Assembly: GCA_009694365.1 (NCBI GenBank)
Contig: SHVE01000004.1
Location: forward strand, 62,001-126,000
Reading direction: 5' to 3'
Length of the DNA stretch: 64,000 nucleotides
From: Thermoleophilia bacterium
GTDB taxonomy: Bacteria > Actinomycetota > Thermoleophilia > Miltoncostaeales > Miltoncostaeaceae
Shown here: piece after piece, positions 1-64,000 of the stretch
Layout of the letters: each line of letters begins with the position of its first letter
How positions within the stretch are numbered: the first letter of the stretch is position 1
Made by a program: the position numbers and the translations under genes
Notes under the pieces: model-generated
What the model was told of the DNA's origin: nothing
Databases searched by the model: none
What the model saw: only the letters and a program-made list of their open reading frames with translations

Positions 1-1
1 A

Positions 2-871
2 CCCCTGCCCGCCGTGGACGACCCCGGCTATGGCGCTGGTGTTGCCGAGGTGGTCGCGCGTGAGCGCGTCGGCGCCGTGATGCCACTGACCGACTTCGAC
101 CCCGTCATCCTCGCCGACGCCGCGCCCCTCGTGGCGACGGCGGGCGGCATGGTGTTCCTGCCATCCCCCGAGGTGGCGGCGGGCTGCCAAGACAAGTGGA
201 CCTGCCATGAGATGCTCGTGGCGGCCGGTCTTCCGTCGCCCCCTACCTGGCTCGTGGGCGAGGTGGACGACACCACACTGCCGTTCCCGATAATGATCAA
301 GCCCCGCATCGGCTTCGCCGGGCGGTGGATCCATCGCTGCGAGGACCCGGCGGAGCTCGCCTTCTTCCTCTCGCGCACCCCGATGGCGAGCGTGCTGCAA
401 CAGGCCCTTGCCGGCGAGGAATTCAGCATCGACTGTCTCGCCTCCCCCGACGGACGTGCGATCGGCGCCATCCCCCGCTCGATGCTGCAAAGCAAGGGTG
501 GTGAGCAGATCAAGGGCGAGACGCTCGACGACCCGCAGCTCGTGGACTTGGCCCGTCGCACCATCGAGGAGTTGCGACTGGTGGGACCCTGCACCATTCA
601 GTGCTTCCGTGACGGCGACCGGGTCCTCGGCATCACCGATATCAACACCCGTTTTGGCGGGGGGTTCCCGCTGCCCCACGCCGCAGGCGGTGACTACCCC
701 TTCCTCATCCTCGCGATGGCCGCAGGGGAGGACGTCTCACCGCGACTGGGAACCCATAGGGCGGGCGTCGTGATGACACGCTTTCTGTCGGAGCACACCC
801 TCGTGCGCGATGGAGACCGGTTCACCGCGCTGAACGAAACCCCGAAGGAGGCGATAACAGGTGGCATCTGA
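2..871 (+). CDS. ATP-grasp domain protein, 5' end outside window
   Basis: The frame is open to the left edge, so the gene probably begins upstream and only about 290 residues are visible. The sequence resembles the ATP-grasp half of carbamoyl-phosphate-synthase-like and PylC-like ligases: a Rossmann-like pre-ATP-grasp segment (VGAVMPLTDFDP), the lysine strand (FPIMIKPRIGFAGR), the EEFSIDCLA strand and the metal-binding DINTRFGGG near residue 210. Such enzymes join a carboxylate to an amine using ATP; the substrate here cannot be told. It ends inside the start of the Wzz-like gene (11-bp overlap), which places it in the envelope-polysaccharide block. Confidence 0.75.
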   Translation, partial: PLPAVDDPGYGAGVAEVVARERVGAVMPLTDFDPVILADAAPLVATAGGMVFLPSPEVAAGCQDKWTCHEMLVAAGLPSPPTWLVGEVDDTTLPFPIMIKPRIGFAGRWIHRCEDPAELAFFLSRTPMASVLQQALAGEEFSIDCLASPDGRAIGAIPRSMLQSKGGEQIKGETLDDPQLVDLARRTIEELRLVGPCTIQCFRDGDRVLGITDINTRFGGGFPLPHAAGGDYPFLILAMAAGEDVSPRLGTHRAGVVMTRFLSEHTLVRDGDRFTALNETPKEAITGGI

Positions 872-1658
872 CCGCGAGATCACCCTCCACGACGTCTGGG
901 CCGCTATCTGGCGCGGCAAGTGGATCGTCGTGCTCACCACGGTCGTCGCAGCCGCCATCGCGCTGGCGTTCACGTTCGCGGGTGACGCCACCTACACCGC
1001 ATCGTCCAAGGTCTACCTCGGGCAAGCCACCACGATGGTGGGGAACATCGCCTCGACCGCCGGGACGAATCCGCTCACGGCGGCCACGATCCTGCAGGGT
1101 GATGACGTCGTCGCGGCCGTCTCGCAGGCAAGCGGCTTCTCGGAGGCGGCGGTCCGGAGCGCGGTGACCATCTCCGTGCCACGGGCGCCCGGAACGGTCT
1201 CCACGAACCAGCCTGCCGTCGCAACCATCACCGTCACGACGACGGACGGCAAGGACGCCGTCGCGCTCGCCAACGCCTACGCCCAGGTGGCGCTCACCGA
1301 CGCCAGCGGCGGGTACAACGCGGTCGAGAGCACGCTCACAACACAGATCACGGGGCTCGTGGCCGAGGAACGACGTCTCCAAGGGCAACTGCGGGGTGGC
1401 AGCGGGGGGTCGGCAACGACCGCCCAGCAACTGGCGGACCTGCGCGAGCTGCTCACCACGTCCCAACTGCAGTTGGCGCGCGTGCACCAGATCGAAGCAC
1501 CGGCCATCGTGACGCTCGCGCGTAGCGCGTCGTCATCCGGCAGCGCTCCGAACCGCCTGCGCACCGCCATCACCGGCGGTGTCATCGGCCTTCTGGTGGG
1601 TATCGCCGTTGCACTGGGAATCGGTGGCGGGCTGCGCCGGAGCGCGCGGTCCGAATAG
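861..1658 (+). CDS. Wzz/chain-length-determinant-like membrane protein
   Basis: The protein has 265 residues with a transmembrane helix near residues 18-40, an extracytoplasmic region (residues about 45-225) with a coiled-coil-like segment before the end, and a second helix at about 232-255 followed by a basic tail. This is the two-helix plan of polysaccharide co-polymerases (Wzz family), which set chain length in Wzy-dependent export. No C-terminal tyrosine-kinase domain or Walker motif is present, so if a kinase exists it is encoded elsewhere. The start is GTG 861, behind a strong Shine-Dalgarno sequence (aaggagg at 844-850) inside the previous gene. Confidence 0.75.
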   Translation: MASDREITLHDVWAAIWRGKWIVVLTTVVAAAIALAFTFAGDATYTASSKVYLGQATTMVGNIASTAGTNPLTAATILQGDDVVAAVSQASGFSEAAVRSAVTISVPRAPGTVSTNQPAVATITVTTTDGKDAVALANAYAQVALTDASGGYNAVESTLTTQITGLVAEERRLQGQLRGGSGGSATTAQQLADLRELLTTSQLQLARVHQIEAPAIVTLARSASSSGSAPNRLRTAITGGVIGLLVGIAVALGIGGGLRRSARSE

Positions 1659-1671
1659 GCGCGGGGATCGC

Positions 1672-2913
1672 GTGCGGCTGATACCGCGCTCGCCGGGGGC
1701 CGTCGCGTGGACCATCTCGGGCGCCTGCGTCGCCCTTGCCCTCGCGCTGGTGGCGGTGCTTCTGCTCTCGGGAGGCCTCGATGACGGCGACCAGCTGGGT
1801 ACCCCGACGGGCTTCGACAAACAGATAACGACCACGCCGACCGAGGGAACCGACCGGTGGCCCGAGTACGGATACAATTCTGAGCGCACCCGCGCCAATC
1901 CCGACCTCCACCTCCCCCCGCCCTATCGGACCCTCTGGAAGCGGGATCTCGGATCGCTGCTCGAGTTCCCACCGGTCATCGCTGGCGGACGCAGCTTCGT
2001 GGGCACCAACAAGCGCCAGGCCTATGCGCTCGATATCCGTACCGGACGGGTTCTCTGGCGTCGCAAGCTCACCGGTCGCTCCGCGGCGTCGCCCGCTATC
2101 GCCGGGGACCTCGTGCTCTTCACCACCATCAACGGGTTCGTGGAGGCACTCCATCAGGATGACAGCCAGGTCGCATGGCGCCGGGACGTGGGCACATCGA
2201 CCGAGTCGTCCCCGCTCATCGTGGGTCACCGCGCTTACGTGGGGACTCTCGGTGGGCTCATTCTGTGCATGGACTGGCGGAGTGGCAAGCTGCTCTGGAC
2301 TGCCCGTGCCACGGGCGAGGTGAAGTCGAGCCTCAGCCGGTCCGGCGACCACGTGATCGTGGGGGACTACGGCGGGCGGATCTCCGCCCTCGCAGGAACC
2401 ACCGGGCAGCGAAAGTGGCGCACCACCAGTCCCGGACGATTCATCATCGGCCCGGGGGCCTTCTACGGTAATCCGGCGGTCGCCTACGGGCGTATCTACG
2501 CGAGCAACGTCAACCGGCGGGTCATCGCCCTTGATGCCGCCGATGGGTCCGTCGTCTGGGTACGGGTGCTCGGCGGCTGGGTGTACTCCAGCCCCGCGGT
2601 GAGCGATGAGACGGTGTACGTGGGCAGTTACGACAAGCGGCTCTACGCGCTGTCGGCCATCACCGGCGACGTGCGGTGGTCATTCGACGCGGGTGAGCGC
2701 ATCGCCGGGTCGCCCACGGTGATTGGTGACCTCGTGTGGTTCTCCACGCTCGCGAAGAACCCCCATCAGGGACGCACCATCGCGCTCAACACCGCAACGG
2801 GGCGTATGGTCGTCACGATGCCCGGCGGGCGGTACACGCCGGCCGTTGGCGTGGATGGTGTGCTGATCATCACCGGCGTACGCACGCTCCAGGGGTTGGC
2901 GCCCCTCCGATGA
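1672..2913 (+). CDS. Membrane-anchored PQQ-like beta-propeller protein
   Basis: The protein has 413 residues. After a short basic N-terminus it has one membrane helix (about residues 10-32), then a linker and repeated blades of the PQQ-repeat type (YALDIRTGRVLWRRKL, ALDAADGSVVWVRVL, YALSAITGDVRWSF), which predict an extracytoplasmic beta-propeller. The family includes BamB-like scaffolds and quinoprotein dehydrogenases; no catalytic motif is visible, so a binding or scaffold role is the safest guess. Start GTG 1672 follows GGGGA and lies 13 bp after the previous stop; an upstream start at 1579 would overlap the Wzz gene. The last codons overlap murJ by 4 bases (ATGA). Confidence 0.8.
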   Translation: MRLIPRSPGAVAWTISGACVALALALVAVLLLSGGLDDGDQLGTPTGFDKQITTTPTEGTDRWPEYGYNSERTRANPDLHLPPPYRTLWKRDLGSLLEFPPVIAGGRSFVGTNKRQAYALDIRTGRVLWRRKLTGRSAASPAIAGDLVLFTTINGFVEALHQDDSQVAWRRDVGTSTESSPLIVGHRAYVGTLGGLILCMDWRSGKLLWTARATGEVKSSLSRSGDHVIVGDYGGRISALAGTTGQRKWRTTSPGRFIIGPGAFYGNPAVAYGRIYASNVNRRVIALDAADGSVVWVRVLGGWVYSSPAVSDETVYVGSYDKRLYALSAITGDVRWSFDAGERIAGSPTVIGDLVWFSTLAKNPHQGRTIALNTATGRMVVTMPGGRYTPAVGVDGVLIITGVRTLQGLAPLR

Positions 2914-4478
2914 GTATCCGGCAGGTCGCCCGCGCGGCAGCCGTCGTCGCGATCTTCGGAATCCTGTCCCGGGTCCTCGGCTTCGTGCGCGAGATCGTTC
3001 TCGCCGGGGTATACGGCGCCACGGCCGCCACCGATGCGCTCGTCAATGCCCTCTTCGTGGTTAACACCGTGGCCGCCGTACTGCTCTACGTGCTCACGAC
3101 CCTGCTGATCCCCGTGTTCCAGCAGGAACGCGAACGGTCCGGGACCCACAGCGCGTGGGGGCTCCTCTGGGCCATCACCGGATGGGGCGGCATCGTGCTC
3201 GTCGTCCTCACGACGGTGATCGCGATCGTCCCCGAAGCCCCCATCTGGCTCTTCGACATGGGCCCCGAGCGGGCCGTCGTCGCATCCGACCTGCTGCGGG
3301 TCATGGCGCCCGCGCTCATGCTGCAGGGCTTCTCGGCCATCTTCACCGCCATCCTGCAGGTGCATGGTCGCTTCGCCGGACCCGCCGCCGTGGGCGTGGC
3401 ATTCAACGCGGGAATCCTGACCGGCGTGATCGTCGGTGTCGGGAGCCTCGGCATCACCGCCGCCGCCTGGGGTGTCAGCCTCGGTGCACTGCTCCAAGTG
3501 GCCCTGCAACTGCCGCAGTTCCTGCGCGAAGCCCGCGGTGGTGGAGGAGTGCGCCTGACCCTTTCGCACCCGCGCCTCGGAGCGACGGTCGTACTGGCCA
3601 TCCCCGTACTGGCGGCGTCGATCCTGCAGCAGATCAACTCCTTCACCGACCGGTTGTTCGCCTCATCGCTCGAGGCGGGTCGGAACGCCGCGCTCTCCTT
3701 CGCCAATGCGCTTGGATCCGCGCCCCGCACGGTTCTCCTGTTTCCCCTGCTCGTACCACTATTTCCCCTCATCGCACGGTACGCCGCCGAGGGGCGTCGT
3801 GACGACACCGTGGCGGCATTCCGCCGGGCCGCCGGAATCCTCGCACTCGTCGCGATTCCCATTTCCGTCTTCATGATCATCGGGGCATCCGAGATCGCCC
3901 AGGTGGCGTTCGGTCGCGGACAGTGCGACACGGCCTGCGTGGCCGAAATCTCCGCCCCACTGGGATTCTATGGAATCGCCGTGTGGGGCAACTTCATCGG
4001 CTATCTCCTCAACCGCACCCTCTCCGCGGGCAACCACACCCGCGAGATCGTGGTGGCCACCGTCATCACCGTGGTGCTCACCATCGGGCTGGACCTCCTG
4101 TTCCTGCGTCCGCTCGAGCAGGCCGGCCTCGCGCTGGCCAGCGCAATCGCGGTGTACATGAACACGGCCATCACCCTCTGGATGCTCCGGCGTCGTACCC
4201 CCGAACTGTCACTGCGCCACCTCGTAACCCAGCAGGGCCGCATCCTTACGGTGGCACTGGTGGCGGGAGCCGTCGCTCTCGTCCCGGCCGTCCTCATGCC
4301 CACCGATTCCCGCACCTTCTGGGGGGCGGCCCTCTGGCTCGTGGTCGTGGGCATCGTCGGCGGTACCGTGTTCACCATCCTCGCGCGGTTTCTCGCACCC
4401 CGTGAGTTCGCCGACGCGCGGACCGCCCTTCGTAACCTGACCATTGCGCGTCCACGAGGCCCCTCGGCCTCGGCCTGA
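2910..4478 (+). CDS. murJ: Lipid II flippase MurJ (MviN family)
   Basis: The protein has 522 residues and many hydrophobic helices (about 14), as in the MOP superfamily. The N-terminus carries the family signature SRVLGFVREIVLAGVYG with the conserved arginines of the central cavity (residues about 20-36) and the following ATAATDA. MurJ moves lipid II from the cytoplasmic to the outer face of the membrane for peptidoglycan synthesis. The ATG at 2910 overlaps the stop of the beta-propeller gene, so translation is probably coupled. A sugar-lipid flippase (Wzx) belongs to the same superfamily and is the main alternative in this polysaccharide context, but the N-terminal motif favours MurJ. Confidence 0.88.
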   Translation: MSIRQVARAAAVVAIFGILSRVLGFVREIVLAGVYGATAATDALVNALFVVNTVAAVLLYVLTTLLIPVFQQERERSGTHSAWGLLWAITGWGGIVLVVLTTVIAIVPEAPIWLFDMGPERAVVASDLLRVMAPALMLQGFSAIFTAILQVHGRFAGPAAVGVAFNAGILTGVIVGVGSLGITAAAWGVSLGALLQVALQLPQFLREARGGGGVRLTLSHPRLGATVVLAIPVLAASILQQINSFTDRLFASSLEAGRNAALSFANALGSAPRTVLLFPLLVPLFPLIARYAAEGRRDDTVAAFRRAAGILALVAIPISVFMIIGASEIAQVAFGRGQCDTACVAEISAPLGFYGIAVWGNFIGYLLNRTLSAGNHTREIVVATVITVVLTIGLDLLFLRPLEQAGLALASAIAVYMNTAITLWMLRRRTPELSLRHLVTQQGRILTVALVAGAVALVPAVLMPTDSRTFWGAALWLVVVGIVGGTVFTILARFLAPREFADARTALRNLTIARPRGPSASA

Positions 4479-4480
4479 CC

Positions 4481-6028
4481 ATGAGCACCCGGCCCGACCC
4501 CCGTGCGCGTCCGGATCCGCTCGGTAACCGACTGCGACGGGCGGCTCGTGACCTGCGGCGCTCCACGACACACGACCGCGCCCTCACTGCGGCCGGGGTG
4601 GGCGCGCTCATGCTGCTCGGCGGCCTCATGCGTGCCTGGGCACTGGGAGGGCTCAGCTTCGCGTACGGCGCCGATGACGCGCGGTACGTAGCGGTGGCAC
4701 AGAACCTCGCCGGTGGCGTCCTGCCCGATGGTGATGCCGAGTGGTTTGGTGCGCGGGTCGTGCTGCTCTGGCCCGTCGCCCTTATCTTCCGCCTGATTGG
4801 GGCCAACGATGTCCATGCCATCGCGTGGCCCTTTGCTTGCTCCCTCATCTCGATTCTCGCTACGTTTCTGATCGGCCGGGAACTCGCCTCACGACGAGTG
4901 GCGCTCGTGGCCGCAGGCATCGTCGCGGTGGCCCCGCTCGAGGCGATCTGGGCCACCCATCTCCGTCCGGATGCGATCATGCCGGCCTTCATCGCCCTGT
5001 CGATCTGGGCAGCGCTGCGTGCACGGCGATCCGAGCACGCCGGTCGGTGGATCGTCGCGGCGGGCGGTCTGCTGGGTGCGGCATGGGCCACCCGTGAGAC
5101 GGCGCTTGTCATGGCCCCCATCGTCGTGCTCGCGGCCTGGCCGGTGCTACGACGTGGCGGACGTGGGTGGGCGCGGCTGGTGGGCGGCATCGCCTTCATC
5201 CCGCTCTTCGAGGTGACCGTCTTCGGGCTCGCCGGACGTCCCCTCTGGCCCCTCCTGGCCACGCCCAGTGCGGGGTCCTTCCGGTCGCCCCTCGACGGAT
5301 GGGAGGCCACACAGTCGTACATCGGCCTCGCGGTCAACGCCGTGGTACACGTGGGGTCCCCGCTCCTGCTTGCCCTCCCGCTTGTACTCGTGGCAGTCGC
5401 GGTCGCCGTCCAGCGACGCGTGGCGGCGGCGACCGTTCCGGGCGTGTGGCTTGCCGTCGGCGCCCTCTACCTCGAGATCGGTACCCTCATCAGCGTGGAT
5501 AAGCCGGTGCGGTTCCTGACTCTCCTCACCGTGCCCGTAGCTCTGTTGGTGGCGATCGCACTCGATGGACGCCTGATCGCACTCCTCGTGCCACTGGTGG
5601 CCATCGTCACGGTGCTGGCGGTGACACCGCGGCTGGCGGGTGGCTACCGAAACACGAACGTGATGCTGGTGAGCGCAGTGGCCGACGCCATGCGCGACCT
5701 ACCGCGCGCGCCGATCCTCACTGCCGATTACATCTGGTGGGCCAAGCTGAATGCCTTCCTGCCGTCGGGGCGGCTACCGGTTGCGCGCACCACGGACGGC
5801 GCCCATCTCGACTCCGAAGGCCGACGGGCGGCACGCAGACTGGACCCCCTCCCGGTTGTCTCCGCGTACCACGGCGGATATGTGGTCACGGGTCCGGTGC
5901 GCGAGACCCGTGCCTGGCCCGACAACTGGCATGTCGTCCGTGAGACCATGCGCACACAGGTCCCCTGGAACCACCTTGAGCCGGTGGTACGCGTGGGTCG
6001 CGCAACGGTATGGCGGTGGCCGTCGTGA
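4481..6028 (+). CDS. GT39/ArnT-like membrane glycosyltransferase
   Basis: The protein has 515 residues, with a cytoplasmic basic N-terminus and then about 11 hydrophobic helices. The first periplasmic loop holds GADDARYVAVAQNLAGG (about residues 64-80), which corresponds to the acidic DD/DE catalytic loop of the PMT_2/ArnT families. A soluble C-terminal domain follows the last helix. Such enzymes transfer a sugar from a polyprenyl-phosphate donor to an extracytoplasmic acceptor. The next gene is a polyprenyl-phosphate-glycosyltransferase-like GT2 that could supply the donor, a pairing often seen. It starts 2 bp after murJ and overlaps the next gene at GTGA. Confidence 0.8.
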   Translation: MSTRPDPRARPDPLGNRLRRAARDLRRSTTHDRALTAAGVGALMLLGGLMRAWALGGLSFAYGADDARYVAVAQNLAGGVLPDGDAEWFGARVVLLWPVALIFRLIGANDVHAIAWPFACSLISILATFLIGRELASRRVALVAAGIVAVAPLEAIWATHLRPDAIMPAFIALSIWAALRARRSEHAGRWIVAAGGLLGAAWATRETALVMAPIVVLAAWPVLRRGGRGWARLVGGIAFIPLFEVTVFGLAGRPLWPLLATPSAGSFRSPLDGWEATQSYIGLAVNAVVHVGSPLLLALPLVLVAVAVAVQRRVAAATVPGVWLAVGALYLEIGTLISVDKPVRFLTLLTVPVALLVAIALDGRLIALLVPLVAIVTVLAVTPRLAGGYRNTNVMLVSAVADAMRDLPRAPILTADYIWWAKLNAFLPSGRLPVARTTDGAHLDSEGRRAARRLDPLPVVSAYHGGYVVTGPVRETRAWPDNWHVVRETMRTQVPWNHLEPVVRVGRATVWRWPS

Positions 6029-6999
6029 CCGCCGCGATTGATGGGGTGATCGTGAGCCATAACGGCGGCCACGACCGTGCCGTGGCCAGTGCACTCGTGC
6101 AGGACCTCCGTCCCACGGGCGTCGTCGTTGACGACGCCGCGACGGAACCGGCGCCCGTGAGCCCCGCCCTGGGGGTGGGAACCCGGACACCCATCGCAAC
6201 CCGCCCGACGACGCTTCCGTTCGATGCTGTGAACACCTCAATGAGAGCGGTGGTGGTCATCCCGGCACGGAACGAAGCGCCGTCAATCGCGAATGTGGTT
6301 ACCGGGGTACTAAATGCCCTGCCGGATACCCGCGTCGTCGTCATCGATGACGCGTCGCGTGATGCAACGGCGCGAGCGGCGGCGGCGGCGGGCGCGGATG
6401 TGCTCTCCCTCGCGTCGCACACCGGCTACGCCGCGGCACTGCGCGCAGGCTATGTCGTCGCGCTTGCGGACACGCCCGACGTAGTACTGCAACTCGACGG
6501 CGATGGACAGCACCGCCCGTCGGACCTTCCCCGGCTGATGGCCGCGCTTCCCGGTTGCGACATGGTGCTGGGATCCCGTTTTCTCGGACCCTCCCCGGGG
6601 TACACCATTCCCCCACTGCGCCGGGCGGGCATCGCCGCGTGTCGATGGATGACCTCCGCGGTCGGCAGCCCACCACTGACCGATCCGACCTCGGGTCTCC
6701 GTGCCCTCAGCCCACGCGTCGCAGCGGGTATCGCACGCGACGGGTTCCCGTCGGGCCTCACCGAGATCAGCCTGCTCATCCATCTGCACCGGATGGGGAT
6801 GCGCATCACGGAAATCCCCGTATCCATGCTGCCCTCGACGGGTGACTCGATGCACTCCGGCCTTAGCGGTGGCGCCAACTTCGTACGTATCTCGTGGGCC
6901 GTCCTCGGGCTCGCGGCCCGTCGCAGCCCGCTCCTCCGAGCGGCATCCGACCTCCCGGGCGTGGGTGAAGCCTCGGCCGCTTGTAAAGACATTGTGTGA
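6025..6999 (+). CDS. GT2 glycosyltransferase, dolichol-phosphate-sugar-synthase-like, with odd N-terminal extension
   Basis: The catalytic GT-A domain begins at about residue 74: VVVIPARNEAPSI, VVVIDDASRDAT, then LQLDGDGQHRPSDLP containing the DxD metal-binding motif, and DPTSGLRALS. This matches the polyprenyl-phosphate mannosyl/glucosyltransferase group that makes lipid-linked sugar donors. Ahead of it lie about 70 residues (GVIVSHNGG, GVVVDDAAT, LPFDAVNTSM) that look like a degraded copy of a second GT2 N-terminus. GTG 6025 overlaps the previous stop (GTGA) and is the preferred start; ATG 6241 would give the catalytic domain alone. No C-terminal membrane helices are present. Confidence 0.82.
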   Translation: MTAAIDGVIVSHNGGHDRAVASALVQDLRPTGVVVDDAATEPAPVSPALGVGTRTPIATRPTTLPFDAVNTSMRAVVVIPARNEAPSIANVVTGVLNALPDTRVVVIDDASRDATARAAAAAGADVLSLASHTGYAAALRAGYVVALADTPDVVLQLDGDGQHRPSDLPRLMAALPGCDMVLGSRFLGPSPGYTIPPLRRAGIAACRWMTSAVGSPPLTDPTSGLRALSPRVAAGIARDGFPSGLTEISLLIHLHRMGMRITEIPVSMLPSTGDSMHSGLSGGANFVRISWAVLGLAARRSPLLRAASDLPGVGEASAACKDIV

Positions 7000-7049
7000 A
7001 AACGACCTGCTCAGTGTCTACTTTCGTGGAAATCCGCCATATTTTCTGA

Positions 7050-7952
7050 GTGGCATTCCGCTCCATTTCGTCCCGACTGGTTATCGGCGCCCTCGGCGCA
7101 TGCCTTCTGATGGCGCCGGGCGCCCTCGGCGCGACGGACAAGGCGAAGGCGGGCAAGACCGCCGCGCCGGTGCGCCTCGTGCCGCCGACAAAGACAACCG
7201 AGGCCGTTGTACGCGGTGGCAAGGGGAACACCCCGGTGACACCATCGAATCCGATGCTGCCCGCGGCGCCCGGGAGCGGGGCGGGCGGTAACAGCGGGGC
7301 GGGCGGTAACAGCGGGGCGGGCGGTAACAGTGGGGCGAGCGGTAACAGTGGGGCGAGCGGTGGCATGGTCACGGTGGCACCGGTGGCACCGGTGGCACCG
7401 GTCGCACCCATTCCCAAGGGCGTCGCGACCGCCGGACTCGCCGCCGGATCGGGAACGGTCGAAATCCGCGAGTACGTGGACCTCGGTGAACTGGACGATG
7501 CCGCTGCCCACCAGGCAGTGGTGCCAACCCTCCTCGCCCAGATCGCCGCGAAGCGGCTCGGGTCAATGGTTCTGTGCCCACTCGTGATGGGCCGTGATTC
7601 CAACAGCATCGAGGCGGCGGGTGCCATCATCGCCGCGTCGCGCCAGAACCGCGCGTGGGAGATAGCGGCCCATCTCGCACGTGCGCGTATCACGCAATCG
7701 GGCGACTGGCTCACGCCCACTTCGCTGTCCGCCATCGCACAGTTGATCCGTGGGCTGTCAGTGGCCCGGTTCAGCCGCGAGGCCGCCGGGCGAACCGTGT
7801 ATCTGGATCTCAACACCATCCGGAAGGAAGCCCAGGCCGCAAAGGTCACGCGCACACCGGTGTTCGTCATCAAAGGTCCTTCGGGAACCCGCATCGTTAT
7901 CACCCCAACGAGCGCCGCCGAGGTGCTGGGCGCGATCCAGGCGGTCCGCTAG
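7050..7952 (+). CDS. Secreted DsbA/thioredoxin-fold-like protein lacking the CXXC active site
   Basis: The protein has 300 residues. GTG 7050 opens a signal peptide (about residues 1-28). A linker with five near-identical [12 protein letters not shown] hexapeptides (about 76-105) and a short APV repeat (110-120) follows. Residues from about 137 resemble the DsbA/Thioredoxin_4 fold: a VEIREYVDL first strand, an alpha-helical middle, and TPVFVI with the likely cis-proline at 270. Where CPYC should stand the sequence reads GELD, and the only cysteines are C18 in the signal peptide and C176. A redox role is therefore unlikely; a binding or chaperone role is inference. The gene stands between polysaccharide genes. 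Confidence 0.65.
7265..7402 (+). repeat. 18-bp and 9-bp tandem repeats inside the DsbA-like gene
   Basis: About five copies of an 18-bp unit (core ggggcgggcggtaacag, the last two copies with tggggcgagc variants) are followed from about 7374 by three to four copies of ggtggcacc. Both periods are multiples of three, so copy-number change would lengthen or shorten the linker without breaking the frame. Confidence 0.85.
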
Positions 7953-7983
7953 CACTCCGAGGGAGTGCGATAGCCTCCGCGCG

Positions 7984-8928
<945 letters not shown>

Positions 8929-8935
8929 CCGATTG

Positions 8936-9868
8936 ATGGCGACGGCGGCAGTCCTCGCCCGTGGCCTCTGCAAGGCCTATGGCGATCGAGTGGCAGTCGA
9001 CGGTATCGACCTGCGGGTGGAACGCGGTGAGTGCTTCGGGTTTCTGGGGCCCAACGGGGCCGGCAAGACGACGATCATGCGCATGTTGTCGTGCCTGTCG
9101 TCCCGTGACGCCGGTGATCTCGCGGTGCTTGGCCTCGACCCCGATCACGACCCGACGGCCCTCAAGGCCCGTCTCGGGGTGGTACCGCAGGAGATCAATC
9201 TCGATCTCGAGTTGACCGTGCTTCAGAACATGCTTGTGTACGCCCGCTATTTCGGCATCCGGCGCACAGACGCGCGGGAACGGGCTCATGAATTGCTCGC
9301 CTTCGTGGGGATCGGCGATCGTGCGGACGACGCCGTGCACCAGCTCTCCGGCGGAATGAAACGTCGTCTCCAGATCGCACGGGCGCTCATCAACGACCCC
9401 GAGATGGTGCTGCTTGACGAACCCACTACCGGGCTCGATCCACGGGCGCGGCGGCTTGTGTGGGAGCGCCTTCGGGACCTTCGCGCCCGCGGTACCTCCG
9501 TCATCATCACGACCCACTACATGGATGAGGCCGAGCGACTCTGCGACCGCCTAGTGGTCATCGACCGCGGGACCATCGTGCGAGAGGGGTCACCCGCACA
9601 ACTCATACGCGACGACGTCGGCGCGGAAGTGCTCGAGATGCGCGTTCCCTCCGGCCTCGCCACTGCTGTTGCCACGATCGCCAGCCCGCGACACATGGTT
9701 CTGGATGACATGGTCTGGGCGTTTGGCGACAGCGCCGCCACCATGGGGCGTCGCGTACGGGCGAGCGGAATCCCGGTGGACATCATCGCCGAGCGGCGTG
9801 CCACGCTCGAAGATCTGTTCATCGTCCTCACCGGCCACTCCCTTGGGGACGGCGCGCTCGAGGACTAG
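8936..9868 (+). CDS. ABC transporter ATP-binding protein, NodI/DrrA type
   Basis: The protein has 310 residues. It has Walker A GPNGAGKTT (about residues 40-48), the Q-loop VVPQEINLD, signature LSGGMKRRLQIARAL, Walker B LLDEPTTGLDP and the switch histidine TTHYMDEAE. A C-terminal regulatory segment of about 90 residues follows, as in NodI/DrrA exporters of lipids, antibiotics or oligosaccharides. No permease lies beside it; a NodJ-type permease is found about 51 kb away at 61311-62063 and could be its partner. The stop codon shares its CTAG with the stop of the convergent tatC. ATG 8936 is preferred over TTG 8933. Confidence 0.88.
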   Translation: MATAAVLARGLCKAYGDRVAVDGIDLRVERGECFGFLGPNGAGKTTIMRMLSCLSSRDAGDLAVLGLDPDHDPTALKARLGVVPQEINLDLELTVLQNMLVYARYFGIRRTDARERAHELLAFVGIGDRADDAVHQLSGGMKRRLQIARALINDPEMVLLDEPTTGLDPRARRLVWERLRDLRARGTSVIITTHYMDEAERLCDRLVVIDRGTIVREGSPAQLIRDDVGAEVLEMRVPSGLATAVATIASPRHMVLDDMVWAFGDSAATMGRRVRASGIPVDIIAERRATLEDLFIVLTGHSLGDGALED

Positions 9869-10662
9869 ACCGCGGGGGTCGGGGGCGTCGGGGGAGCGCC
9901 ATCCCCTGCCCACGGGACAGGTCGCCCGAACCTGGCCGCGAGCCAGATACCCACTCCGTAGAGAAGGATCTGGGGCACCATGAGAAGGAGCATGCTCGCG
10001 GGGTCGCCGCCCGGCAGGACCGCCGCCACGGCGGCGATGACCACGATGGCGATCCGCCAGCCCCGGCGGAACTGCCCCGCGCTCACGATTCCCATGCGCG
10101 CGAGTGCAACCATCGCGACGGGGATCTCGAAGACGAGACCACCGGCGAACATCATGGTGAGTGCGAACGAGAAGTACTCGTTCGCACGAAGCGCGACGGT
10201 GAAATCGCCTCCCGCGAATCCCAGCAGCCACTGGAGGGCAACGGGAAGCACGAGGACGTATGCGAAGACCACCCCGCCCAGGAACAGCGCTGAGACCCCC
10301 GCGACGATGGCGAGCATCGTCCTCCGGGTCTGCCGCCCGACGGCCGGGAGAACGTAGGCGTACATCTGGTAGAGCACAATCGGCAGGGTCACGAGTATCG
10401 ATGCACCGGCCACCACGGTGATGGTGACGAGGAACGGCTCCGTGGGTGACAGCGCGAGGAGAGTCCGATACTCGGGCGACAGGGGGTCGAGCAGGATGTC
10501 GAAGAGGCCCTGATGAAACGTGTACAGCACCCCGAACGCGACCACGAGTGCGGCGGCGGCGATTGCAAGCCGTACCCGGAGTTCCGAGAGGTGCTCGACG
10601 ATGCTCAGGTGCTCGTCGGGTGCCGCCCTACGGAGGCGAAACCGCCCAGGGCCGCGCGTCAT
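9865..10662 (-). CDS. tatC: Sec-independent translocase subunit TatC
   Basis: The protein has 265 residues and six predicted helices. The cytoplasmic N-terminus has the conserved SIVEHLSELRVRL (about residues 20-32) and the first periplasmic loop has ALSPTEPFLVTI. TatC is the receptor that binds twin-arginine signal peptides and, with TatA, moves folded proteins across the membrane. The upstream gene is tatA, only 5 bp away, so the two form a small operon read on the minus strand. Its end overlaps the stop of the ABC ATPase by four bases. Confidence 0.93.
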   Translation of the reverse strand: MTRGPGRFRLRRAAPDEHLSIVEHLSELRVRLAIAAAALVVAFGVLYTFHQGLFDILLDPLSPEYRTLLALSPTEPFLVTITVVAGASILVTLPIVLYQMYAYVLPAVGRQTRRTMLAIVAGVSALFLGGVVFAYVLVLPVALQWLLGFAGGDFTVALRANEYFSFALTMMFAGGLVFEIPVAMVALARMGIVSAGQFRRGWRIAIVVIAAVAAVLPGGDPASMLLLMVPQILLYGVGIWLAARFGRPVPWAGDGAPPTPPTPAV

Positions 10663-10667
10663 GCGAG

Positions 10668-10973
10668 CTACCGCTCGATGAGAGGCGCGTCACCGCTCAC
10701 CACGATGCCGTCCAGCACGTCGGGGGACGCCGTCGGGTGCTCCGGGGGACCCGCCGTAGCGGTGGTCACCGGGTTCGTCGGTACCGACGAACCCGTTCCG
10801 GTCGCACCCTGCTCGGCGGCCGACTCGTCCCCGGGGTGCCCGTTGATGGCGGCCTTGAAGTCGCGGATTCCCTTGCCCACCGCGCGGCTGAACTGCGGCA
10901 GTCGACTCGGGCCGAGCACCAGCACAGCGATGACCAGGACGATAACGAGCTGAATGGGGGAGAGATCGAACAT
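10668..10973 (-). CDS. tatA: Twin-arginine translocase TatA/TatB family protein
   Basis: The protein has 101 residues: a short N-terminal membrane helix (about residues 4-20), a hinge LGPSRLPQFSRAVGKGIRDFK, then an amphipathic helix and a long flexible tail rich in Ala, Thr and Pro. The LGP-x-LP motif and short helix fit TatA, the pore-forming subunit. The tail is rather long, and some actinobacterial TatB proteins look alike, so TatA/B cannot be separated with certainty. It is the first gene of the tatA-tatC pair. Confidence 0.88.
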   Translation of the reverse strand: MFDLSPIQLVIVLVIAVLVLGPSRLPQFSRAVGKGIRDFKAAINGHPGDESAAEQGATGTGSSVPTNPVTTATAGPPEHPTASPDVLDGIVVSGDAPLIER

Positions 10974-11044
10974 GCGGCATCGAAGGCTAGCCCTCTCTCA
11001 ACTCTCCAACCAATCGAATCGGAGCGTGCGGTACGGTCCCCCGC

Positions 11045-11350
11045 ATGCCGGATGATCCGCATTCCACGTCCGAGGATTACCTGATTCGCCAGATGCGCGA
11101 CCAGGTGATCGACAACGACCTCGCGTTGATCCGGGCGATCAACACCCGTCTCACGCTCGTCGCACGCCTTCGCGCGTACAAGAAGGCCAAAGGACTGGCT
11201 TTCGTGGACCACTCCCGCGAGGAGTGGATGCACCGCTACCTGCAGGGGGCCAACCCCGGGCCCCTGTCGTCCGATGGACTTGGCGAGATCTACGGGCAGA
11301 TCCTCGAACTGACCAAGCGCGAGACCGCGAGGGCCGCAAGCGAGGAGTGA
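11045..11350 (+). CDS. Chorismate mutase type II (AroQ) family protein
   Basis: The protein has 101 residues and is predicted all-helical. It shows the AroQ pattern: a first helix with LIRQMRDQVIDNDLALIRAINTR (read in parts), then LVARLRAYKKAKG with the conserved lysine, and FVDHSREEWMHRYL. AroQ mutases convert chorismate to prephenate for Phe/Tyr synthesis. It is a stand-alone domain without a dehydratase or dehydrogenase. It is divergent from tatA with a 71-bp gap (10974-11044) that must hold both promoters. Because AroQ domains are short, function is less secure than for other genes here. Confidence 0.72.
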   Translation: MPDDPHSTSEDYLIRQMRDQVIDNDLALIRAINTRLTLVARLRAYKKAKGLAFVDHSREEWMHRYLQGANPGPLSSDGLGEIYGQILELTKRETARAASEE

Positions 11351-11377
11351 GGGGTCACCTGCGGAAGATGGTCTCCC

Positions 11378-11411
11378 GGCGCCTCGGTGGGTCGGGCGCC
11401 TCGGTGGGTCG
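11378..11411. repeat. Perfect 17-bp tandem duplication
   Basis: Two exact head-to-tail copies of ggcgcctcggtgggtcg lie at 11378-11394 and 11395-11411 in the 184-bp gap between two convergent genes. No gene or clear terminator was seen in the rest of this gap. Confidence 0.9.
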
Positions 11412-11534
11412 AGCTACCGGCGACCCGTTGCCTACCGATGCGCGGTGATCTCCCGCCCCATCCCGCCGGAGCAACCGTGGTCGGGGCAGTAACCACGCCA
11501 TGCCGCAATGAACCGTCGCATTCGCTGACCGACG

Positions 11535-12017
11535 CTAGTCCGCGAAATCCTCCGGAGTCACGTGGTCGAGAAACTCCCTGAACTTCTCCACCATCTCCTC
11601 GGCGTTCTCGGGCTCGTTCTCGAACTCGATGGCGTTCTCGTCGAGGAGGGCGTCCACGGCGAAGATGGGGGCCCCCGTGCGCACCGCGACCGCGAGCGCG
11701 TCGCTCGGGCGGGCGTCCACCTCCACGTCCTGGCCCGCTGTGCTCAGGCGGATGAGCGCATAGAACGTGTTGTCGCGCACCTCCGTGACCGTGACGCGGG
11801 CCACCTCGGCCTGCAACTCCCCCACGAGACGGGTGATCAGGTCGTGGGTCATGGGCCGCGGCGATTCGTTGCCTTGCAGGGTGCTCAGGATCGCTGCAGC
11901 CTCCGCATGACCAATCCAGATGGGCAGAAACCGATTCCCGTCCGCGGTCTTCAGAAGCACTATTGGCTGCTTGCCAACCATGTCGAAACTGACGCCATAG
12001 ATCACCATCTCGTGCAT
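11535..12017 (-). CDS. Bifunctional nuclease family protein (DUF151/BFN)
   Basis: The protein has about 160 residues. It matches the BFN/DUF151 family: MVIYGVSFD at the start, PIVLLKTADGNRFLPIWIGHAEAAAI, then the conserved DARPSDALAVAVRTGAPIFA (about residues 110-129) and an acidic C-terminal segment. Family members have been described as nucleases acting on DNA and RNA, though many are uncharacterised. ATG 12017 is chosen because the family motif follows at once; GTG 12035 would add six residues. Neither has a strong Shine-Dalgarno sequence. It is convergent with the chorismate mutase gene and divergent from the tRNA. Confidence 0.85.
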   Translation of the reverse strand: MHEMVIYGVSFDMVGKQPIVLLKTADGNRFLPIWIGHAEAAAILSTLQGNESPRPMTHDLITRLVGELQAEVARVTVTEVRDNTFYALIRLSTAGQDVEVDARPSDALAVAVRTGAPIFAVDALLDENAIEFENEPENAEEMVEKFREFLDHVTPEDFAD

Positions 12018-12203
12018 GGGACCGAGTGTAGCCACTGCCCGATGGGGGTAGTGCCCAGCCGGCCACCACGCGACCGGACGGTTCGGTACCCGGCCCGATG
12101 CGTCGCGGGATTTCCACAGTGGACGATGCCGCCTCCGGCGAGGTCGAATGGCGGCCGTGACGCCTCGGGCCGAGCCCGAGGTACTGCTATCGTCCTCTGC
12201 TGC

Positions 12204-12277
12204 GGGCGATTAGCTCAGGTGGTTAGAGCGCATCCCTGATAAGGATGAGGTCCCTGGTTCGAGTCCAGGATCGCCCA
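12204..12277 (+). tRNA. tRNA-Ile (anticodon GAT)
   Basis: The 74-nt cloverleaf has acceptor arms GGGCGAT (12204-12210) and ATCGCCC (12270-12276), a D-arm starting TAGCTCAGGTGGTTAGAGC, an anticodon stem CATCC/GGATG around loop CTGATAA with anticodon GAT at 12238-12240, and the T-arm CCTGGTTCGAGTCCAGG. The discriminator base is A (12277). CCA is not encoded, so it must be added after transcription. The gene stands alone between the BFN gene and parB. Confidence 0.97.
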
Positions 12278-12305
12278 TCATCGATCGCGGGAACCGGCCC
12301 CCGAC

Positions 12306-13205
12306 CTACCGGTCCAGCCGATTCAGGGCGGCCACAACGGCGGCCTCGTCGGCGAAGATGATTTCGACCACCACCGTACCCTTGGCGGTGCTCCGCACGC
12401 GAACCGGGGCCTCAAACACCCCCGTGAAAACGTCGATTGCTTCGTCGGCGACTGCAGGCGCCACCCGTTCCGGGCGGCCGGACGTCGCTCCACCCTCGGA
12501 GTAGACGCGCGCCAGTCGTTCCGTGGCACGAACCGACAGGCCCTGCTCGCGCACCTGGTGGGCCACCTCCCGTCTCCGTCGGGGGCCGTCGGCCATGAGG
12601 ATCGCACGACCGTGCCCCTCGCTCAGGTCACCACTCACCAGCATGGCCTGCACGTCGTCGGGCAGTTCGAGCAGGCGAATGAGGTTCGCCACCGACGACC
12701 GACTGCGCCCGATGGAGCGGGCGACCTCGGTCTGCGACTGCCCAAAGTCCTCCACCAGCACCGCAAGGGCCTCGGCGGTCTCCACCGGATTGAGGTTCTC
12801 GCGCACGAGATTTTCCACGAGGCCCACCTCGAGCCGCTGCCGCTCATCCGCTTCGCGTACCACGGCGGGCAGTTCGGTGAGCCCGGCCATCTGGGCCGCA
12901 CGCCAACGACGCTCGCCGGCGATCAGCTCGTAGTTCCCTCCGCCGAGGGACCGGACGACCACCGGCTGGATCAGGCCCGTGGTGGCGATGGAGTCGGCAA
13001 GGGTCGCCAGTGCCCCGTCATCGCCGTGTTTACGCGGCTGCTGCGCGTTGGGGGAAATCCGATCGATCGACAGCACCATCAGCCCCCCACGGGCGGGTGC
13101 GGCGGCCGTCGCCGCATCGATTCCGCGGCCTCCCTCCGCAAGCACATCGCCGAGGAGAACGGAGAGCCCACGCCCGAGACGGGATGACGACTTCTCGTCA
13201 GCCAC
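12306..13205 (-). CDS. parB: Chromosome-partitioning protein ParB
   Basis: The protein has 299 residues. The order is a short N-terminal tail, the ParB/Srx CTPase fold with [16 protein letters not shown] and the GERRWRA motif (about residues 96-102), then a helix-turn-helix region ([28 protein letters not shown]) and a C-terminal dimerisation domain. ParB loads at parS as a CTP-dependent clamp and spreads to organise the origin for segregation. Two parS sites lie about 1.5 kb upstream in the same gene cluster. The gene overlaps parA by 8 bases and ends the operon. Confidence 0.95.
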
Positions 13206-13959
13206 GATCCACGATCTCCCCGGTCACCTGAACATAGGCCTCTGCCGCGGCGCACTGGGGGTCATAGCGGATGACGGGCTCCCCAAACGAGGGCGACTCG
13301 GTGACCCGCACGTTCCTAGGGATAACTGTGGTGAACACGATCTCCGGAAAGTGCTTTCTCACCTCCGCGATCACCTCACCGCTGATGCGGGTGCGAGGGT
13401 CGTGCATGGTCATCACGAGCCCGCTGATCCGCAGACCCGGGTTGAGACGGGTTCGGACCTCGCCGACGGTGTCCATGAGCCGCGAGAGTCCCTCAAGGGC
13501 GTAATACTCGCACTGCACGGGCACAATCAGCCGCTCCGCCGCCACGAGAGCGTTCACCGTGACGAGGTCGAACGCCGGAGGGCAGTCGATGACGACGTAG
13601 GGCCACTCGGGCGAGCCCGCCGTGAGTGCCCGACGCATGAGGTCCTCGCGCCCCTCCCGTACCACCAACTCCACGGCCGCGCCCGCCAGATCGACCGTTG
13701 CGGGGATCAGATCGAGTCCGGGCACCACCGTGGGCATGGCCACGTCGCGCACCGGTACTCCGTCGAGCATGCAGTCGGCGATGGTGTGCGCATCGTGCGG
13801 TGGGCGCACGCCGCCCAGCACCCCGCTCGTCGCGTTGGCCTGGGGATCCGCGTCCACCAACAGCACCCGGTTGCCCGCCGCCGCGAGACAGGCGGCGATG
13901 TTGACGGCGCTCGTGGTCTTGCCCACGCCACCCTTCTGGTTGACCACGGCGTAGATCAC
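13198..13959 (-). CDS. parA: Chromosome-partitioning ATPase ParA (Soj)
   Basis: The protein has 253 residues. It begins VIYAVVNQKGGVGKTT, with the deviant Walker A motif at the N-terminus, then LLVDADPQANAT (Walker A'/switch I region) and VVIDCPPAFD (Walker B/switch II). ParA binds DNA in its ATP dimer form and moves ParB-parS complexes. GTG 13959 overlaps the rsmG stop (GTGA) and gives the standard N-terminus; an in-frame GTG farther upstream at 14031 lies deep within rsmG and is rejected. A P-loop so near the start is typical of short chromosomal Soj proteins. Confidence 0.95.
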   Translation of the reverse strand: MIYAVVNQKGGVGKTTSAVNIAACLAAAGNRVLLVDADPQANATSGVLGGVRPPHDAHTIADCMLDGVPVRDVAMPTVVPGLDLIPATVDLAGAAVELVVREGREDLMRRALTAGSPEWPYVVIDCPPAFDLVTVNALVAAERLIVPVQCEYYALEGLSRLMDTVGEVRTRLNPGLRISGLVMTMHDPRTRISGEVIAEVRKHFPEIVFTTVIPRNVRVTESPSFGEPVIRYDPQCAAAEAYVQVTGEIVDRG

Positions 13960-14699
13960 GCGAGTGGTCGCTTCGCGGCCATCCCCGGCCGCCGGGGGTA
14001 GGTCTCGGGAGTGACGCCCACCTTGTGCCACACCGAGAAATGCCTGCTCACACCCGGAATCGGTGTGACATCAATGTCCGATAACCGGGCGAGACCAACC
14101 ATCGCGCCGGCGCGGTCCGCCGTGGCCCCAGCGTCAGACTCACGACGACCCCGCCACGCCACTACCGCGCCGCCGTGCTCCACGAGGGGTGCGGCCGACT
14201 CGAGCACGACCGGCAAGGGCCCGAGCGCGCGGGCCGTTGCCACCGGAAAGGCTCCGCGCTCCGCGCGGGCGAGGGTCTCGCTGCGGTCCGCCACGACTCG
14301 CACATTAGGGAATCGCGCTGAAGCCCGCACAAGCCAGTCCGCCTTGCGACGTTCGCTCTCGACAAGGGTCACCGGGATCTCCGGCAGCGCCACTGCCAAC
14401 ACGAGACCAGGGAAGCCGCCGCCGCTGCCGATGTCCACAATGCCCCGTGCAGTAGCGATTTCCGGGACAAGAAGGCCGCTGAGAGAATCCACCACGTGAA
14501 CGGACACTGCCTGGTCGAGATCGGTGACCGACGAGAGGTTCTGGGGCTCCGCAGCCATGGCGACGAGAAGGGCCGCCAACGCCATGGCAGTATCCACGGG
14601 CACCTCCACCCCCATGAGTCCGGAGCGCTCGATAATCAGATCGGCGGCGCGGTGGTTCGCATGAAGCGCCGTACCGGGCCCCCCCCGCTGGTGTTTCAC
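13956..14699 (-). CDS. rsmG: 16S rRNA (guanine527-N7)-methyltransferase RsmG (GidB)
   Basis: Motifs visible are NLSSVTDLDQAVSVHVVDSL, the SAM-binding loop IVDIGSGGGFPGLVLAV, and TLVESERRKADWL, all typical of RsmG, which methylates G527 of 16S rRNA. The start is not certain. GTG 14699 has a GGGAAG at a good distance but lies inside a parS site; ATG 14615 would give a protein about 28 residues shorter that still holds the core. The frame stays open upstream through the second parS, reading FHVKH each time, but that is a by-product of the parS sequence. The gene overlaps parA by 4 bases. Confidence 0.92.
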   Translation of the reverse strand: MKHQRGGPGTALHANHRAADLIIERSGLMGVEVPVDTAMALAALLVAMAAEPQNLSSVTDLDQAVSVHVVDSLSGLLVPEIATARGIVDIGSGGGFPGLVLAVALPEIPVTLVESERRKADWLVRASARFPNVRVVADRSETLARAERGAFPVATARALGPLPVVLESAAPLVEHGGAVVAWRGRRESDAGATADRAGAMVGLARLSDIDVTPIPGVSRHFSVWHKVGVTPETYPRRPGMAAKRPLA

Positions 14700-14707
14700 G
14701 TGAAACG
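14692..14707. promoter_or_regulatory. parS site 1 (ParB-binding)
   Basis: TGTTTCACGTGAAACG matches the bacterial parS consensus TGTTNCACGTGAAACA at all but the last base. It overlaps the probable GTG start of rsmG and lies in the rsmG-parA-parB cluster about 2.3 kb from rpmH, where origin-proximal parS sites are expected. Confidence 0.92.
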
Positions 14708-14719
14708 CTTCCCTGTTGC

Positions 14720-14757
14720 CCCCCCGCGGGTGTTTCACGTGAAACACCCGCGGGGGG
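14720..14757. promoter_or_regulatory. parS site 2 within a 38-bp perfect palindrome
   Basis: The central 16 bp (14731-14746), TGTTTCACGTGAAACA, are a perfect parS. The flanks gcggg/cccgc plus six further C:G positions extend the dyad to 38 bp, centred at 14738.5. The site ends 6 bp before the khpB stop codon (14764), so it lies between khpB and rsmG, and the flanks could also act as a transcription terminator or processing hairpin in RNA. Confidence 0.93.
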
Positions 14758-14763
14758 TGGGTG

Positions 14764-15237
14764 TTATTCGACCCCACGCGGCACGACCACCACACGACGG
14801 CGCGGGTCCTCGCCCTCGCTGCGCGTCTCGATGTCGGTGCGATCCGCCAGCGCCATGTGCACGGTCCGGCGATCGAGCGCGCTCATCGGATCGAGTTCGA
14901 TCTCCTCCGAGAATTCCACGGCTTCCTGTGCGGCCTTCTGCGCAAGCCGCGTGAGCAACTCCGCGCGCTTGGCGCGGTAACCGTTGGCATCCACCACAAC
15001 ACCCCGGCGCTGGCCGTTCGGCTGGCGGCGAACCGCCTGGGCCGCGAGGACCTGGATGGCATCGAGGACCTCGCCGTCGTGTCCGATCAGCGCCTCGACG
15101 TCGTCTCCATCCACCCGGGCAACCAGACCGCCCTCGTCGGTGTCCTCAACTACCACGATGGCGGCGACCCCAAGTCCCTCGACCGCGGCGGTGACAACCT
15201 CTTCCAGAGCCACGCGACCCTGATCATGTCCGTTCAC
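14764..15237 (-). CDS. khpB: RNA-binding protein KhpB/Jag (KH-II and R3H domains)
   Basis: The protein has 157 residues with a type II KH domain (about residues 38-85, with LIGHDGEVLDAIQVLAAQAV) and a C-terminal R3H domain (DPMSALDRRTVHMAL, about 115-130). KhpB (Jag/EloR) binds RNA and is linked to cell elongation in Firmicutes. The N-terminal Jag_N domain of Firmicutes is absent, as is usual in Actinomycetota. GTG 15237 overlaps the yidC stop by 4 bases, so the two are probably co-translated. Confidence 0.88.
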   Translation of the reverse strand: MNGHDQGRVALEEVVTAAVEGLGVAAIVVVEDTDEGGLVARVDGDDVEALIGHDGEVLDAIQVLAAQAVRRQPNGQRRGVVVDANGYRAKRAELLTRLAQKAAQEAVEFSEEIELDPMSALDRRTVHMALADRTDIETRSEGEDPRRRVVVVPRGVE

Positions 15238-16262
15238 TTTCGCCTCTTCGGTGGCTTCTTACGACCTGCCGGCCGCGATGGGCCACCGGAAACCCCTTTG
15301 CGGGATTGGGGTACCCGTTTCGCGGATTCTGCCACCTGCGGAGCAGTTTCCGGAAGCACGGGTACGACCGGCAGATCAGCGGCGCTCTCGTCCTCCACCA
15401 CATCCGAGCCGTCGGCCCCATGTGTGGCGGAGGGTTCCGCAACGGGTGATCTCGTCACCTTCGTGCTTCGACGCTGCGGAACCGCCCGCGCCACGACGGG
15501 GGCGTCATCCGCGGCCAGCACCCCGACGCTCTCAGCACCGCCGTCTACGTCGTCGTCGCTCCCAACACCGGCCTCGTCATCGGTACCCGTTGCCACCATG
15601 GCCTCGATTTCCGCCTCAATACGGCGCTTAAGCACCAGCTGCTGGCCGGCGGTCCACAGGTTGGTGGTGGCCCAGTAGATAACCAGCCCGGCCGGGACAG
15701 GAAACTGGAACACGAAAAAGACGATTCCCACCGGCATGAACCGCATCATCCAGCGCTGATTCTTGCTCATCGTCGGAGTCGCGGAGAGTTCCGACGAGAT
15801 GAGCTGCGACAACGCGTACACGATCACCAGCGGCACCACGCCCCAGCCGATGTTGGTGAGCTGGTAGGAGATGTTGGGGATGACCCCCATGAATGACAGG
15901 TCCGTCTGGTCCTGGAAGTTCTGGTTTCGCAGCGTGTAATAGAGCGCGATGAAAACCGGCGCCTGGAACAACAGCGGCAGACAGGAGCCGAATGGATTGA
16001 CGTCGTTCTGCTTGTAGAACTTCATCATCTCTTCCTGCAGCTTGGGCTTGTTGCCCTTGTGCTTCCGCTGCAGTTCCTTCATCTGCGGCGCCACTTCCTG
16101 CATGCGCCGCGCCGACTTGTACTGCTTTACGAACAGCGGCAGAAGGAGCATGCGCACGACCAGCGTGAGCATCACGATCGCCCATCCCCAGGTGAAACCG
16201 ACCCCGTGGATGAAGTCGAGAGCCGCGCGGATGGGCGCTTCGAGAAGATCCAGTGGGTTCAT
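15234..16262 (-). CDS. yidC: Membrane protein insertase YidC/Oxa1
   Basis: The protein has 342 residues. It has the five-helix Oxa1-type core without the large periplasmic domain of Gram-negative YidC. Visible are GWAIVMLTLVVRMLLLPL with the cavity arginine, the coiled coil (MQEVAPQMKELQRKHKGNK, read in parts), and NPFGSCLPLLFQAPVFIALY. After the last helix comes a tail of about 120 residues that is acidic in the middle and ends in a basic GRKKPPKRRK, probably for ribosome contact. No lipobox is seen. YidC inserts and folds membrane proteins alone or with SecYEG. Overlaps yidD by 4 bases. Confidence 0.94.
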   Translation of the reverse strand: MNPLDLLEAPIRAALDFIHGVGFTWGWAIVMLTLVVRMLLLPLFVKQYKSARRMQEVAPQMKELQRKHKGNKPKLQEEMMKFYKQNDVNPFGSCLPLLFQAPVFIALYYTLRNQNFQDQTDLSFMGVIPNISYQLTNIGWGVVPLVIVYALSQLISSELSATPTMSKNQRWMMRFMPVGIVFFVFQFPVPAGLVIYWATTNLWTAGQQLVLKRRIEAEIEAMVATGTDDEAGVGSDDDVDGGAESVGVLAADDAPVVARAVPQRRSTKVTRSPVAEPSATHGADGSDVVEDESAADLPVVPVLPETAPQVAESAKRVPQSRKGVSGGPSRPAGRKKPPKRRK

Positions 16263-16492
16263 CGGGAGCCGAACAGGGTCTGGTCAGCCGGGTGGTCCAC
16301 GCCGCCCGCACTCCATGGGTTGCACCGGAGGAGTCGCCACCCCGCGAGCACGAAACCCCTGCTCACACCAAATATCCGGATCGACTCAACCGCATATTCG
16401 GAACATGTCGGATAGTACCGACAGCGACGAGGAAAGAGGGGCGACACCACCCGCTGGTACCCGCGGACGAACCGAATTGCGAGATCCCTCAC
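16259..16492 (-). CDS. yidD: Membrane protein insertion efficiency factor YidD
   Basis: The small protein has 77 residues and the family signature RGYQRVVSPLF, CRYYPTCSEYAVESI and GWRLLRCNPWSAGGVDHP, including the conserved cysteines. YidD helps YidC-dependent insertion and binds the membrane through an N-terminal amphipathic region. GTG 16492 overlaps the rnpA stop (GTGA) and its own stop overlaps the yidC start (ATGA), so three genes are translationally chained. The many CXXC-like cysteines are normal for this family. Confidence 0.93.
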   Translation of the reverse strand: MRDLAIRFVRGYQRVVSPLFPRRCRYYPTCSEYAVESIRIFGVSRGFVLAGWRLLRCNPWSAGGVDHPADQTLFGSR

Positions 16493-16869
16493 TTGGCCCC
16501 CGAATCCGTGACGCGCCCCGCGAGTTCGGACAGCCGGTCCCCCAGCGCGCGGGATCCGCGCTCCTCCAGGTACTCGTGCGCGCCCGAGCGAGCGATCACT
16601 ACATAATCCACCCCCGGAGAGAGCTCCCCTGCGATGCGGGTGAACTCCTCGCGCAGCACGCGTTTCACGCGGTTGCGCTCCACGGCTCCACCCACGCGCT
16701 TTCCCACCGACAGGCCCAGCCGCGGCAAGGGGCCCTCGCCGCGGTCGAATGCGTAGACCACGAGGTGTCGCCCCGCGGCGGACCTGCCGTGCCGGTAGAT
16801 CGAGTCGAAATCGCCGGACCGGGTGACCCGGCTCCGCTTTCCTCGATGCGCGGTGCCCGCGTCGGGCAC
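16489..16869 (-). CDS. rnpA: Ribonuclease P protein component
   Basis: The protein has 126 residues, basic. It has F/Y-rich substrate-binding residues near the start (GDFDSIYRHGRSAAGRHL) and the RNR signature GKRVGGAVERNRVKRVLREEF (about residues 56-76, read in parts). It binds the 5' leader of pre-tRNA and supports the RNase P RNA. It starts at GTG 16869, 11 bp after rpmH, in the standard rpmH-rnpA order. Confidence 0.94.
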   Translation of the reverse strand: MPDAGTAHRGKRSRVTRSGDFDSIYRHGRSAAGRHLVVYAFDRGEGPLPRLGLSVGKRVGGAVERNRVKRVLREEFTRIAGELSPGVDYVVIARSGAHEYLEERGSRALGDRLSELAGRVTDSGAK

Positions 16870-16880
16870 AGGGCCAGTAC

Positions 16881-17015
16881 CTAGGCCGAGAGCCGGGTGC
16901 GGCCCTTGGCACGGCGGCGCTTGAGGATCGCCTGACCGGCGCGCGTCGACATGCGGTGGCGAAAACCATGGGTCTTGCTGCGCTTCCGCGTATTCGGCTG
17001 AAATGTACGCTTCAC
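16881..17015 (-). CDS. rpmH: 50S ribosomal protein L34
   Basis: The 44-residue protein reads [19 protein letters not shown] at its start and ends with [13 protein letters not shown]; this is the full, highly conserved L34. It starts at GTG 17015, preceded by AGGAG (17026-17030 on the minus strand). It heads the minus-strand cluster that runs to parB, while the dnaA side diverges; its promoter must lie in 17031-17356. Confidence 0.96.
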
Positions 17016-17165
17016 TTGCCTACTGCTCCTTGGGACACGGCCACGGGAATCGCCGAGGGTTTGACCCGCGGCACGACACGGAAACACTACCAAAGCGTCG
17101 CCGCGGGTCCACACCACGAACGGTTGAGGTGTCTCGACACCCCTTGCGTGGTGATCTGCCCTCGT

Positions 17166-17301
17166 TCATCCACAGATGTGGACGGATCTGTGGATAACTC
17201 ACCTTTCCCCTGCACCTGCGGGTCTTCGCGTGCGCGCCTCGCGCCCTCGTCGTGTCCGACGACAACGAAATTCCCGCTCGCACGGATGCAGTTCATCCAC
17301 A
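17166..17301. promoter_or_regulatory. DnaA-box cluster upstream of dnaA (origin sub-region 1)
   Basis: The 340-bp gap between rpmH and the GHKL gene holds one perfect DnaA box, TTATCCACA on the minus strand (17189-17197), and two one-mismatch boxes TCATCCACA (17166-17174 and 17293-17301). A weaker CCGTCCACA (17177-17185, minus) fills the space, so three boxes fall within 32 bp. Spacing like this is typical of an origin or of dnaA autoregulation. The same gap must hold the divergent promoters for rpmH and the GHKL-dnaA pair; no promoter with good -35 and -10 boxes was identified. Confidence 0.75.
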
Positions 17302-17356
17302 GCCCCCCCGGCGGGCCATCCTTGCCATCTCCCGTTGGTAACGTGCCGCCACCTCG

Positions 17357-18085
17357 ATGAGCCCGCCGATTCCCGACAGCGACCGCGCTACTCCGCTCCA
17401 TGGCACGACCTTCGTCGTGCGAGTCGCCGTCCACCGGGCAGTCCTCGAGCCGCCGGTCGTGACCGAACTCCGCGACATCACGCCGGCCGCCATTATCGAG
17501 GCAACCTTCTCGTACGTGGCCCAACTCTCGTCGGTTCCTCCCCTCGCGCTGCGCGAGGTGATCGAGAACCTCATCCACGCCGACTTCCGCGACGCCCTCG
17601 TCACCGTGCTCGATGGGGGTCGGACCGTGCGAGTGTCGGACCGCGGACCCGGTATCGCCAACCCCCGCCAGGCGATGGAGCCCGGCTACACCACCGCCGA
17701 CGAGCAGATCCGCTCGGTTGTGCGCGGTGTGGGCTCGGGGCTCGCCTTGGCGTCCGGGCTGGTAGCGGCGGAGGACGGACTCCTGCAGCTCGAGGACAAC
17801 CTCGGTGGGGGATGTGTCGTGACAATCGCCGTCACCGGGGGGCCGGTCGTCGAAGGGCCGGGCATCAGCGGCGCACCGAGCGACACACAGCGCCGCCTGC
17901 TTGCGCTGCTCTTGGAGATGGCTCCCGCACACCCCGAGACCATGGCCCGGGAGCTCGTCCTGCCCCTGGGAACGGTTGGCCGCGAACTGGTGCTCCTTGA
18001 GCACCGTGGCCTCGTCGCCCGTTTCGGTGACGGTGGGCGTGTGCTCACCGAGCGGGGCTCCACGATCGTCGCGACGCTCTTCTAG
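17357..18085 (+). CDS. GHKL (histidine-kinase-like) ATPase fused to a winged helix, in operon with dnaA
   Basis: The protein has 242 residues. Residues 1-60 are a lead-in with no obvious DHp or sensor domain. A GHKL/Bergerat ATPase fold follows, with N-box LREVIENLIHADFRD (about 65-79), G1 box SDRGPGI (94-100) and G2 box GVGSGLAL (124-131). The C-terminus (about 175-242) looks like a winged helix (TMARELVLPLGTVGRELVLLEHRGLVARF). It therefore has an intact ATP site but no phospho-acceptor histidine domain, and carries a likely DNA-binding module. The stop is 3 bp before the dnaA ATG, so the two are almost surely co-transcribed. An ATP-sensing regulator of dnaA or the origin is inference; an anti-sigma-like kinase is the alternative. 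Confidence 0.8.
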   Translation: MSPPIPDSDRATPLHGTTFVVRVAVHRAVLEPPVVTELRDITPAAIIEATFSYVAQLSSVPPLALREVIENLIHADFRDALVTVLDGGRTVRVSDRGPGIANPRQAMEPGYTTADEQIRSVVRGVGSGLALASGLVAAEDGLLQLEDNLGGGCVVTIAVTGGPVVEGPGISGAPSDTQRRLLALLLEMAPAHPETMARELVLPLGTVGRELVLLEHRGLVARFGDGGRVLTERGSTIVATLF

Positions 18086-18088
18086 GCC

Positions 18089-19516
18089 ATGGGCGCGTCC
18101 ATTCCTCTCATTCACGACGCCAAGCAGCTTGAGGCCGTGTGGCAGCAGGTGCTCGAACGACTTCGCGGTGCCCTCAACGCCGCGACCTACAGCCTCACGT
18201 TTGAACGGGCTCGGGCCCTTGGATTCGACGCGGGACGGTTCCGTATCGGCGTGGAGACCGAGTTCGCGCGCGGTTGGATTGTGCAGCGCTATGTCTCGCT
18301 GGTGGGCGACGCCCTGTTCGAGGTCCTGGGTCACGATCTGGTCGTGGCAGTCGAGGTCGTTGCTCCTGACCCGGCGTCCTCTGTGCCCCCGGTCGCTGAC
18401 CCCGCAGCCGTTCCGCCCGTGTCACCCGCCTCGGCGAAGCCGACTCCCCCCGCACCGGCGGCCGGGGCAACGTCTCGGCTGCAGAGCCGCTTCACCTTTG
18501 ACGCCTTCGTCATCGGACCGAGCAACCGGTTCGCGCACGCGGCGGCCCTGGCGGTGGCGGAAACGCCGGCGCGCGCCTACAACCCGCTCTTCATCTACGG
18601 GGGAGTGGGGCTGGGCAAAACCCACCTTCTGCACGCCATCGGCCATTACACCGCCGAGAACCACCCCGGCCTCTCCGTGCGGTACGTCTCGGTGGAGACC
18701 TTCACGAACGAGTTCATCAACGCACTGCGCGACGGCGGTATTCGCACCTTCAAGGACCAGTACCGCAGCACCGACATCCTGCTGATCGACGACATCCAGA
18801 TGCTGGAGGGGCGCGAGCAGACGCAGGAGGAATTTTTCCACACCTTCAACGCGCTACAGGAGAGTGGCAAACAGCTCGTCATCTCCAGCGACCGTCCGCC
18901 ATCCGCCATCAAGACGCTCGGTGATCGGCTGCGGTCCCGCTTCGAGATGGGCCTCATCACCGACGTCCAGCCGCCCGACCTCGAGTTGCGCATTGCCATC
19001 CTGCGCAAACGGGTACTCACTGACGGCTATCAAATCCGCGACCCCGAGGTGCTGACCTTCATCGCGGCCCGGGTGTCGACGAACGTGCGGCAGCTCGAGG
19101 GGGCCCTGATCCGCGTGGTGGCAGCCTCGTCAATCTCCGGGCGTCCCGTCACCGTCGATCTCGCCCAGGAAGTCCTCGTCGATCTCTTCCCGGATGGCTC
19201 GGGTGAAGTCCGCATCGACCTGATTCAGGAGGCGGTCGCCCGCCACTACGGGATCACGCTCGGTGACCTCGTTGGAGACCGCCGCACCAAGCGCGTGGTG
19301 CTCCCCCGCCAGGTCGCTATGTACCTCGCACGGGAGATGACCGATGCGTCGCTCCCGGCCATTGGCAGAGCCTTTGGGGGTCGGGATCACACCACGGTCA
19401 TCTACGCCGTTCAGAAGATCGCGAAACAGCTTGCGGACGGCGGAGACGTCTACGAGGCCGCACAGGCACTCACCTCCGCCCTCACGGCTCGCCGCACGGG
19501 TCCGACTCCGTCGTAA
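18089..19516 (+). CDS. dnaA: Chromosomal replication initiator DnaA
   Basis: The protein has 475 residues in the usual four domains: domain I (about 1-90), a Pro/Ala-rich linker (about 95-130), the AAA+ domain with Walker A GGVGLGKTHLLHAIGHY (from about 171), Walker B LLIDDIQML and sensor motifs, and domain IV with GGRDHTTVIYAVQKI for DnaA-box recognition. DnaA melts the origin in its ATP form and loads the helicase. ATG 18089 directly follows the GHKL-wHTH gene. DnaA boxes lie on both sides of this two-gene unit. Confidence 0.97.
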   Translation: MGASIPLIHDAKQLEAVWQQVLERLRGALNAATYSLTFERARALGFDAGRFRIGVETEFARGWIVQRYVSLVGDALFEVLGHDLVVAVEVVAPDPASSVPPVADPAAVPPVSPASAKPTPPAPAAGATSRLQSRFTFDAFVIGPSNRFAHAAALAVAETPARAYNPLFIYGGVGLGKTHLLHAIGHYTAENHPGLSVRYVSVETFTNEFINALRDGGIRTFKDQYRSTDILLIDDIQMLEGREQTQEEFFHTFNALQESGKQLVISSDRPPSAIKTLGDRLRSRFEMGLITDVQPPDLELRIAILRKRVLTDGYQIRDPEVLTFIAARVSTNVRQLEGALIRVVAASSISGRPVTVDLAQEVLVDLFPDGSGEVRIDLIQEAVARHYGITLGDLVGDRRTKRVVLPRQVAMYLAREMTDASLPAIGRAFGGRDHTTVIYAVQKIAKQLADGGDVYEAAQALTSALTARRTGPTPS

Positions 19517-19576
19517 CCCTCACCATCACCGGATATCACCTGCACCCGCAGTAGCGGCCTCCTGGCCACTGCCTGC

Positions 19577-19609
19577 CACCTGCACAGCGCATCATGCGCT
19601 GTGCAGGTG
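19577..19609. terminator. Strong 15-bp stem, 3-nt loop hairpin after dnaA
   Basis: CACCTGCACAGCGCA and TGCGCTGTGCAGGTG are perfect complements around the loop TCA. It lies between the dnaA stop and a convergent gene, so it could end transcription from both sides. No T-run follows, so it would not be a canonical intrinsic terminator; a role as a factor-dependent end or as an origin element is also possible. Confidence 0.55.
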
Positions 19610-19709
19610 AGTGGAGCTCAGGGGATCATCTGCAGCAATTCACGAGCCACGCCTATTTGATGGTCTGGCTATTGCTGAAGATATGGGCAAAATGGTGGAT
19701 CTGGCCCTT

Positions 19710-20399
19710 CTATTGGACATCGCATACAACGTAGCTGTCCAAGTTACACCAACCGGCATAACTCGGGTTGCCATAAGAATTCAGGATGCATGTGGGATAG
19801 CCATCGACGAAGGCTGATGGCGTGCGTACGGTAATGCTGGCGGCGGGGTATCGCATCGTGTTCGTCTGGGCCTTTTTCGCGTGCTTCGCAAGCTTGCCCT
19901 TCCCCTTGGCATACGTAGCCAATAGCGCTTCAGGCACCGCGGTCATGGTTGCCTGCAGCTTGGCAGTGCCGGGCGTGGCGGTGGGCGGGATGATCACCGG
20001 GGATGTCATCGTCGCGATGAAGGTCTTCTGCTTGCCACCTGAGGTGTAGGCGATCGCGACGTTCGGAGGGTCGGTGGCGAAGGTGTTCGTGCCCTTCTCC
20101 GACCACAGACCAACGAAGCTCCTCATCGAAAGCGTGCCCGCGTCACGAGCGGGTCGGTCGGTGAACCAGATCACCGGCTGCTTTGCCGTACGAATGGGCA
20201 TGGTGAAGGTGTAGGTGCCGTCTTGGCCCTCGACCGGGGCCATCTGGGCGCTTTGGCCCTCGAGAACAAACAGCACCGAGACTTTCCTCTGTTTGGCGTG
20301 CGCGGTCTGCCCTGCCTCAGGCGCGGCCTGGGCAAAAGCGACTGGGGCGGCCACGGCAAGGACTGCGGCCGCGAGGGCGGTACGTGTGCGGGGGCGCAT
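19710..20399 (-). CDS. Secreted protein of unknown function inside the dnaA-dnaN interval
   Basis: The protein has 229 residues with a clear Sec-type signal peptide (about residues 1-25, ending AFAQA). The body has conserved-looking features: LFVLEGQSA, VIWFTDRPARDAGT, SFVGLWSEKGTNTFATDPPN. These recall a family of uncharacterised secreted bacterial proteins, but I cannot name it. Three cysteines near the C-terminus (TCIL, WCNL, VVCDV) could form a disulfide. The start ATG 20399 has a good GAGGAG 8 bp upstream. The 3' end and flank look less GC-rich than their neighbours. It lies opposite in orientation to dnaA and dnaN, an unusual place for a gene. Confidence 0.75.
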   Translation of the reverse strand: MRPRTRTALAAAVLAVAAPVAFAQAAPEAGQTAHAKQRKVSVLFVLEGQSAQMAPVEGQDGTYTFTMPIRTAKQPVIWFTDRPARDAGTLSMRSFVGLWSEKGTNTFATDPPNVAIAYTSGGKQKTFIATMTSPVIIPPTATPGTAKLQATMTAVPEALLATYAKGKGKLAKHAKKAQTNTMRYPAASITVRTPSAFVDGYPTCILNSYGNPSYAGWCNLDSYVVCDVQ

Positions 20400-20676
20400 G
20401 GGGAGTCTCCTCAGATTGGGGCGCGTGGCGTGACCCTAGCCCCATTGCGGGAAAATGCCAGCACGGCCGGGTGCGGTGAAACCTCCACACACCGCGGTGG
20501 TCACACGGGCCTGGGTTGGGGGTGACTCAGGTCACTTGTGGTACCGGGGTGGTGCGCCGGACGGGTACTGGGGGATGTTTGCCTGTTCGCGCATCCGTCA
20601 GCCCCGAGAGTCTCGTTTTCGCACATCGACCCCACGACAAATTCTCCCTCTGTGCGCACTCCGCGTAGGGCGGGAT

Positions 20677-20831
20677 CTGTTCACAACACCCCCGAGGGCT
20701 GTGGATTACCTGTGAAAACCGCCTGCTTATTCGGTGTTTTATCCACACCTCTCCCCGGTGTCGACCACCAACCATCTGCCGCTCTGGGGACGTCTGGGGA
20801 TGGGTTGGCGATCTGTGGGTGTCTTTCCACA
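20677..20831. promoter_or_regulatory. DnaA-box cluster upstream of dnaN (origin sub-region 2)
   Basis: The 605-bp gene-free stretch 20400-21004 holds a perfect TTATCCACA (20739-20747, plus) and a one-mismatch TAATCCACA (20700-20708, minus). Weaker boxes are CTGTTCACA (20677-20685), GTTTTCACA (20711-20719, minus) and CTTTCCACA (20823-20831). A lower-GC patch follows at about 20905-20940. This is the place where oriC usually lies in high-GC Gram-positive bacteria. The 3' part must also hold the dnaN promoter, which was not pinned down. Confidence 0.75.
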
Positions 20832-21004
20832 CACTGTCCCCAAGGGAAAATCTCGTCGCGTGCGGGAGAACTTGGCCGCCATCCCCAGTCCCCACACGAC
20901 CTATGGCAGTTACTACGAACTGAAAGGATTTCTTTTTACCGTCACGGCGAACCCCATGGTGTGTTGGGGGGCATCTCGTTTAAGCCAGCGGGTACGCTGC
21001 CGCT

Positions 21005-22108
21005 GTGCGCCTGACCTGCCCCCGCGACGAACTCGCCGCTCGACTCGCCCTCGTCACACGAGCGGCGTCGAGCAAGGGCACCATCCCGGTTCTCGCAAAC
21101 GTGTTGCTCCGTGCCGACGAGGGCACGGTCGAACTTGCGGCGACCGACATGGAGATCTCGTTCCGGGTTCCGCTTGACGACGCCGGTGTTGAGGAGCCCG
21201 GTGCGGTCGTGCTTCCCCGCGTAGCTGTCGATGTCGTGCGCAGCATGGCGCCGGGGCCCATCTCCATCGTTCACAACCACAACGAGGGGCAGGTCAAGAT
21301 TTCGGGTGGGGGATCGTCGTTTAGCCTTAACTGTCACCAGGCGACGGAGTACCCCGAACTGCCACCGGACGGGGGTGTCGGGACCCCAATTCCGAGCAGC
21401 CGGTTTGTCACCTGTGCTGAGCGTGTGGTTCGAGCAGCGTCGAGAGACGAAGCCCGACCGATCCTCACCGGCGTTCTTCTGCGGCTCGGCCCGGACCAAC
21501 TCACAATGGCGGCCACCGACAGCTACCGCCTCGCAGTGCGCACGACCCCAGTAGACCTTCCCACCGACGATGTTCGCGAGGCGATCCTCCCTGCCCGCGC
21601 AATCACGGAGGTTGCTCGCATGGTGGCTCAGGCGAAGGATGGGGAAGTTGAGCTGGTTTTGTCGGACGCCCGCGCCACTTTCCGCTGTGGCGGCACCCGG
21701 CTCACAACGCGCCTGATCGACGGACAGTTTCCGGACTACCAGCAACTCATCCCGGCCGCCTTCGACCATGAGGTGCGCCTCGACCGAGACGAGTTTCTTG
21801 GGATCCTCACTCGCATCGGTGTTCTGGCCCAAAGGACTGCACCACTCCGGCTGTCGTTCCAGGCAGGGCAGCTCACGATCGCAACCTCCAGCGAGCAGGT
21901 TGGTGAGGGGCACGAGGCGATGCCCATTCCCTACGCCGGCGAACCACTGGAGATCGGGTTCAACGCCGAGTTCCTGCGCGAGGGGGTCGAGGGCCTTGAG
22001 GGAGACGAGGTCCGGCTCGGCCTCATCAGCCCCCTTCGCCCCGGGCTGCTGAGGGGCGCCTCCGACGACTACCGGTACCTCCTTATGCCCATCCGCCTCC
22101 CGGGGTAG
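21005..22108 (+). CDS. dnaN: DNA polymerase III beta subunit (sliding clamp)
   Basis: The protein has 367 residues in three clamp folds: ISFRVPLDD and PRVAVDVVRSM in the first, ILTGVLLRLG and MAATDSYRLAVR in the second, and the C-terminal YRYLLMPIRLPG in the third. The conserved MPIRL end is the partner-binding edge. It forms the ring that tethers DNA polymerase III and other partners to DNA. It starts at GTG 21005; recF follows 7 bp after it. Confidence 0.96.
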   Translation: MRLTCPRDELAARLALVTRAASSKGTIPVLANVLLRADEGTVELAATDMEISFRVPLDDAGVEEPGAVVLPRVAVDVVRSMAPGPISIVHNHNEGQVKISGGGSSFSLNCHQATEYPELPPDGGVGTPIPSSRFVTCAERVVRAASRDEARPILTGVLLRLGPDQLTMAATDSYRLAVRTTPVDLPTDDVREAILPARAITEVARMVAQAKDGEVELVLSDARATFRCGGTRLTTRLIDGQFPDYQQLIPAAFDHEVRLDRDEFLGILTRIGVLAQRTAPLRLSFQAGQLTIATSSEQVGEGHEAMPIPYAGEPLEIGFNAEFLREGVEGLEGDEVRLGLISPLRPGLLRGASDDYRYLLMPIRLPG

Positions 22109-22115
22109 TCACGCT

Positions 22116-23249
22116 GTGGCCGGCGCCTTCTTCGCCCGCCATCTCGACGTGGCCAACGTGCGATCGTGGACGCGCGCATCGATGGACCTTCCGCCCGGCG
22201 GACTGGTGCTCACGGGTCCGAATGGCGCCGGTAAGACGTCGCTGGTCGAAGCGCTTGTGATGGCGTGTCTCGGGGTGTCGTGCCGAACCGTTCGTGATGC
22301 GGACGTCATTCGCGTGGGGTCACCGGCACTGCATGTGGCGCTCGATTTGGTTGGCCCCGACGGAACGGAGAGCCACCGCGAGATCGGCTATGCGCCGCAG
22401 CAAGGACGCCGTCTGTCTGTGGACGGCGACGCCGCCCCCGGCCTTGCTACCTGGCGACTGCCCGGCAGCGTTCTGGTGTTCCTCCCTGACGAACTTCGCG
22501 CCGTGAAGGGACCGCCCGCCGCGCGGCGCAGGCACCTGGACCGCCTGCTCGAGGCGTGCGAGCCCGGGTATGCCGACAGCCTGCTGGCGTACGGCACCGC
22601 CCTTGCTCAGCGGAATGCCGCACTGCGCCACGTCCGAAGCGGGCGGACGCGGGCCGACGCGGTGTTGCCATGGGAGCCGGTGTTGGCGCGCCACGGTGCG
22701 CGCATTGTGTTGGCGCGCCGTGGTGTGGTGGCTGCCCTCGCCGGCCCGTTCGCGCACTGGATGACGGCCCTCGGGGGAGGACCGTCGGGCGTGCTACGGC
22801 TCGAGCCCTCACCCCTCGCCCTCGGTGACGTGGCGGACGACGACGTGGAGCAGGCGCTCATGGACCGCATGGAGGCCTCCCGGGACTCCGAGATCCGTGC
22901 CGCGCAGACCCTGGCGGGTCCGCACCGGGACGACGTGTTCGTGGGGGAGGAGCGCGGAGGCGCGACGACGGACCTTCGGCGCGTGGGCAGCCAAGGGGAG
23001 CAGCGCACCGCGGTTCTGGCCCTCGTTATGGCGCACCGCGCGCACCTCGGGGTCCGCGGTGGTGTGCCCGTCCTGATTCTCGACGACGTCTTGTCGGAGT
23101 TGGACCCGAACCGTCGGGGGCGGCTGCTCGACGCGGCAGTCGGCACCGGGCAGTGCATTATGACCACTGCGGATCCGGTGGCGGCGGAGGCGGCCGCCGA
23201 TCGCGGCGCACGGGTGATGGTCGTGCCGGAGGCCCTGAATGCAACGTAG
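22116..23249 (+). CDS. recF: DNA replication and repair protein RecF
   Basis: The protein has 377 residues, an SMC-like ATPase. Walker A is GPNGAGKTSLVEAL (about residues 35-48), followed by the arm region and a C-terminal GEQRTAVLALVMAH (signature-like) with Walker B LILDDVLSELD (about 317-327). RecF loads RecA at ssDNA gaps with RecO/RecR. Start GTG 22116 is close to the motif HLDVANVRSW, the normal RecF N-terminus. It overlaps the next gene by 11 bp. Confidence 0.94.
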   Translation: MAGAFFARHLDVANVRSWTRASMDLPPGGLVLTGPNGAGKTSLVEALVMACLGVSCRTVRDADVIRVGSPALHVALDLVGPDGTESHREIGYAPQQGRRLSVDGDAAPGLATWRLPGSVLVFLPDELRAVKGPPAARRRHLDRLLEACEPGYADSLLAYGTALAQRNAALRHVRSGRTRADAVLPWEPVLARHGARIVLARRGVVAALAGPFAHWMTALGGGPSGVLRLEPSPLALGDVADDDVEQALMDRMEASRDSEIRAAQTLAGPHRDDVFVGEERGGATTDLRRVGSQGEQRTAVLALVMAHRAHLGVRGGVPVLILDDVLSELDPNRRGRLLDAAVGTGQCIMTTADPVAAEAAADRGARVMVVPEALNAT

Positions 23250-23721
23250 GCGCCGGGAACCCATGCCGGTCGGAGACCTTCTGGGGCACGCGACCCGGCG
23301 GATGCTGCGGGAGAACGGATCCGTTTTGAGCGGTGTCCGCACCGCCTGGGCCGAGGCCGCGGGTCCCGGCACGGTCAACCATGCGTACCCCACTCGCCGG
23401 TCGCGCGCGGGGGTGGTCACCATCTCCTGCGCCGATGCCGTGTGGGCGCACGAGCTGAACATGCGCCAGGACGAACTGATGGAGCGACTGGCCGGGGTCT
23501 TGGGGGGTGCCGACGTGGTGTCGGGACTGCGATTCGTAGTTGCCGACCACGCGATTCCCCGCCCCGCCCCGGTGAGAGAACCACGGCCCCCGCGGCCCCC
23601 CCCGGATGAGGCGACGATGAAGCGCGCCGCCGCCGCCGCCGCCATGATCAGCGACCCCGAACTGAGGGATCTTCTTACGCGCGCGGCCGCGCGCTCGATG
23701 CAGGACGAGACGACGCCCTGA
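23239..23721 (+). CDS. dciA: DciA-like protein (DUF721), replicative-helicase operator
   Basis: The protein has 160 residues. The N-terminal DUF721 domain has the order VGDLLGHATRRML, WAEAAGP, HAYPTRRSRAGVVTISCADAVWAHEL and LNMRQDELMERL. The C-terminal half is Pro/Arg-rich, then helical and probably flexible. DciA is the ancestral loader/stimulator of the DnaB helicase in bacteria lacking DnaC or DnaI, and it stands between recF and gyrB in many Actinomycetota. ATG 23239 lies inside the end of recF. Confidence 0.88.
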   Translation: MQRRRREPMPVGDLLGHATRRMLRENGSVLSGVRTAWAEAAGPGTVNHAYPTRRSRAGVVTISCADAVWAHELNMRQDELMERLAGVLGGADVVSGLRFVVADHAIPRPAPVREPRPPRPPPDEATMKRAAAAAAMISDPELRDLLTRAAARSMQDETTP

Positions 23722-23853
23722 GGCCTCCGTCGGCCACCGGTTTCCGTTGGGGCCACTGGTAGATTTCCCCGTGTAGTTCCGACGCGCGCCGCTGTCCCGC
23801 GTACGCCACCGCACCATCCCGGAACAACCCCTCAGGGGGGTCTCATGGGGTGA

Positions 23854-26292
<2,439 letters not shown>

Positions 26293-26294
26293 TC

Positions 26295-28919
26295 GTGGCA
26301 ATCGACCGCCACGGACGCATCGAGCCTCGCGAACTCAGCGAGGAGATGCGCTCCTCGTACCTCGACTACGCCATGAGCGTCATCGTGGGACGTGCCCTGC
26401 CCGACGTGCGTGACGGGCTCAAACCCGTCCACCGTCGCGTGCTGTACGCCATGCACGACCGGGGGCTGCAGCCCGATCGCGGCTATGTGAAGAGCGCGAA
26501 CATCGTGGGAACCGTGATGGGTGAGTACCACCCCCACGGCGACTCGGCCATCTATGACGCCCTTGTGCGCTTGGCGCAGGATTTTAACAGCAGGTACCCC
26601 ACGGTGGACGGCCAGGGCAACTTCGGCTCGCAGGAGTTCTCCGCGGCAGCCATGCGGTACACCGAGGCGCGCCTCTCCCGGTACGCCACCGAAATGCTGC
26701 GGGACATCGACGAGAACACCGTCGACACCATCGCCACCTACGACGACCGTCGTCGTGAGCCGACGGTCCTGCCATCACGCGTGCCCAACCTGCTCGTCAA
26801 CGGGTCGACCGGTATTGCGGTGGGCATGGCCACCAACATCCCCCCGCACAACCTCGGCGAAGTGGTGGACGCCTGCCTGGCGATGATCGACGACCCGGAC
26901 ATCGACTCCGACGGGCTTATGGCGCACGTCGCGGGGCCCGACTTCCCGACCGCCGGCCAGATCGTCGGCAGGGCGGGTGTGCGGGACGCGTACCGAACTG
27001 GCCGGGGTCGTGTGGTGGTGCGCGGACTCGCACACAACGAGCCCCTCAAACTCGGCCGCAACGCCATCGTGTTTACCGAGCTGCCGTATCAGGTGAACAA
27101 GAGCGAGATGTTGCGCAAGATGGCGCAACTTGCGAACGACGGAGTTCTCAAGGAGATCGCCGACCTTCGCGACGAGAGCGGACGGGACGGAATTCGCGTG
27201 GTCATCGAGCTGCGCCGCGACGCCGTGCCGAAGGTGGTGCTCAACAAGCTCTACAAGCACACGCAGGCGCAGACGACCTTCGGTGTCAACGCCATCGCCC
27301 TAGTGGACGGGGTTCCCCGCACCCTCTCACTGCGGGACTTCATCCGGCACTACCTCGATCACCAGCGTGACGTCATCCGGCGCCGCACCCACTTTCGACT
27401 CGACCGCGCCGAGACCCGCGCCCACGTACTCAAGGGCCTGCTCGTCGCGCTCACGGACATCGACGCCGTCATCGCGCTTATCCGCGCTGCGGCCGATCCG
27501 GAGGCAGCGCGTATCGGGCTCATGAGCACGTTCGACCTCTCCGAACTTCAGGCGCGGGCCATCCTCGACCTTCGGCTGCAGCGACTCACGCAGTTGGAGG
27601 CCGGGAAGATCACGCTCGAGCACGACGAACTGCAGGTCGAGATCGCCGAACTCCGTGCGATTCTCGGTGACGAAGCCCGTGTGTACCAAGTGATTCGGGA
27701 GGAACTCACGGACGTTCGCGCGCGCTACGCCGACCCGCGTCGCACCGAGATCATCCCCAGCGAGGGCGAGATCGACCTCGAGGATCTCATCGCCGAGGAG
27801 GAGATGGTCATCTCGATCACGGCGGGTGGATACATCAAGCGCGTCCCCGTGACGACCTATCGCGCGCAGCGACGTGGTGGCAAGGGCCTGCGTGGCGCGA
27901 AGTTGAAGGACGAGGACCGGGTGGACCACCTGTTCATTGCGTCCACGCACGACTTCCTGCTGTTCTTCACCAACCAGGGACGTGTGTATCGCCAGAAGGT
28001 GCACGAGATCCCGCCGGCCGCCCGCGACGCCCGCGGTCGCCACATCGCGAACGTCCTCGCGCTTCTGCCCGACGAGGAGATCCGGCAGGTCTTCAACACT
28101 CGCAACTACGCCGAGGGTCGGTATCTCGTTCTCGCAACGCGGCGCGGAATGGTCAAGAAGACCGAGTTCGCTGCGTACAACACGGTGCTCAAGGACGCCG
28201 GTATCATCGCCATCCGCCTCACGGACGACGACGAGTTGGTGGGTGCGGAACTCACCGACGGCGACGCCGACCTGTTCATCGTGTCGGCGCGCGGTCAGGC
28301 CGCGCGCTTCGCCGAGGGGCAGGTGAGGGCGACCGGGCGCGGTACGCAAGGGGTCCGTGCGATGAACCTCGACCCGGGCGATCGCGTGCTGGCCCTCGCC
28401 GTCGCCGACGATGGGGCCGACCTCTTCGTGGTCACCGGAAACGGGTACGGCAAGCGCACCGCCATCACCGAGTACCCGCGCAAGGGGCGGCCGACGAAGG
28501 GCGTGCGCACGATCAAGGTGTCCGACCGGAAGGGCGAGCTCATCACGGCGCGCATCGTTCGCTCGGGTCAGGAACTGCTGCTGGTCTCGGTGCTTGGCAA
28601 GGTCATCCGCATCGAGGTGGACGCCGTCAAGCGCATGGGTCGGAGTACCGAGGGCGTTCGCCTCATGGATGTTGGCGAGGACGACCGGGTGGGAATGTGT
28701 GCACCGGTTGAGGAGTCGGACGAGTCCGAGGTCGATCTCTTGGACGGCGAGAACGCCGCAACGGAGGACGGCGAAGGCCTGGTCGAGCCTGTCGCACCTG
28801 CCGACGACGACGGCGTCGAACCGGCAGATGATGATGAGGCCCACGACGAGGGCCCGTCTGAGGCCATTGCGCACACCGACGATGGCAACGTCGATACCAC
28901 GCAGGACACCGAGGAGTAA
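26295..28919 (+). CDS. gyrA: DNA gyrase subunit A
   Basis: The protein has 874 residues. The breakage-reunion domain shows [13 protein letters not shown], the quinolone-region helix [17 protein letters not shown] with Ser and Asp at the sensitive positions, and [11 protein letters not shown] with the catalytic tyrosine. The C-terminal six-blade domain has the GyrA-box QRRGGKG (about residue 528). The last 75 or so residues are strongly acidic (Asp/Glu-rich), a tail that could tune DNA wrapping. Starts at GTG 26295, 2 bp after gyrB, so the two subunits are co-transcribed. Confidence 0.96.
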
Positions 28920-28940
28920 CGCGCCGCCGGAGCCCGTCCG

Positions 28941-29309
28941 TCAGCCGCGGGCGAGCTCCGCGACGGCCAGGATGCCGTCCCCCTGGCCCACGACCCCGGG
29001 ATTCCACTCCATGGGGTAGAGGAGTCCACGCACGAGGACGGCGTCGCCCCACCCTCGCCACCGGCCACCACCGGCGGTTGTTGCGTCAATGGACCTAGGG
29101 AGCACTCCGAGGAGGGGAATGGTACGCATGGACCGTACGCGCAGACCGCTCCGCTCCAACACCAATCTCAGGGAGGCGCGGTCGTAGTGCACGAGGTGCC
29201 GAGGCAGTTCGAGCCCGTCCCGCGCACGTCCGGTGACCCGGCGCGCGAGCGACCCGATGTTCGGCACGCCGACCACGAACCTGCCGCTGGGCCCAAGAAG
29301 AGACCGCAC
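28941..29309 (-). pseudogene. C-terminal remnant of a class I SAM-dependent methyltransferase
   Basis: The translated stretch (about 122 residues from GTG 29309) matches the C-terminal half of Methyltransf_11/23 enzymes: LLGPSGRFVVGVPNIGSL, LELPRHLVHYDRASLRLVLERSGL (read in parts). The frame stays open upstream, but the SAM-binding glycine motif and helix-rich N-terminus are missing, since the first half would have to lie where fabZ begins. A GTG exists, yet a working enzyme is unlikely. It is convergent with gyrA and ends 21 bp past it. A real truncated gene or a start far inside fabZ cannot be fully excluded. Confidence 0.5.
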
Positions 29310-29413
29310 GCGCCCGAGCAGGTCGACGGGTGCGTGCCCAGCTGGGGGTTCCTGCGGGCGACCGGCATCACGGGCAGGATAGGCACGCGTGAAACCAGTA
29401 GCCTTGCCGGAAC

Positions 29414-29860
29414 GTGAGCGACCTTCCGGACCCCAGCGAGGTCCTCCCGCACAGGGAGCCGTTCCTCTTCATCGATGAGATCGTCGAACTCGTTCCCGGG
29501 GAGTCGGCACGCGCCCGATGGACGCTCGATCCGGCCACGCCCTTCCTAGCGGGGCACTTCCCCGGCGAACCGATTATGCCGGGCGTCATCATCATTGAGG
29601 CCCTCGCCCAGACTGGCGCGCTCGCCGCGCTGTCGTTGGCCGAGAACGCCGGCAAACTCGCGCTATTCACCGGCATCGAGAAGGCGCGCTTCCGCCGCCC
29701 GGTGCGGCCTGGTGAGACCTTGGATATGACGACACGGGTCACGCGCCGCCGTGGACCCATCGGCGAGGCCGACGCGGTTGCGATGGTGGGGGATGAGGTT
29801 GCGTGCCAAGCGACTCTCCGGTTCGCGATCGTGGACCGCGCGACGGCGACGAGCACCTGA
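29414..29860 (+). CDS. fabZ: 3-hydroxyacyl-ACP dehydratase FabZ
   Basis: The protein has 148 residues and a single hot-dog fold. LPHREPFLFIDEI opens the fold, and the active-site block GHFPGEPIMPGVIIIEALAQTG (read in parts) has the catalytic His and Glu (about residues 49 and 63). FabZ removes water from beta-hydroxyacyl-ACP in fatty-acid elongation. Starts at GTG 29414 and heads the fab operon; the next gene begins 2 bp after it. Confidence 0.92.
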   Translation: MSDLPDPSEVLPHREPFLFIDEIVELVPGESARARWTLDPATPFLAGHFPGEPIMPGVIIIEALAQTGALAALSLAENAGKLALFTGIEKARFRRPVRPGETLDMTTRVTRRRGPIGEADAVAMVGDEVACQATLRFAIVDRATATST

Positions 29861-29862
29861 CG

Positions 29863-30885
29863 GTGCTGGTCGCCGGTCCGCACACGCGCCAGCGCGCACG
29901 GCTCACCGGAGTGGGGTCCTACGCACCCGAGCGCGTGATGAGCAACGCGGATCTCGAGGCGATCATGGACACCTCGGACGAATGGATCGTCAGTCGCACG
30001 GGGATTCGCGAGCGTCGAATCGCGGCCGATGACCAGGCGACGTCCGACCTCGCGATCGAGGCGGTACGTAATCTGCTCACCTCCACGGGAACCGATCCAT
30101 CGGATATCGACCTGCTTGTGGTCGCCACCACCACTCCCGACCACGTTCTGCCGCCCACCGCGCCTCTGATCGCTACCGCACTCGGTATGGTCAACGTGGC
30201 CGCGTACGACATCAGTGCGGCCTGCAGCGGCTTCGTCTACGGACTGTCCCAAGCGACGGCCATGATCGAGGCGGGATTTGCCCACCGGGTCGTCGTGGTG
30301 GGCGCGGAGACGTTGTCGCGTCTCGTCAACTGGGATGATCGGGCCACGTGCGTGCTGTTTGCCGACGGCGCCGGTGCGGTGTTGTTGGAATCCGACGACG
30401 GTATTCCGGGCACCGGTGTTCTGGCATTCGATCTGGGGACCGACGGCGCGGGTCATCACGACCTGCATGTGGCGGCGGGCGGGTCGCGTCTGTCCGCGAT
30501 GGCGCCGGGGGTTGGGCCCGCCGACCTGGGCATTCGCATGAAGGGCCGCGAGGTGTTTCGGTTCGCCACTCGCGTGCTCGTGGAGTCGGCGACGCGTCTG
30601 CTCGACGCCGCGGGGTTGACGGTGGCCGACGTGGATCTGCTGCTGGCGCACCAGGCCAACGAGCGGATCCTCGAGCATGCGTCCGACAAACTCGGGATCG
30701 CGCGTGAGCGGATGGTCATGAATCTCGACCGGTATGGCAACACATCCTCGGCGTCCATCCCCTTGGTACTGGACGAGGCCCGGGCAACCGGGATCTTGGA
30801 GGGCGGCGCGCTCATCCTGATGGTGGGGTTCGGTGCCGGCCTCACATGGGGCAGCATGCTGGTGCGCTGGGAGCCGCGGTCATGA
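29863..30885 (+). CDS. fabH: Beta-ketoacyl-ACP synthase III (FabH)
   Basis: The protein has 340 residues with a thiolase fold. The catalytic triad is visible: Cys in DISAACSGFVYG (about residue 122), His in LLLAHQANERIL and Asn in RYGNTSSASIP. GTGVGS-like start, WIVSRTGIRERR and FGAGLTWGSMLVRW at the end fit the family. FabH condenses acetyl-CoA (or a branched starter) with malonyl-ACP to begin each chain. GTG 29863 is used; an upstream GTG at 29803 would overlap fabZ. It overlaps fabD by 4 bases. Confidence 0.95.
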   Translation: MLVAGPHTRQRARLTGVGSYAPERVMSNADLEAIMDTSDEWIVSRTGIRERRIAADDQATSDLAIEAVRNLLTSTGTDPSDIDLLVVATTTPDHVLPPTAPLIATALGMVNVAAYDISAACSGFVYGLSQATAMIEAGFAHRVVVVGAETLSRLVNWDDRATCVLFADGAGAVLLESDDGIPGTGVLAFDLGTDGAGHHDLHVAAGGSRLSAMAPGVGPADLGIRMKGREVFRFATRVLVESATRLLDAAGLTVADVDLLLAHQANERILEHASDKLGIARERMVMNLDRYGNTSSASIPLVLDEARATGILEGGALILMVGFGAGLTWGSMLVRWEPRS

Positions 30886-31793
30886 TCGCGCTGCTGTTCC
30901 CGGGGCAGGGGGCGCAACAGGTGGGCATGGGCCGCGAGCTAGCCGCAGCCTTTCCGGTGGCGGCCGCCACCTTCGAGGAGGCCAACGACGCCCTGGGCTA
31001 CGACATCACGCGCACCATTTTCGAGGGCCCGGAGGAGGCCCTCGTGCGCACGGACGTGTGTCAACCGGCCATCCTCACCATGAGCATCGCGTGCCTGCGT
31101 GTGGCGAGTGACCACGGGCTCACGGCGGATCTGGCGCTGGGTCACTCCCTCGGCGAGTTTTCGGCCCTCGTGGCGTGTGGGTCGATCGACTTCGCCGACG
31201 CCCTGCGCCTCGTGGGCGAGCGCGGAGCGGCGATGCAGGCTGCCGGCGAGGCCCGGCCGGGCACGATGGCGGCCATCCTCGGCCAGTCGGACGTCGATGC
31301 CGACGCCCTGTGCGCGGAGGTCGCCGACGTGTGGCCCGCCAACTACAACTCCCCCGGCCAGGTTGTGGCATCGGGTACGTTCGCGGGTATCGATCGCCTC
31401 CTTGCCATCACCTCCGAGCGTCGGATCAAGGCGGAGCGCCTCACGGTGGGCGGTGCGTTCCACAGCCCGCTCATGGCGCCCGCGTCTGATCGGCTCGCCC
31501 CGGCCCTTGAGGCGTGGACGCCGACCGACCCGAATCGGCTGTTCCTCTCCACCACCACGGCCCAGGTGGAGCCCACGGATCGTATGCGCCCGGTGCTGCT
31601 CGAACAGCTCACCTCGCCGGTCCGGTTTCGTCAGGCGGTGGAGACGGCGGTGGCCATGGGGGTGGACCGGTTCGTCGAACTTGGCCCCGGCCGCGTGTTG
31701 TCGGGCCTTGTGAAGCGCATCCACCGGGACGCGACGCTGCATCAGGTGTCGGGCGCTGCGGACCTCGCCGCGATCACGGGGGTCGTGGCGTGA
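30882..31793 (+). CDS. fabD: Malonyl-CoA:ACP transacylase FabD
   Basis: The protein has 303 residues. LLFPGQGAQQVGMG (about residues 4-17) forms the oxyanion region, LGHSLGEFSALVACG holds the nucleophilic Ser (about 88), and VGGAFHSPLM the catalytic His (about 198). It moves malonyl groups from CoA to ACP. ATG 30882 overlaps the fabH stop (ATGA) and its stop overlaps fabG (GTGA), giving an unbroken translational chain. Confidence 0.95.
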   Translation: MIALLFPGQGAQQVGMGRELAAAFPVAAATFEEANDALGYDITRTIFEGPEEALVRTDVCQPAILTMSIACLRVASDHGLTADLALGHSLGEFSALVACGSIDFADALRLVGERGAAMQAAGEARPGTMAAILGQSDVDADALCAEVADVWPANYNSPGQVVASGTFAGIDRLLAITSERRIKAERLTVGGAFHSPLMAPASDRLAPALEAWTPTDPNRLFLSTTTAQVEPTDRMRPVLLEQLTSPVRFRQAVETAVAMGVDRFVELGPGRVLSGLVKRIHRDATLHQVSGAADLAAITGVVA

Positions 31794-32521
31794 GCGTCGC
31801 CCTCGTGACGGGTGCGAGCCGGGGTATCGGCGCCGCGTGCGCCATTGCGCTGGCGGAGGCCGGGTTTGATGTGGGCATCGGTTACGTGACCGACCACGCC
31901 GGGGCGGTTACGACGGCCGAGGCGGTGGTCGCGCGTGGGCGCGCGGCCGAGGTGGTGCAGGGCGACCTCTCGGACCCGAATGCGGCCCAGACCGTGGTGA
32001 CACGCACCGAGGACGCCCTCGGGCCCCTCGACGCCCTCGTCTTGAACGCGGGTATCACGCGTGACGGGTTGATGATGCGCATGTCGGATGACGACTGGCG
32101 CGACGTGATGGACACCAATCTGTCGGGTGCGTTCTGGACCGCCCGCGCGGCGCTCCGCGGCATGATGAAGCGCCGTCGGGGCAGCATCGTCGCGGTCTCC
32201 AGCGTGGTCGGTATCCGGGGGAACGCGGGCCAGGTGAACTACGCTGCCGCGAAGGCCGGACTCATCGGAATGACGAAGGCGCTTGCCAAGGAAGCGGGTA
32301 GCCGCGGCGTCCGGGCGAACGCGGTGGCACCGGGGTACATCATCACGGACATGACTTCCGCCCTCCCCGAGGCCGTCCGGGATCAGCTGATCGGCAACAC
32401 ACCACTGGGGCGACTGGGCACGCCGGACGACGTCGCCGCCATCGTGGCATTTTTGTGTTCGGACGCCGCCGCGTTCATCACCGGGACGGTCATTCCGGTG
32501 GACGGCGGCCTGGCGGCGTAA
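31790..32521 (+). CDS. fabG: 3-oxoacyl-ACP reductase FabG
   Basis: The protein has 243 residues, a short-chain dehydrogenase. The NADP-binding motif is TGASRGIG (about residues 8-15), with LNAGITRDGLMMRMSDDDW and the catalytic SSVVGIRGNAGQVNYAAAKAG containing the Ser-Tyr-Lys triad. C-terminal GTVIPVDGGLAA is typical. It reduces 3-oxoacyl-ACP with NADPH. In many bacteria acpP follows fabG directly; here fabF follows after 8 bp and no ACP gene is present. Confidence 0.93.
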   Translation: MSVALVTGASRGIGAACAIALAEAGFDVGIGYVTDHAGAVTTAEAVVARGRAAEVVQGDLSDPNAAQTVVTRTEDALGPLDALVLNAGITRDGLMMRMSDDDWRDVMDTNLSGAFWTARAALRGMMKRRRGSIVAVSSVVGIRGNAGQVNYAAAKAGLIGMTKALAKEAGSRGVRANAVAPGYIITDMTSALPEAVRDQLIGNTPLGRLGTPDDVAAIVAFLCSDAAAFITGTVIPVDGGLAA

Positions 32522-32529
32522 GGGGAACT

Positions 32530-33798
32530 GTGAGCAGGCTCATCGATGGCAGTGGTCTCCGCCGCGTCGTTATCACAGGGCTGGGCGTGGTATCTCCGCT
32601 CGGCATCGGGTGGAAGCCCTCATGGGCCGCGGCGAAGGCCGGCACGTCCACCGCGGCACCCATCTCCCTCTTCGATCCCGCGGCGTGTGCCACGCACTTC
32701 GCGTGCGAGGTGCCCGGATTCGACCCCGAGGAGTTCCTCGACAAGAAGGCGGTGCGCCGCATGGACCGCTTCTCGCAACTCGCGGTGGCCGCCGCGCGTT
32801 TGGGCATGGACGACTCGGGGATCGAGGGGTCGATCACGCGGGACCGCATGGGCGTGATGATCGGCAGCGGCATTGGTGGCATCGAGACGTTCCACGAACA
32901 GACCGTGCGGCTACGCGATTTGGGTCCCACCCGTGTCTCGCCCCTCTTCATCCCCACGATCATCGCCAACATGGGTGCGGCCCAGGCCTCGATGGCACTG
33001 GGCCTCCAGGGGCCGCTCTCGTGCGCCACGACCGCCTGTGCGTCATCCAACCACGCCATTGGGGATGCGTTTGACCATATCCGACTAGGCCGGGCCGACG
33101 CCATGATCGCGGGTGGTACCGAGGGCGCGGTCACCCTCGTGGGGGTCGCGGGTTTCAACGCGATGAAGGCCCTTTCGACCCGCAACGACGACCCGGCGAC
33201 GGCGAGCCGACCGTTCGACACGGGTCGGGACGGGTTCGTGATGGGGGAGGCAGGGGCGGTGCTCGTGCTCGAGGAGATGAACCATGCCATCAGTCGTGGT
33301 GCGGACATCATCTGTGAACTCGTGGGGTACGGCCTCTCGGGCGATGCGCACCACATCACCGAACCCGATCCCACGGCGGCGGGCCCGGCGCTGGCGATGG
33401 CCATGGCGCTCGACGACGCGGGCATCGATGTTTCCGAGGTGGACTACATCAACGCCCACGGCACGAGCACGCCGGTTGGCGACTCATCAGAGGTCCGCGT
33501 CATCAAGCGCGCCTTTGGCGAGGAGAAGGCCGCGCGCACGATGGTGAGTAGCACCAAGTCGATGCACGGGCATTGCTTGGGCGCCGCCGGCGGCCTCGAG
33601 GCCGCCCTCACCGCTCTTGCCGTGCGCGAGGGTGTGGTGCCACCGACGATCAACGTGACCGATCTCGATCCGGAGTGCACCGGCGTGGACCACGTTTTGG
33701 GGGTGAGCCGCACCGCCGACGTGCGTGTGGCGCTCTCCAACGTGTTCGGGTTTGGCGGTCATAACGCGACCCTCGCGTTCCGTCGTATGGAGGGCTGA
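32530..33798 (+). CDS. fabF: Beta-ketoacyl-ACP synthase II (FabF)
   Basis: The protein has 422 residues. The active-site Cys is in CATTACASSNHAIGDA (about residue 174), with the two His in INAHGTSTPVGD and KSMHGHCLGAAGG, and the C-terminal NVFGFGGHNATL. It performs chain elongation with malonyl-ACP. GTG 32530 follows AGGGGAA. It overlaps the next, phosphatase-like gene by one base (TGATG). Confidence 0.95.
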   Translation: MSRLIDGSGLRRVVITGLGVVSPLGIGWKPSWAAAKAGTSTAAPISLFDPAACATHFACEVPGFDPEEFLDKKAVRRMDRFSQLAVAAARLGMDDSGIEGSITRDRMGVMIGSGIGGIETFHEQTVRLRDLGPTRVSPLFIPTIIANMGAAQASMALGLQGPLSCATTACASSNHAIGDAFDHIRLGRADAMIAGGTEGAVTLVGVAGFNAMKALSTRNDDPATASRPFDTGRDGFVMGEAGAVLVLEEMNHAISRGADIICELVGYGLSGDAHHITEPDPTAAGPALAMAMALDDAGIDVSEVDYINAHGTSTPVGDSSEVRVIKRAFGEEKAARTMVSSTKSMHGHCLGAAGGLEAALTALAVREGVVPPTINVTDLDPECTGVDHVLGVSRTADVRVALSNVFGFGGHNATLAFRRMEG

Positions 33799-34409
33799 TG
33801 GCGTCGTCGGGACTCGCGGGCGGCCCATTTCCGAGCCGATTCCGGATCCTCCTCACTCCACTTCGCGATGCCTGGTTCCGTCTGACCACCGTGGCCTATG
33901 GCCCCGGAACCGTGACGCGGGCGTGGACGTGGATCGGCGATGAGCGAATCGCCATCGGCAGCATTCCCACGCCGGAGAGCCTGCAGGCGCTCGCGCGCGA
34001 CGGCGTGACGCACGTGGTCAACTGTCGGTCGTACCTCCAGACGCGGTTCAGCCAGGACCTGTCGGCGGAACGCTCGGTGTTCGGCGATCAGAACGTGGCC
34101 GTGGCGCCGATGTGGGACCACGGACGCCATCAGCCACCCGAGAAGTGGGCGCGGGCCGCCGAGATCGCCGCGGGCTGGCTCGATTCCGACCCGAACGCCC
34201 GCGTGCTGATCCACTGTCAGCGTGGCCGCCGCCGCTCGCTGCTCGTGGCGTACGCCGTGCTCCGCCTCCGCGGTCACGCACCCGAGGTAGCCGCCTGCGA
34301 ATTGCTGATGCACCGCACTGAGGGCCGCATCGTCCCGGAATATCGCAAGGCGGTCGAGGGTTGGCTCGCGTCGCGTGCGGCCCCGATTCACCAGTCCACC
34401 GTGCGATGA
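33798..34409 (+). CDS. Dual-specificity/tyrosine-phosphatase-like protein in the fab operon
   Basis: The protein has 203 residues. The cysteine-phosphatase loop CX5R-S appears as HCQRGRRRS (Cys140, Arg146), preceded by hydrophobic VLI. A candidate general acid is Asp107 in MWDHGRHQPP. The fold reads IGSIPTPESLQALARDGVTHVVNCRS, the usual start of the DSPc family. An arginine-rich N-terminal region (residues 1-50) may bind membrane or nucleic acid. It begins in the stop of fabF and is followed by accD, so it is co-transcribed with fatty-acid genes. The substrate is unknown; protein, lipid or nucleotide phosphates are all possible. Confidence 0.8.
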   Translation: MASSGLAGGPFPSRFRILLTPLRDAWFRLTTVAYGPGTVTRAWTWIGDERIAIGSIPTPESLQALARDGVTHVVNCRSYLQTRFSQDLSAERSVFGDQNVAVAPMWDHGRHQPPEKWARAAEIAAGWLDSDPNARVLIHCQRGRRRSLLVAYAVLRLRGHAPEVAACELLMHRTEGRIVPEYRKAVEGWLASRAAPIHQSTVR

Positions 34410-34419
34410 TGGGCGCCGG

Positions 34420-35439
34420 ATGAGCCGCGTGGGGAAGAACATCACCGTATCGATCGACCGACTCCGGCAGTTGGGGCACCGTCCGGGCAACCCTCGGCGG
34501 ATCAAGGCCGACGCCGCAACCTGTCCGAAGTGCGACAGTCATTACGCGGCCGACGAGATGCACCGGAACCTACGGGTGTGTCCGGCCTGTGGCCACCATT
34601 TCGGCATGACGGCCCGTGAGCGGCTGGAGAACCTCGGGGGCCCCGGCGGTTACGTGGAGTTGTGGCCCGAACTCCGGGCGGCCGACCCGCTGCAATTCGT
34701 CGATCTGAAGCCCTACGTCGATCGGATTCGCGAGGCCGAGCAGGCGACCGGCATGGGCGAAGCGATCGTCTGCGCCGAGCTCGAGGTGCGCCACAGCCCG
34801 GCGATCGCCGCGGTCATGGACTTCACCTTCATGGGGGGAAGCATGGGCGCGGTGGTGGGCGAGAAGTTCGCTCGGGCGTGTGACTACGCGGCCGAAAAAC
34901 GGCTGCCCCTCATCGTGCTCACGTCATCGGGCGGTGCACGAATGCAGGAGGGCACCTTGGCGCTCATGCAGATGGCCAAGACGGTCATCGCGCTCGACAC
35001 CCTCGCGGAAGCGCGGATGCCGACGATCGTGATTCTCGCGCACCCCACCACGGGCGGCGTGTGGGCATCATTCGCATCCCTTGGTGACATTACGTACGCC
35101 GAACCCGGCGCGCTCATCGCGTTCAGTGGGCCGCGTGTGATCGAGGAGACAACCCGCGAGGTGCTGCCCGACGACTTCGGCCGTGCGGAGCGCCAGCTTG
35201 TCCACGGTCATGTGGACGCCGTGGTGGATCGCCGTGAGTTGGCGGAACGCATCTCCCGGGTGCTGCAGATCCTTCGACCTCCTCCAGCTGAGGAGCTCAC
35301 CAACGGCGGGCAGGCGTTGCAATGGGCTCAGAATGGCGCGGAGCGGATGGGTCGTATGGCCCAGTCGCTGCCGTCGATCCCGCGCAAGGTCTTGGAGCGC
35401 ATTCGCCCCGGATCCACCGACGGTGAGGATGGGCCGTGA
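34420..35439 (+). CDS. accD: Acetyl-CoA carboxylase carboxyltransferase subunit beta
   Basis: The protein has 339 residues. The N-terminal zinc ribbon is CPKC...CPAC (about residues 31-53). The crotonase-like core shows SSGGARMQEGTLALMQMAKT and HPTTGGVWASFASLGD. With AccA it transfers CO2 from carboxybiotin to acetyl-CoA to make malonyl-CoA. ATG 34420 is chosen because the Zn ribbon follows. It overlaps accA by 4 bases. Confidence 0.94.
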   Translation: MSRVGKNITVSIDRLRQLGHRPGNPRRIKADAATCPKCDSHYAADEMHRNLRVCPACGHHFGMTARERLENLGGPGGYVELWPELRAADPLQFVDLKPYVDRIREAEQATGMGEAIVCAELEVRHSPAIAAVMDFTFMGGSMGAVVGEKFARACDYAAEKRLPLIVLTSSGGARMQEGTLALMQMAKTVIALDTLAEARMPTIVILAHPTTGGVWASFASLGDITYAEPGALIAFSGPRVIEETTREVLPDDFGRAERQLVHGHVDAVVDRRELAERISRVLQILRPPPAEELTNGGQALQWAQNGAERMGRMAQSLPSIPRKVLERIRPGSTDGEDGP

Positions 35440-36365
35440 GCGCGGGTGGCCGTGATCACGGCGGGCGGTTCGTTCGCCGCCTGGCCGAAAAACTGCACCG
35501 TCAGCACGAACCCCCCCCCGACGACCTCTGGGCGAGCATTCAGCTGGCACGCCACGCGGAGCGTCCGTACACGCTCGACTACATCAACCGGCTCTGTTCG
35601 GATTTCGAGGAGGTACACGGCGATCGTCTGAGTGGCGACGACCCCGCGTTGGTGGCCGGCTTCGGGCGCTTCAACGACCGACCGGTCGCAATGATCGGTC
35701 AGCAGAAGGGTCGGGACACCAAGGAGCGCACCTACCGCAACTTTGGGATGGCGTCACCCGAGGGATACCGGAAGGCGATGCGTGTGATGGAGATCGCCAA
35801 CCGGCTCGGAATTCCTGTGGTCACGCTCATCGATACGCCCGGGGCGTTTCCCGGAGCGAGCGCCGAGGAGCACGGCCAGGGCGGTGCGATCAGCCGCAGC
35901 ATCCAGATGATGTGGCGTCTGGAGGTGCCCACCATTGCGGTGATCATCGGTGAGGGGTCATCCGGTGGGGCGCTCGGCCTCGGGGTCGCCGATCGCGTGC
36001 TCATGCTCGAGAACGGCACCTACTCGGTCATCAGCCCCGAGGGCGCCTCGGCCATCCTCTGGCGCGATGCGAGCAAGGCACGTCTCGCGGCCCAGGCATT
36101 CAAACCAACCGCGGCCAACTGTTATTCCTGGGGCGTGGTGGATGCCGTGGTGCCCGAACCGGTGGGCGGTGCCCACACCAACCACGACCACGCGGCGGAG
36201 ATCCTCGGTCAGTACATCCAGCGCGCCCTTACCGAACTCGCCGCCATCCCGGCCGAGGATCGTCGTCACCAGCGCCGTGAGCGCTTCCGTCGCCTCGGCT
36301 CCCTGCGCGATCCCGACGGCGGCATGGGGCTGGTAACGGGCCGGGACGCCGTGCCGACGACCTGA
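35436..36365 (+). CDS. accA: Acetyl-CoA carboxylase carboxyltransferase subunit alpha
   Basis: The protein has 309 residues. Family motifs are RHAERPYTLDYI, QQKGRDTKER, NFGMASPEGYRKAMR, TLIDTPGAFPG, GEGSSGGALG and ISPEGASAILWRD. Together with AccD it forms the heterotetrameric carboxyltransferase. GTG 35436 overlaps accD. It closes the fatty-acid part of the operon; accB and accC are not in this window. Confidence 0.95.
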   Translation: MSAGGRDHGGRFVRRLAEKLHRQHEPPPDDLWASIQLARHAERPYTLDYINRLCSDFEEVHGDRLSGDDPALVAGFGRFNDRPVAMIGQQKGRDTKERTYRNFGMASPEGYRKAMRVMEIANRLGIPVVTLIDTPGAFPGASAEEHGQGGAISRSIQMMWRLEVPTIAVIIGEGSSGGALGLGVADRVLMLENGTYSVISPEGASAILWRDASKARLAAQAFKPTAANCYSWGVVDAVVPEPVGGAHTNHDHAAEILGQYIQRALTELAAIPAEDRRHQRRERFRRLGSLRDPDGGMGLVTGRDAVPTT

Positions 36366-36367
36366 CG

Positions 36368-36793
36368 ATGACGCACTCGGATGAGCCGGAGGAGCGCCGG
36401 ATGGATATGGGCCGACTCGCGCCCATCCATGACCCGTTCATCTTGATGCGGTCCGTTTCCCACGGCTCCCCGTCCGACCCGTGGCCACAGGTGCGGGACA
36501 TCATGGATGGTGCCCGCGCCGCGCTCTCCGACGTGGACTTCGCCCCGGTGGTCACCAGCGTGCGCCGGGTCATCGTGCCCCTCATCCATGGTCGTCCGGC
36601 CGAGTGGCCATCTGTGGGACCTGCCGCTGGTGGCCGTCTGACCGACGACGCCGCCGCGGTTGTGCGCGAGGTCCGTGCAACCCTGTGTCTTTCGGCCCGC
36701 CACGGGGGCCCAGGCAGCAGTCGCGCCCTCGCGATGCTCGGCCACCGTATCGACGCTCACCTCGACGACCTCACGGCCGCAACCGATCGTTAG
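36368..36793 (+). CDS. Hypothetical protein downstream of accA
   Basis: The protein has 141 residues and is not recognised. It is soluble with a helical C-terminal half (DDAAAVVREVRATLCLS, ALAMLGHRIDAHLDDLTAAT). No signal peptide, membrane helix or metal motif is seen. It starts 2 bp after accA, so it is likely the last gene of the operon. Its TAG overlaps the stop of the convergent lipid-kinase gene. Codon use looks similar to its neighbours, which supports a real gene. Confidence 0.6.
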   Translation: MTHSDEPEERRMDMGRLAPIHDPFILMRSVSHGSPSDPWPQVRDIMDGARAALSDVDFAPVVTSVRRVIVPLIHGRPAEWPSVGPAAGGRLTDDAAAVVREVRATLCLSARHGGPGSSRALAMLGHRIDAHLDDLTAATDR

Positions 36794-37752
36794 CGCATTG
36801 GCAGGCCCTGGCCGCGCAGTACCCGCAGGCCGCGGGCGGGGGTGAACGCGATGTGGTGGTGGCGCCCGAGGGCCTCACCGTCGGCCTGTAGTGCCATGGG
36901 ACGATCACCGGTGAGGACGATGCGGTCGTGGGCGACGCCGTGCGCGAGGCGCCGCGAATCGTGGTGCCAGCCACCCGACAACGCACCGGCGACGGCAATG
37001 ACCGGGGCCGACAGGCCCCGCGTACTCGCGCCCATCCATGCGAGCGTGCCCTCCTCACCGGCGCTCGGGATGAGATCGAACGGGCGGGTCCCAAGATAGG
37101 TGTACGGCCGCGAGCAGGCCACGCTGAGCGATGTGAGCGGGAACGGCGTACATCCATCGACGCTCACATCGACGGGTGTGCGGCGATACGACCGTGCGAC
37201 GGCGACCGCGGTGGCACCCGCGAACCAGGCCTGCCCGATGCGACGCTTCATTACGGGGTGGCGCTCGACGGTGTTCGCGGCATCGGCATCGATACCCACT
37301 CCGGCGTTGACCACGAACACGCGGTCCGTGTGGCCAGCGACGACACGGCCGATGGTCACCGACTCCGGGCGTTGGCCGGCGTCGAGTGCACGTACCAGTT
37401 GGTCGATGGCCAGACGGCAGTCCATCGGCCACCCGATCGTCCGGGAGAAAACGTTGGTGCTCCCCGCCGGCAACGGTACGAGCGCAGCTCCGGTGCCAGC
37501 GAGCGCTCCCGCCGCCTCGGCCACTGTGCCGTCGCCACCGAGGGTGACCACGGTGAGGGCGCCATGTTCATGCACGGCGATCGCCGTCAGTTCGGCGGCA
37601 TGACCCCGCTCACGGGTGGTCAGCACGGCGCAGACGCCGAACCGCGCCAGTTGGCGCTCGGCATACTCGGCAGTGCCCGGGTGGGCCGCCGCGGATGCCG
37701 GGTTCACCAGCAGCGCGACCCCGTGACCCGCGACGCGCCGTGGGTCAGCCAT
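36790..37752 (-). CDS. Diacylglycerol/sphingosine kinase-like lipid kinase (DAGK catalytic family)
   Basis: The protein has 320 residues. The nucleotide-binding loop is TLGGDGTVAEAAGAL (about residues 69-83), with LPAGSTNVFSRT downstream and VVNAGVGIDADAA in the middle, the DAGK_cat plus C-terminal beta-sandwich pattern. Such enzymes phosphorylate diacylglycerol or related lipids. It overlaps the hydrolase gene by 8 bases and is convergent with the accA operon. The lipid substrate cannot be told from sequence. Confidence 0.87.
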   Translation of the reverse strand: MADPRRVAGHGVALLVNPASAAAHPGTAEYAERQLARFGVCAVLTTRERGHAAELTAIAVHEHGALTVVTLGGDGTVAEAAGALAGTGAALVPLPAGSTNVFSRTIGWPMDCRLAIDQLVRALDAGQRPESVTIGRVVAGHTDRVFVVNAGVGIDADAANTVERHPVMKRRIGQAWFAGATAVAVARSYRRTPVDVSVDGCTPFPLTSLSVACSRPYTYLGTRPFDLIPSAGEEGTLAWMGASTRGLSAPVIAVAGALSGGWHHDSRRLAHGVAHDRIVLTGDRPMALQADGEALGRHHHIAFTPARGLRVLRGQGLPMR

Positions 37753-38473
37753 CCCCCTCCGCGAGGGTCAGTTCGAGTCGGGCGAGGAAGGCGGCGATGA
37801 GCAGGTTGACCGTATCGGGCCGTTCGAGTTGCGGTACGTGGGCGGTGTCCGCAATCACGGCCCGCTCGGCCAGGGGGAGTTCGTCGGCGAGTTCCTCCGA
37901 CAGCCACGTGGGAACGAGGGGGTCGGACTCACCGCTGATGACAAGCGCTGGAATGTCCACTGCGCCCAGGTGCCCACGGAGGTCATGATCCCGTGCGGCC
38001 AGGTAATCGGACCGGAGGGAGTCCGGACCCATGGACACCACCGACGCGGTCCCGCGTCGGATGAGGTCATCGTCGTGGCGCAGCCAGGACTGCTCGATGA
38101 ACCGAGCGCACTCGCCCTCAAAGTCGTCGTCGATTCGGGCGATGACGTCGGCGGGTACGGGCAGTCGTGCCCCGGTGGCAACGAGGACGAGGCCCGCCAC
38201 ACGGTCTGGGCGGGCGAGCGCTACCTCGAGGGCAATGGCTCCCCCGAGCGAGTGACCCACGAGGACGATGTTTCCGGGGACCTCTTCGAGCTCGGCGATC
38301 ACCCAGTCGGCCATCGCGTGTACCCCCGAAAGCGAGGTGCCCTCCGGATGTCCGGGCAGGGCCACGGCGAGCGCCCCTTCGAAGCGCGCAAGTTGGGGAC
38401 CCCACGATGCCGGTGTGCGCCCGGCGCCGTGGATGAACGTGGGGCGAGGGGCGTCGATCTCAATGTCGTGCAC
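37745..38473 (-). CDS. Alpha/beta-hydrolase fold protein
   Basis: The protein has 242 residues. HGAGRTPASWGPQL supplies the oxyanion region, VGHSLGGAIALEVAL (about residues 78-92) the nucleophile elbow with Ser, ISGESDPLVP the acidic residue and ADTAHVPQLERP the catalytic His near the end. An esterase or lactonase activity is likely, with unknown substrate. GTG 38473 gives the usual fold start; the frame is open upstream to 38758 but that part lacks homology. The 7-bp gap to the plus-strand reading frame at 38481 is very small for divergent genes. Confidence 0.85.
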   Translation of the reverse strand: MHDIEIDAPRPTFIHGAGRTPASWGPQLARFEGALAVALPGHPEGTSLSGVHAMADWVIAELEEVPGNIVLVGHSLGGAIALEVALARPDRVAGLVLVATGARLPVPADVIARIDDDFEGECARFIEQSWLRHDDDLIRRGTASVVSMGPDSLRSDYLAARDHDLRGHLGAVDIPALVISGESDPLVPTWLSEELADELPLAERAVIADTAHVPQLERPDTVNLLIAAFLARLELTLAEGDG

Positions 38474-38480
38474 GGGCAGG

Positions 38481-38894
38481 ATGGTACGCGTCGTGCTGGT
38501 ACCCTCGACCGTTGTGGGCCCGTACTCGTTTGCCGTGCACGACGACGGCACCATCACCATGCGCGACACCCTGCCAGCTGTCGTGCACGGGCATGGTGAC
38601 CGAGTCGCACCCCGTCGCTGCGATTCCGATCTGCACATGGGCCACCGGACTGTCGCGGAGACCACGAAGCTGGCCGCCGGGGGCAGCGCGGCAGTGGGCA
38701 CGCAGGGGCCGCCCCGGATGACTTGGAGCGGGAGTACGTCGGTGGTGACCGGATGCACCGATCACGGTGTCGCTGGCGCAGATCTGATTGCGACAACGGC
38801 CTTCTTGGGCAACCGGTCCACACCGTCCGCCCGCGTCCCCGCTGTGGTCCGGGCGGCCGATGTCCCGGCGACGTCGCAGCGAGCGGCCGCATGA
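38481..38894 (+). CDS. Doubtful small ORF upstream of ileS
   Basis: From ATG 38481 (GGGCAGG upstream) a frame of 137 codons reaches TGA 38892-38894, overlapping the ileS start by ATGA like many pairs in this window. Third-position G+C seems raised by eye (estimated, not computed). No homology is recognised, and composition is odd (HGHGDRVAPRRC, many Thr/Ser/Ala). If it is not translated, this 400-bp stretch is an ileS leader; no T-box consensus was found in it. Confidence 0.3.
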   Translation: MVRVVLVPSTVVGPYSFAVHDDGTITMRDTLPAVVHGHGDRVAPRRCDSDLHMGHRTVAETTKLAAGGSAAVGTQGPPRMTWSGSTSVVTGCTDHGVAGADLIATTAFLGNRSTPSARVPAVVRAADVPATSQRAAA

Positions 38895-41800
38895 GCGGAT
38901 GGCGGCCGGTGGGTCCCGCGTCGGAGTGGACGGCGATGGAGGAGCGCGTTCGTGCGACGTGGCACGAGACGGATGTGTTCCGGCGCAGCGTGGACGACCG
39001 CCGTGGCGCCCCGCCGTACGTCTTCTACGAGGGTCCGCCCACCGCGAACGGCCGTCCGGGTTCGCATCACGTGTTGTCGCGCGTGTTCAAGGATGTCTTC
39101 CCGCGTTTTCACACCATGCGCGGCCGGTACGTGGAACGCAAGGCGGGCTGGGACTGTCACGGCCTTCCGGTGGAGCTCGAGGTAGAGAAGCAACTTGGCA
39201 TCTCGGGCAAGCCCGAGATCGAGGCCTACGGCGTCGCGGCGTTCAATGCGCGCTGCCGATCGTCGGTGCTCGAGTATCTCGACGAATGGGAGCGCCTGAC
39301 CGATCGAATCGGTTTCTGGCTGGACACGTCGCAGGCGTACCGCACCATGGACACCGACTACGTCGAGAGTGTGTGGTGGGGCCTCGCCACCCTGTTCGAC
39401 AAGGGCCTGGTGTACGAGAGCGACAAGGTCGTGCCGTACTGCCCGCGCTGTGGGACTGCGCTGTCGAGCCACGAGGTGGCCCAGGGCTACCGGGACATCG
39501 TTGACCCGTCGGTCTACGTGACGTTTCCGCTGGTGGACGATCCGGACACCGCGTTGCTGGTGTGGACCACGACCTCGTGGACGCTGCCGGCCAACCAGGC
39601 TGTGGCAATCAACCCGGACACCGGCTACGCCGTGGTGGTGGACGGCACTCGCCGCCTCGTCATGGCCGCGACGCTCGTGGCCGCGCTGATGGGAGACGAC
39701 GCCGTGGTGGAGCGGGTCATCCCCGCCGCCGATCTCGTCGGCCGCGCGTACGTGCCGCCGTTTCCCCATATCCCGGGACGGCACGTGGTTGTGGCCGCCG
39801 ACTTCGTCACCACCGAGGACGGCACCGGGATCGTGCACATCGCCCCCGCCTTCGGCGACGACGACATGCGTACCGCTCGCACACACGGGCTCGACGCCCC
39901 CAACCCGGTTGACCCGCAGGGACGCTTCACCGATTCCGTCCCCGAGGCGGCGGGCCAGTTCGTTAAGGATGCCGACCGGACCCTCATCACGGCGCTCGCG
40001 GAGCGCGGCCGGGTGTTCCGCGAGGTGCCGTACGAGCACTCCTATCCGCACTGCTGGCGGTGTTCCACGCCCTTGCTCTACTACGCCCGGCCGTCGTGGT
40101 ACATCCGCACCACCGTTTCGCGCGACCGGATGCTCGCCGTCAACGCCGATGTGCACTGGCACCCCGACCACGTGCGCGACGGTCGCTTCGGTCGCTGGCT
40201 CGAGGGCAACGTCGACTGGGCGATTTCACGCGAGCGCTATTGGGGGACCCCGCTCCCATTCTGGCGCTGTGAGGACTGCTCCGATGTCACGGCGATCGGT
40301 TCCTTCGCCGTGTTGCGCGAGCGTGCCACCGTGGTGGTGGACGAGGCGTTCGACCCGCACCGGCCGTTTGTCGACGACATTCCGGTGCGCTGCGCCTGTG
40401 GTGGAACCGCTCACCGCGTCCCCGAGGTCGCGGATGTCTGGTTCGACTCCGGCGCTATGCCCTTCGCCCAGCACCACTACCCCTTCGAGGGGAGTGACGG
40501 CCTCGAGGGTCGCTTCCCCGCCGATTTCGTGTGCGAAGCGCTCGATCAGACCCGCGGCTGGTTCTACTCACTGCTTGCCGAGGGCGCGCTGCTGTTTGAC
40601 GAGGCGCCGTACCGGAACGTGGTCTGCCTCGGCCTTATTCTCGATGCCGACGGCCAGAAGATGAGTAAATCAAAGGGCAATGTGGTGGAGCCGTGGGCCG
40701 TGCTCGACCATGCGGGTGCCGATGCGTTTCGCTGGTACTTGTTGACCGCGCAGAGCCCGTGGGACTCCTTCCGGTTCAGCCTCGACGTGGTGGATGAGAA
40801 CCGTCGGTTCCTGTTCACCCTGTGGAACACGTACGCGTTCCTCGTTACGTATGCGGCGCTGCCGGACGGCTTCACGCCAGGCGATCCGCCGCCACCCGCT
40901 GCGGATCGGCCGGCCATGGACCGGTGGGCACTCTCACGCCTTGACAGCACCACGGCGCGCGTGACCGAGTGTCTTGAGGCCTACGACCCCACCACTGCCG
41001 GACGCGCGATCGAGACCTTCGTGGACGATCTGTCCAACTGGTATGTGCGCACCGGTCGTCGCCGCTTTTGGCGGTCGGACGACGCGAACGACCGCGTCGC
41101 GGCATTCGCCACGCTGCATGAGTGCCTCCGCACGGTCGCGTTGCTGCTCGCCCCGTTCTGCCCGTTCGTGGCCGACGAAATGTGGGGCAATCTTGTGGTC
41201 GGGCACGATGCGTCCGCCGCCGAGAGCGTCCACCTCGCCGACTGGCCCACGCCGGGTGATCGTTACGACGGGCTGCTCGAGGAGGCCATGATCGCGGCGC
41301 GTGACGCCACCACACTCGGCCGCTCCGCACGGAAGGACGCGCGGCTCAAGGTCCGCCAGCCATTGACCGAGGCCGTCATCGCGTGCCCTCCGAGCACTGC
41401 ACGCCTTCTCGACAATCTGTCGGGGATCGTGGCGGACGAACTGAACGTGCGCTCGTTGCGGTTCGTCACGGATGTCGGTGGCCTTGTGGAGGTGACCGTC
41501 AAGCCGAACTACCGCACGTTGGGTCCCCGGTTCGGCAAGGGGATGAACGCGGTGGCCGCGGCCGTTGCCGCGCTCGATCCCACTACCACGGTGCGGGCTC
41601 TCGATGCCGGTGAACCCGTGCGAATCGCGGTGGACGGCGCCGACCATCTCCTCAGCGATGAGGATCTGCTGCGCGAGGTGCGCCCGAGCGAGGGGTACGC
41701 CGTGGCCGGGGGTGGGTCACTTGCCGTGGGACTCGCCACGGAGATCACGCCCGAGCTCGAGATCGAGGGTTTTGCCCGCGACCTAGTACGGGCCATCCAG

Positions 41801-42031
41801 AGCGCCCGGCGCACCGCCGATCTGAAGGTGGACGATCGCATCGTGCTGCACCTCGATGGGTCCGGACGTGTTCGGGAGGCCATCGATGTCCATCGGGAAT
41901 GGATCGCCGGGGAGGTACTCGCCACGGCGGTGACGGTTGGGCCTGACGCGAATGGCGTGCCGCGCCACCGCGAGGACGCCGAAATCGACGGCGAACCCGT
42001 TGTCATCTCGATTGACATCGCGGCCGACTGA
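38891..42031 (+). CDS. ileS: Isoleucyl-tRNA synthetase, eukaryote-like type 2
   Basis: The protein has 1046 residues. The class I HIGH motif reads PPTANGRPGSHHVLSRVFKD (GSHH at about 57-60) and KMSKS is at about 590-594 (QKMSKSKGN). The editing domain has WTTTSWTLPANQAV and GTGIVHIAPAFGDDD. The PGxHH form of HIGH and total length fit type 2 IleRS, the eukaryote-like form found in many actinobacteria and linked to natural mupirocin tolerance. ATG 38891 is used; ATG 38936 is an alternative. It charges tRNA-Ile, whose GAT gene is at 12204. Confidence 0.95.
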   Translation: MSGWRPVGPASEWTAMEERVRATWHETDVFRRSVDDRRGAPPYVFYEGPPTANGRPGSHHVLSRVFKDVFPRFHTMRGRYVERKAGWDCHGLPVELEVEKQLGISGKPEIEAYGVAAFNARCRSSVLEYLDEWERLTDRIGFWLDTSQAYRTMDTDYVESVWWGLATLFDKGLVYESDKVVPYCPRCGTALSSHEVAQGYRDIVDPSVYVTFPLVDDPDTALLVWTTTSWTLPANQAVAINPDTGYAVVVDGTRRLVMAATLVAALMGDDAVVERVIPAADLVGRAYVPPFPHIPGRHVVVAADFVTTEDGTGIVHIAPAFGDDDMRTARTHGLDAPNPVDPQGRFTDSVPEAAGQFVKDADRTLITALAERGRVFREVPYEHSYPHCWRCSTPLLYYARPSWYIRTTVSRDRMLAVNADVHWHPDHVRDGRFGRWLEGNVDWAISRERYWGTPLPFWRCEDCSDVTAIGSFAVLRERATVVVDEAFDPHRPFVDDIPVRCACGGTAHRVPEVADVWFDSGAMPFAQHHYPFEGSDGLEGRFPADFVCEALDQTRGWFYSLLAEGALLFDEAPYRNVVCLGLILDADGQKMSKSKGNVVEPWAVLDHAGADAFRWYLLTAQSPWDSFRFSLDVVDENRRFLFTLWNTYAFLVTYAALPDGFTPGDPPPPAADRPAMDRWALSRLDSTTARVTECLEAYDPTTAGRAIETFVDDLSNWYVRTGRRRFWRSDDANDRVAAFATLHECLRTVALLLAPFCPFVADEMWGNLVVGHDASAAESVHLADWPTPGDRYDGLLEEAMIAARDATTLGRSARKDARLKVRQPLTEAVIACPPSTARLLDNLSGIVADELNVRSLRFVTDVGGLVEVTVKPNYRTLGPRFGKGMNAVAAAVAALDPTTTVRALDAGEPVRIAVDGADHLLSDEDLLREVRPSEGYAVAGGGSLAVGLATEITPELEIEGFARDLVRAIQSARRTADLKVDDRIVLHLDGSGRVREAIDVHREWIAGEVLATAVTVGPDANGVPRHREDAEIDGEPVVISIDIAAD

Positions 42032-42741
42032 TGCCCATGTTGCCTGCCCGAACTCCCGCCGCAGTGCACCCGTGGGCCGCACGGTTCGCCCAGGGGATCA
42101 CCGGCCTCCTGTGCCTCGAGGCGATTGTCTTCCAGACCCCCGCCGTGGTCGCCGTGGCCGCACTCCTTGTCGCGTTTGCCGCGATCGGTCCGCGCTACTC
42201 ACCCGTTGCCTACCTCTTCGCGATGCTGCCCGTGCGTCCGGCGGGGTTGGAGCCGTCCGCTCCCGTGCGTTTCGCACAGATGATCGCGAACTCCATGCTG
42301 ACGGTGGCGACCGTCCTGCTCTACACCGGCCCGTCGGTGGCGGGATGGACAGTTACGGGGGTTGTGTCAGGGGTTGCGCTGCTCTCGGCCATCTCCGGTA
42401 TCTGTGTCGGCTGCATCGCGTGGAAGCAGATCGTCCGCCGGGTGGGTTCGGCACACGATCTGAGGGAGGCCTTCGGCCTGCGCGGCGAAGGCCCGTGGCT
42501 CATCATCGTCACCGCTCCGGATTGTCCACGGTGCGGTCCGGCGAAGGCGGCCATCGAGGATGCCGCCGCTGGGCGCGACGTGGTCACGGTGGACCTCAGC
42601 GAGCATCCGGAGGCCGGCGCATTGCCCATCTGGAGTGTCCCGGCGGGAGTGATCGTCGAGAGGTCCGGCGCGGTGGGTCTGGTGAAAACGGGCACCATCG
42701 GAGCGGCCGAGGCAAGGGATCTGGTCAGGGCGCTGGGGTAA
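42031..42741 (+). CDS. DUF4395 membrane domain fused to a thioredoxin-like domain
   Basis: The protein has 236 residues. The first 145 or so hold about four membrane helices and the DUF4395 pattern (PVRFAQMIANSML, GICVGCIAWK). Residues about 155-236 are thioredoxin-like: WLIIVTAPDCPRCGPAKAAI with a CPRC dithiol, then IWSVPAGVIVERSG with the likely cis-proline. A membrane-bound thiol-disulfide role is plausible. The ATG lies within the ileS stop (TGATG). Most DUF4395 proteins are single-domain, so the fusion may point to a functional link. Confidence 0.75.
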   Translation: MPMLPARTPAAVHPWAARFAQGITGLLCLEAIVFQTPAVVAVAALLVAFAAIGPRYSPVAYLFAMLPVRPAGLEPSAPVRFAQMIANSMLTVATVLLYTGPSVAGWTVTGVVSGVALLSAISGICVGCIAWKQIVRRVGSAHDLREAFGLRGEGPWLIIVTAPDCPRCGPAKAAIEDAAAGRDVVTVDLSEHPEAGALPIWSVPAGVIVERSGAVGLVKTGTIGAAEARDLVRALG

Positions 42742-42943
42742 CGCACGCGCCGTCCGCAGACCGGTCGAACGATGCGACTCCATGAGCGGCCGAGCGGGTG
42801 AAGGGATACCGAGAAGGACGCACCGTCGTCGTCGCGCTGTGGCGGGTGCCTGAGCGATGACGACGGCCCACTCCCAAGCTGCTCGTCACCGTGGCCGATG
42901 ACCGGTGGCTGGTTCCCGGAGGGCTGCCCCGAGCGCGTCGGGG

Positions 42944-42966
42944 CCGCGCGCGACGGCCGCGCGCGG
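42944..42966. terminator. 9-bp GC hairpin between convergent genes
   Basis: ccgcgcgcg and cgcgcgcgg pair around the loop acggc. It lies in the 280-bp gap 42742-43021 between the DUF4395-thioredoxin gene and the convergent 43022 gene. No T-run follows, so it is only a candidate bidirectional terminator. No gene was found in the rest of the gap. Confidence 0.4.
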
Positions 42967-43021
42967 TGCACCCCTCTCGCTGTGTACCTCCCGGGGCGGC
43001 AGTCGCTCCCGGACCAACGGT

Positions 43022-43291
43022 CTACCGAACCTTTTCCCGGGTCCTCGTGCTCAGGTCCACATCTCCCCGCACGCGCCGCCAGCACTCGGCGGGGTCCACG
43101 CCGGCCTTCTCGCAAATCGTCTCGAGGCGCTGGAGCATCCGGACATCGGGCAGGTACATGCCCACGACTACCCCATCGGCGACGGTGAGGCTTACGCCGT
43201 CCTCGTCCTCGACTTGACGCAGCGACATTTCGGCGAACGGTTGCATCGTGCGCAGGCTGAAGTACATGGGCGGAAGTGGCTGCGTCGTCAT
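43022..43291 (-). CDS. Small hypothetical protein after thioredoxin
   Basis: The protein has 89 residues and is not recognised. It has no signal peptide or membrane helix. It contains VEDEDGVSLTVADGVVVGMYLPDVRML and a C-terminal EKAGVDPAECWRRVRGDVD (read in parts). It overlaps the thioredoxin gene by 4 bases, so the two are coupled, which is the main support that it is a gene. Confidence 0.6.
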   Translation of the reverse strand: MTTQPLPPMYFSLRTMQPFAEMSLRQVEDEDGVSLTVADGVVVGMYLPDVRMLQRLETICEKAGVDPAECWRRVRGDVDLSTRTREKVR

Positions 43292-43611
43292 CGGGGCTCC
43301 AAGTGGGGTGCGATCGTGCGGTCAAGCGTACTCGCTGACGGCGTACCGGTGAGGCGGGCCACCTCCTTACCGTCACGGAAGAGGATGAGCGTCGGGAGGG
43401 AGAGCACGGCGTGGCGGGCGGCGGGGGCCGGGTGTGCGTCCACGTCGAGGGCACGAACCGTCAGCCTCCCCTCGGTCCGCGCCGCGACGTCCTCCACGAG
43501 CGAGACGACGAACGCACACGGAATGCATCCGGGGGCCCAGAAGTCCACGAGCACGAGCCCATCGGCACGGACCACCTCCGTGTCGAAGTCAGCTCCGCAG
43601 AGCGCGGCCAC
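43288..43611 (-). CDS. Thioredoxin-family protein with CIPC active site
   Basis: The protein has 107 residues of a single thioredoxin fold: LVLVDFWAPGCIPCAFVVSLVEDVA (read in parts) with a CIPC dithiol at about residues 29-32 instead of the usual CGPC, and LSLPTLILFRDGKEV with the cis-proline. No signal peptide, so cytoplasmic. The changed dipeptide should shift the redox potential from that of housekeeping thioredoxin. It sits between an L,D-transpeptidase and a coupled hypothetical gene. Confidence 0.87.
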   Translation of the reverse strand: MAALCGADFDTEVVRADGLVLVDFWAPGCIPCAFVVSLVEDVAARTEGRLTVRALDVDAHPAPAARHAVLSLPTLILFRDGKEVARLTGTPSASTLDRTIAPHLEPR

Positions 43612-43625
43612 TCGGGGTCCGCCCG

Positions 43626-43889
43626 TCAGGACAGGATCTCCATCGGCCTGCCCACCGCGATCGCGTCGTACAACTCCGCGACGTCACCCATGTGCAGGCG
43701 CAGACAACCATGGCGGGCCGCGCTGCCGATCGATCCTCCGTTGCGCGTGCTGTGAACGCCCACGCTGGCGGCGGATATGCCGATCCAGCAGGTTCCCAGT
43801 GGGTTGCCGGGGGCAGGGGAGATGGGGCCGAGCCCGACGGCCCACGGCAGCGACGGCAGTCTCCGTGCGGGGTTGTTGCGCTCGTTCAC
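43626..43889 (-). CDS. L,D-transpeptidase, C-terminal part (YkuD catalytic half), frame-split
   Basis: The 87-residue frame has the second half of the YkuD domain: NERNNPARR, LPWAVGLGPISPAPGNPLGT and the catalytic SAARHGCLRLHMGDVAELYD with the nucleophilic Cys (residue 62) and the His before it. The missing first half lies in the overlapping frame 43886-44452, shifted by one base. Read continuously after a -1 shift, the join gives PTPTEGVDIVNERNNP, the expected YkuD sequence. Alone it has no signal or membrane helix. It is either the second part of a frameshifted gene or made by recoding. Confidence 0.75.
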   Translation of the reverse strand: MNERNNPARRLPSLPWAVGLGPISPAPGNPLGTCWIGISAASVGVHSTRNGGSIGSAARHGCLRLHMGDVAELYDAIAVGRPMEILS

Positions 43890-44452
43890 GATGTCAACCC
43901 CTCGGTCGGCGTGGGGTACGCAGGCTGGCCCATCGCTACTCCGTAGATCGTGACCATCTTGCCATCACGGTACAATGTAAGGGTGCGCGAATCGATGTGC
44001 ACGATGGTCCGTCCCATCAGGACGATCACGAGCGGCGGTGTGGCGCGGTCCACCGTGAACTCCCATTCGCGGTGCACCTCACCGTCGAACAGGTTGCCCG
44101 ACGGGGACGACACCGACATGCCGAGGCGGCCATTCCCGAGCCGGGATCCGCTGACGACGATTCCGTCGCCGTCATCCCCCACAGTGTCCGTCAGATCGGT
44201 GCCGTCGACGGTCACTCCCACGTTCATCATCGGGTACGACGGGGTACCCACGACGATCGTCCGCTGTTCGGGGTTGATGGATCCGCCAACCGAGGGCTGG
44301 AGGGGATCGACCGTCGGTCGGGTGGTGAACTGGTGAACGCCGATGATGGCGAGAAGGCCTGCGGCAATGACTTCCGTAGCGATGGTCGCGATCAGTCCGG
44401 CACGTGTGTGAAGCTCCGGCACCCCCTCCGTGCCCGTTGCCGTCTCACCCAC
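43886..44452 (-). CDS. L,D-transpeptidase, N-terminal part, frame-split
   Basis: The protein has 188 residues: a short cytoplasmic start, one membrane anchor (about residues 19-41), an Ig-like extracytoplasmic region (about 50-145, with PMMNVGVTVDGTDL), then the first third of the YkuD fold (IVHIDSRTLTLYRDGK, YGVAMGQPAYPTPTEG). This is the usual plan of actinobacterial Ldt enzymes that make 3-3 crosslinks in peptidoglycan. It then stops at TGA, while the catalytic part continues in the -1 frame at 43889. The frame change falls at a GGGG run (43898-43901). Confidence 0.8.
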   Translation of the reverse strand: MGETATGTEGVPELHTRAGLIATIATEVIAAGLLAIIGVHQFTTRPTVDPLQPSVGGSINPEQRTIVVGTPSYPMMNVGVTVDGTDLTDTVGDDGDGIVVSGSRLGNGRLGMSVSSPSGNLFDGEVHREWEFTVDRATPPLVIVLMGRTIVHIDSRTLTLYRDGKMVTIYGVAMGQPAYPTPTEGLTS

Positions 44453-44706
44453 CCGACCGTTTCCGCGTGGGTGGGGTCGCTCGGACCCTTCGGCGTAGGC
44501 TCACGGGGTGCGATCGTCCCCGGTAACCGCCGGATCCCGGTTGACCCTCAGTGGTGAGCGTGTCCATACAATCGAGGGCGATGAGCAGCGCGCCCAGGTC
44601 GGAATCGGGATGACCCGCCGCGGCCAGAATCCGTGGTGCGTCGCCCGGGAGGTCGGTCACGTCGGGCACGGCTGACATCGGGGCACGCACGGGTATTACG
44701 TGGCGC

Positions 44707-45048
44707 CTGCTCGTCATCGGGGCGGTCGCCGGGCTCTTCTCCGGGCTCTCCGGAGTGGGTGGCGGTGTCATCATCGTGCCGTTGCTCGTGTGGATGCTCG
44801 GGTTCGACGTCCGGTCGGCAACCGCCACGTCCCTCGCGGCGATTGCGGTCATCGCTGTATGGGGCGTCGCCACCTACGGCGCCCTTGGCAACGTCGCCTG
44901 GGTGTTCGGGCTCCTCGTTGGCATTCCCGCGCTGCTCGGGGCTGCGGCGGGCGTCCGGTTGCGTCGCCGCCTCTCTACCCAGGCCATCGCCCGCGCCTTC
45001 GCCGCGGTGCTGGTGGTCGCTGCGGTCCTCCTTGTGGTGCTGCGGTGA
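44707..45048 (+). CDS. TauE/SafE-family half transporter, first half
   Basis: About 113 residues with three to four helices and the family motif SGVGGGVIIVPLLV, the N-terminal half of the TauE/SafE (PF01925) fold, which exports sulfite or organosulfur anions. The start is unresolved: the first GTG (44755) would cut off the first helix, and only CTG 44707 or ATT 44695 is available upstream before an in-frame stop at 44611. It overlaps the second half by 4 bases (GTGA). A full-size family member would have about 250 residues in one chain. Confidence 0.65.
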   Translation: MLVIGAVAGLFSGLSGVGGGVIIVPLLVWMLGFDVRSATATSLAAIAVIAVWGVATYGALGNVAWVFGLLVGIPALLGAAAGVRLRRRLSTQAIARAFAAVLVVAAVLLVVLR

Positions 45049-45413
45049 GCGCGTACGTGGTCGCCATGGGGTTGGGGTTGCTTGGTGGGCTCATCGCGTC
45101 CCTCGCAGGCGTGGGCGGCGGAGTGGTGTTCGTGCCGGCCCTCGCGCTGGTGCTCGGGCTGTCACAGGTTTCCGCCGAGGCCACGTCCCTGCTGGCCATC
45201 GTGCCCGTGGCCATCTTCGCCACGTGGCAGCAGCGCGGGTCGGGGGAGGTGCACATCCGCGCCGCGCTCATCATCGGTCTGGGCGCGCTCATCCCGGCCA
45301 TCACCGGCGCCTTCGCCGCGCACTACATCCCCGAGTTCGCACTCCGCGCCGTCTTCGCCACTCTCATGATCCTCATCGCCATCCGCGTCTGGATGTCCGC
45401 CCGCACCGCCTGA
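45045..45413 (+). CDS. TauE/SafE-family half transporter, second half
   Basis: The protein has 122 residues with four helices and its own glycine motif AGVGGGVVFVPALALVLG, then EATSLLAIVPVAIFATWQQ. It corresponds to the C-terminal repeat of a TauE/SafE transporter. GTG 45045 overlaps the stop of the first half. The two chains together make one normal-size transporter, so they probably assemble as a heteromer. Confidence 0.75.
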   Translation: MSAYVVAMGLGLLGGLIASLAGVGGGVVFVPALALVLGLSQVSAEATSLLAIVPVAIFATWQQRGSGEVHIRAALIIGLGALIPAITGAFAAHYIPEFALRAVFATLMILIAIRVWMSARTA

Positions 45414-45433
45414 TGTCCACTGCACTCACGAGG

Positions 45434-45466
45434 GCGCGACGGACGGGTGCTGGCATCCCGTCGCGC
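45434..45466. terminator. 9-bp hairpin between TauE half gene and nuoN
   Basis: gcgcgacgg (45434-45442) pairs with ccgtcgcgc (45458-45466) around a 15-nt loop. The genes on both sides converge here, so a shared transcription end is plausible. No T-run is seen. The remaining bases of the 146-bp gap show nothing else. Confidence 0.45.
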
Positions 45467-45559
45467 GGTGATTCCCGGCACGATTTCCCGTCCGGCGGGG
45501 AGGAGTTTTGTGGTCTGCGTTGCGCTCCGGTTTCGTGACCCGCTCGGATCCCGTCGTGC

Positions 45560-47011
45560 CTACAGCGGGATGAGCGATGCCGCCGCGCTGCGGCAGAGGT
45601 CGAGGAACGGCTCGGCCCAGATCGCCAGCGCCACCACGAGTACGGCGGCGGTGATTCCGAGGGCCCGGATGTCGCCCGGCACCGCCAGACGTCGCTCGTG
45701 GCGCGGTGCGTCCGGGACGTGTGACCAGATGACGATGGTTACGCGCAGGTAGTAAACGACGCTGATGACACTGGCAATCGCTCCAACGATGGCCAGCCAG
45801 GCCATTCCGGCGTCGATGGCCGCGTCGAACAGCAGGAACTTGCCCACGAAGCCGGCGAGCGGGGGGAATCCCGCCAGCGAGAGCATGGCGATGGTCATGA
45901 CCACCCCCGCCCAGGGGCACCGCCGCCCGTAACCGGTGAGGGCGGGCAGAGTGTCGCCGTTCTCCACTTCGCGCTCGCGCAGAATGACCACGGCGAAGGC
46001 GGCAAGGGTCATGAACACGTAGGCGAACAGGTAGTAGATGAGCGCCTCGGCACCGGCGGCCGTGCCCACCGCCACGCCAATGAGCACGTATCCGGCCTGC
46101 GCGATTCCCGACCACGCGAGCATGCGCTTGACGTTGGTCTGCACCAACGCGCCGATGTTGCCCACGACCATGCTGATGGCAGCGATGGATCCAATGAGTA
46201 CCCGCCAGTCGCCGCTCGCCTGCTGGGTGGCACCGGTGAACATGAGGAGAAACGCTCCAATGGCGGCGATCTTGGTCCCCGTGGCCATGAGCGCCGTGAC
46301 CGGGGTCGGCGCACCCTCGTACACATCGGGGGTCCACATGTGGAACGGCACGACGCTGGCCTTGAACCCGAGGCCCACCGCGACCAGCGCGATGGCGGCG
46401 ATGAGGAGCGGCTGTGTCACGAGCGCATCGTCCTCGGACAGCCGCGACGCGATTTCGGCGAGGCGCGTGGTGCCTGTCACGCCGTAGAGCAGGGCGAAGC
46501 CGTAGATGAGCACGGCGGTGCCGATGGCACCGGTGATCAGGTATTTGAGGCCGCTCTCGAGCGACCGCGCCCGCGCCACCTGGGCTGCACACAGAACGTA
46601 GAGCGACACCGACAGCAGTTCGATTCCGAGGAAGAGCGTGATCAGGTCGCCGCTTACGACCGTCAGCAGCATTCCGGTGGCCGCCATGAGGATGAGCCCC
46701 ACGAACTCCGGCCGACGACCCGCCCCCGCGGCCTCGCCGCGCGACAGCATGAGTGCCCCACCCGTGGCCAGCAGCACCGCGCATGCGAGGAGCAACCCGA
46801 GGTCGTCGAACCGCAACTCGCCGTGGAACGCCTGCTGGTTCTCGCCCCACATTCCGGCCGTGAGCCCGAGGGTGGCCGCGGTACCGGCCAGCGCGAGCCC
46901 CAGAGGCAGGGTGCGCCACCCGCCCCGCAGGGGGAGGGTTCCCATCAGCAAAACAAGGAGGGCGGTCCCGGCCATCACATACAGAGGGAGCGCGGCGGCG
47001 GCGTTGTTCAT
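45560..47011 (-). CDS. nuoN: NADH-quinone oxidoreductase subunit N
   Basis: The protein has 483 residues and about 14 helices, an antiporter-like proton-pumping subunit of complex I. It has KASVVPFHMWTPDVYEGAPTPVTA (read in parts) with the conserved Lys and the discontinuous-helix region, and ISMVVGNIGALVQTNVKRMLAWSGIAQAGY. It ends the nuo operon and overlaps nuoM by 4 bases. Confidence 0.95.
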   Translation of the reverse strand: MNNAAAALPLYVMAGTALLVLLMGTLPLRGGWRTLPLGLALAGTAATLGLTAGMWGENQQAFHGELRFDDLGLLLACAVLLATGGALMLSRGEAAGAGRRPEFVGLILMAATGMLLTVVSGDLITLFLGIELLSVSLYVLCAAQVARARSLESGLKYLITGAIGTAVLIYGFALLYGVTGTTRLAEIASRLSEDDALVTQPLLIAAIALVAVGLGFKASVVPFHMWTPDVYEGAPTPVTALMATGTKIAAIGAFLLMFTGATQQASGDWRVLIGSIAAISMVVGNIGALVQTNVKRMLAWSGIAQAGYVLIGVAVGTAAGAEALIYYLFAYVFMTLAAFAVVILREREVENGDTLPALTGYGRRCPWAGVVMTIAMLSLAGFPPLAGFVGKFLLFDAAIDAGMAWLAIVGAIASVISVVYYLRVTIVIWSHVPDAPRHERRLAVPGDIRALGITAAVLVVALAIWAEPFLDLCRSAAASLIPL

Positions 47012-48600
47012 GGGGTCACCGACGTTATGGGTTGGGTCTGGTCGACCTGGGCGCGCTCACGTGCGGCAACGAACGCGGCGGCGTCTGGGGCGATCTGGGC
47101 GGGGGGTCGGTTCTCGAACAGTTGGGCGGGGGCGATAGCCAGATTCGTGGACGCGATCGTGGCGTTTACGAGGCTCGCTGGCCAGAGGGCGATCCAGAGC
47201 ATGATGAGCACCAGCGGAACGAGCACGACGGCGTCACGGGCCCGTAGTTCGACTGACCGCCCCTCGTCCTGCACGCCGCGCACAGGCCCGTTCATGGCGG
47301 TTTGGTACATGCGGAGCATGTAGACGGCCGCGTAGATCACGCCGACCACGGCGATTGCCGCGATCCACGCGTACTGCGCGAAGACGCCGCCAAGGATGAA
47401 GAACTCCCCCACGAAGGCGTTGGACCCGGGCACGGCGAGTGCGGCCATGGTCACGAACAGGAAGGCCACCGCGAGGCGTGGGGCGCCCTTCCCAAGCCCG
47501 CCGAGGCGGTCGACCTCATCGGTGCCGGTACCACGTGTGAGGATCATGACGATGACGAACGCGGCGGCCACCACCACGCCGTGGTTGATGATTTGCAGCA
47601 CGGCCCCCTGCGCGGCCATCGAGTCGAGAACCACGATGCCGAGCACCACGAACCCCAGGTGCGCGAAGCTCGAGTAGCCCACGAGCATGCGCATGGTGGG
47701 TGCTCGCCATGCGAGGAGCGACCCGTAGATGATGCCGATGAGGGCCAGAACGACCAGAGGAACGAACAGGTTTCCGATGCCTTCGGGGAATACCGGAAGG
47801 CCGATGCGCAGGAGGCCGTACACCCCGGCCTTGCTCATGACGGCGGCGAGCAGGATGGTCACCACCAGGGGGGCCTGTGAATAGGCGCGCGGTAGCCAGC
47901 CGTGGAAGGGGAAGAGCGGCAGTTTGATGGCGAACGCCACCAGGAACCCGGCGAGCAGGACGGTGCTCGTGGTTTCGCCGAAGGGCACGCCCTGAACGTC
48001 GCGAATGAGGAACGACAGCGTGCCGGTGTGGTCGCGGGCGATGAGTGCCGTGGCGATGATCGCCACCAGCATGATGAGGCTCCCGACCATCGTGTAAACG
48101 ACGAAGGTGAGGCCCGCACCCGTCCGGTCGTTGCCACCCCAGTTCCAGATGAGCAGCGCGAACGGGATGAGCATGACCTCCCAGAACACGTAGAACAGGA
48201 TCATGTCGCCCGCGGTGAACAGGCCGAGCAATCCGCCCTCGGCCAGCATGATCAAGGCAAGGAACACCGTCCCGCGCTCGGGCATGCGCTGGCAGATGGC
48301 GAGAGTGGCCAGGCTGAACACCACCGTGGTGAGCAGCACGATCCAGATAGAGATGCCGTCCACGCCCACATCCCACGCCACGCCCACCGACGCGATCCAG
48401 TCGACATGGTCCACCTGCTGAAGGGCTGCCTCAGATCGCTCGAACAGTGCTACGACGACGACCGTGGCGGCGAGTGCGAGCACCGACCCGGTGAGTGCCA
48501 CAGCGCGTGCACGACGACGGAGGGGATCGCGTCGGGGTAACACCGTCAGCACGAGGGCGGTTACTAGCGGGATGACGATCAAGAGAGACACCCAGGGCAT
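47008..48600 (-). CDS. nuoM: NADH-quinone oxidoreductase subunit M
   Basis: The protein has 530 residues with about 14 helices. Visible are VFWEVMLIPFALLIWNWGG, the glutamate of the coupling helix, FAIKLPLFPFHGWLPRAYSQAP with the key Lys, and YSSFAHLGFVVLG. It is one of three antiporter-type subunits of complex I that move protons. ATG 48600 fits the family start and lies in the nuoL stop; an upstream start at 48990 would run through nuoL. Confidence 0.95.
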   Translation of the reverse strand: MPWVSLLIVIPLVTALVLTVLPRRDPLRRRARAVALTGSVLALAATVVVVALFERSEAALQQVDHVDWIASVGVAWDVGVDGISIWIVLLTTVVFSLATLAICQRMPERGTVFLALIMLAEGGLLGLFTAGDMILFYVFWEVMLIPFALLIWNWGGNDRTGAGLTFVVYTMVGSLIMLVAIIATALIARDHTGTLSFLIRDVQGVPFGETTSTVLLAGFLVAFAIKLPLFPFHGWLPRAYSQAPLVVTILLAAVMSKAGVYGLLRIGLPVFPEGIGNLFVPLVVLALIGIIYGSLLAWRAPTMRMLVGYSSFAHLGFVVLGIVVLDSMAAQGAVLQIINHGVVVAAAFVIVMILTRGTGTDEVDRLGGLGKGAPRLAVAFLFVTMAALAVPGSNAFVGEFFILGGVFAQYAWIAAIAVVGVIYAAVYMLRMYQTAMNGPVRGVQDEGRSVELRARDAVVLVPLVLIMLWIALWPASLVNATIASTNLAIAPAQLFENRPPAQIAPDAAAFVAARERAQVDQTQPITSVTP

Positions 48601-50522
48601 CAGGGGCCCCCCACTACGATGATGGCCAAGATGATGCCGACGACGGCGAGCCCCACGACCATCGACACGGCGTAGGCGCGTACCAGTCCGGTCTGGGATG
48701 CGCTGATCACCCGTGCGGTGCCGCGGACGACCGCGGCGACGGCCGTGATGATGCCCTGCGGCCCTGCGGGCTCTACCCGCTCGAGCATGACCCCGGCGAC
48801 CTCGCGGCCGGGTATCACGATGATGTCGTCGTAGGCGCAGTCGAAGCCCCAGCCGTTCCGCATGATCCGGCGCGGCCCTACGGCCACGGCGGCGAGGCGC
48901 GTGCGCCGTTCGGGGTCGGCCCCGAACAACCACCAGGCAAGTGCGATACCACCCAGCGCGGCGGCGGTGGAGAACCCGACCGTGAGCCACTCACCAAACC
49001 GGGTGGGCTCGAGCGGGGCCGTCACATCGGCCAGCACGGGGCTCAGCCAGTCGCTGATACCGCCGCCGCCGAAGGGCACTTGGATCCACCCGCCAATGAC
49101 GCTGAGCACGGCCAGGATCATGACCGGGAGGGTCATCCACAAACGAGGCGGATGAGGCGCGTGCGCGTAACCGCCGACCGGTTCCGGACCGGCGAAGGCC
49201 CGAAAGAGCATGCGGAACATGTACACGGCGGTGAGGAATGCCCCGACGACGCCGACGACCCAGTAGACGACGCCCATACCACCACCCTCAAGCACCGTGG
49301 CGAGGATGTCGTCCTTGCTGAAGAACCCGGAGAACCCCGGGAAGCCGGCGATGGCCAAACACCCCGCCGCGACGGCGAAATACGCCCCGCGAAGATGTTT
49401 CCGAAGGCCGCCCATCGCGTCGAGGCTTTGCTCGCCGTCGAGGGCGTGGATGATGACGCCGGCGGCGAGGAAGAGGCACGCCTTGAAGAAGGCGTGGGTC
49501 AGGAGATGGAACATCGCTGCGGAATACGCCCCGATGCCGGCGGCCATGATCATGTAGCCGATCTGGCTCACGGTGCTCCAGGCGAGCACGCGCTTGATGT
49601 CCACCTGCTGCAGGGCGACGGTGGCCGCGAGGATGAGTGTGAGCGCGCCGACGACCGCCACGATGTTGCCGGCGAGATCCGACAGCTGGAAGAACGCGTG
49701 TGTACGCACGATCAGGTAGACGCCCGCCGTGACCATGGTGGCGGCGTGGATGAGGGCCGACACCGGCGTGGGCCCCTCCATGGCATCGGGCAGCCAGGTG
49801 TGCAGCGGTACCTGCGCGCTCTTGGCGGCGGCGCCCACGAACAGCAGGAGGCACACCGCGAGAGCCGTGCCGCTGTTGTCGCCGAGCATCGCCGCGTTCG
49901 CGAAGGCCTCTCCGTAGTCGAGCGTGCCAAGGGTCCGCATGATCAGGAGGGCCCCCAGCACGAGGGCGACGTCACCGATGACGTTTACGACGAAGGCTTT
50001 CTTGGCCGCCGCAACGGCTGTGGGGCGGTCGTACCAGAACCCGATGAGGAGGTAAGAGGTCAGGCCCACACCGGCCCATCCCACGATCAGGAAGAAGAAG
50101 TTGCCGGCGAGAACGAGGAGCAGCATCGAGAACACGAACAGGTTCATGCCGGCAAAGAAGCGCCGGTAGTCACGCTCCCCATTCATGTACCCGGCGCTGA
50201 ACACGTGGATGAGCAGCCCCACTCCGGTGATGACGAGCATCATCATCACGCTGAGGGGATCGACAAGGATCGACAGGTCCACATCGACCCCGCCGATGGA
50301 GATCCATCGGTACGCGCTCGAGGTGACCGACCGCTCGGCGGCCGGGCTGCCGAGTAGCGACACGAAGATGACAAGGGTGAGCACGAACGCCACGAGCAGT
50401 CCGCCGATGCCCAGCAGGCGCGTGACGCGCCGCGGCGGTTCGGACGGCCAGGCCATGAGCACGAGCCCCGCGAGGAGTGGCAGAGCCAGCACGGCCCACG
50501 CGAGGGCAGCGACCACGGTCAC
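48600..50522 (-). CDS. nuoL: NADH-quinone oxidoreductase subunit L
   Basis: The protein has 640 residues. Typical blocks are GWAGVGLTSYLLIGFW, AQVPLHTWLPDAMEGPTPVSALIHAATMVTAGVYL (read in parts), VLAWSTVSQIGYM and GYFSKD-like GFFSKDDIL. The C-terminal lateral helix HL that reaches along the membrane arm is indicated by the extra hydrophobic stretches after residue 500. GTG 50522 overlaps the nuoK stop (GTGA). Confidence 0.95.
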   Translation of the reverse strand: MTVVAALAWAVLALPLLAGLVLMAWPSEPPRRVTRLLGIGGLLVAFVLTLVIFVSLLGSPAAERSVTSSAYRWISIGGVDVDLSILVDPLSVMMMLVITGVGLLIHVFSAGYMNGERDYRRFFAGMNLFVFSMLLLVLAGNFFFLIVGWAGVGLTSYLLIGFWYDRPTAVAAAKKAFVVNVIGDVALVLGALLIMRTLGTLDYGEAFANAAMLGDNSGTALAVCLLLFVGAAAKSAQVPLHTWLPDAMEGPTPVSALIHAATMVTAGVYLIVRTHAFFQLSDLAGNIVAVVGALTLILAATVALQQVDIKRVLAWSTVSQIGYMIMAAGIGAYSAAMFHLLTHAFFKACLFLAAGVIIHALDGEQSLDAMGGLRKHLRGAYFAVAAGCLAIAGFPGFSGFFSKDDILATVLEGGGMGVVYWVVGVVGAFLTAVYMFRMLFRAFAGPEPVGGYAHAPHPPRLWMTLPVMILAVLSVIGGWIQVPFGGGGISDWLSPVLADVTAPLEPTRFGEWLTVGFSTAAALGGIALAWWLFGADPERRTRLAAVAVGPRRIMRNGWGFDCAYDDIIVIPGREVAGVMLERVEPAGPQGIITAVAAVVRGTARVISASQTGLVRAYAVSMVVGLAVVGIILAIIVVGGP

Positions 50523-50824
50523 CCCTTCATGGACGACAGCTCGTCTACGTCGAGGTTCATACGGGAGCGGAACACCGCGACCACGAGCCCGAGGCCGATC
50601 ACGACCTCCGTCGCGGCAACCACCATCACTACGAGGGCGAACACCTGCCCCGAAGGGTCGTTCCATTGCCGGGCGAATCCGAGCAGGGCGATGTTGCCGG
50701 CGTTGAGCATGAGCTCCACCGACAAAAGCAGCAGAAGGGGGTTACGGCGACGCGTTACGCCGAGGAGCCCGAGGACCAGCAGCACCACGGAGAGTACGAG
50801 GTACGCCGAGACAGGCACGCTCAT
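50519..50824 (-). CDS. nuoK: NADH-quinone oxidoreductase subunit K
   Basis: The protein has 101 residues and three helices. RRNPLLLLLSVELMLNAGNIAL contains the conserved proton-channel Glu, and VVMVVAATEVVIGLGLVVAVFR the second membrane Glu (each read in parts). It belongs to the quinone-side membrane arm. ATG 50824 overlaps nuoJ (ATGA). Confidence 0.95.
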   Translation of the reverse strand: MSVPVSAYLVLSVVLLVLGLLGVTRRRNPLLLLLSVELMLNAGNIALLGFARQWNDPSGQVFALVVMVVAATEVVIGLGLVVAVFRSRMNLDVDELSSMKG

Positions 50825-51342
50825 CGTCCGCTCTCCCCGTGGACACCGCGTTTGGCGAGGATGACGGCACCCACGATCGCCACCATCAGCACGAGTGAGG
50901 TCACCTCGAAGGCCACGAGGTGGGTGGTAAGGAACGCATCGCCGATGGCGTACGGCGAGCCCATGTCGCCCAGGGAGGGCGTACCCGCCGCCGGACCGGC
51001 GGTAGAGGTGAGGATGGCGAGGGTGCCGAGAGCGGCGATACCGGCGAGGCCCAGCCACCCGAGCACTTGCCACGAATCAAGTCGGTCGGGCGCGCCGATC
51101 GTCCCCCGGTCACCGAGGTAGGCGATAACGAACAGGAACATCACGACGATGGCACCGGCGTAGACGATGACCTGGATGGCGGCGACGAAGGGCGAGAGCA
51201 GCGCCACGAACAGCAGGGCCACCGACAGGAGTGCTCCGATGAGGCTGACGGCGGCCCGGAACGCGTCCTTGAAAAAGACCACGCCGATTCCGAAGCCCAC
51301 GGTGCCCACGGCGCCGATCGCGAAGGTGATTTGCTCCCCCAC
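50821..51342 (-). CDS. nuoJ: NADH-quinone oxidoreductase subunit J
   Basis: The protein has 173 residues with about five helices. AAIQVIVYAGAIVVMFLFVI carries the conserved Tyr/Gly of the pi-bulge helix. Start GTG 51342 uses the last base of the cupin stop (TAGTG), so the cupin and nuoJ are translationally linked. Later residues 75-120 form a loop typical of actinobacterial NuoJ. Confidence 0.93.
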   Translation of the reverse strand: MGEQITFAIGAVGTVGFGIGVVFFKDAFRAAVSLIGALLSVALLFVALLSPFVAAIQVIVYAGAIVVMFLFVIAYLGDRGTIGAPDRLDSWQVLGWLGLAGIAALGTLAILTSTAGPAAGTPSLGDMGSPYAIGDAFLTTHLVAFEVTSLVLMVAIVGAVILAKRGVHGESGR

Positions 51343-51824
51343 TAGACGAGCGCTTGGTCGTATTCGCCCAGGATGACCATGCCGTGGCGGGACGCGATCT
51401 GCATGGCGCGGTCGGCCTGGGCGCGGTCCACTGGGGGCAAGGGTGCATTCGGATCCGCGACCGGGTCGCACACCTCGAGCAGGAAGGCCTCCATGTCGTC
51501 GGGCGGGGAGAGGGTGCACAGGAGGCGCGCGGGGGCGTCGGTGAGGTTGCGGTAGGTGTGCGGCAGGTGCGGGGCGATGGTGACGCTCTCGCCGGGCGCG
51601 AGCCGGTGGACGCCCTCACCGGTGACGACCGTGACCTGGCCCTCAAGGCACATGTACTGCTCGGCGGCCTCGTGTGCGTGCAGGTGACGCGGGCCGCCAC
51701 CGGGGCGCGAGGCGATCTCGGCGATCAGGAAACCGCCCGCCGTGGTCGCACTGGTGGCATGCACGCGAAACCCTTCGCCCATGAAGAGCATCGGCGTACC
51801 GGGGATGAGGGCATCAACGGGCAC
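51342..51824 (-). CDS. Cupin-domain protein embedded in the nuo operon
   Basis: The protein has 160 residues with a single double-stranded beta-helix. The metal-binding motifs are visible: HLHAHEAAEQYMCLEGQVTV (motif 1, GX5HXH-like with two His and a Glu) and the second motif PHLPHTYRN with His. A helical C-terminal part follows (residues 115-160). Cupins of this type are small-molecule-binding or dioxygenase-like proteins; no substrate can be assigned. It is placed between nuoI and nuoJ, sharing stop and start bases with both (TAGTG), so it is translated with complex I. Confidence 0.85.
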   Translation of the reverse strand: MPVDALIPGTPMLFMGEGFRVHATSATTAGGFLIAEIASRPGGGPRHLHAHEAAEQYMCLEGQVTVVTGEGVHRLAPGESVTIAPHLPHTYRNLTDAPARLLCTLSPPDDMEAFLLEVCDPVADPNAPLPPVDRAQADRAMQIASRHGMVILGEYDQALV

Positions 51825-52306
51825 TAAGCGTCCCCTGCCGGCGCGGGGTCACCGGGCACGTTGGGGTGGAGGGGCGGTTGTTTGGGCGCCGGCTCCAAGA
51901 GGGTCTGCTTGTCGTAGATGAGGGCCTCGCGCGTGTACTCCGACAACTCGTACGAGTGCTCGAGCGTGATGGCGTCGAAGGGGCAGGCTACCTCGCAGTA
52001 TCCGCAGAAGATGCACCGCGCCATGTTGATTTCGTAGATGCGGGCGTACCGCTCACCGGCCGAGACGCGGTTGTCGGGCGTGTTCTCCTCGGCGACCACG
52101 CGAATGCAGTCGGCGGGGCAGGCCGCAGCGCAGAGCGAGCAGCCCACGCACTTTTCGAGGCCGTCCTCAAACCGCCACAGGCGGTGACGTCCGCGGAATC
52201 GCGGGTACACGGGGGTTCGGTGTTCGGGATACCCGATGGTCACGGGGGTCCGGAGCAGGGTGCGGAAGGTGACACCGAAGCCCTTGAGCGGTGCGAGGCG
52301 GCCCAT
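51824..52306 (-). CDS. nuoI: NADH-quinone oxidoreductase subunit I
   Basis: The protein has 160 residues. Two 4Fe-4S motifs are present: CVGCSLCAAACP and CIFCGYCEVACP (clusters N6a and N6b). The N-terminal helix with TPVTIGYPEH anchors it near the quinone site. It passes electrons towards NuoB. It is followed at once by the cupin gene instead of nuoJ. Confidence 0.95.
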   Translation of the reverse strand: MGRLAPLKGFGVTFRTLLRTPVTIGYPEHRTPVYPRFRGRHRLWRFEDGLEKCVGCSLCAAACPADCIRVVAEENTPDNRVSAGERYARIYEINMARCIFCGYCEVACPFDAITLEHSYELSEYTREALIYDKQTLLEPAPKQPPLHPNVPGDPAPAGDA

Positions 52307-53304
52307 CAGTTGTCAAACGCCAATCCCACGACGATCGCCGTGACGAGAATGTTGGCGGTGGCGACGGGCAGCAGCACCTTCCACCCGAACGCCATGAGGC
52401 GGTCGTAGCGGAGGCGCGGGAGCGTGGCCCGAACCCAGATGAAGATGAAGAGCAGGGCGCTGATTTTGAGGGCCAGCCACACGAATCCGGGCAGAACCGG
52501 CCCGTCGGGGCCTCCCAGAAAGAGGGTCGCCGCGAACGCCGAGACAACGATCATGCTCACGTACTCGCCCATTTGGAACATGGCGAACTTCACCGAGGAG
52601 TACTCGATGTTGTACCCCGCGATCAGTTCACTCTCGGCCTCGGCCAGATCGAACGGCGTGCGGTTGGTTTCTGCGAAGGCGGCGATCATGAAGATGACGA
52701 AAGCCACCGGCTGGTAGACGATGTACCAGACGTGCGCGGACTGGTCGTTCACGATGTCCACTAACGACAGGCTCTGGCTCACCATCACCACGCCCACGAT
52801 CGAGAGGCCCATGGCCACCTCGTACGACACCATCTGGGCGGCCGACCGCGCCGCACCGAGCAGTGAGTACTTGTTGCCACTGGCCCAGCCCCCAAGGATG
52901 AGCCCGTAGAAGCCCAGGCTCGACAGGGCGAACATCACTAGCACGCCCACGTCGAGATCGGCGCCGTAGAGCGTGACGGTCTGGCCAAACCATTCGTGCA
53001 CCCCCCCGAACGGGATGAGTGAGAGGGCCGCCACGGCAGCGATGACCGGGACGGCGGGTGCCAACTGGAAGATGCGCCGGTTGGCGCCCTCGGGGACGAA
53101 GTCTTCTTTGAACACCAGCTTCACGATGTCGGCGAGCGGTTGCAGCGTTCCGAACGGTCCGGCCCGATTGGGACCGCGACGCGCCTGGAAGCGGGCGAGC
53201 AGTCGGCGCTCGACCAGCGTCAGACCGGCGAAGCACGAGAACACCACGCTCACCACGATGACGCCTTGTATGACCATGGTGAGAACGGTCTCCTGTGCGG
53301 TCAC
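52306..53304 (-). CDS. nuoH: NADH-quinone oxidoreductase subunit H
   Basis: The protein has 332 residues, about eight helices. RRLLARFQARRGPNRAGPFGTLQPLAD, the quinone-chamber loop FAETNRTPFDLAEAESELIAGYNIEYSS (each read in parts) and the conserved Glu residues are all present. It forms much of the quinone chamber and E-channel. ATG 53304 overlaps nuoG by 4 bases. Confidence 0.96.
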   Translation of the reverse strand: MTAQETVLTMVIQGVIVVSVVFSCFAGLTLVERRLLARFQARRGPNRAGPFGTLQPLADIVKLVFKEDFVPEGANRRIFQLAPAVPVIAAVAALSLIPFGGVHEWFGQTVTLYGADLDVGVLVMFALSSLGFYGLILGGWASGNKYSLLGAARSAAQMVSYEVAMGLSIVGVVMVSQSLSLVDIVNDQSAHVWYIVYQPVAFVIFMIAAFAETNRTPFDLAEAESELIAGYNIEYSSVKFAMFQMGEYVSMIVVSAFAATLFLGGPDGPVLPGFVWLALKISALLFIFIWVRATLPRLRYDRLMAFGWKVLLPVATANILVTAIVVGLAFDN

Positions 53305-55577
53305 GAGGCGCTCACCCCCTCGGACACGAGGGCGATGAGCGTGGCGCGCACGGGGCCCGAACCGTGGGGCAGGATGCGCTCGGCGGCCACGGACGGGTCG
53401 CCCATCATCACGTGAACGGTGCCATCAACGAGGCGGGGGTCGATGTGCAGTGGGAGCACCACCGATCCGTAGGGGGTGGTGAGCTGCACGTCGTCGCCGT
53501 CGGTAAGGCCCCGACGGATTGCCTCATCCGGGGACACCGACGCGCGGGTGGTCTCGCGTACGCAGGCGAGCGCGTCGGCCCGGTGCGATGTGCCGTCGCC
53601 GAACACCGGGGCGAGCGGTACCACGATGAGACCGTGGCCCTCCTCACCAACCGGCAGCGGATCGGTCGCCCGCGCGCCGCGGGCGATCTGGGCCCCCATC
53701 GTTCCGAGGGCGTCGTAGGTGAGCCCGGCGAGCGCGGGGAACATCTCGGCCGCGCGTGCGAACGCCTGCGCCGGGGTGCGGTCGGGCACGGCGCGGCCGA
53801 GGCGGTGGGTCAGGGCGATGACGATCTCCCAGGCCGCCGCCGCGCCCGGCACTTCGCGCGCGCCGGGTCGCAGACGCTGGGCGCGGCCGGTCATGCTCAC
53901 CAGTACGCCCTCCACCTCAAGGGGCGTGAGCAGGGGGAAGACCAGCGTCGCGCGATCGGTCAGCCGCGTTCGGTACGCACTCATCGCGACGATGTCGCGC
54001 ACCTGTTCGAGCGCGTCGGCCCACCGGTCGCCCTCCGGACCGGAGAGCGGGTCGGCGTTCACACTGATGAGCACGTCGATCGCGCCCGCCTCGCAGGCCT
54101 CGAGCAGATCACCGGTACCGATGCCAAGGGCCCGGAGCCCAGGACCCGACACGTCGGCGCTCATCTCGATCGCCCGGGCACCGGGTATCGCGGCCACGAT
54201 GTCCGCGAGCGCGGTGGCCATCACGGGGAGGCGGCCGAGATCGGCCTCGTCCCACAGCACCACTGCATGGGTGGTGGTTGCGAGCAGCCCGTGGGCGGTG
54301 GCGAGCGCGTCCGGGTCGTCACCCGGGGCCATGCGCACCACTTCGCAGATGTCGTCGAGAGCCGTGGGCCGCGGCGTCATCATCACGACCCGCGCACCCC
54401 GACGGTGCGCCTTGCGAATGCGGAGTTCGGCCACCGGCTGCTGCGCCGACGGGTCGCCACCCACCACCAGTACGAGGTCGGCTCCGTCGATGTCGTCCAT
54501 CTGGGCACCGGGAAGCGCGCGGAGCGGGGCGAGCCCGGCACCCGGCACTCCCATGCGGCGGACCATGGCGTTATTGGTACGCGCGGCGAGTTCGAGAGCG
54601 AGGAAGCCGTCCTCGACGGTGACGGGGTTGCCCAGCAGGATTCCGGCTCGCACCCCCGGACGCACGAAGCGCGCGGCCAGTTCATCAATCGCTCGTTCGA
54701 GTAGAACGCGACGACGACCGGCGGTATCCACCAGCACGGCGGCGGCGAGGCGGTCGTCCGATCGCAGGGCCGGGAAGGCCCAGCGCCCGCGATCGCAGAT
54801 CCACCCCTCCTCCACCGCCAGGTTGGGTTCGGGGCGGCTGGTGAGCCGCTTGACCGTGTTGTCGCGCTCGGTCACTTCGATGTTGCACCCCATCGCGCAG
54901 CCCGCGCAGATGGAGGGGGTGGTGTTGATCTCCCACGGTCGACTCACGAATCGGTAGGGGTTGCTGGTGAGCGCGCCCACGGGGCACAGGTCGATGGTGT
55001 TACCGGTGAACCGGCCCAGGTAGGGCTCGCCGCTGAAGGTGGCCACCTCGGTGTGGTCACTGCGCTCCTGGAACGTGAGCTGGCCGTCCTCGGCAACGTC
55101 CTGGCTGAACCGCACGCACCGGAAGCACGCGATGCAGCGCTCGCGGTCGAGCGCCACGAGTGGTGACAGATCGAGCGGTTTGGGGAAGTGGCGCTTGGCC
55201 TCCTGAAACCGGGTACGCCCCGGACCGAACTGGAACGTGAGGTCCTGCAGCGGGCACTCCCCACCCTTGTCGCACACCGGGCAATCGAGCGGGTGGTTGG
55301 CCAACAGCATCTCGAGCACGCCATCCTGGGCGTCCTTCACCTGGTCGCTGGTGGTAGTAACCACCAAGTCGGGTGACACTGGAGTGGAGCAGGCGGTCTG
55401 CAGGTCGCGCATGCCCTCCACCTCCACCAAGCACATGCGGCAGGCTCCGATGGGCGCGCCCAGGCGCGGTTCGTAACAGAAGATGGGGATCTCGATTCCC
55501 ACGGCCGCGGCAGCGTCCACCAGCATGGTGCCCTTCAGGGCCTCCACCACACGACCGTTGATCGTGAGGGCCACCAT
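53301..55577 (-). CDS. nuoG: NADH-quinone oxidoreductase subunit G
   Basis: The protein has 758 residues. N-terminal ferredoxin part: CYEPRLGAPIGACRMCLVEVEG (2Fe-2S, read in parts), HPLDCPVCDKGGEC with the His ligand, CIACFRCVRFSQD. A molybdopterin-oxidoreductase-like domain follows from about 215, including a CAGCAMGCN motif that would bind the N7-type cluster found only in some complex I enzymes. ATG 55577 is preferred; the start of the Fe-S domain follows at once. Overlaps nuoH by 4 bases. Confidence 0.95.
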   Translation of the reverse strand: MVALTINGRVVEALKGTMLVDAAAAVGIEIPIFCYEPRLGAPIGACRMCLVEVEGMRDLQTACSTPVSPDLVVTTTSDQVKDAQDGVLEMLLANHPLDCPVCDKGGECPLQDLTFQFGPGRTRFQEAKRHFPKPLDLSPLVALDRERCIACFRCVRFSQDVAEDGQLTFQERSDHTEVATFSGEPYLGRFTGNTIDLCPVGALTSNPYRFVSRPWEINTTPSICAGCAMGCNIEVTERDNTVKRLTSRPEPNLAVEEGWICDRGRWAFPALRSDDRLAAAVLVDTAGRRRVLLERAIDELAARFVRPGVRAGILLGNPVTVEDGFLALELAARTNNAMVRRMGVPGAGLAPLRALPGAQMDDIDGADLVLVVGGDPSAQQPVAELRIRKAHRRGARVVMMTPRPTALDDICEVVRMAPGDDPDALATAHGLLATTTHAVVLWDEADLGRLPVMATALADIVAAIPGARAIEMSADVSGPGLRALGIGTGDLLEACEAGAIDVLISVNADPLSGPEGDRWADALEQVRDIVAMSAYRTRLTDRATLVFPLLTPLEVEGVLVSMTGRAQRLRPGAREVPGAAAAWEIVIALTHRLGRAVPDRTPAQAFARAAEMFPALAGLTYDALGTMGAQIARGARATDPLPVGEEGHGLIVVPLAPVFGDGTSHRADALACVRETTRASVSPDEAIRRGLTDGDDVQLTTPYGSVVLPLHIDPRLVDGTVHVMMGDPSVAAERILPHGSGPVRATLIALVSEGVSAS

Positions 55578-55590
55578 CGGCGTTGGTGCC

Positions 55591-56883
55591 TTAGCCAACG
55601 AGCGCCTCCATGGGAACGGGCCGCGGTGACCCGTGGTCCACCACGTGAACGAAGTCGTCGTGGAACAGTGCGAGCGCCGACTGAATGGGGGCCGCGGCAC
55701 CATCGGCCAGCGCGCAAAGCGTGCGTCCCGATATGCGCTCGACGATCGACTCAAGTAGCGCCAGATCCTCGTGACGGCTGTCGCCATCCACCATGCGCTG
55801 GAGGATCTTCACCAGCCAGCCCGTGCCCTCGCGGCAGGGCGTGCACTTGCCGCACGACTCGTGCCGGTAGAATTCCGCGAGCCGTAGCGAGGCGCGCACG
55901 ATGCAGCCGGAGTCGTCCATAACGATGCAGCCGCCCGATCCCAGGAAGGTGCCCGCCGCTTCGAGGGATTCGTAGTCGAGCGACACGTCGAGCGAGTCGA
56001 TTCCGAGCACGGGCACCGACGATCCGCCGGGCCAGCAGGCCTTGAACGTTCGACCGGGTCGCAGGCCACCCGCCATGTCGAAGATGAGTTCGCGGAGGGT
56101 GGTCTCACCGAGCATCACCTCGTAGTTCCCCGGGCGCACGACGTGACCGGAGACCGAGAAGACCTTGGTGCCCGGGCTCGCTGCGGTGCCGAGCGCGGCG
56201 TACCAGTCGGCGCCGCGATGCATGATGGGCGGCAGCGCGGCAAGCGTCTCGACGTTGTTGATGAGCGTGGGGCACCCGTAGAGCCCGGCGACGGCCGGGA
56301 ATGGCGGCTTGAGGCGGGGCTGGCCGCGCTTGCCCTCGAGGCTCTCGAGCATCGCGGTCTCCTCACCGCAGATGTACGCCCCGGCACCGCGATAGAGCGT
56401 GATGTCGAACGGCGCGCCGTCACCCAGCGCGTGCGGCCCGAGGTGTCCGGCCGCACGCGCCTCGGCCAGGGCGGCGTCGAGCACCCGCGCCTGATGCTCG
56501 TACTCGCCACGGATGTAGATGTACGCGCGTTCGCAGCCCACCGCGTAGGCCGCGATGGTGATGCCCTCGATCAACTGGAACGGGTTGTGCTCGATGATCT
56601 CCCGGTCCTTGAAGGTGCCGGGTTCGCTTTCGTCGGCGTTACACACGACGTAGGTGGGCCTGCCGGTGTCTTTGGGCAGGAACGACGCCTTGCGCCCCAT
56701 GGGGAATCCGGCCCCGCCGCGCCCGCGCAGGCCCGAGCGGTGGAACGTGTACAGGGCGTCGTCACGCGACAGGGTGAGGGTCTCCTTGAGACCTAGGTAG
56801 CCACCGGCGCGCGTGTACGCGCTGAGCGTGGTGAGGTGGTCGCCAAACTCTCGATGGCGGTAGACCGTGTTGATCTCGGGCAT
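55591..56883 (-). CDS. nuoF: NADH-quinone oxidoreductase subunit F
   Basis: The protein has 430 residues. GLRGRGGAGFPMGRK is the NADH-binding site, NADESEPGTFKDR the FMN loop, and ESCGKCTPCREGTGW the 4Fe-4S motif (cluster N3, about residues 345-360). It oxidises NADH and passes electrons to FMN. ATG 56883 fits the family start; an upstream frame to 57012 overlaps nuoE. Confidence 0.96.
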   Translation of the reverse strand: MPEINTVYRHREFGDHLTTLSAYTRAGGYLGLKETLTLSRDDALYTFHRSGLRGRGGAGFPMGRKASFLPKDTGRPTYVVCNADESEPGTFKDREIIEHNPFQLIEGITIAAYAVGCERAYIYIRGEYEHQARVLDAALAEARAAGHLGPHALGDGAPFDITLYRGAGAYICGEETAMLESLEGKRGQPRLKPPFPAVAGLYGCPTLINNVETLAALPPIMHRGADWYAALGTAASPGTKVFSVSGHVVRPGNYEVMLGETTLRELIFDMAGGLRPGRTFKACWPGGSSVPVLGIDSLDVSLDYESLEAAGTFLGSGGCIVMDDSGCIVRASLRLAEFYRHESCGKCTPCREGTGWLVKILQRMVDGDSRHEDLALLESIVERISGRTLCALADGAAAPIQSALALFHDDFVHVVDHGSPRPVPMEALVG

Positions 56884-56887
56884 GGCG

Positions 56888-57385
56888 CTAGCGCTCGTAC
56901 CGGGCCGGCGCGCCCTCGGCGCGCAGGTCGTCGATGAGGCACGTGGCGTCGGGGAGTTCGAGGGGCCCCAGTTGCTCCCCGGCGTCCACCTGGAGGCATG
57001 GTGCTCGATCACAGGCGCCTAGGCACTGGGCTGTCTGCAGGGTGAACATTCCGTCCGCCGTGGTGCCCTCGCCATCCAGCCCGAGGTAGTCGGCGATGTG
57101 CTCGACGAGCTCATCCGACCCGCGTAGCATGCACGACAGCGTGACGCACACCGAGATGACCCGGGTGCCCACCTTCTCGGGGTACAGCCGGTCGTAGAAC
57201 GTGGCCACGCTCTCCACGTAGGCGCGTGAGAACCCGGTCGCCTCGGCGACGACGGCCATACTCTCGGGTGGCAGCCATCCGACCTCCCCCTGCGCATACT
57301 TGAGCGCCGGCAGGATGAGGGAACGGGGGTCGGGGAACTGCGGCCGGAGCGGTTCGAGGTAGGTGTTCAAATCGCTCGTGGTCAC
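56888..57385 (-). CDS. nuoE: NADH-quinone oxidoreductase subunit E
   Basis: The protein has 165 residues with a thioredoxin-like fold. The 2Fe-2S ligands are VCVTLSCMLRG (CX4C) and AQCLGACDRAP (CX3C), cluster N1a. The helical N-terminal part has LKYAQGEVGWLPPESMAVVAEATG (read in parts). GTG 57385 overlaps the nuoD stop (GTGA) and gives the expected length. Confidence 0.94.
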   Translation of the reverse strand: MTTSDLNTYLEPLRPQFPDPRSLILPALKYAQGEVGWLPPESMAVVAEATGFSRAYVESVATFYDRLYPEKVGTRVISVCVTLSCMLRGSDELVEHIADYLGLDGEGTTADGMFTLQTAQCLGACDRAPCLQVDAGEQLGPLELPDATCLIDDLRAEGAPARYER

Positions 57386-58743
57386 CTGTCCACGCCCCCC
57401 ATCACCGGGTCGAGCGTGGCGACGATGGCGATGAGGTCGGCCAGGTAGTGGCCCACGCACAGCGGCCGGACCGCCTGAAGGTTGACGAACGACGGATCGC
57501 GCATGTGCACGCGGTAGGGCTTGGGCCCGCCGTCGCTCACCACGTAGCAGCCCATCTCGCCCCGCGGGCTCTCGATGGGGCAGTAGGCCTCGCCCGCGGG
57601 AACCATGAAGCCTTCGCTCACCAGCTTGAAGTGGTGGATGAGTGCCTCCATCGAATATGCCAACTCCGCACGCGGGGGCAGTACCACCTTGCGGTCATCC
57701 GCGATGGTGGGTCCCTCGGGCATGCCATCGATCACCTGACGGATGATCTTGAGCGATTCGCGCATCTCGCGCACGCGCACCAGATAACGGGCGTAGCTGT
57801 CACCGGCGGTCTCGGTGGGAACGTCGAAGTGGAAGTGTTCGTACCCCGAATAGGGGGCCACCTTGCGCAGGTCGTAGGGCACCCCGGCCGCGCGCAACGT
57901 GGGGCCGGTGACCCCGAGGCCGACCAACTGCTCGGCCGAAATGACGCCGACGCCCGTCAGGCGGTCCTTCCAGATCGGGTTGGTCGTGAGGAGCGCCTCG
58001 TACTCGTCGATACGCGCGGGCATCGTATCCACGAAGGTGGTGAGGCGCGTGAGGAAGCCCGGCGGCAGGTCTTGTGCGCAACCACCCACCTGGAAGTACT
58101 GGTGGTTCATCCGTTCGCCCGAGACCATCTCGAACAGATCGAGCAGGTCGTCGCGTTCGCGGTAGCAGTAGAAGAACACCGACATGGCCCCGAGTTCGAG
58201 GCCCGTGGTGGCGAGCCACACCAAGTGGCTCGCCACCCGGTTGAGCTCACCCAGCAGTACGCGGATCCACTGGGCCCGGGTGGGGACCTCGAGGTCGAGC
58301 AACGTCTCCACCGACATCGTGTACGCCGTGATGTTGGCAAATGGCGCCAGGTAGTCCATGCGGGTGACCAAGGTGATGGCCTGCCACCACGTCTTGGTCT
58401 CGCACTGCTTCTCGATGCCGGTGTGCAGGTAGCCGACGACCGGCGTGACGTCCCGGACGATCTCGCCATCGAGTTCCACGATGAGGCGCAGCACTCCGTG
58501 GGTGGACGGGTGGTTCGGTCCGAGGTTGAGGATGAGCGGCTCGCGCATGCCGGGTCGGGTGTCGGCCAGCATCTCGTTGGCGAGCGTGCGCTCGACGGCC
58601 TCCTGAGGCGTGTACGCCTCGACGTTGGCAATCGCCCGCTCGGTGGGCGTGAGCGGCCGGGCCTCACGCGCGGCGCCGAGAGTCGCCTCGCGGCTCTCGC
58701 GGGCGAGCGGGAAGTTGGTGGCTGCGGGCCGGGTGGTGCTCAT
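57382..58743 (-). CDS. nuoD: NADH-quinone oxidoreductase subunit D
   Basis: The protein has 453 residues. GPNHPSTHGVLRLIVELDGE near residue 76 holds the quinone-site His, with HTGIEKQCETKTWWQAITLVTRMDYL (read in parts) and the late IESPRGEMGCYVVSDG. The N-terminal 65 residues form an unusual extension rich in Arg, Thr and Glu (ATLGAAREARPLTPTERAI) before the conserved core. It forms the quinone-binding end of the hydrophilic arm. Confidence 0.95.
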   Translation of the reverse strand: MSTTRPAATNFPLARESREATLGAAREARPLTPTERAIANVEAYTPQEAVERTLANEMLADTRPGMREPLILNLGPNHPSTHGVLRLIVELDGEIVRDVTPVVGYLHTGIEKQCETKTWWQAITLVTRMDYLAPFANITAYTMSVETLLDLEVPTRAQWIRVLLGELNRVASHLVWLATTGLELGAMSVFFYCYRERDDLLDLFEMVSGERMNHQYFQVGGCAQDLPPGFLTRLTTFVDTMPARIDEYEALLTTNPIWKDRLTGVGVISAEQLVGLGVTGPTLRAAGVPYDLRKVAPYSGYEHFHFDVPTETAGDSYARYLVRVREMRESLKIIRQVIDGMPEGPTIADDRKVVLPPRAELAYSMEALIHHFKLVSEGFMVPAGEAYCPIESPRGEMGCYVVSDGGPKPYRVHMRDPSFVNLQAVRPLCVGHYLADLIAIVATLDPVMGGVDR

Positions 58744-58746
58744 CAG

Positions 58747-59220
58747 CTACACCGCATCCGAGAACTGCACGTCCTCACCGCCGATGGGGTAGTCACGTCG
58801 CAGCGGGTGACCATCCCAGTCGAGGGGGTTGAGGATCCGGCACAGGTCCGGGTGGCCTGTGAAGTGCACGCCGAACTGGTCGTACACCTCACGCTCCATC
58901 CAGTCGGCACCCGGCCACACGCCGGTGACCGACGCGACCTGGGGATTGATCGCACCGGCCCAGATGCGAAGCCGCACGCGGGCGCCCGAACCGATGGCCG
59001 CGAGGTGGTAGGCCATGCGGAAGCGCCCGGGCTCGTCGGGGAAGTCGGCGCAGGTGACGTCGGAGAGCAACACGAACTGCGACGGTCCGTCGCGCAGCGC
59101 TCGCGCGGCCGCGACGATGCGCTCCGTCACCACCTCTACGGTCACCTCGCCCCGGTGCGCGAACGACTGCACCACGGCACCGGGTGAGGCCGCCTCGATC
59201 TGGACGGCGGCGGTGCTCAC
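58747..59220 (-). CDS. nuoC: NADH-quinone oxidoreductase subunit C
   Basis: The protein has 157 residues. [19 protein letters not shown] is the beta-rich core and [36 protein letters not shown] the family signature (each read in parts). It is a separate subunit, not fused to NuoD. GTG 59220 overlaps nuoB by 4 bases; nuoD starts 3 bp after its end. Confidence 0.94.
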
Positions 59221-59882
59221 GGGGCCGGTCCGTCGGTGTCGGTCGTACGGGCGACCACCGTGGCGAGAGCACCGGAGGTCGCGCGGTCGAATGCCGCTCG
59301 CTCCGCCCGGCGGCGTTCGATGAGCACCGACGACGGCACCTGGCCGTTCGCGCCGATCTTGGCGCGCAGGATGTCGATGCCCTCCATCAGTCCCTCGGGC
59401 CGGGGCGGGCAGCCGGGTACGTAGACGTCAACCGGGATGATCTTGTCGACGCCCTGCACCACGGCGTAGTTGTTGAACACGCCGCCGGTGCTGGCGCAGG
59501 CGCCCATGGAGATAACCCACTTGGGCTCGAGCATCTGGTCGTAGATGTGTCGCACCACCGGCGCCATCTTCTGCGTGAGCCGACCAGCCACGATCATCAG
59601 ATCGCTCTGGCGCGGGGTGGCACGGAAGTACTCGGCACCAAAGCGGCCCATGTCCAGTCGTGGCGACAGCGTGTGCATCATCTCGATCGAGCAGCACGCG
59701 AGGCCGAAGGTGGCCGGCCAGATGGCCGAGGTCTGGGCCCACGCAATCGCTTTCTCCACCGTCGTGGTGAGGAGGCCGCGGGTGGCGTCGCTCGTGTCGA
59801 TGTCCCGTAGGTCCCAATCCACGGTCGGGTCGGTACGGGGAGCGCGGTGCACCGGCGCACCGGGCGGTGGGATCAGCGCCAT
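59217..59882 (-). CDS. nuoB: NADH-quinone oxidoreductase subunit B
   Basis: The protein has 221 residues. The N2 cluster ligands are in [23 protein letters not shown] and [10 protein letters not shown]. It hands electrons to quinone. The C-terminal 50 residues beyond the core are an Arg/Ala-rich tail. ATG 59882 overlaps the nuoA end by 10 bases. Confidence 0.95.
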
Positions 59883-60229
59883 TCGAGCGCCTTCGTGCGC
59901 CAGACATAGACAAGGCCACCGGTGAGAATCGCCACGAAGACCACCAGTTCGACAACGGCGAGGCCGCCGTAGTCGCGTAGCACCACCGAGAGCGGATAGA
60001 GAAATGCCAATTCCACGTCGAACACGATGAACAGCATTGCCGTGAGGTAGAAGTCGATGGAGAAACGTCGTCGCGCGGGCTGCACCGTGAGGATGCCGCT
60101 CTCGAACGGCAGGCCCTTGACCGGGTTCGGACGTTTCCTGCCCACCATCGACAGGGTGAGCAGTGATGCCGCAACGGCCCCGCCGAGTACGACATAGATC
60201 AGAATGGGAAGCCAGGTACGAAGGTCCAC
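59873..60229 (-). CDS. nuoA: NADH-quinone oxidoreductase subunit A
   Basis: The protein has 118 residues and three helices. [41 protein letters not shown] (read in parts) is the signature of NuoA. GTG 60229 is used because an AGGGG stands about 10 bases upstream; a longer frame to 60316 lacks family homology. It opens the operon nuoA-B-C-D-E-F-G-H-I-cupin-J-K-L-M-N. Confidence 0.94.
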
Positions 60230-60999
60230 GTGGACCCGCCCCTTTCCGTTGCCGCAGATGCTGGGGAGCGGTCGATTGCCGAGATGATGCTCGTCACCGT
60301 ACCAACGGTTTCGCACAAGCGCATCAATGTGCGGATTGCCTCATGGGAATGGGAATCCCACCGGGTCGTCATGTGTCGTTTGTGACATTTGCGCGATTCG
60401 GCGTCGCTGGCCGTTCGACGGTGTCCCGGGCGGTGGGCGATGAGCGAGGAGATGGCCGCCCGACGACGGGCCAGTCATATGACGGGGTCCGAAATTTCTC
60501 GCCGCCCGACGGGCACGCATGATCGCCCCTCAGGTGGTCATCCCGGAACCCACCCGCCGGCGCACATCAGATGGTGGTGGACCATCCCCGACCCATCGGG
60601 GCAGGATTCCCGCGGTGCGTCGTCTCGCCGCCGCCGCCAGTGGTCGCGGCGCGGTGGACGCCAGTGTGCCGATCGAGGGCGGACGGGGAATGCGGCGAGA
60701 CGGCTCCCCATGATCGCGACGCGAGTGTGACGGGTACCGATGTCATGGACCGTCCGAATCACGACGACAGTGGGGGGCGCCGTCTCCACCAACCGGGAAC
60801 CGGTTCATCCGGGTGGCCAGACCCTCGTGGTCGGTGCCGAGATCCGCGATGCTACCCGGGTGGACGCCTCTCTGATCTCTGCCCCAACGGTCCGGACGAA
60901 TTTCGCGTCCGCGCCGGTGCCGCTGTCCCTGGATGCGATGCGCCGGCCCCCAGCGGCCCGGCCCGGCCCGGTGTCCGGTCCCCGGCCCGGTGCTTGACT
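60230..60999. other. 770-bp gene-poor region between nuoA and the TPR gene
   Basis: No reading frame with recognisable protein features was found on either strand, although long open frames exist as expected at this GC content. The nuoA side must hold the nuo promoter; a weak candidate is TTGATG with TGGTAC 17 bp on (minus strand, about 60300-60328). The other half holds several inverted repeats listed separately. Confidence 0.6.
60830..60911. repeat. Imperfect 23-bp inverted repeat and neighbouring hairpin
   Basis: Positions 60830-60852 and 60866-60888 are complementary at 17 of 23 bases around a 13-nt loop. A 6-bp stem CGGACG/CGTCCG with loop aatttcg follows at 60893-60911. AACCGG-gaa-CCGGTT just upstream (about 60791-60805) forms another stem. 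Together they suggest a structured region before the TPR and ABC permease genes. Confidence 0.4.
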
Positions 61000-61311
61000 G
61001 TGGGCATCGATCGCATCGTGTACTTCTCGGACCTCGTGGCCAGTGCCCCGGATGAGCCACGTGCCCGGTACGGGCTTGCCGTCGCGCTCCGGCACGCCGA
61101 ACGGCACGCGGAGGCCATCGTGCAGTACCGCGCCTACCTAGCGCTGGCGAGTGACGAGGGTGCGGCGTGGGGGCACCTGGCGGAGTGCCTCACCGCCACC
61201 GGCGATGTGGACGCGGCCGCCGACGCCTATCTGGCGGGAATGGACACGGCTGCCCGCCACGGTCACAACGGGCTGGCGGCCGATTTCGCCGCGGCAATGG
61301 AGGTGCTGTAG
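61000..61311 (+). CDS. Short TPR-repeat protein
   Basis: The protein has 103 residues and about three tetratricopeptide-type helix pairs: ARYGLAVALRHAERHAEAIVQYRAYLAL (read in parts) and AWGHLAECLTATGDVDAAADAYLAGM. It is a protein-interaction scaffold; no other domain. GTG 61000 is chosen since the TPR pattern follows; longer frames to 60571 lack homology. Its TAG overlaps the GTG of the permease gene by one base, so the two are co-translated. Confidence 0.75.
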   Translation: MGIDRIVYFSDLVASAPDEPRARYGLAVALRHAERHAEAIVQYRAYLALASDEGAAWGHLAECLTATGDVDAAADAYLAGMDTAARHGHNGLAADFAAAMEVL

Positions 61312-62063
61312 TGACCGGCGCGGTGCGGTTCTGGTTTCGTAACGCCACCGTCGGTCGCACGACCATTTTCACCACGCTCGGCCCCCGTTTTGTGGAGGCC
61401 CTTGCCTACCTCGCCATCATGGGCCTCGGCCTCGGCGCGTATCTCACGACGGTGGATGGCATCTCGTACGTGCAGTTCATCGCTCCCGGCGTCGCGGCCA
61501 GTGCCGTGATGTTCGGGGCGATTCTGGAGACGTCCTACAACGCATTCGTGCGGATCCATGTGCGCCGGGTGTTCGAGGCGGCCGTTACCACTCCGCTCTC
61601 GGTGGGTGACGTGGTTGTGGGCGAGTACCTGTGGGCCGGGACCCGGGGCACCATCTACGGGGTCATCTTTCTGGTGGTAATGGCGCCCTTCGGCCTTGTG
61701 GCGTCGTGGTGGGCCCTGCTCTGCCCGTTGGTGTTCGTGGTCGGTGCGCTCACCTTCGCGGTGTTGGGTATGACGTACACCTCATTCACGTCGAACATCG
61801 AGCACTTCAACATCTTCTGGACGGGGATCCTCACGCCGATGTTCCTGTTCAGCGGCATCTTCTTCCCGTTCTCGGGCCTGCCCGGGTGGGCGCAGGTCAT
61901 CGGGTGGTGCCTCCCGCTGTCGCACTTCGTGGCCGCGACGCGTGAGATGGTCCTCGGGGATGTCGGCTGGCTCACAGCGGCCCATGTGATGGTGCTGGTC
62001 GCCTTCGCCGCCGCGTTGTTCACCGTGCCCATCCGACGCCTCCGGCGCACGCTTCTGGCATAG
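61311..62063 (+). CDS. ABC-2 type permease, NodJ family
   Basis: The protein has 250 residues and six predicted helices. GPRFVEALAYLAIMGLGLG, QFIAPGVAASAVMFGAILETSYNAF and FLFSGIFFPFSGLPGWAQ (read in parts) match the NodJ/ABC-2 permease pattern of small-molecule, lipid or oligosaccharide exporters. No ATP-binding gene is next to it; the NodI-type ATPase at 8936-9868 is the obvious candidate partner. Start GTG 61311 overlaps the TPR stop. Confidence 0.85.
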   Translation: MTGAVRFWFRNATVGRTTIFTTLGPRFVEALAYLAIMGLGLGAYLTTVDGISYVQFIAPGVAASAVMFGAILETSYNAFVRIHVRRVFEAAVTTPLSVGDVVVGEYLWAGTRGTIYGVIFLVVMAPFGLVASWWALLCPLVFVVGALTFAVLGMTYTSFTSNIEHFNIFWTGILTPMFLFSGIFFPFSGLPGWAQVIGWCLPLSHFVAATREMVLGDVGWLTAAHVMVLVAFAAALFTVPIRRLRRTLLA

Positions 62064-62076
62064 CCCGCTGAGGGTT

Positions 62077-62098
62077 TGTGAACACCGTGTGACACCGG
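62077..62098 (+). promoter_or_regulatory. Possible PhoP/Pho-box-like direct repeat upstream of pstS
   Basis: Two 11-bp units, TGTGAACACCG and TGTGACACCGG, follow head to tail; they agree at seven of eleven positions ungapped. Actinobacterial PhoP boxes are tandem 11-bp units containing GTTCACC-like cores, and GGTGTTCACA is the reverse strand here. The site lies 90 bp before the pstS start, after the permease stop. This is a weak match. Confidence 0.3.
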
Positions 62099-62187
62099 TG
62101 GGGCAAGGCCCGCCGCCGGGGTTAGCGTTCTCAGGGACTCGCATGAGGGGTATGCGGGCACGGACTGATCTCAGAGGAGAACGTCAC

Positions 62188-63240
62188 ATGAAGGTAGGCA
62201 CCATCGTCATCGCCGGGCTGCTCGGTGCAGCGACGGTTTTCGCGGCCGGTTGCGGCTCCAGCTCACCGTCCACCTCGGACACCACCGGGGGAAGCGGGGA
62301 CCCGATGTTCGTCACGGTTGGCTCGGGTGCCACGTTCCCGGCAACCGCATACACGCGCTGGTGTCAGGAGAGCGAAACCTGCACGTACGCCTCCAAGGGC
62401 TCTGGCGCGGGGATCAAGGACTTGACCACCGGCACGGTCGCGTGGGCGGGAAGTGACGCCCCACTTACCTCCGAGGAGACCGCCGCCATCACGGGCACGG
62501 TGCTCTACTTCCCCACCCTGCTCGGTGCGGTGACCGTCCCTACGAACATCGAGGGCGTGACGGGGCCCATCAACCTCACCGGGACGGCGCTGGCGGGAAT
62601 CTTCGACGGCGATATCACGAGGTGGAACGACACCGCGATCGCCACCGACAACCCGGGCAAGGTCCTGCCGGACGCCCCCATCACCGTGTGTGCGCGGAGC
62701 GATTCCTCGGGGACGTCGTACAACTTCTCGAAGTACCTCGGCACGGTGAGTCCGACCTTCGCTGGCAAGGTGGGTGCCAACGGCAGCAAGACGCCGACGT
62801 GGACGGCCAAGACCGTCGGTAGCCCCGGCAACCCGGGCGTGGCCCAGTGCGTCACGAGCAACCCGAACTCCATCGGGTACGTCGACTCGGCGGCCGCCAA
62901 GGAGGCCGGTATCACCGACCGGGCCGCTGCCATCGGCACGGCGGCGGGATCGTTCGTGGCCCCGACCACCGCGTCCATCACCCTCGCTGGTGACGTGGCG
63001 TCGGTGCCGAGTGACCTGCTCGTGAACGTGCTCGACAGTCCGGTTGCGGGTGCATACCCGATCACGACTACCACCTATGTGCTCGCGGTCGCGGGCACGG
63101 AGGCCGCCGGTACGGTCACGATGGTCCTCACGTACTTCTTGGGCACCAAGGCCCAGGGCCAACTTGCCGCGATGGGGTTCGCCCCGTTGCCCGCGAACGT
63201 CCTTGCGAAGGCCATCGCGCAGTTGTCCGCGCTGTCGTAG
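62188..63240 (+). CDS. pstS: Phosphate ABC transporter substrate-binding lipoprotein PstS
   Basis: The protein has 350 residues. A lipoprotein signal peptide ends FAAGC (Cys about residue 22), followed by a Ser/Thr-rich linker. Phosphate-binding loops resemble PstS: VGSGATFPATAYTRW, SKGSGAGIKDL, WAGSDAPLTSEE and ICARSDSSGTSYNF-like VCARSDSSGTSY. It delivers phosphate to PstCAB, but pstC, pstA, pstB and phoU do not follow, so this is an orphan PstS. ATG 62188 has a good AGAGGAG upstream. Confidence 0.92.
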   Translation: MKVGTIVIAGLLGAATVFAAGCGSSSPSTSDTTGGSGDPMFVTVGSGATFPATAYTRWCQESETCTYASKGSGAGIKDLTTGTVAWAGSDAPLTSEETAAITGTVLYFPTLLGAVTVPTNIEGVTGPINLTGTALAGIFDGDITRWNDTAIATDNPGKVLPDAPITVCARSDSSGTSYNFSKYLGTVSPTFAGKVGANGSKTPTWTAKTVGSPGNPGVAQCVTSNPNSIGYVDSAAAKEAGITDRAAAIGTAAGSFVAPTTASITLAGDVASVPSDLLVNVLDSPVAGAYPITTTTYVLAVAGTEAAGTVTMVLTYFLGTKAQGQLAAMGFAPLPANVLAKAIAQLSALS

Positions 63241-63563
63241 TTCCCGCGTGATCGGTGACGGGGCCCGTCGGGGTCCCGCCACCGGATCCGCGATCCCCGG
63301 TCGGGGACCGGGAGCACGGCGCCCTCGATGGCCACACCGAAGGCGGCCGTCATGTGACCGAGGTGCGCCCCCATGTGGCCGACGTCACGGGCATTCGGGT
63401 GGCCACCAACGGCTCGGGTCCCGGTGCCACCGACTCCCTCGCCCGGTGCGTGCCGTCGCCCGGACGTCGTGAGCATGTTCCACGACCCCTCATGCCGCGC
63501 CGGGTTCCGTCATCGCCGGTGAGGGTTGGTGCCCGGCGGCGGGCACTTCCCGGGTGGTGACGG
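63241..63563. other. 323-bp gap after pstS
   Basis: Several short GC palindromes occur (for example around 63256-63268 and 63294-63310) that could end pstS transcription. No convincing reading frame, RNA gene or repeat was recognised. Confidence 0.5.
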
Positions 63564-63980
63564 TTACCGCGTGAGCGGTACCAGCACGCTCGCTGTTGCG
63601 TCCCACCGTTGTATCTCGCAGCCGTTGGTCCGGGTGAAGGTGGCGGTAACGGGCTGGTCCTGCCATGTGCCGGACACGTCCAACTGTTCGGGTCCGCCAT
63701 ATATTTCGGTGCAGGCGGTGTCCGTTGGTACCGGAGCGAACGGATCCGTGAGCGACGCCAACTGCTCGCATGCCGCTCGGGCATCGCTGGTGCCGGACGG
63801 GCAGCTGAGCGTAGCCTCGGTCGGCGGAGTCCCCGGCGCGGAGACAAAGGTGAGGCGCAGGTTGCCGGTGCCCGGGTCGTCAGGGGTTTCCGGTGGGCCG
63901 CCCGCACATCCGACTCCGGTGATGACGAGCACGAGACTGGCACCGATGACGGCGGCGGCGGTGGTCATACGCGGCGACAT
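63564..63980 (-). CDS. Subtilisin-inhibitor-like (SSI) serine protease inhibitor, probable lipoprotein
   Basis: The protein has 138 residues. A hydrophobic signal segment ends ITGVGC (Cys25), a possible lipobox although the -3 residue is Gly. The mature part has the SSI four-cysteine pattern: C60, C71, C90 and C121, with spacing 11 and 31, close to the 15 and 30 in SSI of Streptomyces. The expected reactive-site loop is CTEIYGGP, so the P1 residue two after Cys90 would be Glu. GTWQDQPV, FTRTNGCEIQRW and SVLVP fit the fold. A surface inhibitor of extracellular proteases is the likely role. ATG 63980 is used. Confidence 0.8.
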   Translation of the reverse strand: MSPRMTTAAAVIGASLVLVITGVGCAGGPPETPDDPGTGNLRLTFVSAPGTPPTEATLSCPSGTSDARAACEQLASLTDPFAPVPTDTACTEIYGGPEQLDVSGTWQDQPVTATFTRTNGCEIQRWDATASVLVPLTR

Positions 63981-64000
63981 GCCTACTCCTCGATCGTCAG

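Follow-up and report, generated by a model that had tools for sequence, protein, structure and literature searches.

A Bergerat-ATPase/winged-helix gene kept immediately upstream of dnaA as a candidate replication-initiation regulator in deep Actinomycetota, CSP1-3, and some Bacillota

The gene immediately preceding dnaA in the 64,000-nucleotide stretch of Thermoleophilia DNA analyzed here (the window) encodes a GHKL (Bergerat) ATPase with a winged-helix C terminus, and its orthologs lie next to dnaA in every locus where dnaA could be seen. We propose that this gene represents a new class of replication-initiation control, namely, a Bergerat-ATPase/winged-helix switch whose gene invariably heads the dnaA operon of deep Actinomycetota, CSP1-3, and some Bacillota and that would couple an ATP-dependent conformational or kinase activity to the expression of dnaA or the firing of oriC; the probability of this reading is, in our estimate, about one-half. 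That the protein controls dnaA or initiation in some form appears rather probable from the sequence analysis presented below. Replication timing is poorly known outside E. coli, Bacillus, and Caulobacter, and its regulators vary between phyla; a gene that has remained the partner of dnaA in three phyla or more, its ATP site free of mutations, is a strong candidate for a regulator of this kind.

The start codon of the ATPase gene has the same position across the genus. Its TAG stop codon (positions 18083 to 18085) is separated by 3 bp from the ATG of dnaA at position 18089, the spacing that had been reported in a first-pass annotation of the window (Table 1). The window protein matches the HATPase_c profile better than the Pfam cutoff, and PF02518 was detected in 44/44 orthologs subjected to a Pfam scan. 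An AlphaFold2 model of the window protein, built on an alignment of 44 sequences (mean pLDDT, 88.9), comprises, in order, a beta-beta-alpha element, a Bergerat fold (residues 62 to 158), a short, weak linker, and a winged helix, the last modeled as H-H-H-E-E-H with a pLDDT of about 87 to 98 (~80 at the final residues). For the window protein alone, the winged helix is borderline by profile (DprA_WH, 9e-5); among the aligned orthologs, 38/44 match HVO_A0261_N, 30/44 match TrmB, and 26/44 match IclR. The profiles of the orthologs and the model thus support the winged-helix-like C terminus that the first-pass annotation had noticed. The tri-helical core and wing that define this fold are predicted in two distant members: the model of a Coriobacteriaceae ortholog contains the same parts, with the ATPase and the winged helix separated by a low-confidence linker of ~140 residues. 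Long linkers between the two domains were observed in the Coriobacteriia loci L197, L080, and L079; the linker is Pro/Gln rich in L197 and of low confidence in the L080 model. The N-terminal element is missing from some Rubrobacter orthologs as called (ORFs of 211 to 215 aa), and for one of these short-called orthologs, a different query recovers the full-length homologous stretch. Neither a HisKA nor a receiver domain was detected in the window protein by the Pfam scan, in agreement with the initial reading of the sequence; HisKA is also absent from the 25 families listed for the 44 members, and the AlphaFold2 model of the window protein contains no DHp hairpin. The explanation that we consider best, and fairly likely, is a soluble ATPase of the Bergerat type that has the catalytic Glu found in hydrolyzing and serine-kinase-type members of its superfamily and that is joined directly to a winged helix.

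Table 1. Features of the rpmH-dnaA-dnaN region of the window (residue numbers refer to the 242-aa ATPase/winged-helix protein)
Feature	Coordinates	Strand	Evidence
rpmH, divergent neighbor	16881..17117	-	divergent rpmH in 127/127 ortholog loci where seen
DnaA box, 1 mismatch	17166..17174	+	scan; aligned, conserved in genus
DnaA box, perfect, TTATCCACA	17189..17197	-	scan; genus alignment
Promoter-region element ATTCCCGCTCGCAC (TTTTTCCCGCTC in relatives)	17270..17283	+	conserved; also in lineages without the protein
DnaA box, 1 mismatch	17293..17301	+	scan; genus alignment
Putative -10 element TAACGT (TANNNT), just 5' of start codon	17339..17344	+	genus alignment TTGGTAGCGT
GHKL-ATPase/winged-helix protein gene, 242 aa	17357..18085	+	ORF; orthologs
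N-terminal beta-beta-alpha element, residues 19-57	17411..17527	+	AlphaFold2 model, pLDDT about 94-96
Bergerat ATPase domain, HATPase_c, residues 64-158	17546..17830	+	PF02518, E 1.4e-7; fold
N box E67-x-x-E70-N71-x-x-H74-A75	17555..17581	+	E67, E70, N71 invariant in 76/76
G1 box D95-R-G-P-G99	17639..17653	+	D95, G97, G99 invariant in 76/76
G2 box G124-x-G126-x-G128-L129	17726..17743	+	invariant in 76/76
Winged-helix domain, residues 176-241, TrmB/IclR/HVO_A0261-like	17882..18079	+	model and ortholog profiles
dnaA, start 3 bp past ATPase-gene stop	18089..19516	+	TIGR00362, E 5e-156
dnaN, downstream of dnaA	21005..22108	+	place after dnaA kept in relatives

The N, G1, and G2 boxes, described as intact in the first-pass annotation, are all present in the window protein. 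Conservation of the ATP site was counted over 76 deduplicated orthologs, and the site is unmutated in all of them, with ten invariant catalytic-site residues (E67, E70, N71, D95, G97, G99, G124, G126, G128, and L129). The N-4 position, four residues before the N-box Asn, is thus Glu in every ortholog, whereas the histidine kinases recovered in the same scan mostly have Asn at this position (for example, ILNNLLSNA and VLINLVDNA). Glu at N-4 is characteristic of GyrB, MutL, Hsp90, SpoIIAB, and the mitochondrial PDK/BCKDK kinases, and E67 occupies the predicted general-base position of GHL/SpoIIAB-type ATPases. Because this Glu is invariant and there is no DHp domain, ATP hydrolysis or protein-kinase chemistry is suggested rather than the chemistry of a two-component kinase; on the same two grounds, identity as a histidine kinase was rejected. 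The original notion of an ATP-sensing switch may undersell the protein, since the invariant Glu points to such an activity rather than to passive sensing.

The same residue lends some weight to a different, although unlikely, explanation, in which the protein is a SpoIIAB/RsbW-type Ser/Thr kinase or partner switch whose Bergerat domain acts on another protein, perhaps DnaA itself, by phosphorylation or sequestration, with the winged helix merely positioning it at the origin. Glu at N-4 is shared with both SpoIIAB/RsbW and the PDK/BCKDK serine kinases, short SpoIIAB-like proteins from the same scan also have the E-x-x-x-N signature, 29/44 members match the SpoIIAB model weakly, and BCKDK ranks with the best relatives by both structure and profile. 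However, none of these kinases has a winged helix, and the conserved neighborhood consists of rpmH, the ATPase gene, dnaA, and dnaN; neither a sigma factor gene nor one for an anti-anti-sigma (STAS) protein belongs to it.

Orthologs were gathered from genomes related to that of the window, from GTDB contigs, and from phylum surveys, yielding 145 non-redundant loci after deduplication. In 136/136 loci where dnaA is visible, it is located immediately 3' of the ATPase gene on the same strand; in the remaining 9/145, the sequence stops within 333 bp, at a contig or record end. The neighborhood survey thus extends to relatives the linkage originally noticed in the window. None of the three outcomes that the first-pass annotation had named as refuting its reading (no linkage to dnaA in relatives, a fold without a winged helix, or an ATP site mutated in most homologs) was obtained. 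No ortholog away from dnaA was found in any locus examined, and none was seen beside rpmH without dnaA. Among the GTDB matches, those with E values of 1e-24 or better (L031 to L086) are all linked to dnaA or cut off by a contig or record end, and those with E values of 7e-10 and weaker (L087 onward) lack any match to dnaA or rpmH and are for the most part long histidine-kinase-type proteins. The matches that are not linked to dnaA thus form a class of their own, set apart by a gap in E values from 1e-24 to 1e-9. Within the genus, the spacing between the ATPase gene and dnaA is 3 bp throughout, or the two genes overlap at TGATG; elsewhere, it is -8 to 13 bp in many lineages and 80 to 290 bp in several Coriobacteriia. 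We infer translational coupling of the two genes, although, given the wider gap in these Coriobacteriia, tight coupling is not universal.

The rpmH-rnpA-yidC/dnaA-dnaN block is among the best-conserved bacterial gene orders, so the ATPase gene might owe its position to conservation of the block as a whole, with no functional tie to dnaA. Such positional inertia is nearly excluded: the gene occupies the same-strand first position in all testable loci, with spacing of only a few base pairs in many lineages, and it has stayed with dnaA where the rpmH side is gone. Specifically, L058 and the loci of family f2 from the same class (L209 to L211) all four keep the order ATPase gene-dnaA-dnaN intact, and no match to rpmH, rnpA, yidC, jag, or parA was found in the 4 to 7.5 kb upstream of the ATPase gene. 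The upstream genes, named by eye without profiles, are thiamine-pyrophosphokinase-like and moeA-like in L210 and D-Ala-D-Ala-ligase-like and aminotransferase-like in L058. The position of the gene as a by-product of the rpmH block was therefore rejected. Conversely, among 10 genomes from sister families that lack the gene (0/10 with a match near dnaA), dnaA lies 199 to 349 bp from rpmH in all 7 in which rpmH was detected. Thus, because the ATPase gene stays at dnaA where the rpmH side is gone and dnaA sits directly beside rpmH where the gene is missing, the gene belongs with dnaA. In the gene-lacking family f6 (L199, L200, and L203), no rpmH match was found 5' of dnaA, and the opposite-strand ORFs resemble other genes; the origin neighborhood of this family may be rearranged. 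The protein-tree distances of the ATPase-gene protein and the dnaA product are moderately correlated (Mantel r = 0.525; 0/999 permutations), which is consistent with largely shared descent, with some horizontal transfer possible.

The ATPase gene was detected in 150/391 well-assembled genomes of Actinomycetota, with one strong match each and few exceptions, in 38/43 genomes of the CSP1-3 phylum, and in 37/348 genomes of Bacillota, three of which are weak matches (E values of 1e-17 to 1e-15). A search of Chloroflexota yielded 0/151 matches, an empty result that, coming without a positive control, shows little. The carriers comprise Thermoleophilia (Miltoncostaeales), Rubrobacter, Coriobacteriia (Coriobacteriaceae and Atopobiaceae), "Ca. 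Hakubella," the CSP1-3 phylum, and some Bacillota, with Clostridia among the groups named. They apparently include the type strains of Eggerthella lenta and Atopobium parvulum, in whose records the ATPase gene stands at the very start and is followed by dnaA; the published type-strain chromosomes are 3,632,260 bp (PMC3035228) and 1,543,805 bp (PMC3035223) long, respectively. There was no match among 50,697 phage records, and a phage origin of the gene was therefore rejected.

The first-pass annotation had also placed DnaA boxes just upstream of the gene, and the scan located three, one of them perfect (Table 1). Counted at ≤1 mismatch, DnaA-box-like sites reach 6.5 per kb between rpmH and the ATPase gene and 12.6 per kb in the dnaA-dnaN gap; within the ATPase gene and dnaA, the density is 0.12 to 0.15 per kb (0.12 in the ATPase gene). 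Because the ATPase gene sits inside this two-part DnaA-box-rich region, a bipartite origin is suggested. The dnaA-dnaN gap of the window (positions 19517 to 21004) spans about 1.49 kb, compared with roughly 0.4 kb in close relatives, and carries an antisense ORF (positions 19710 to 20399; 229 aa) with a signal-peptide-like start and no Pfam match; the enlargement is apparently an insertion beside the origin that is specific to the window genome. In the Rubrobacter loci L059, L063 to L065, L073, and L086, the dnaA-dnaN gap of ~0.5 kb holds 16 to 19 DnaA-box-like sites, far above the other lineages examined.

The upstream blocks conserved in the genus are a triplet of DnaA boxes, TTTTTCCCGCTC, one more DnaA box, and TTGGTAGCGT. 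A sigma-70 consensus scan of the promoter region found nothing; TAACGT, or TTGGTAGCGT in the genus alignment, is a plausible -10 element close to the start codon. The 14-bp TTTTTCCCGCTC is nearly unique to the ATPase-gene promoter in each genome, and a CCTGCAAA element that follows a DnaA-box cluster is common to Rubrobacter and other clades. Both were considered as the binding site of the protein and rejected, since both are also present at dnaA in gene-lacking sister families. Upstream of dnaA, TTTTTCCCGCTC recurs in L206 and L208, as does the window promoter's TTTTTCCCGC element, and CCTGCAAA recurs in L201, L202, and L204, all of which are without the ATPase gene. Hence, no operator can be assigned to the protein from these conserved elements. 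A composite of DnaA boxes followed ~12 bp later by CCTGC(AAA) (positions 17189 to 17220 in the window) was observed in several classes, with or without the ATPase gene, and occurs in 41/127 gaps, versus 3 expected in mononucleotide shuffles; this composite is possibly an origin element of great age that some factor recognizes.

With no binding site identifiable at dnaA, and given that winged helices in general can have regulons anywhere, the protein might instead regulate other genes and be a mere passenger of the dnaA operon, a location that would let its dose track replication. We regard this as quite improbable, however, because the ATPase gene is never away from dnaA in the loci examined, which would be unusual for a global regulator.

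Under the preferred reading, that of an initiation switch, the gene would be a dedicated, ancient partner of dnaA. The ATPase domain, probably dimeric, would alternate between an ATP state and an ADP (or apo) state, and its state would alter how a sequence-specific winged helix engages the DnaA-box-rich dnaA promoter and origin region, such that expression of the dnaA operon and/or readiness of the origin would be tuned to the state of the cell. With the ATPase gene at the head of the operon and, in many lineages, the start of dnaA only a few bases from the ATPase-gene stop codon, the ATPase protein and DnaA would be made together, at a fixed ratio, from one transcript. In this scheme, ATP hydrolysis, DNA binding, dimerization, the target site, the direction of regulation, and translational coupling are all predicted from sequence. 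The fact that the gene never leaves its spot before dnaA makes it a probable overlooked regulator of replication timing; it probably affects when DNA is copied in many deep-branching bacteria, gut species included. Given its presence in cultured organisms (Rubrobacter marinus and, with the names inferred, Eggerthella lenta and Atopobium parvulum), the proposal is directly testable.

The HATPase_c fold and the N, G1, and G2 boxes place the protein in the GHKL/Bergerat superfamily. Within it, the best profile matches to the ATPase core are the CA domains of two-component histidine kinases, but the dnaA-linked family differs from these in having no HisKA/DHp or receiver domain, Glu instead of Asn at N-4, and a winged helix instead. 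SpoIIAB and RsbW resemble it in having a short Bergerat domain that stands alone and Glu at N-4, and there are weak matches to the SpoIIAB model; however, the window protein scores 20.1 bits against a cutoff of 135 for that model (TIGR01925), short of a family-level match, HATPase_c_2 was detected in just 6/44 orthologs, and the dnaA-linked family adds a winged helix and is encoded near neither a sigma factor nor a STAS partner. The GHL ATPases (MutL, GyrB, and Hsp90) and PDK/BCKDK share the E-x-x-x-N N box, MutL and BCKDK are among the profile matches, and the invariant E67 is the catalytic Glu at N-4 by which GHL proteins are recognized. Yet the dnaA-linked family lacks the extra domains of MutL, GyrB, and PDK as well as an S5-like transducer with its catalytic Lys, the ATPase in the two models being followed by the linker and winged helix alone. 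Assignment to a defense system was rejected, since the PADLOC matches were confined to the winged helix and were nearly all to CARF-type proteins; matches in a viral fold library were mostly to histidine kinases and to small proteins the size of a winged helix.

Known regulators of DnaA and oriC include Hda, SeqA, YabA, Soj, SirA, Spo0A, DnaD, MtrA, AdpA, and CtrA, and if our reading is right, the step at which they act would also be that of the ATPase/winged-helix protein. To our knowledge, none of these is a Bergerat ATPase with a winged helix or the first gene of the dnaA operon. The initial impression that the protein is not a standard initiator regulator held up: no curated family covers it, and no paper on the gene was found in the open-access literature, with subscription literature outside the search. 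One qualification concerns the pairing of an ATPase with a DNA-binding domain. The best solved Foldseek match, DIP2311 of Corynebacterium diphtheriae (3lmm), aligns over both the ATPase and the winged helix (250 to 256 columns; E values of 5e-8 to 3.5e-7). We take DIP2311 to be an AlbA_2/Schlafen-HATPase_c_4-HTH protein of the COG2865 type, without dnaA linkage as far as we know. It differs from the window protein in being about twice as long, with other domains in a different arrangement (rmsd, 18 Å) and 15% identity, and both AlbA_2 (Schlafen) and HATPase_c_4 are absent from the window protein and from the 25 families listed for the 44 members. Thus, the pairing of a Bergerat ATPase with a winged helix has a structural precedent, whereas the family dedicated to dnaA appears to be new.
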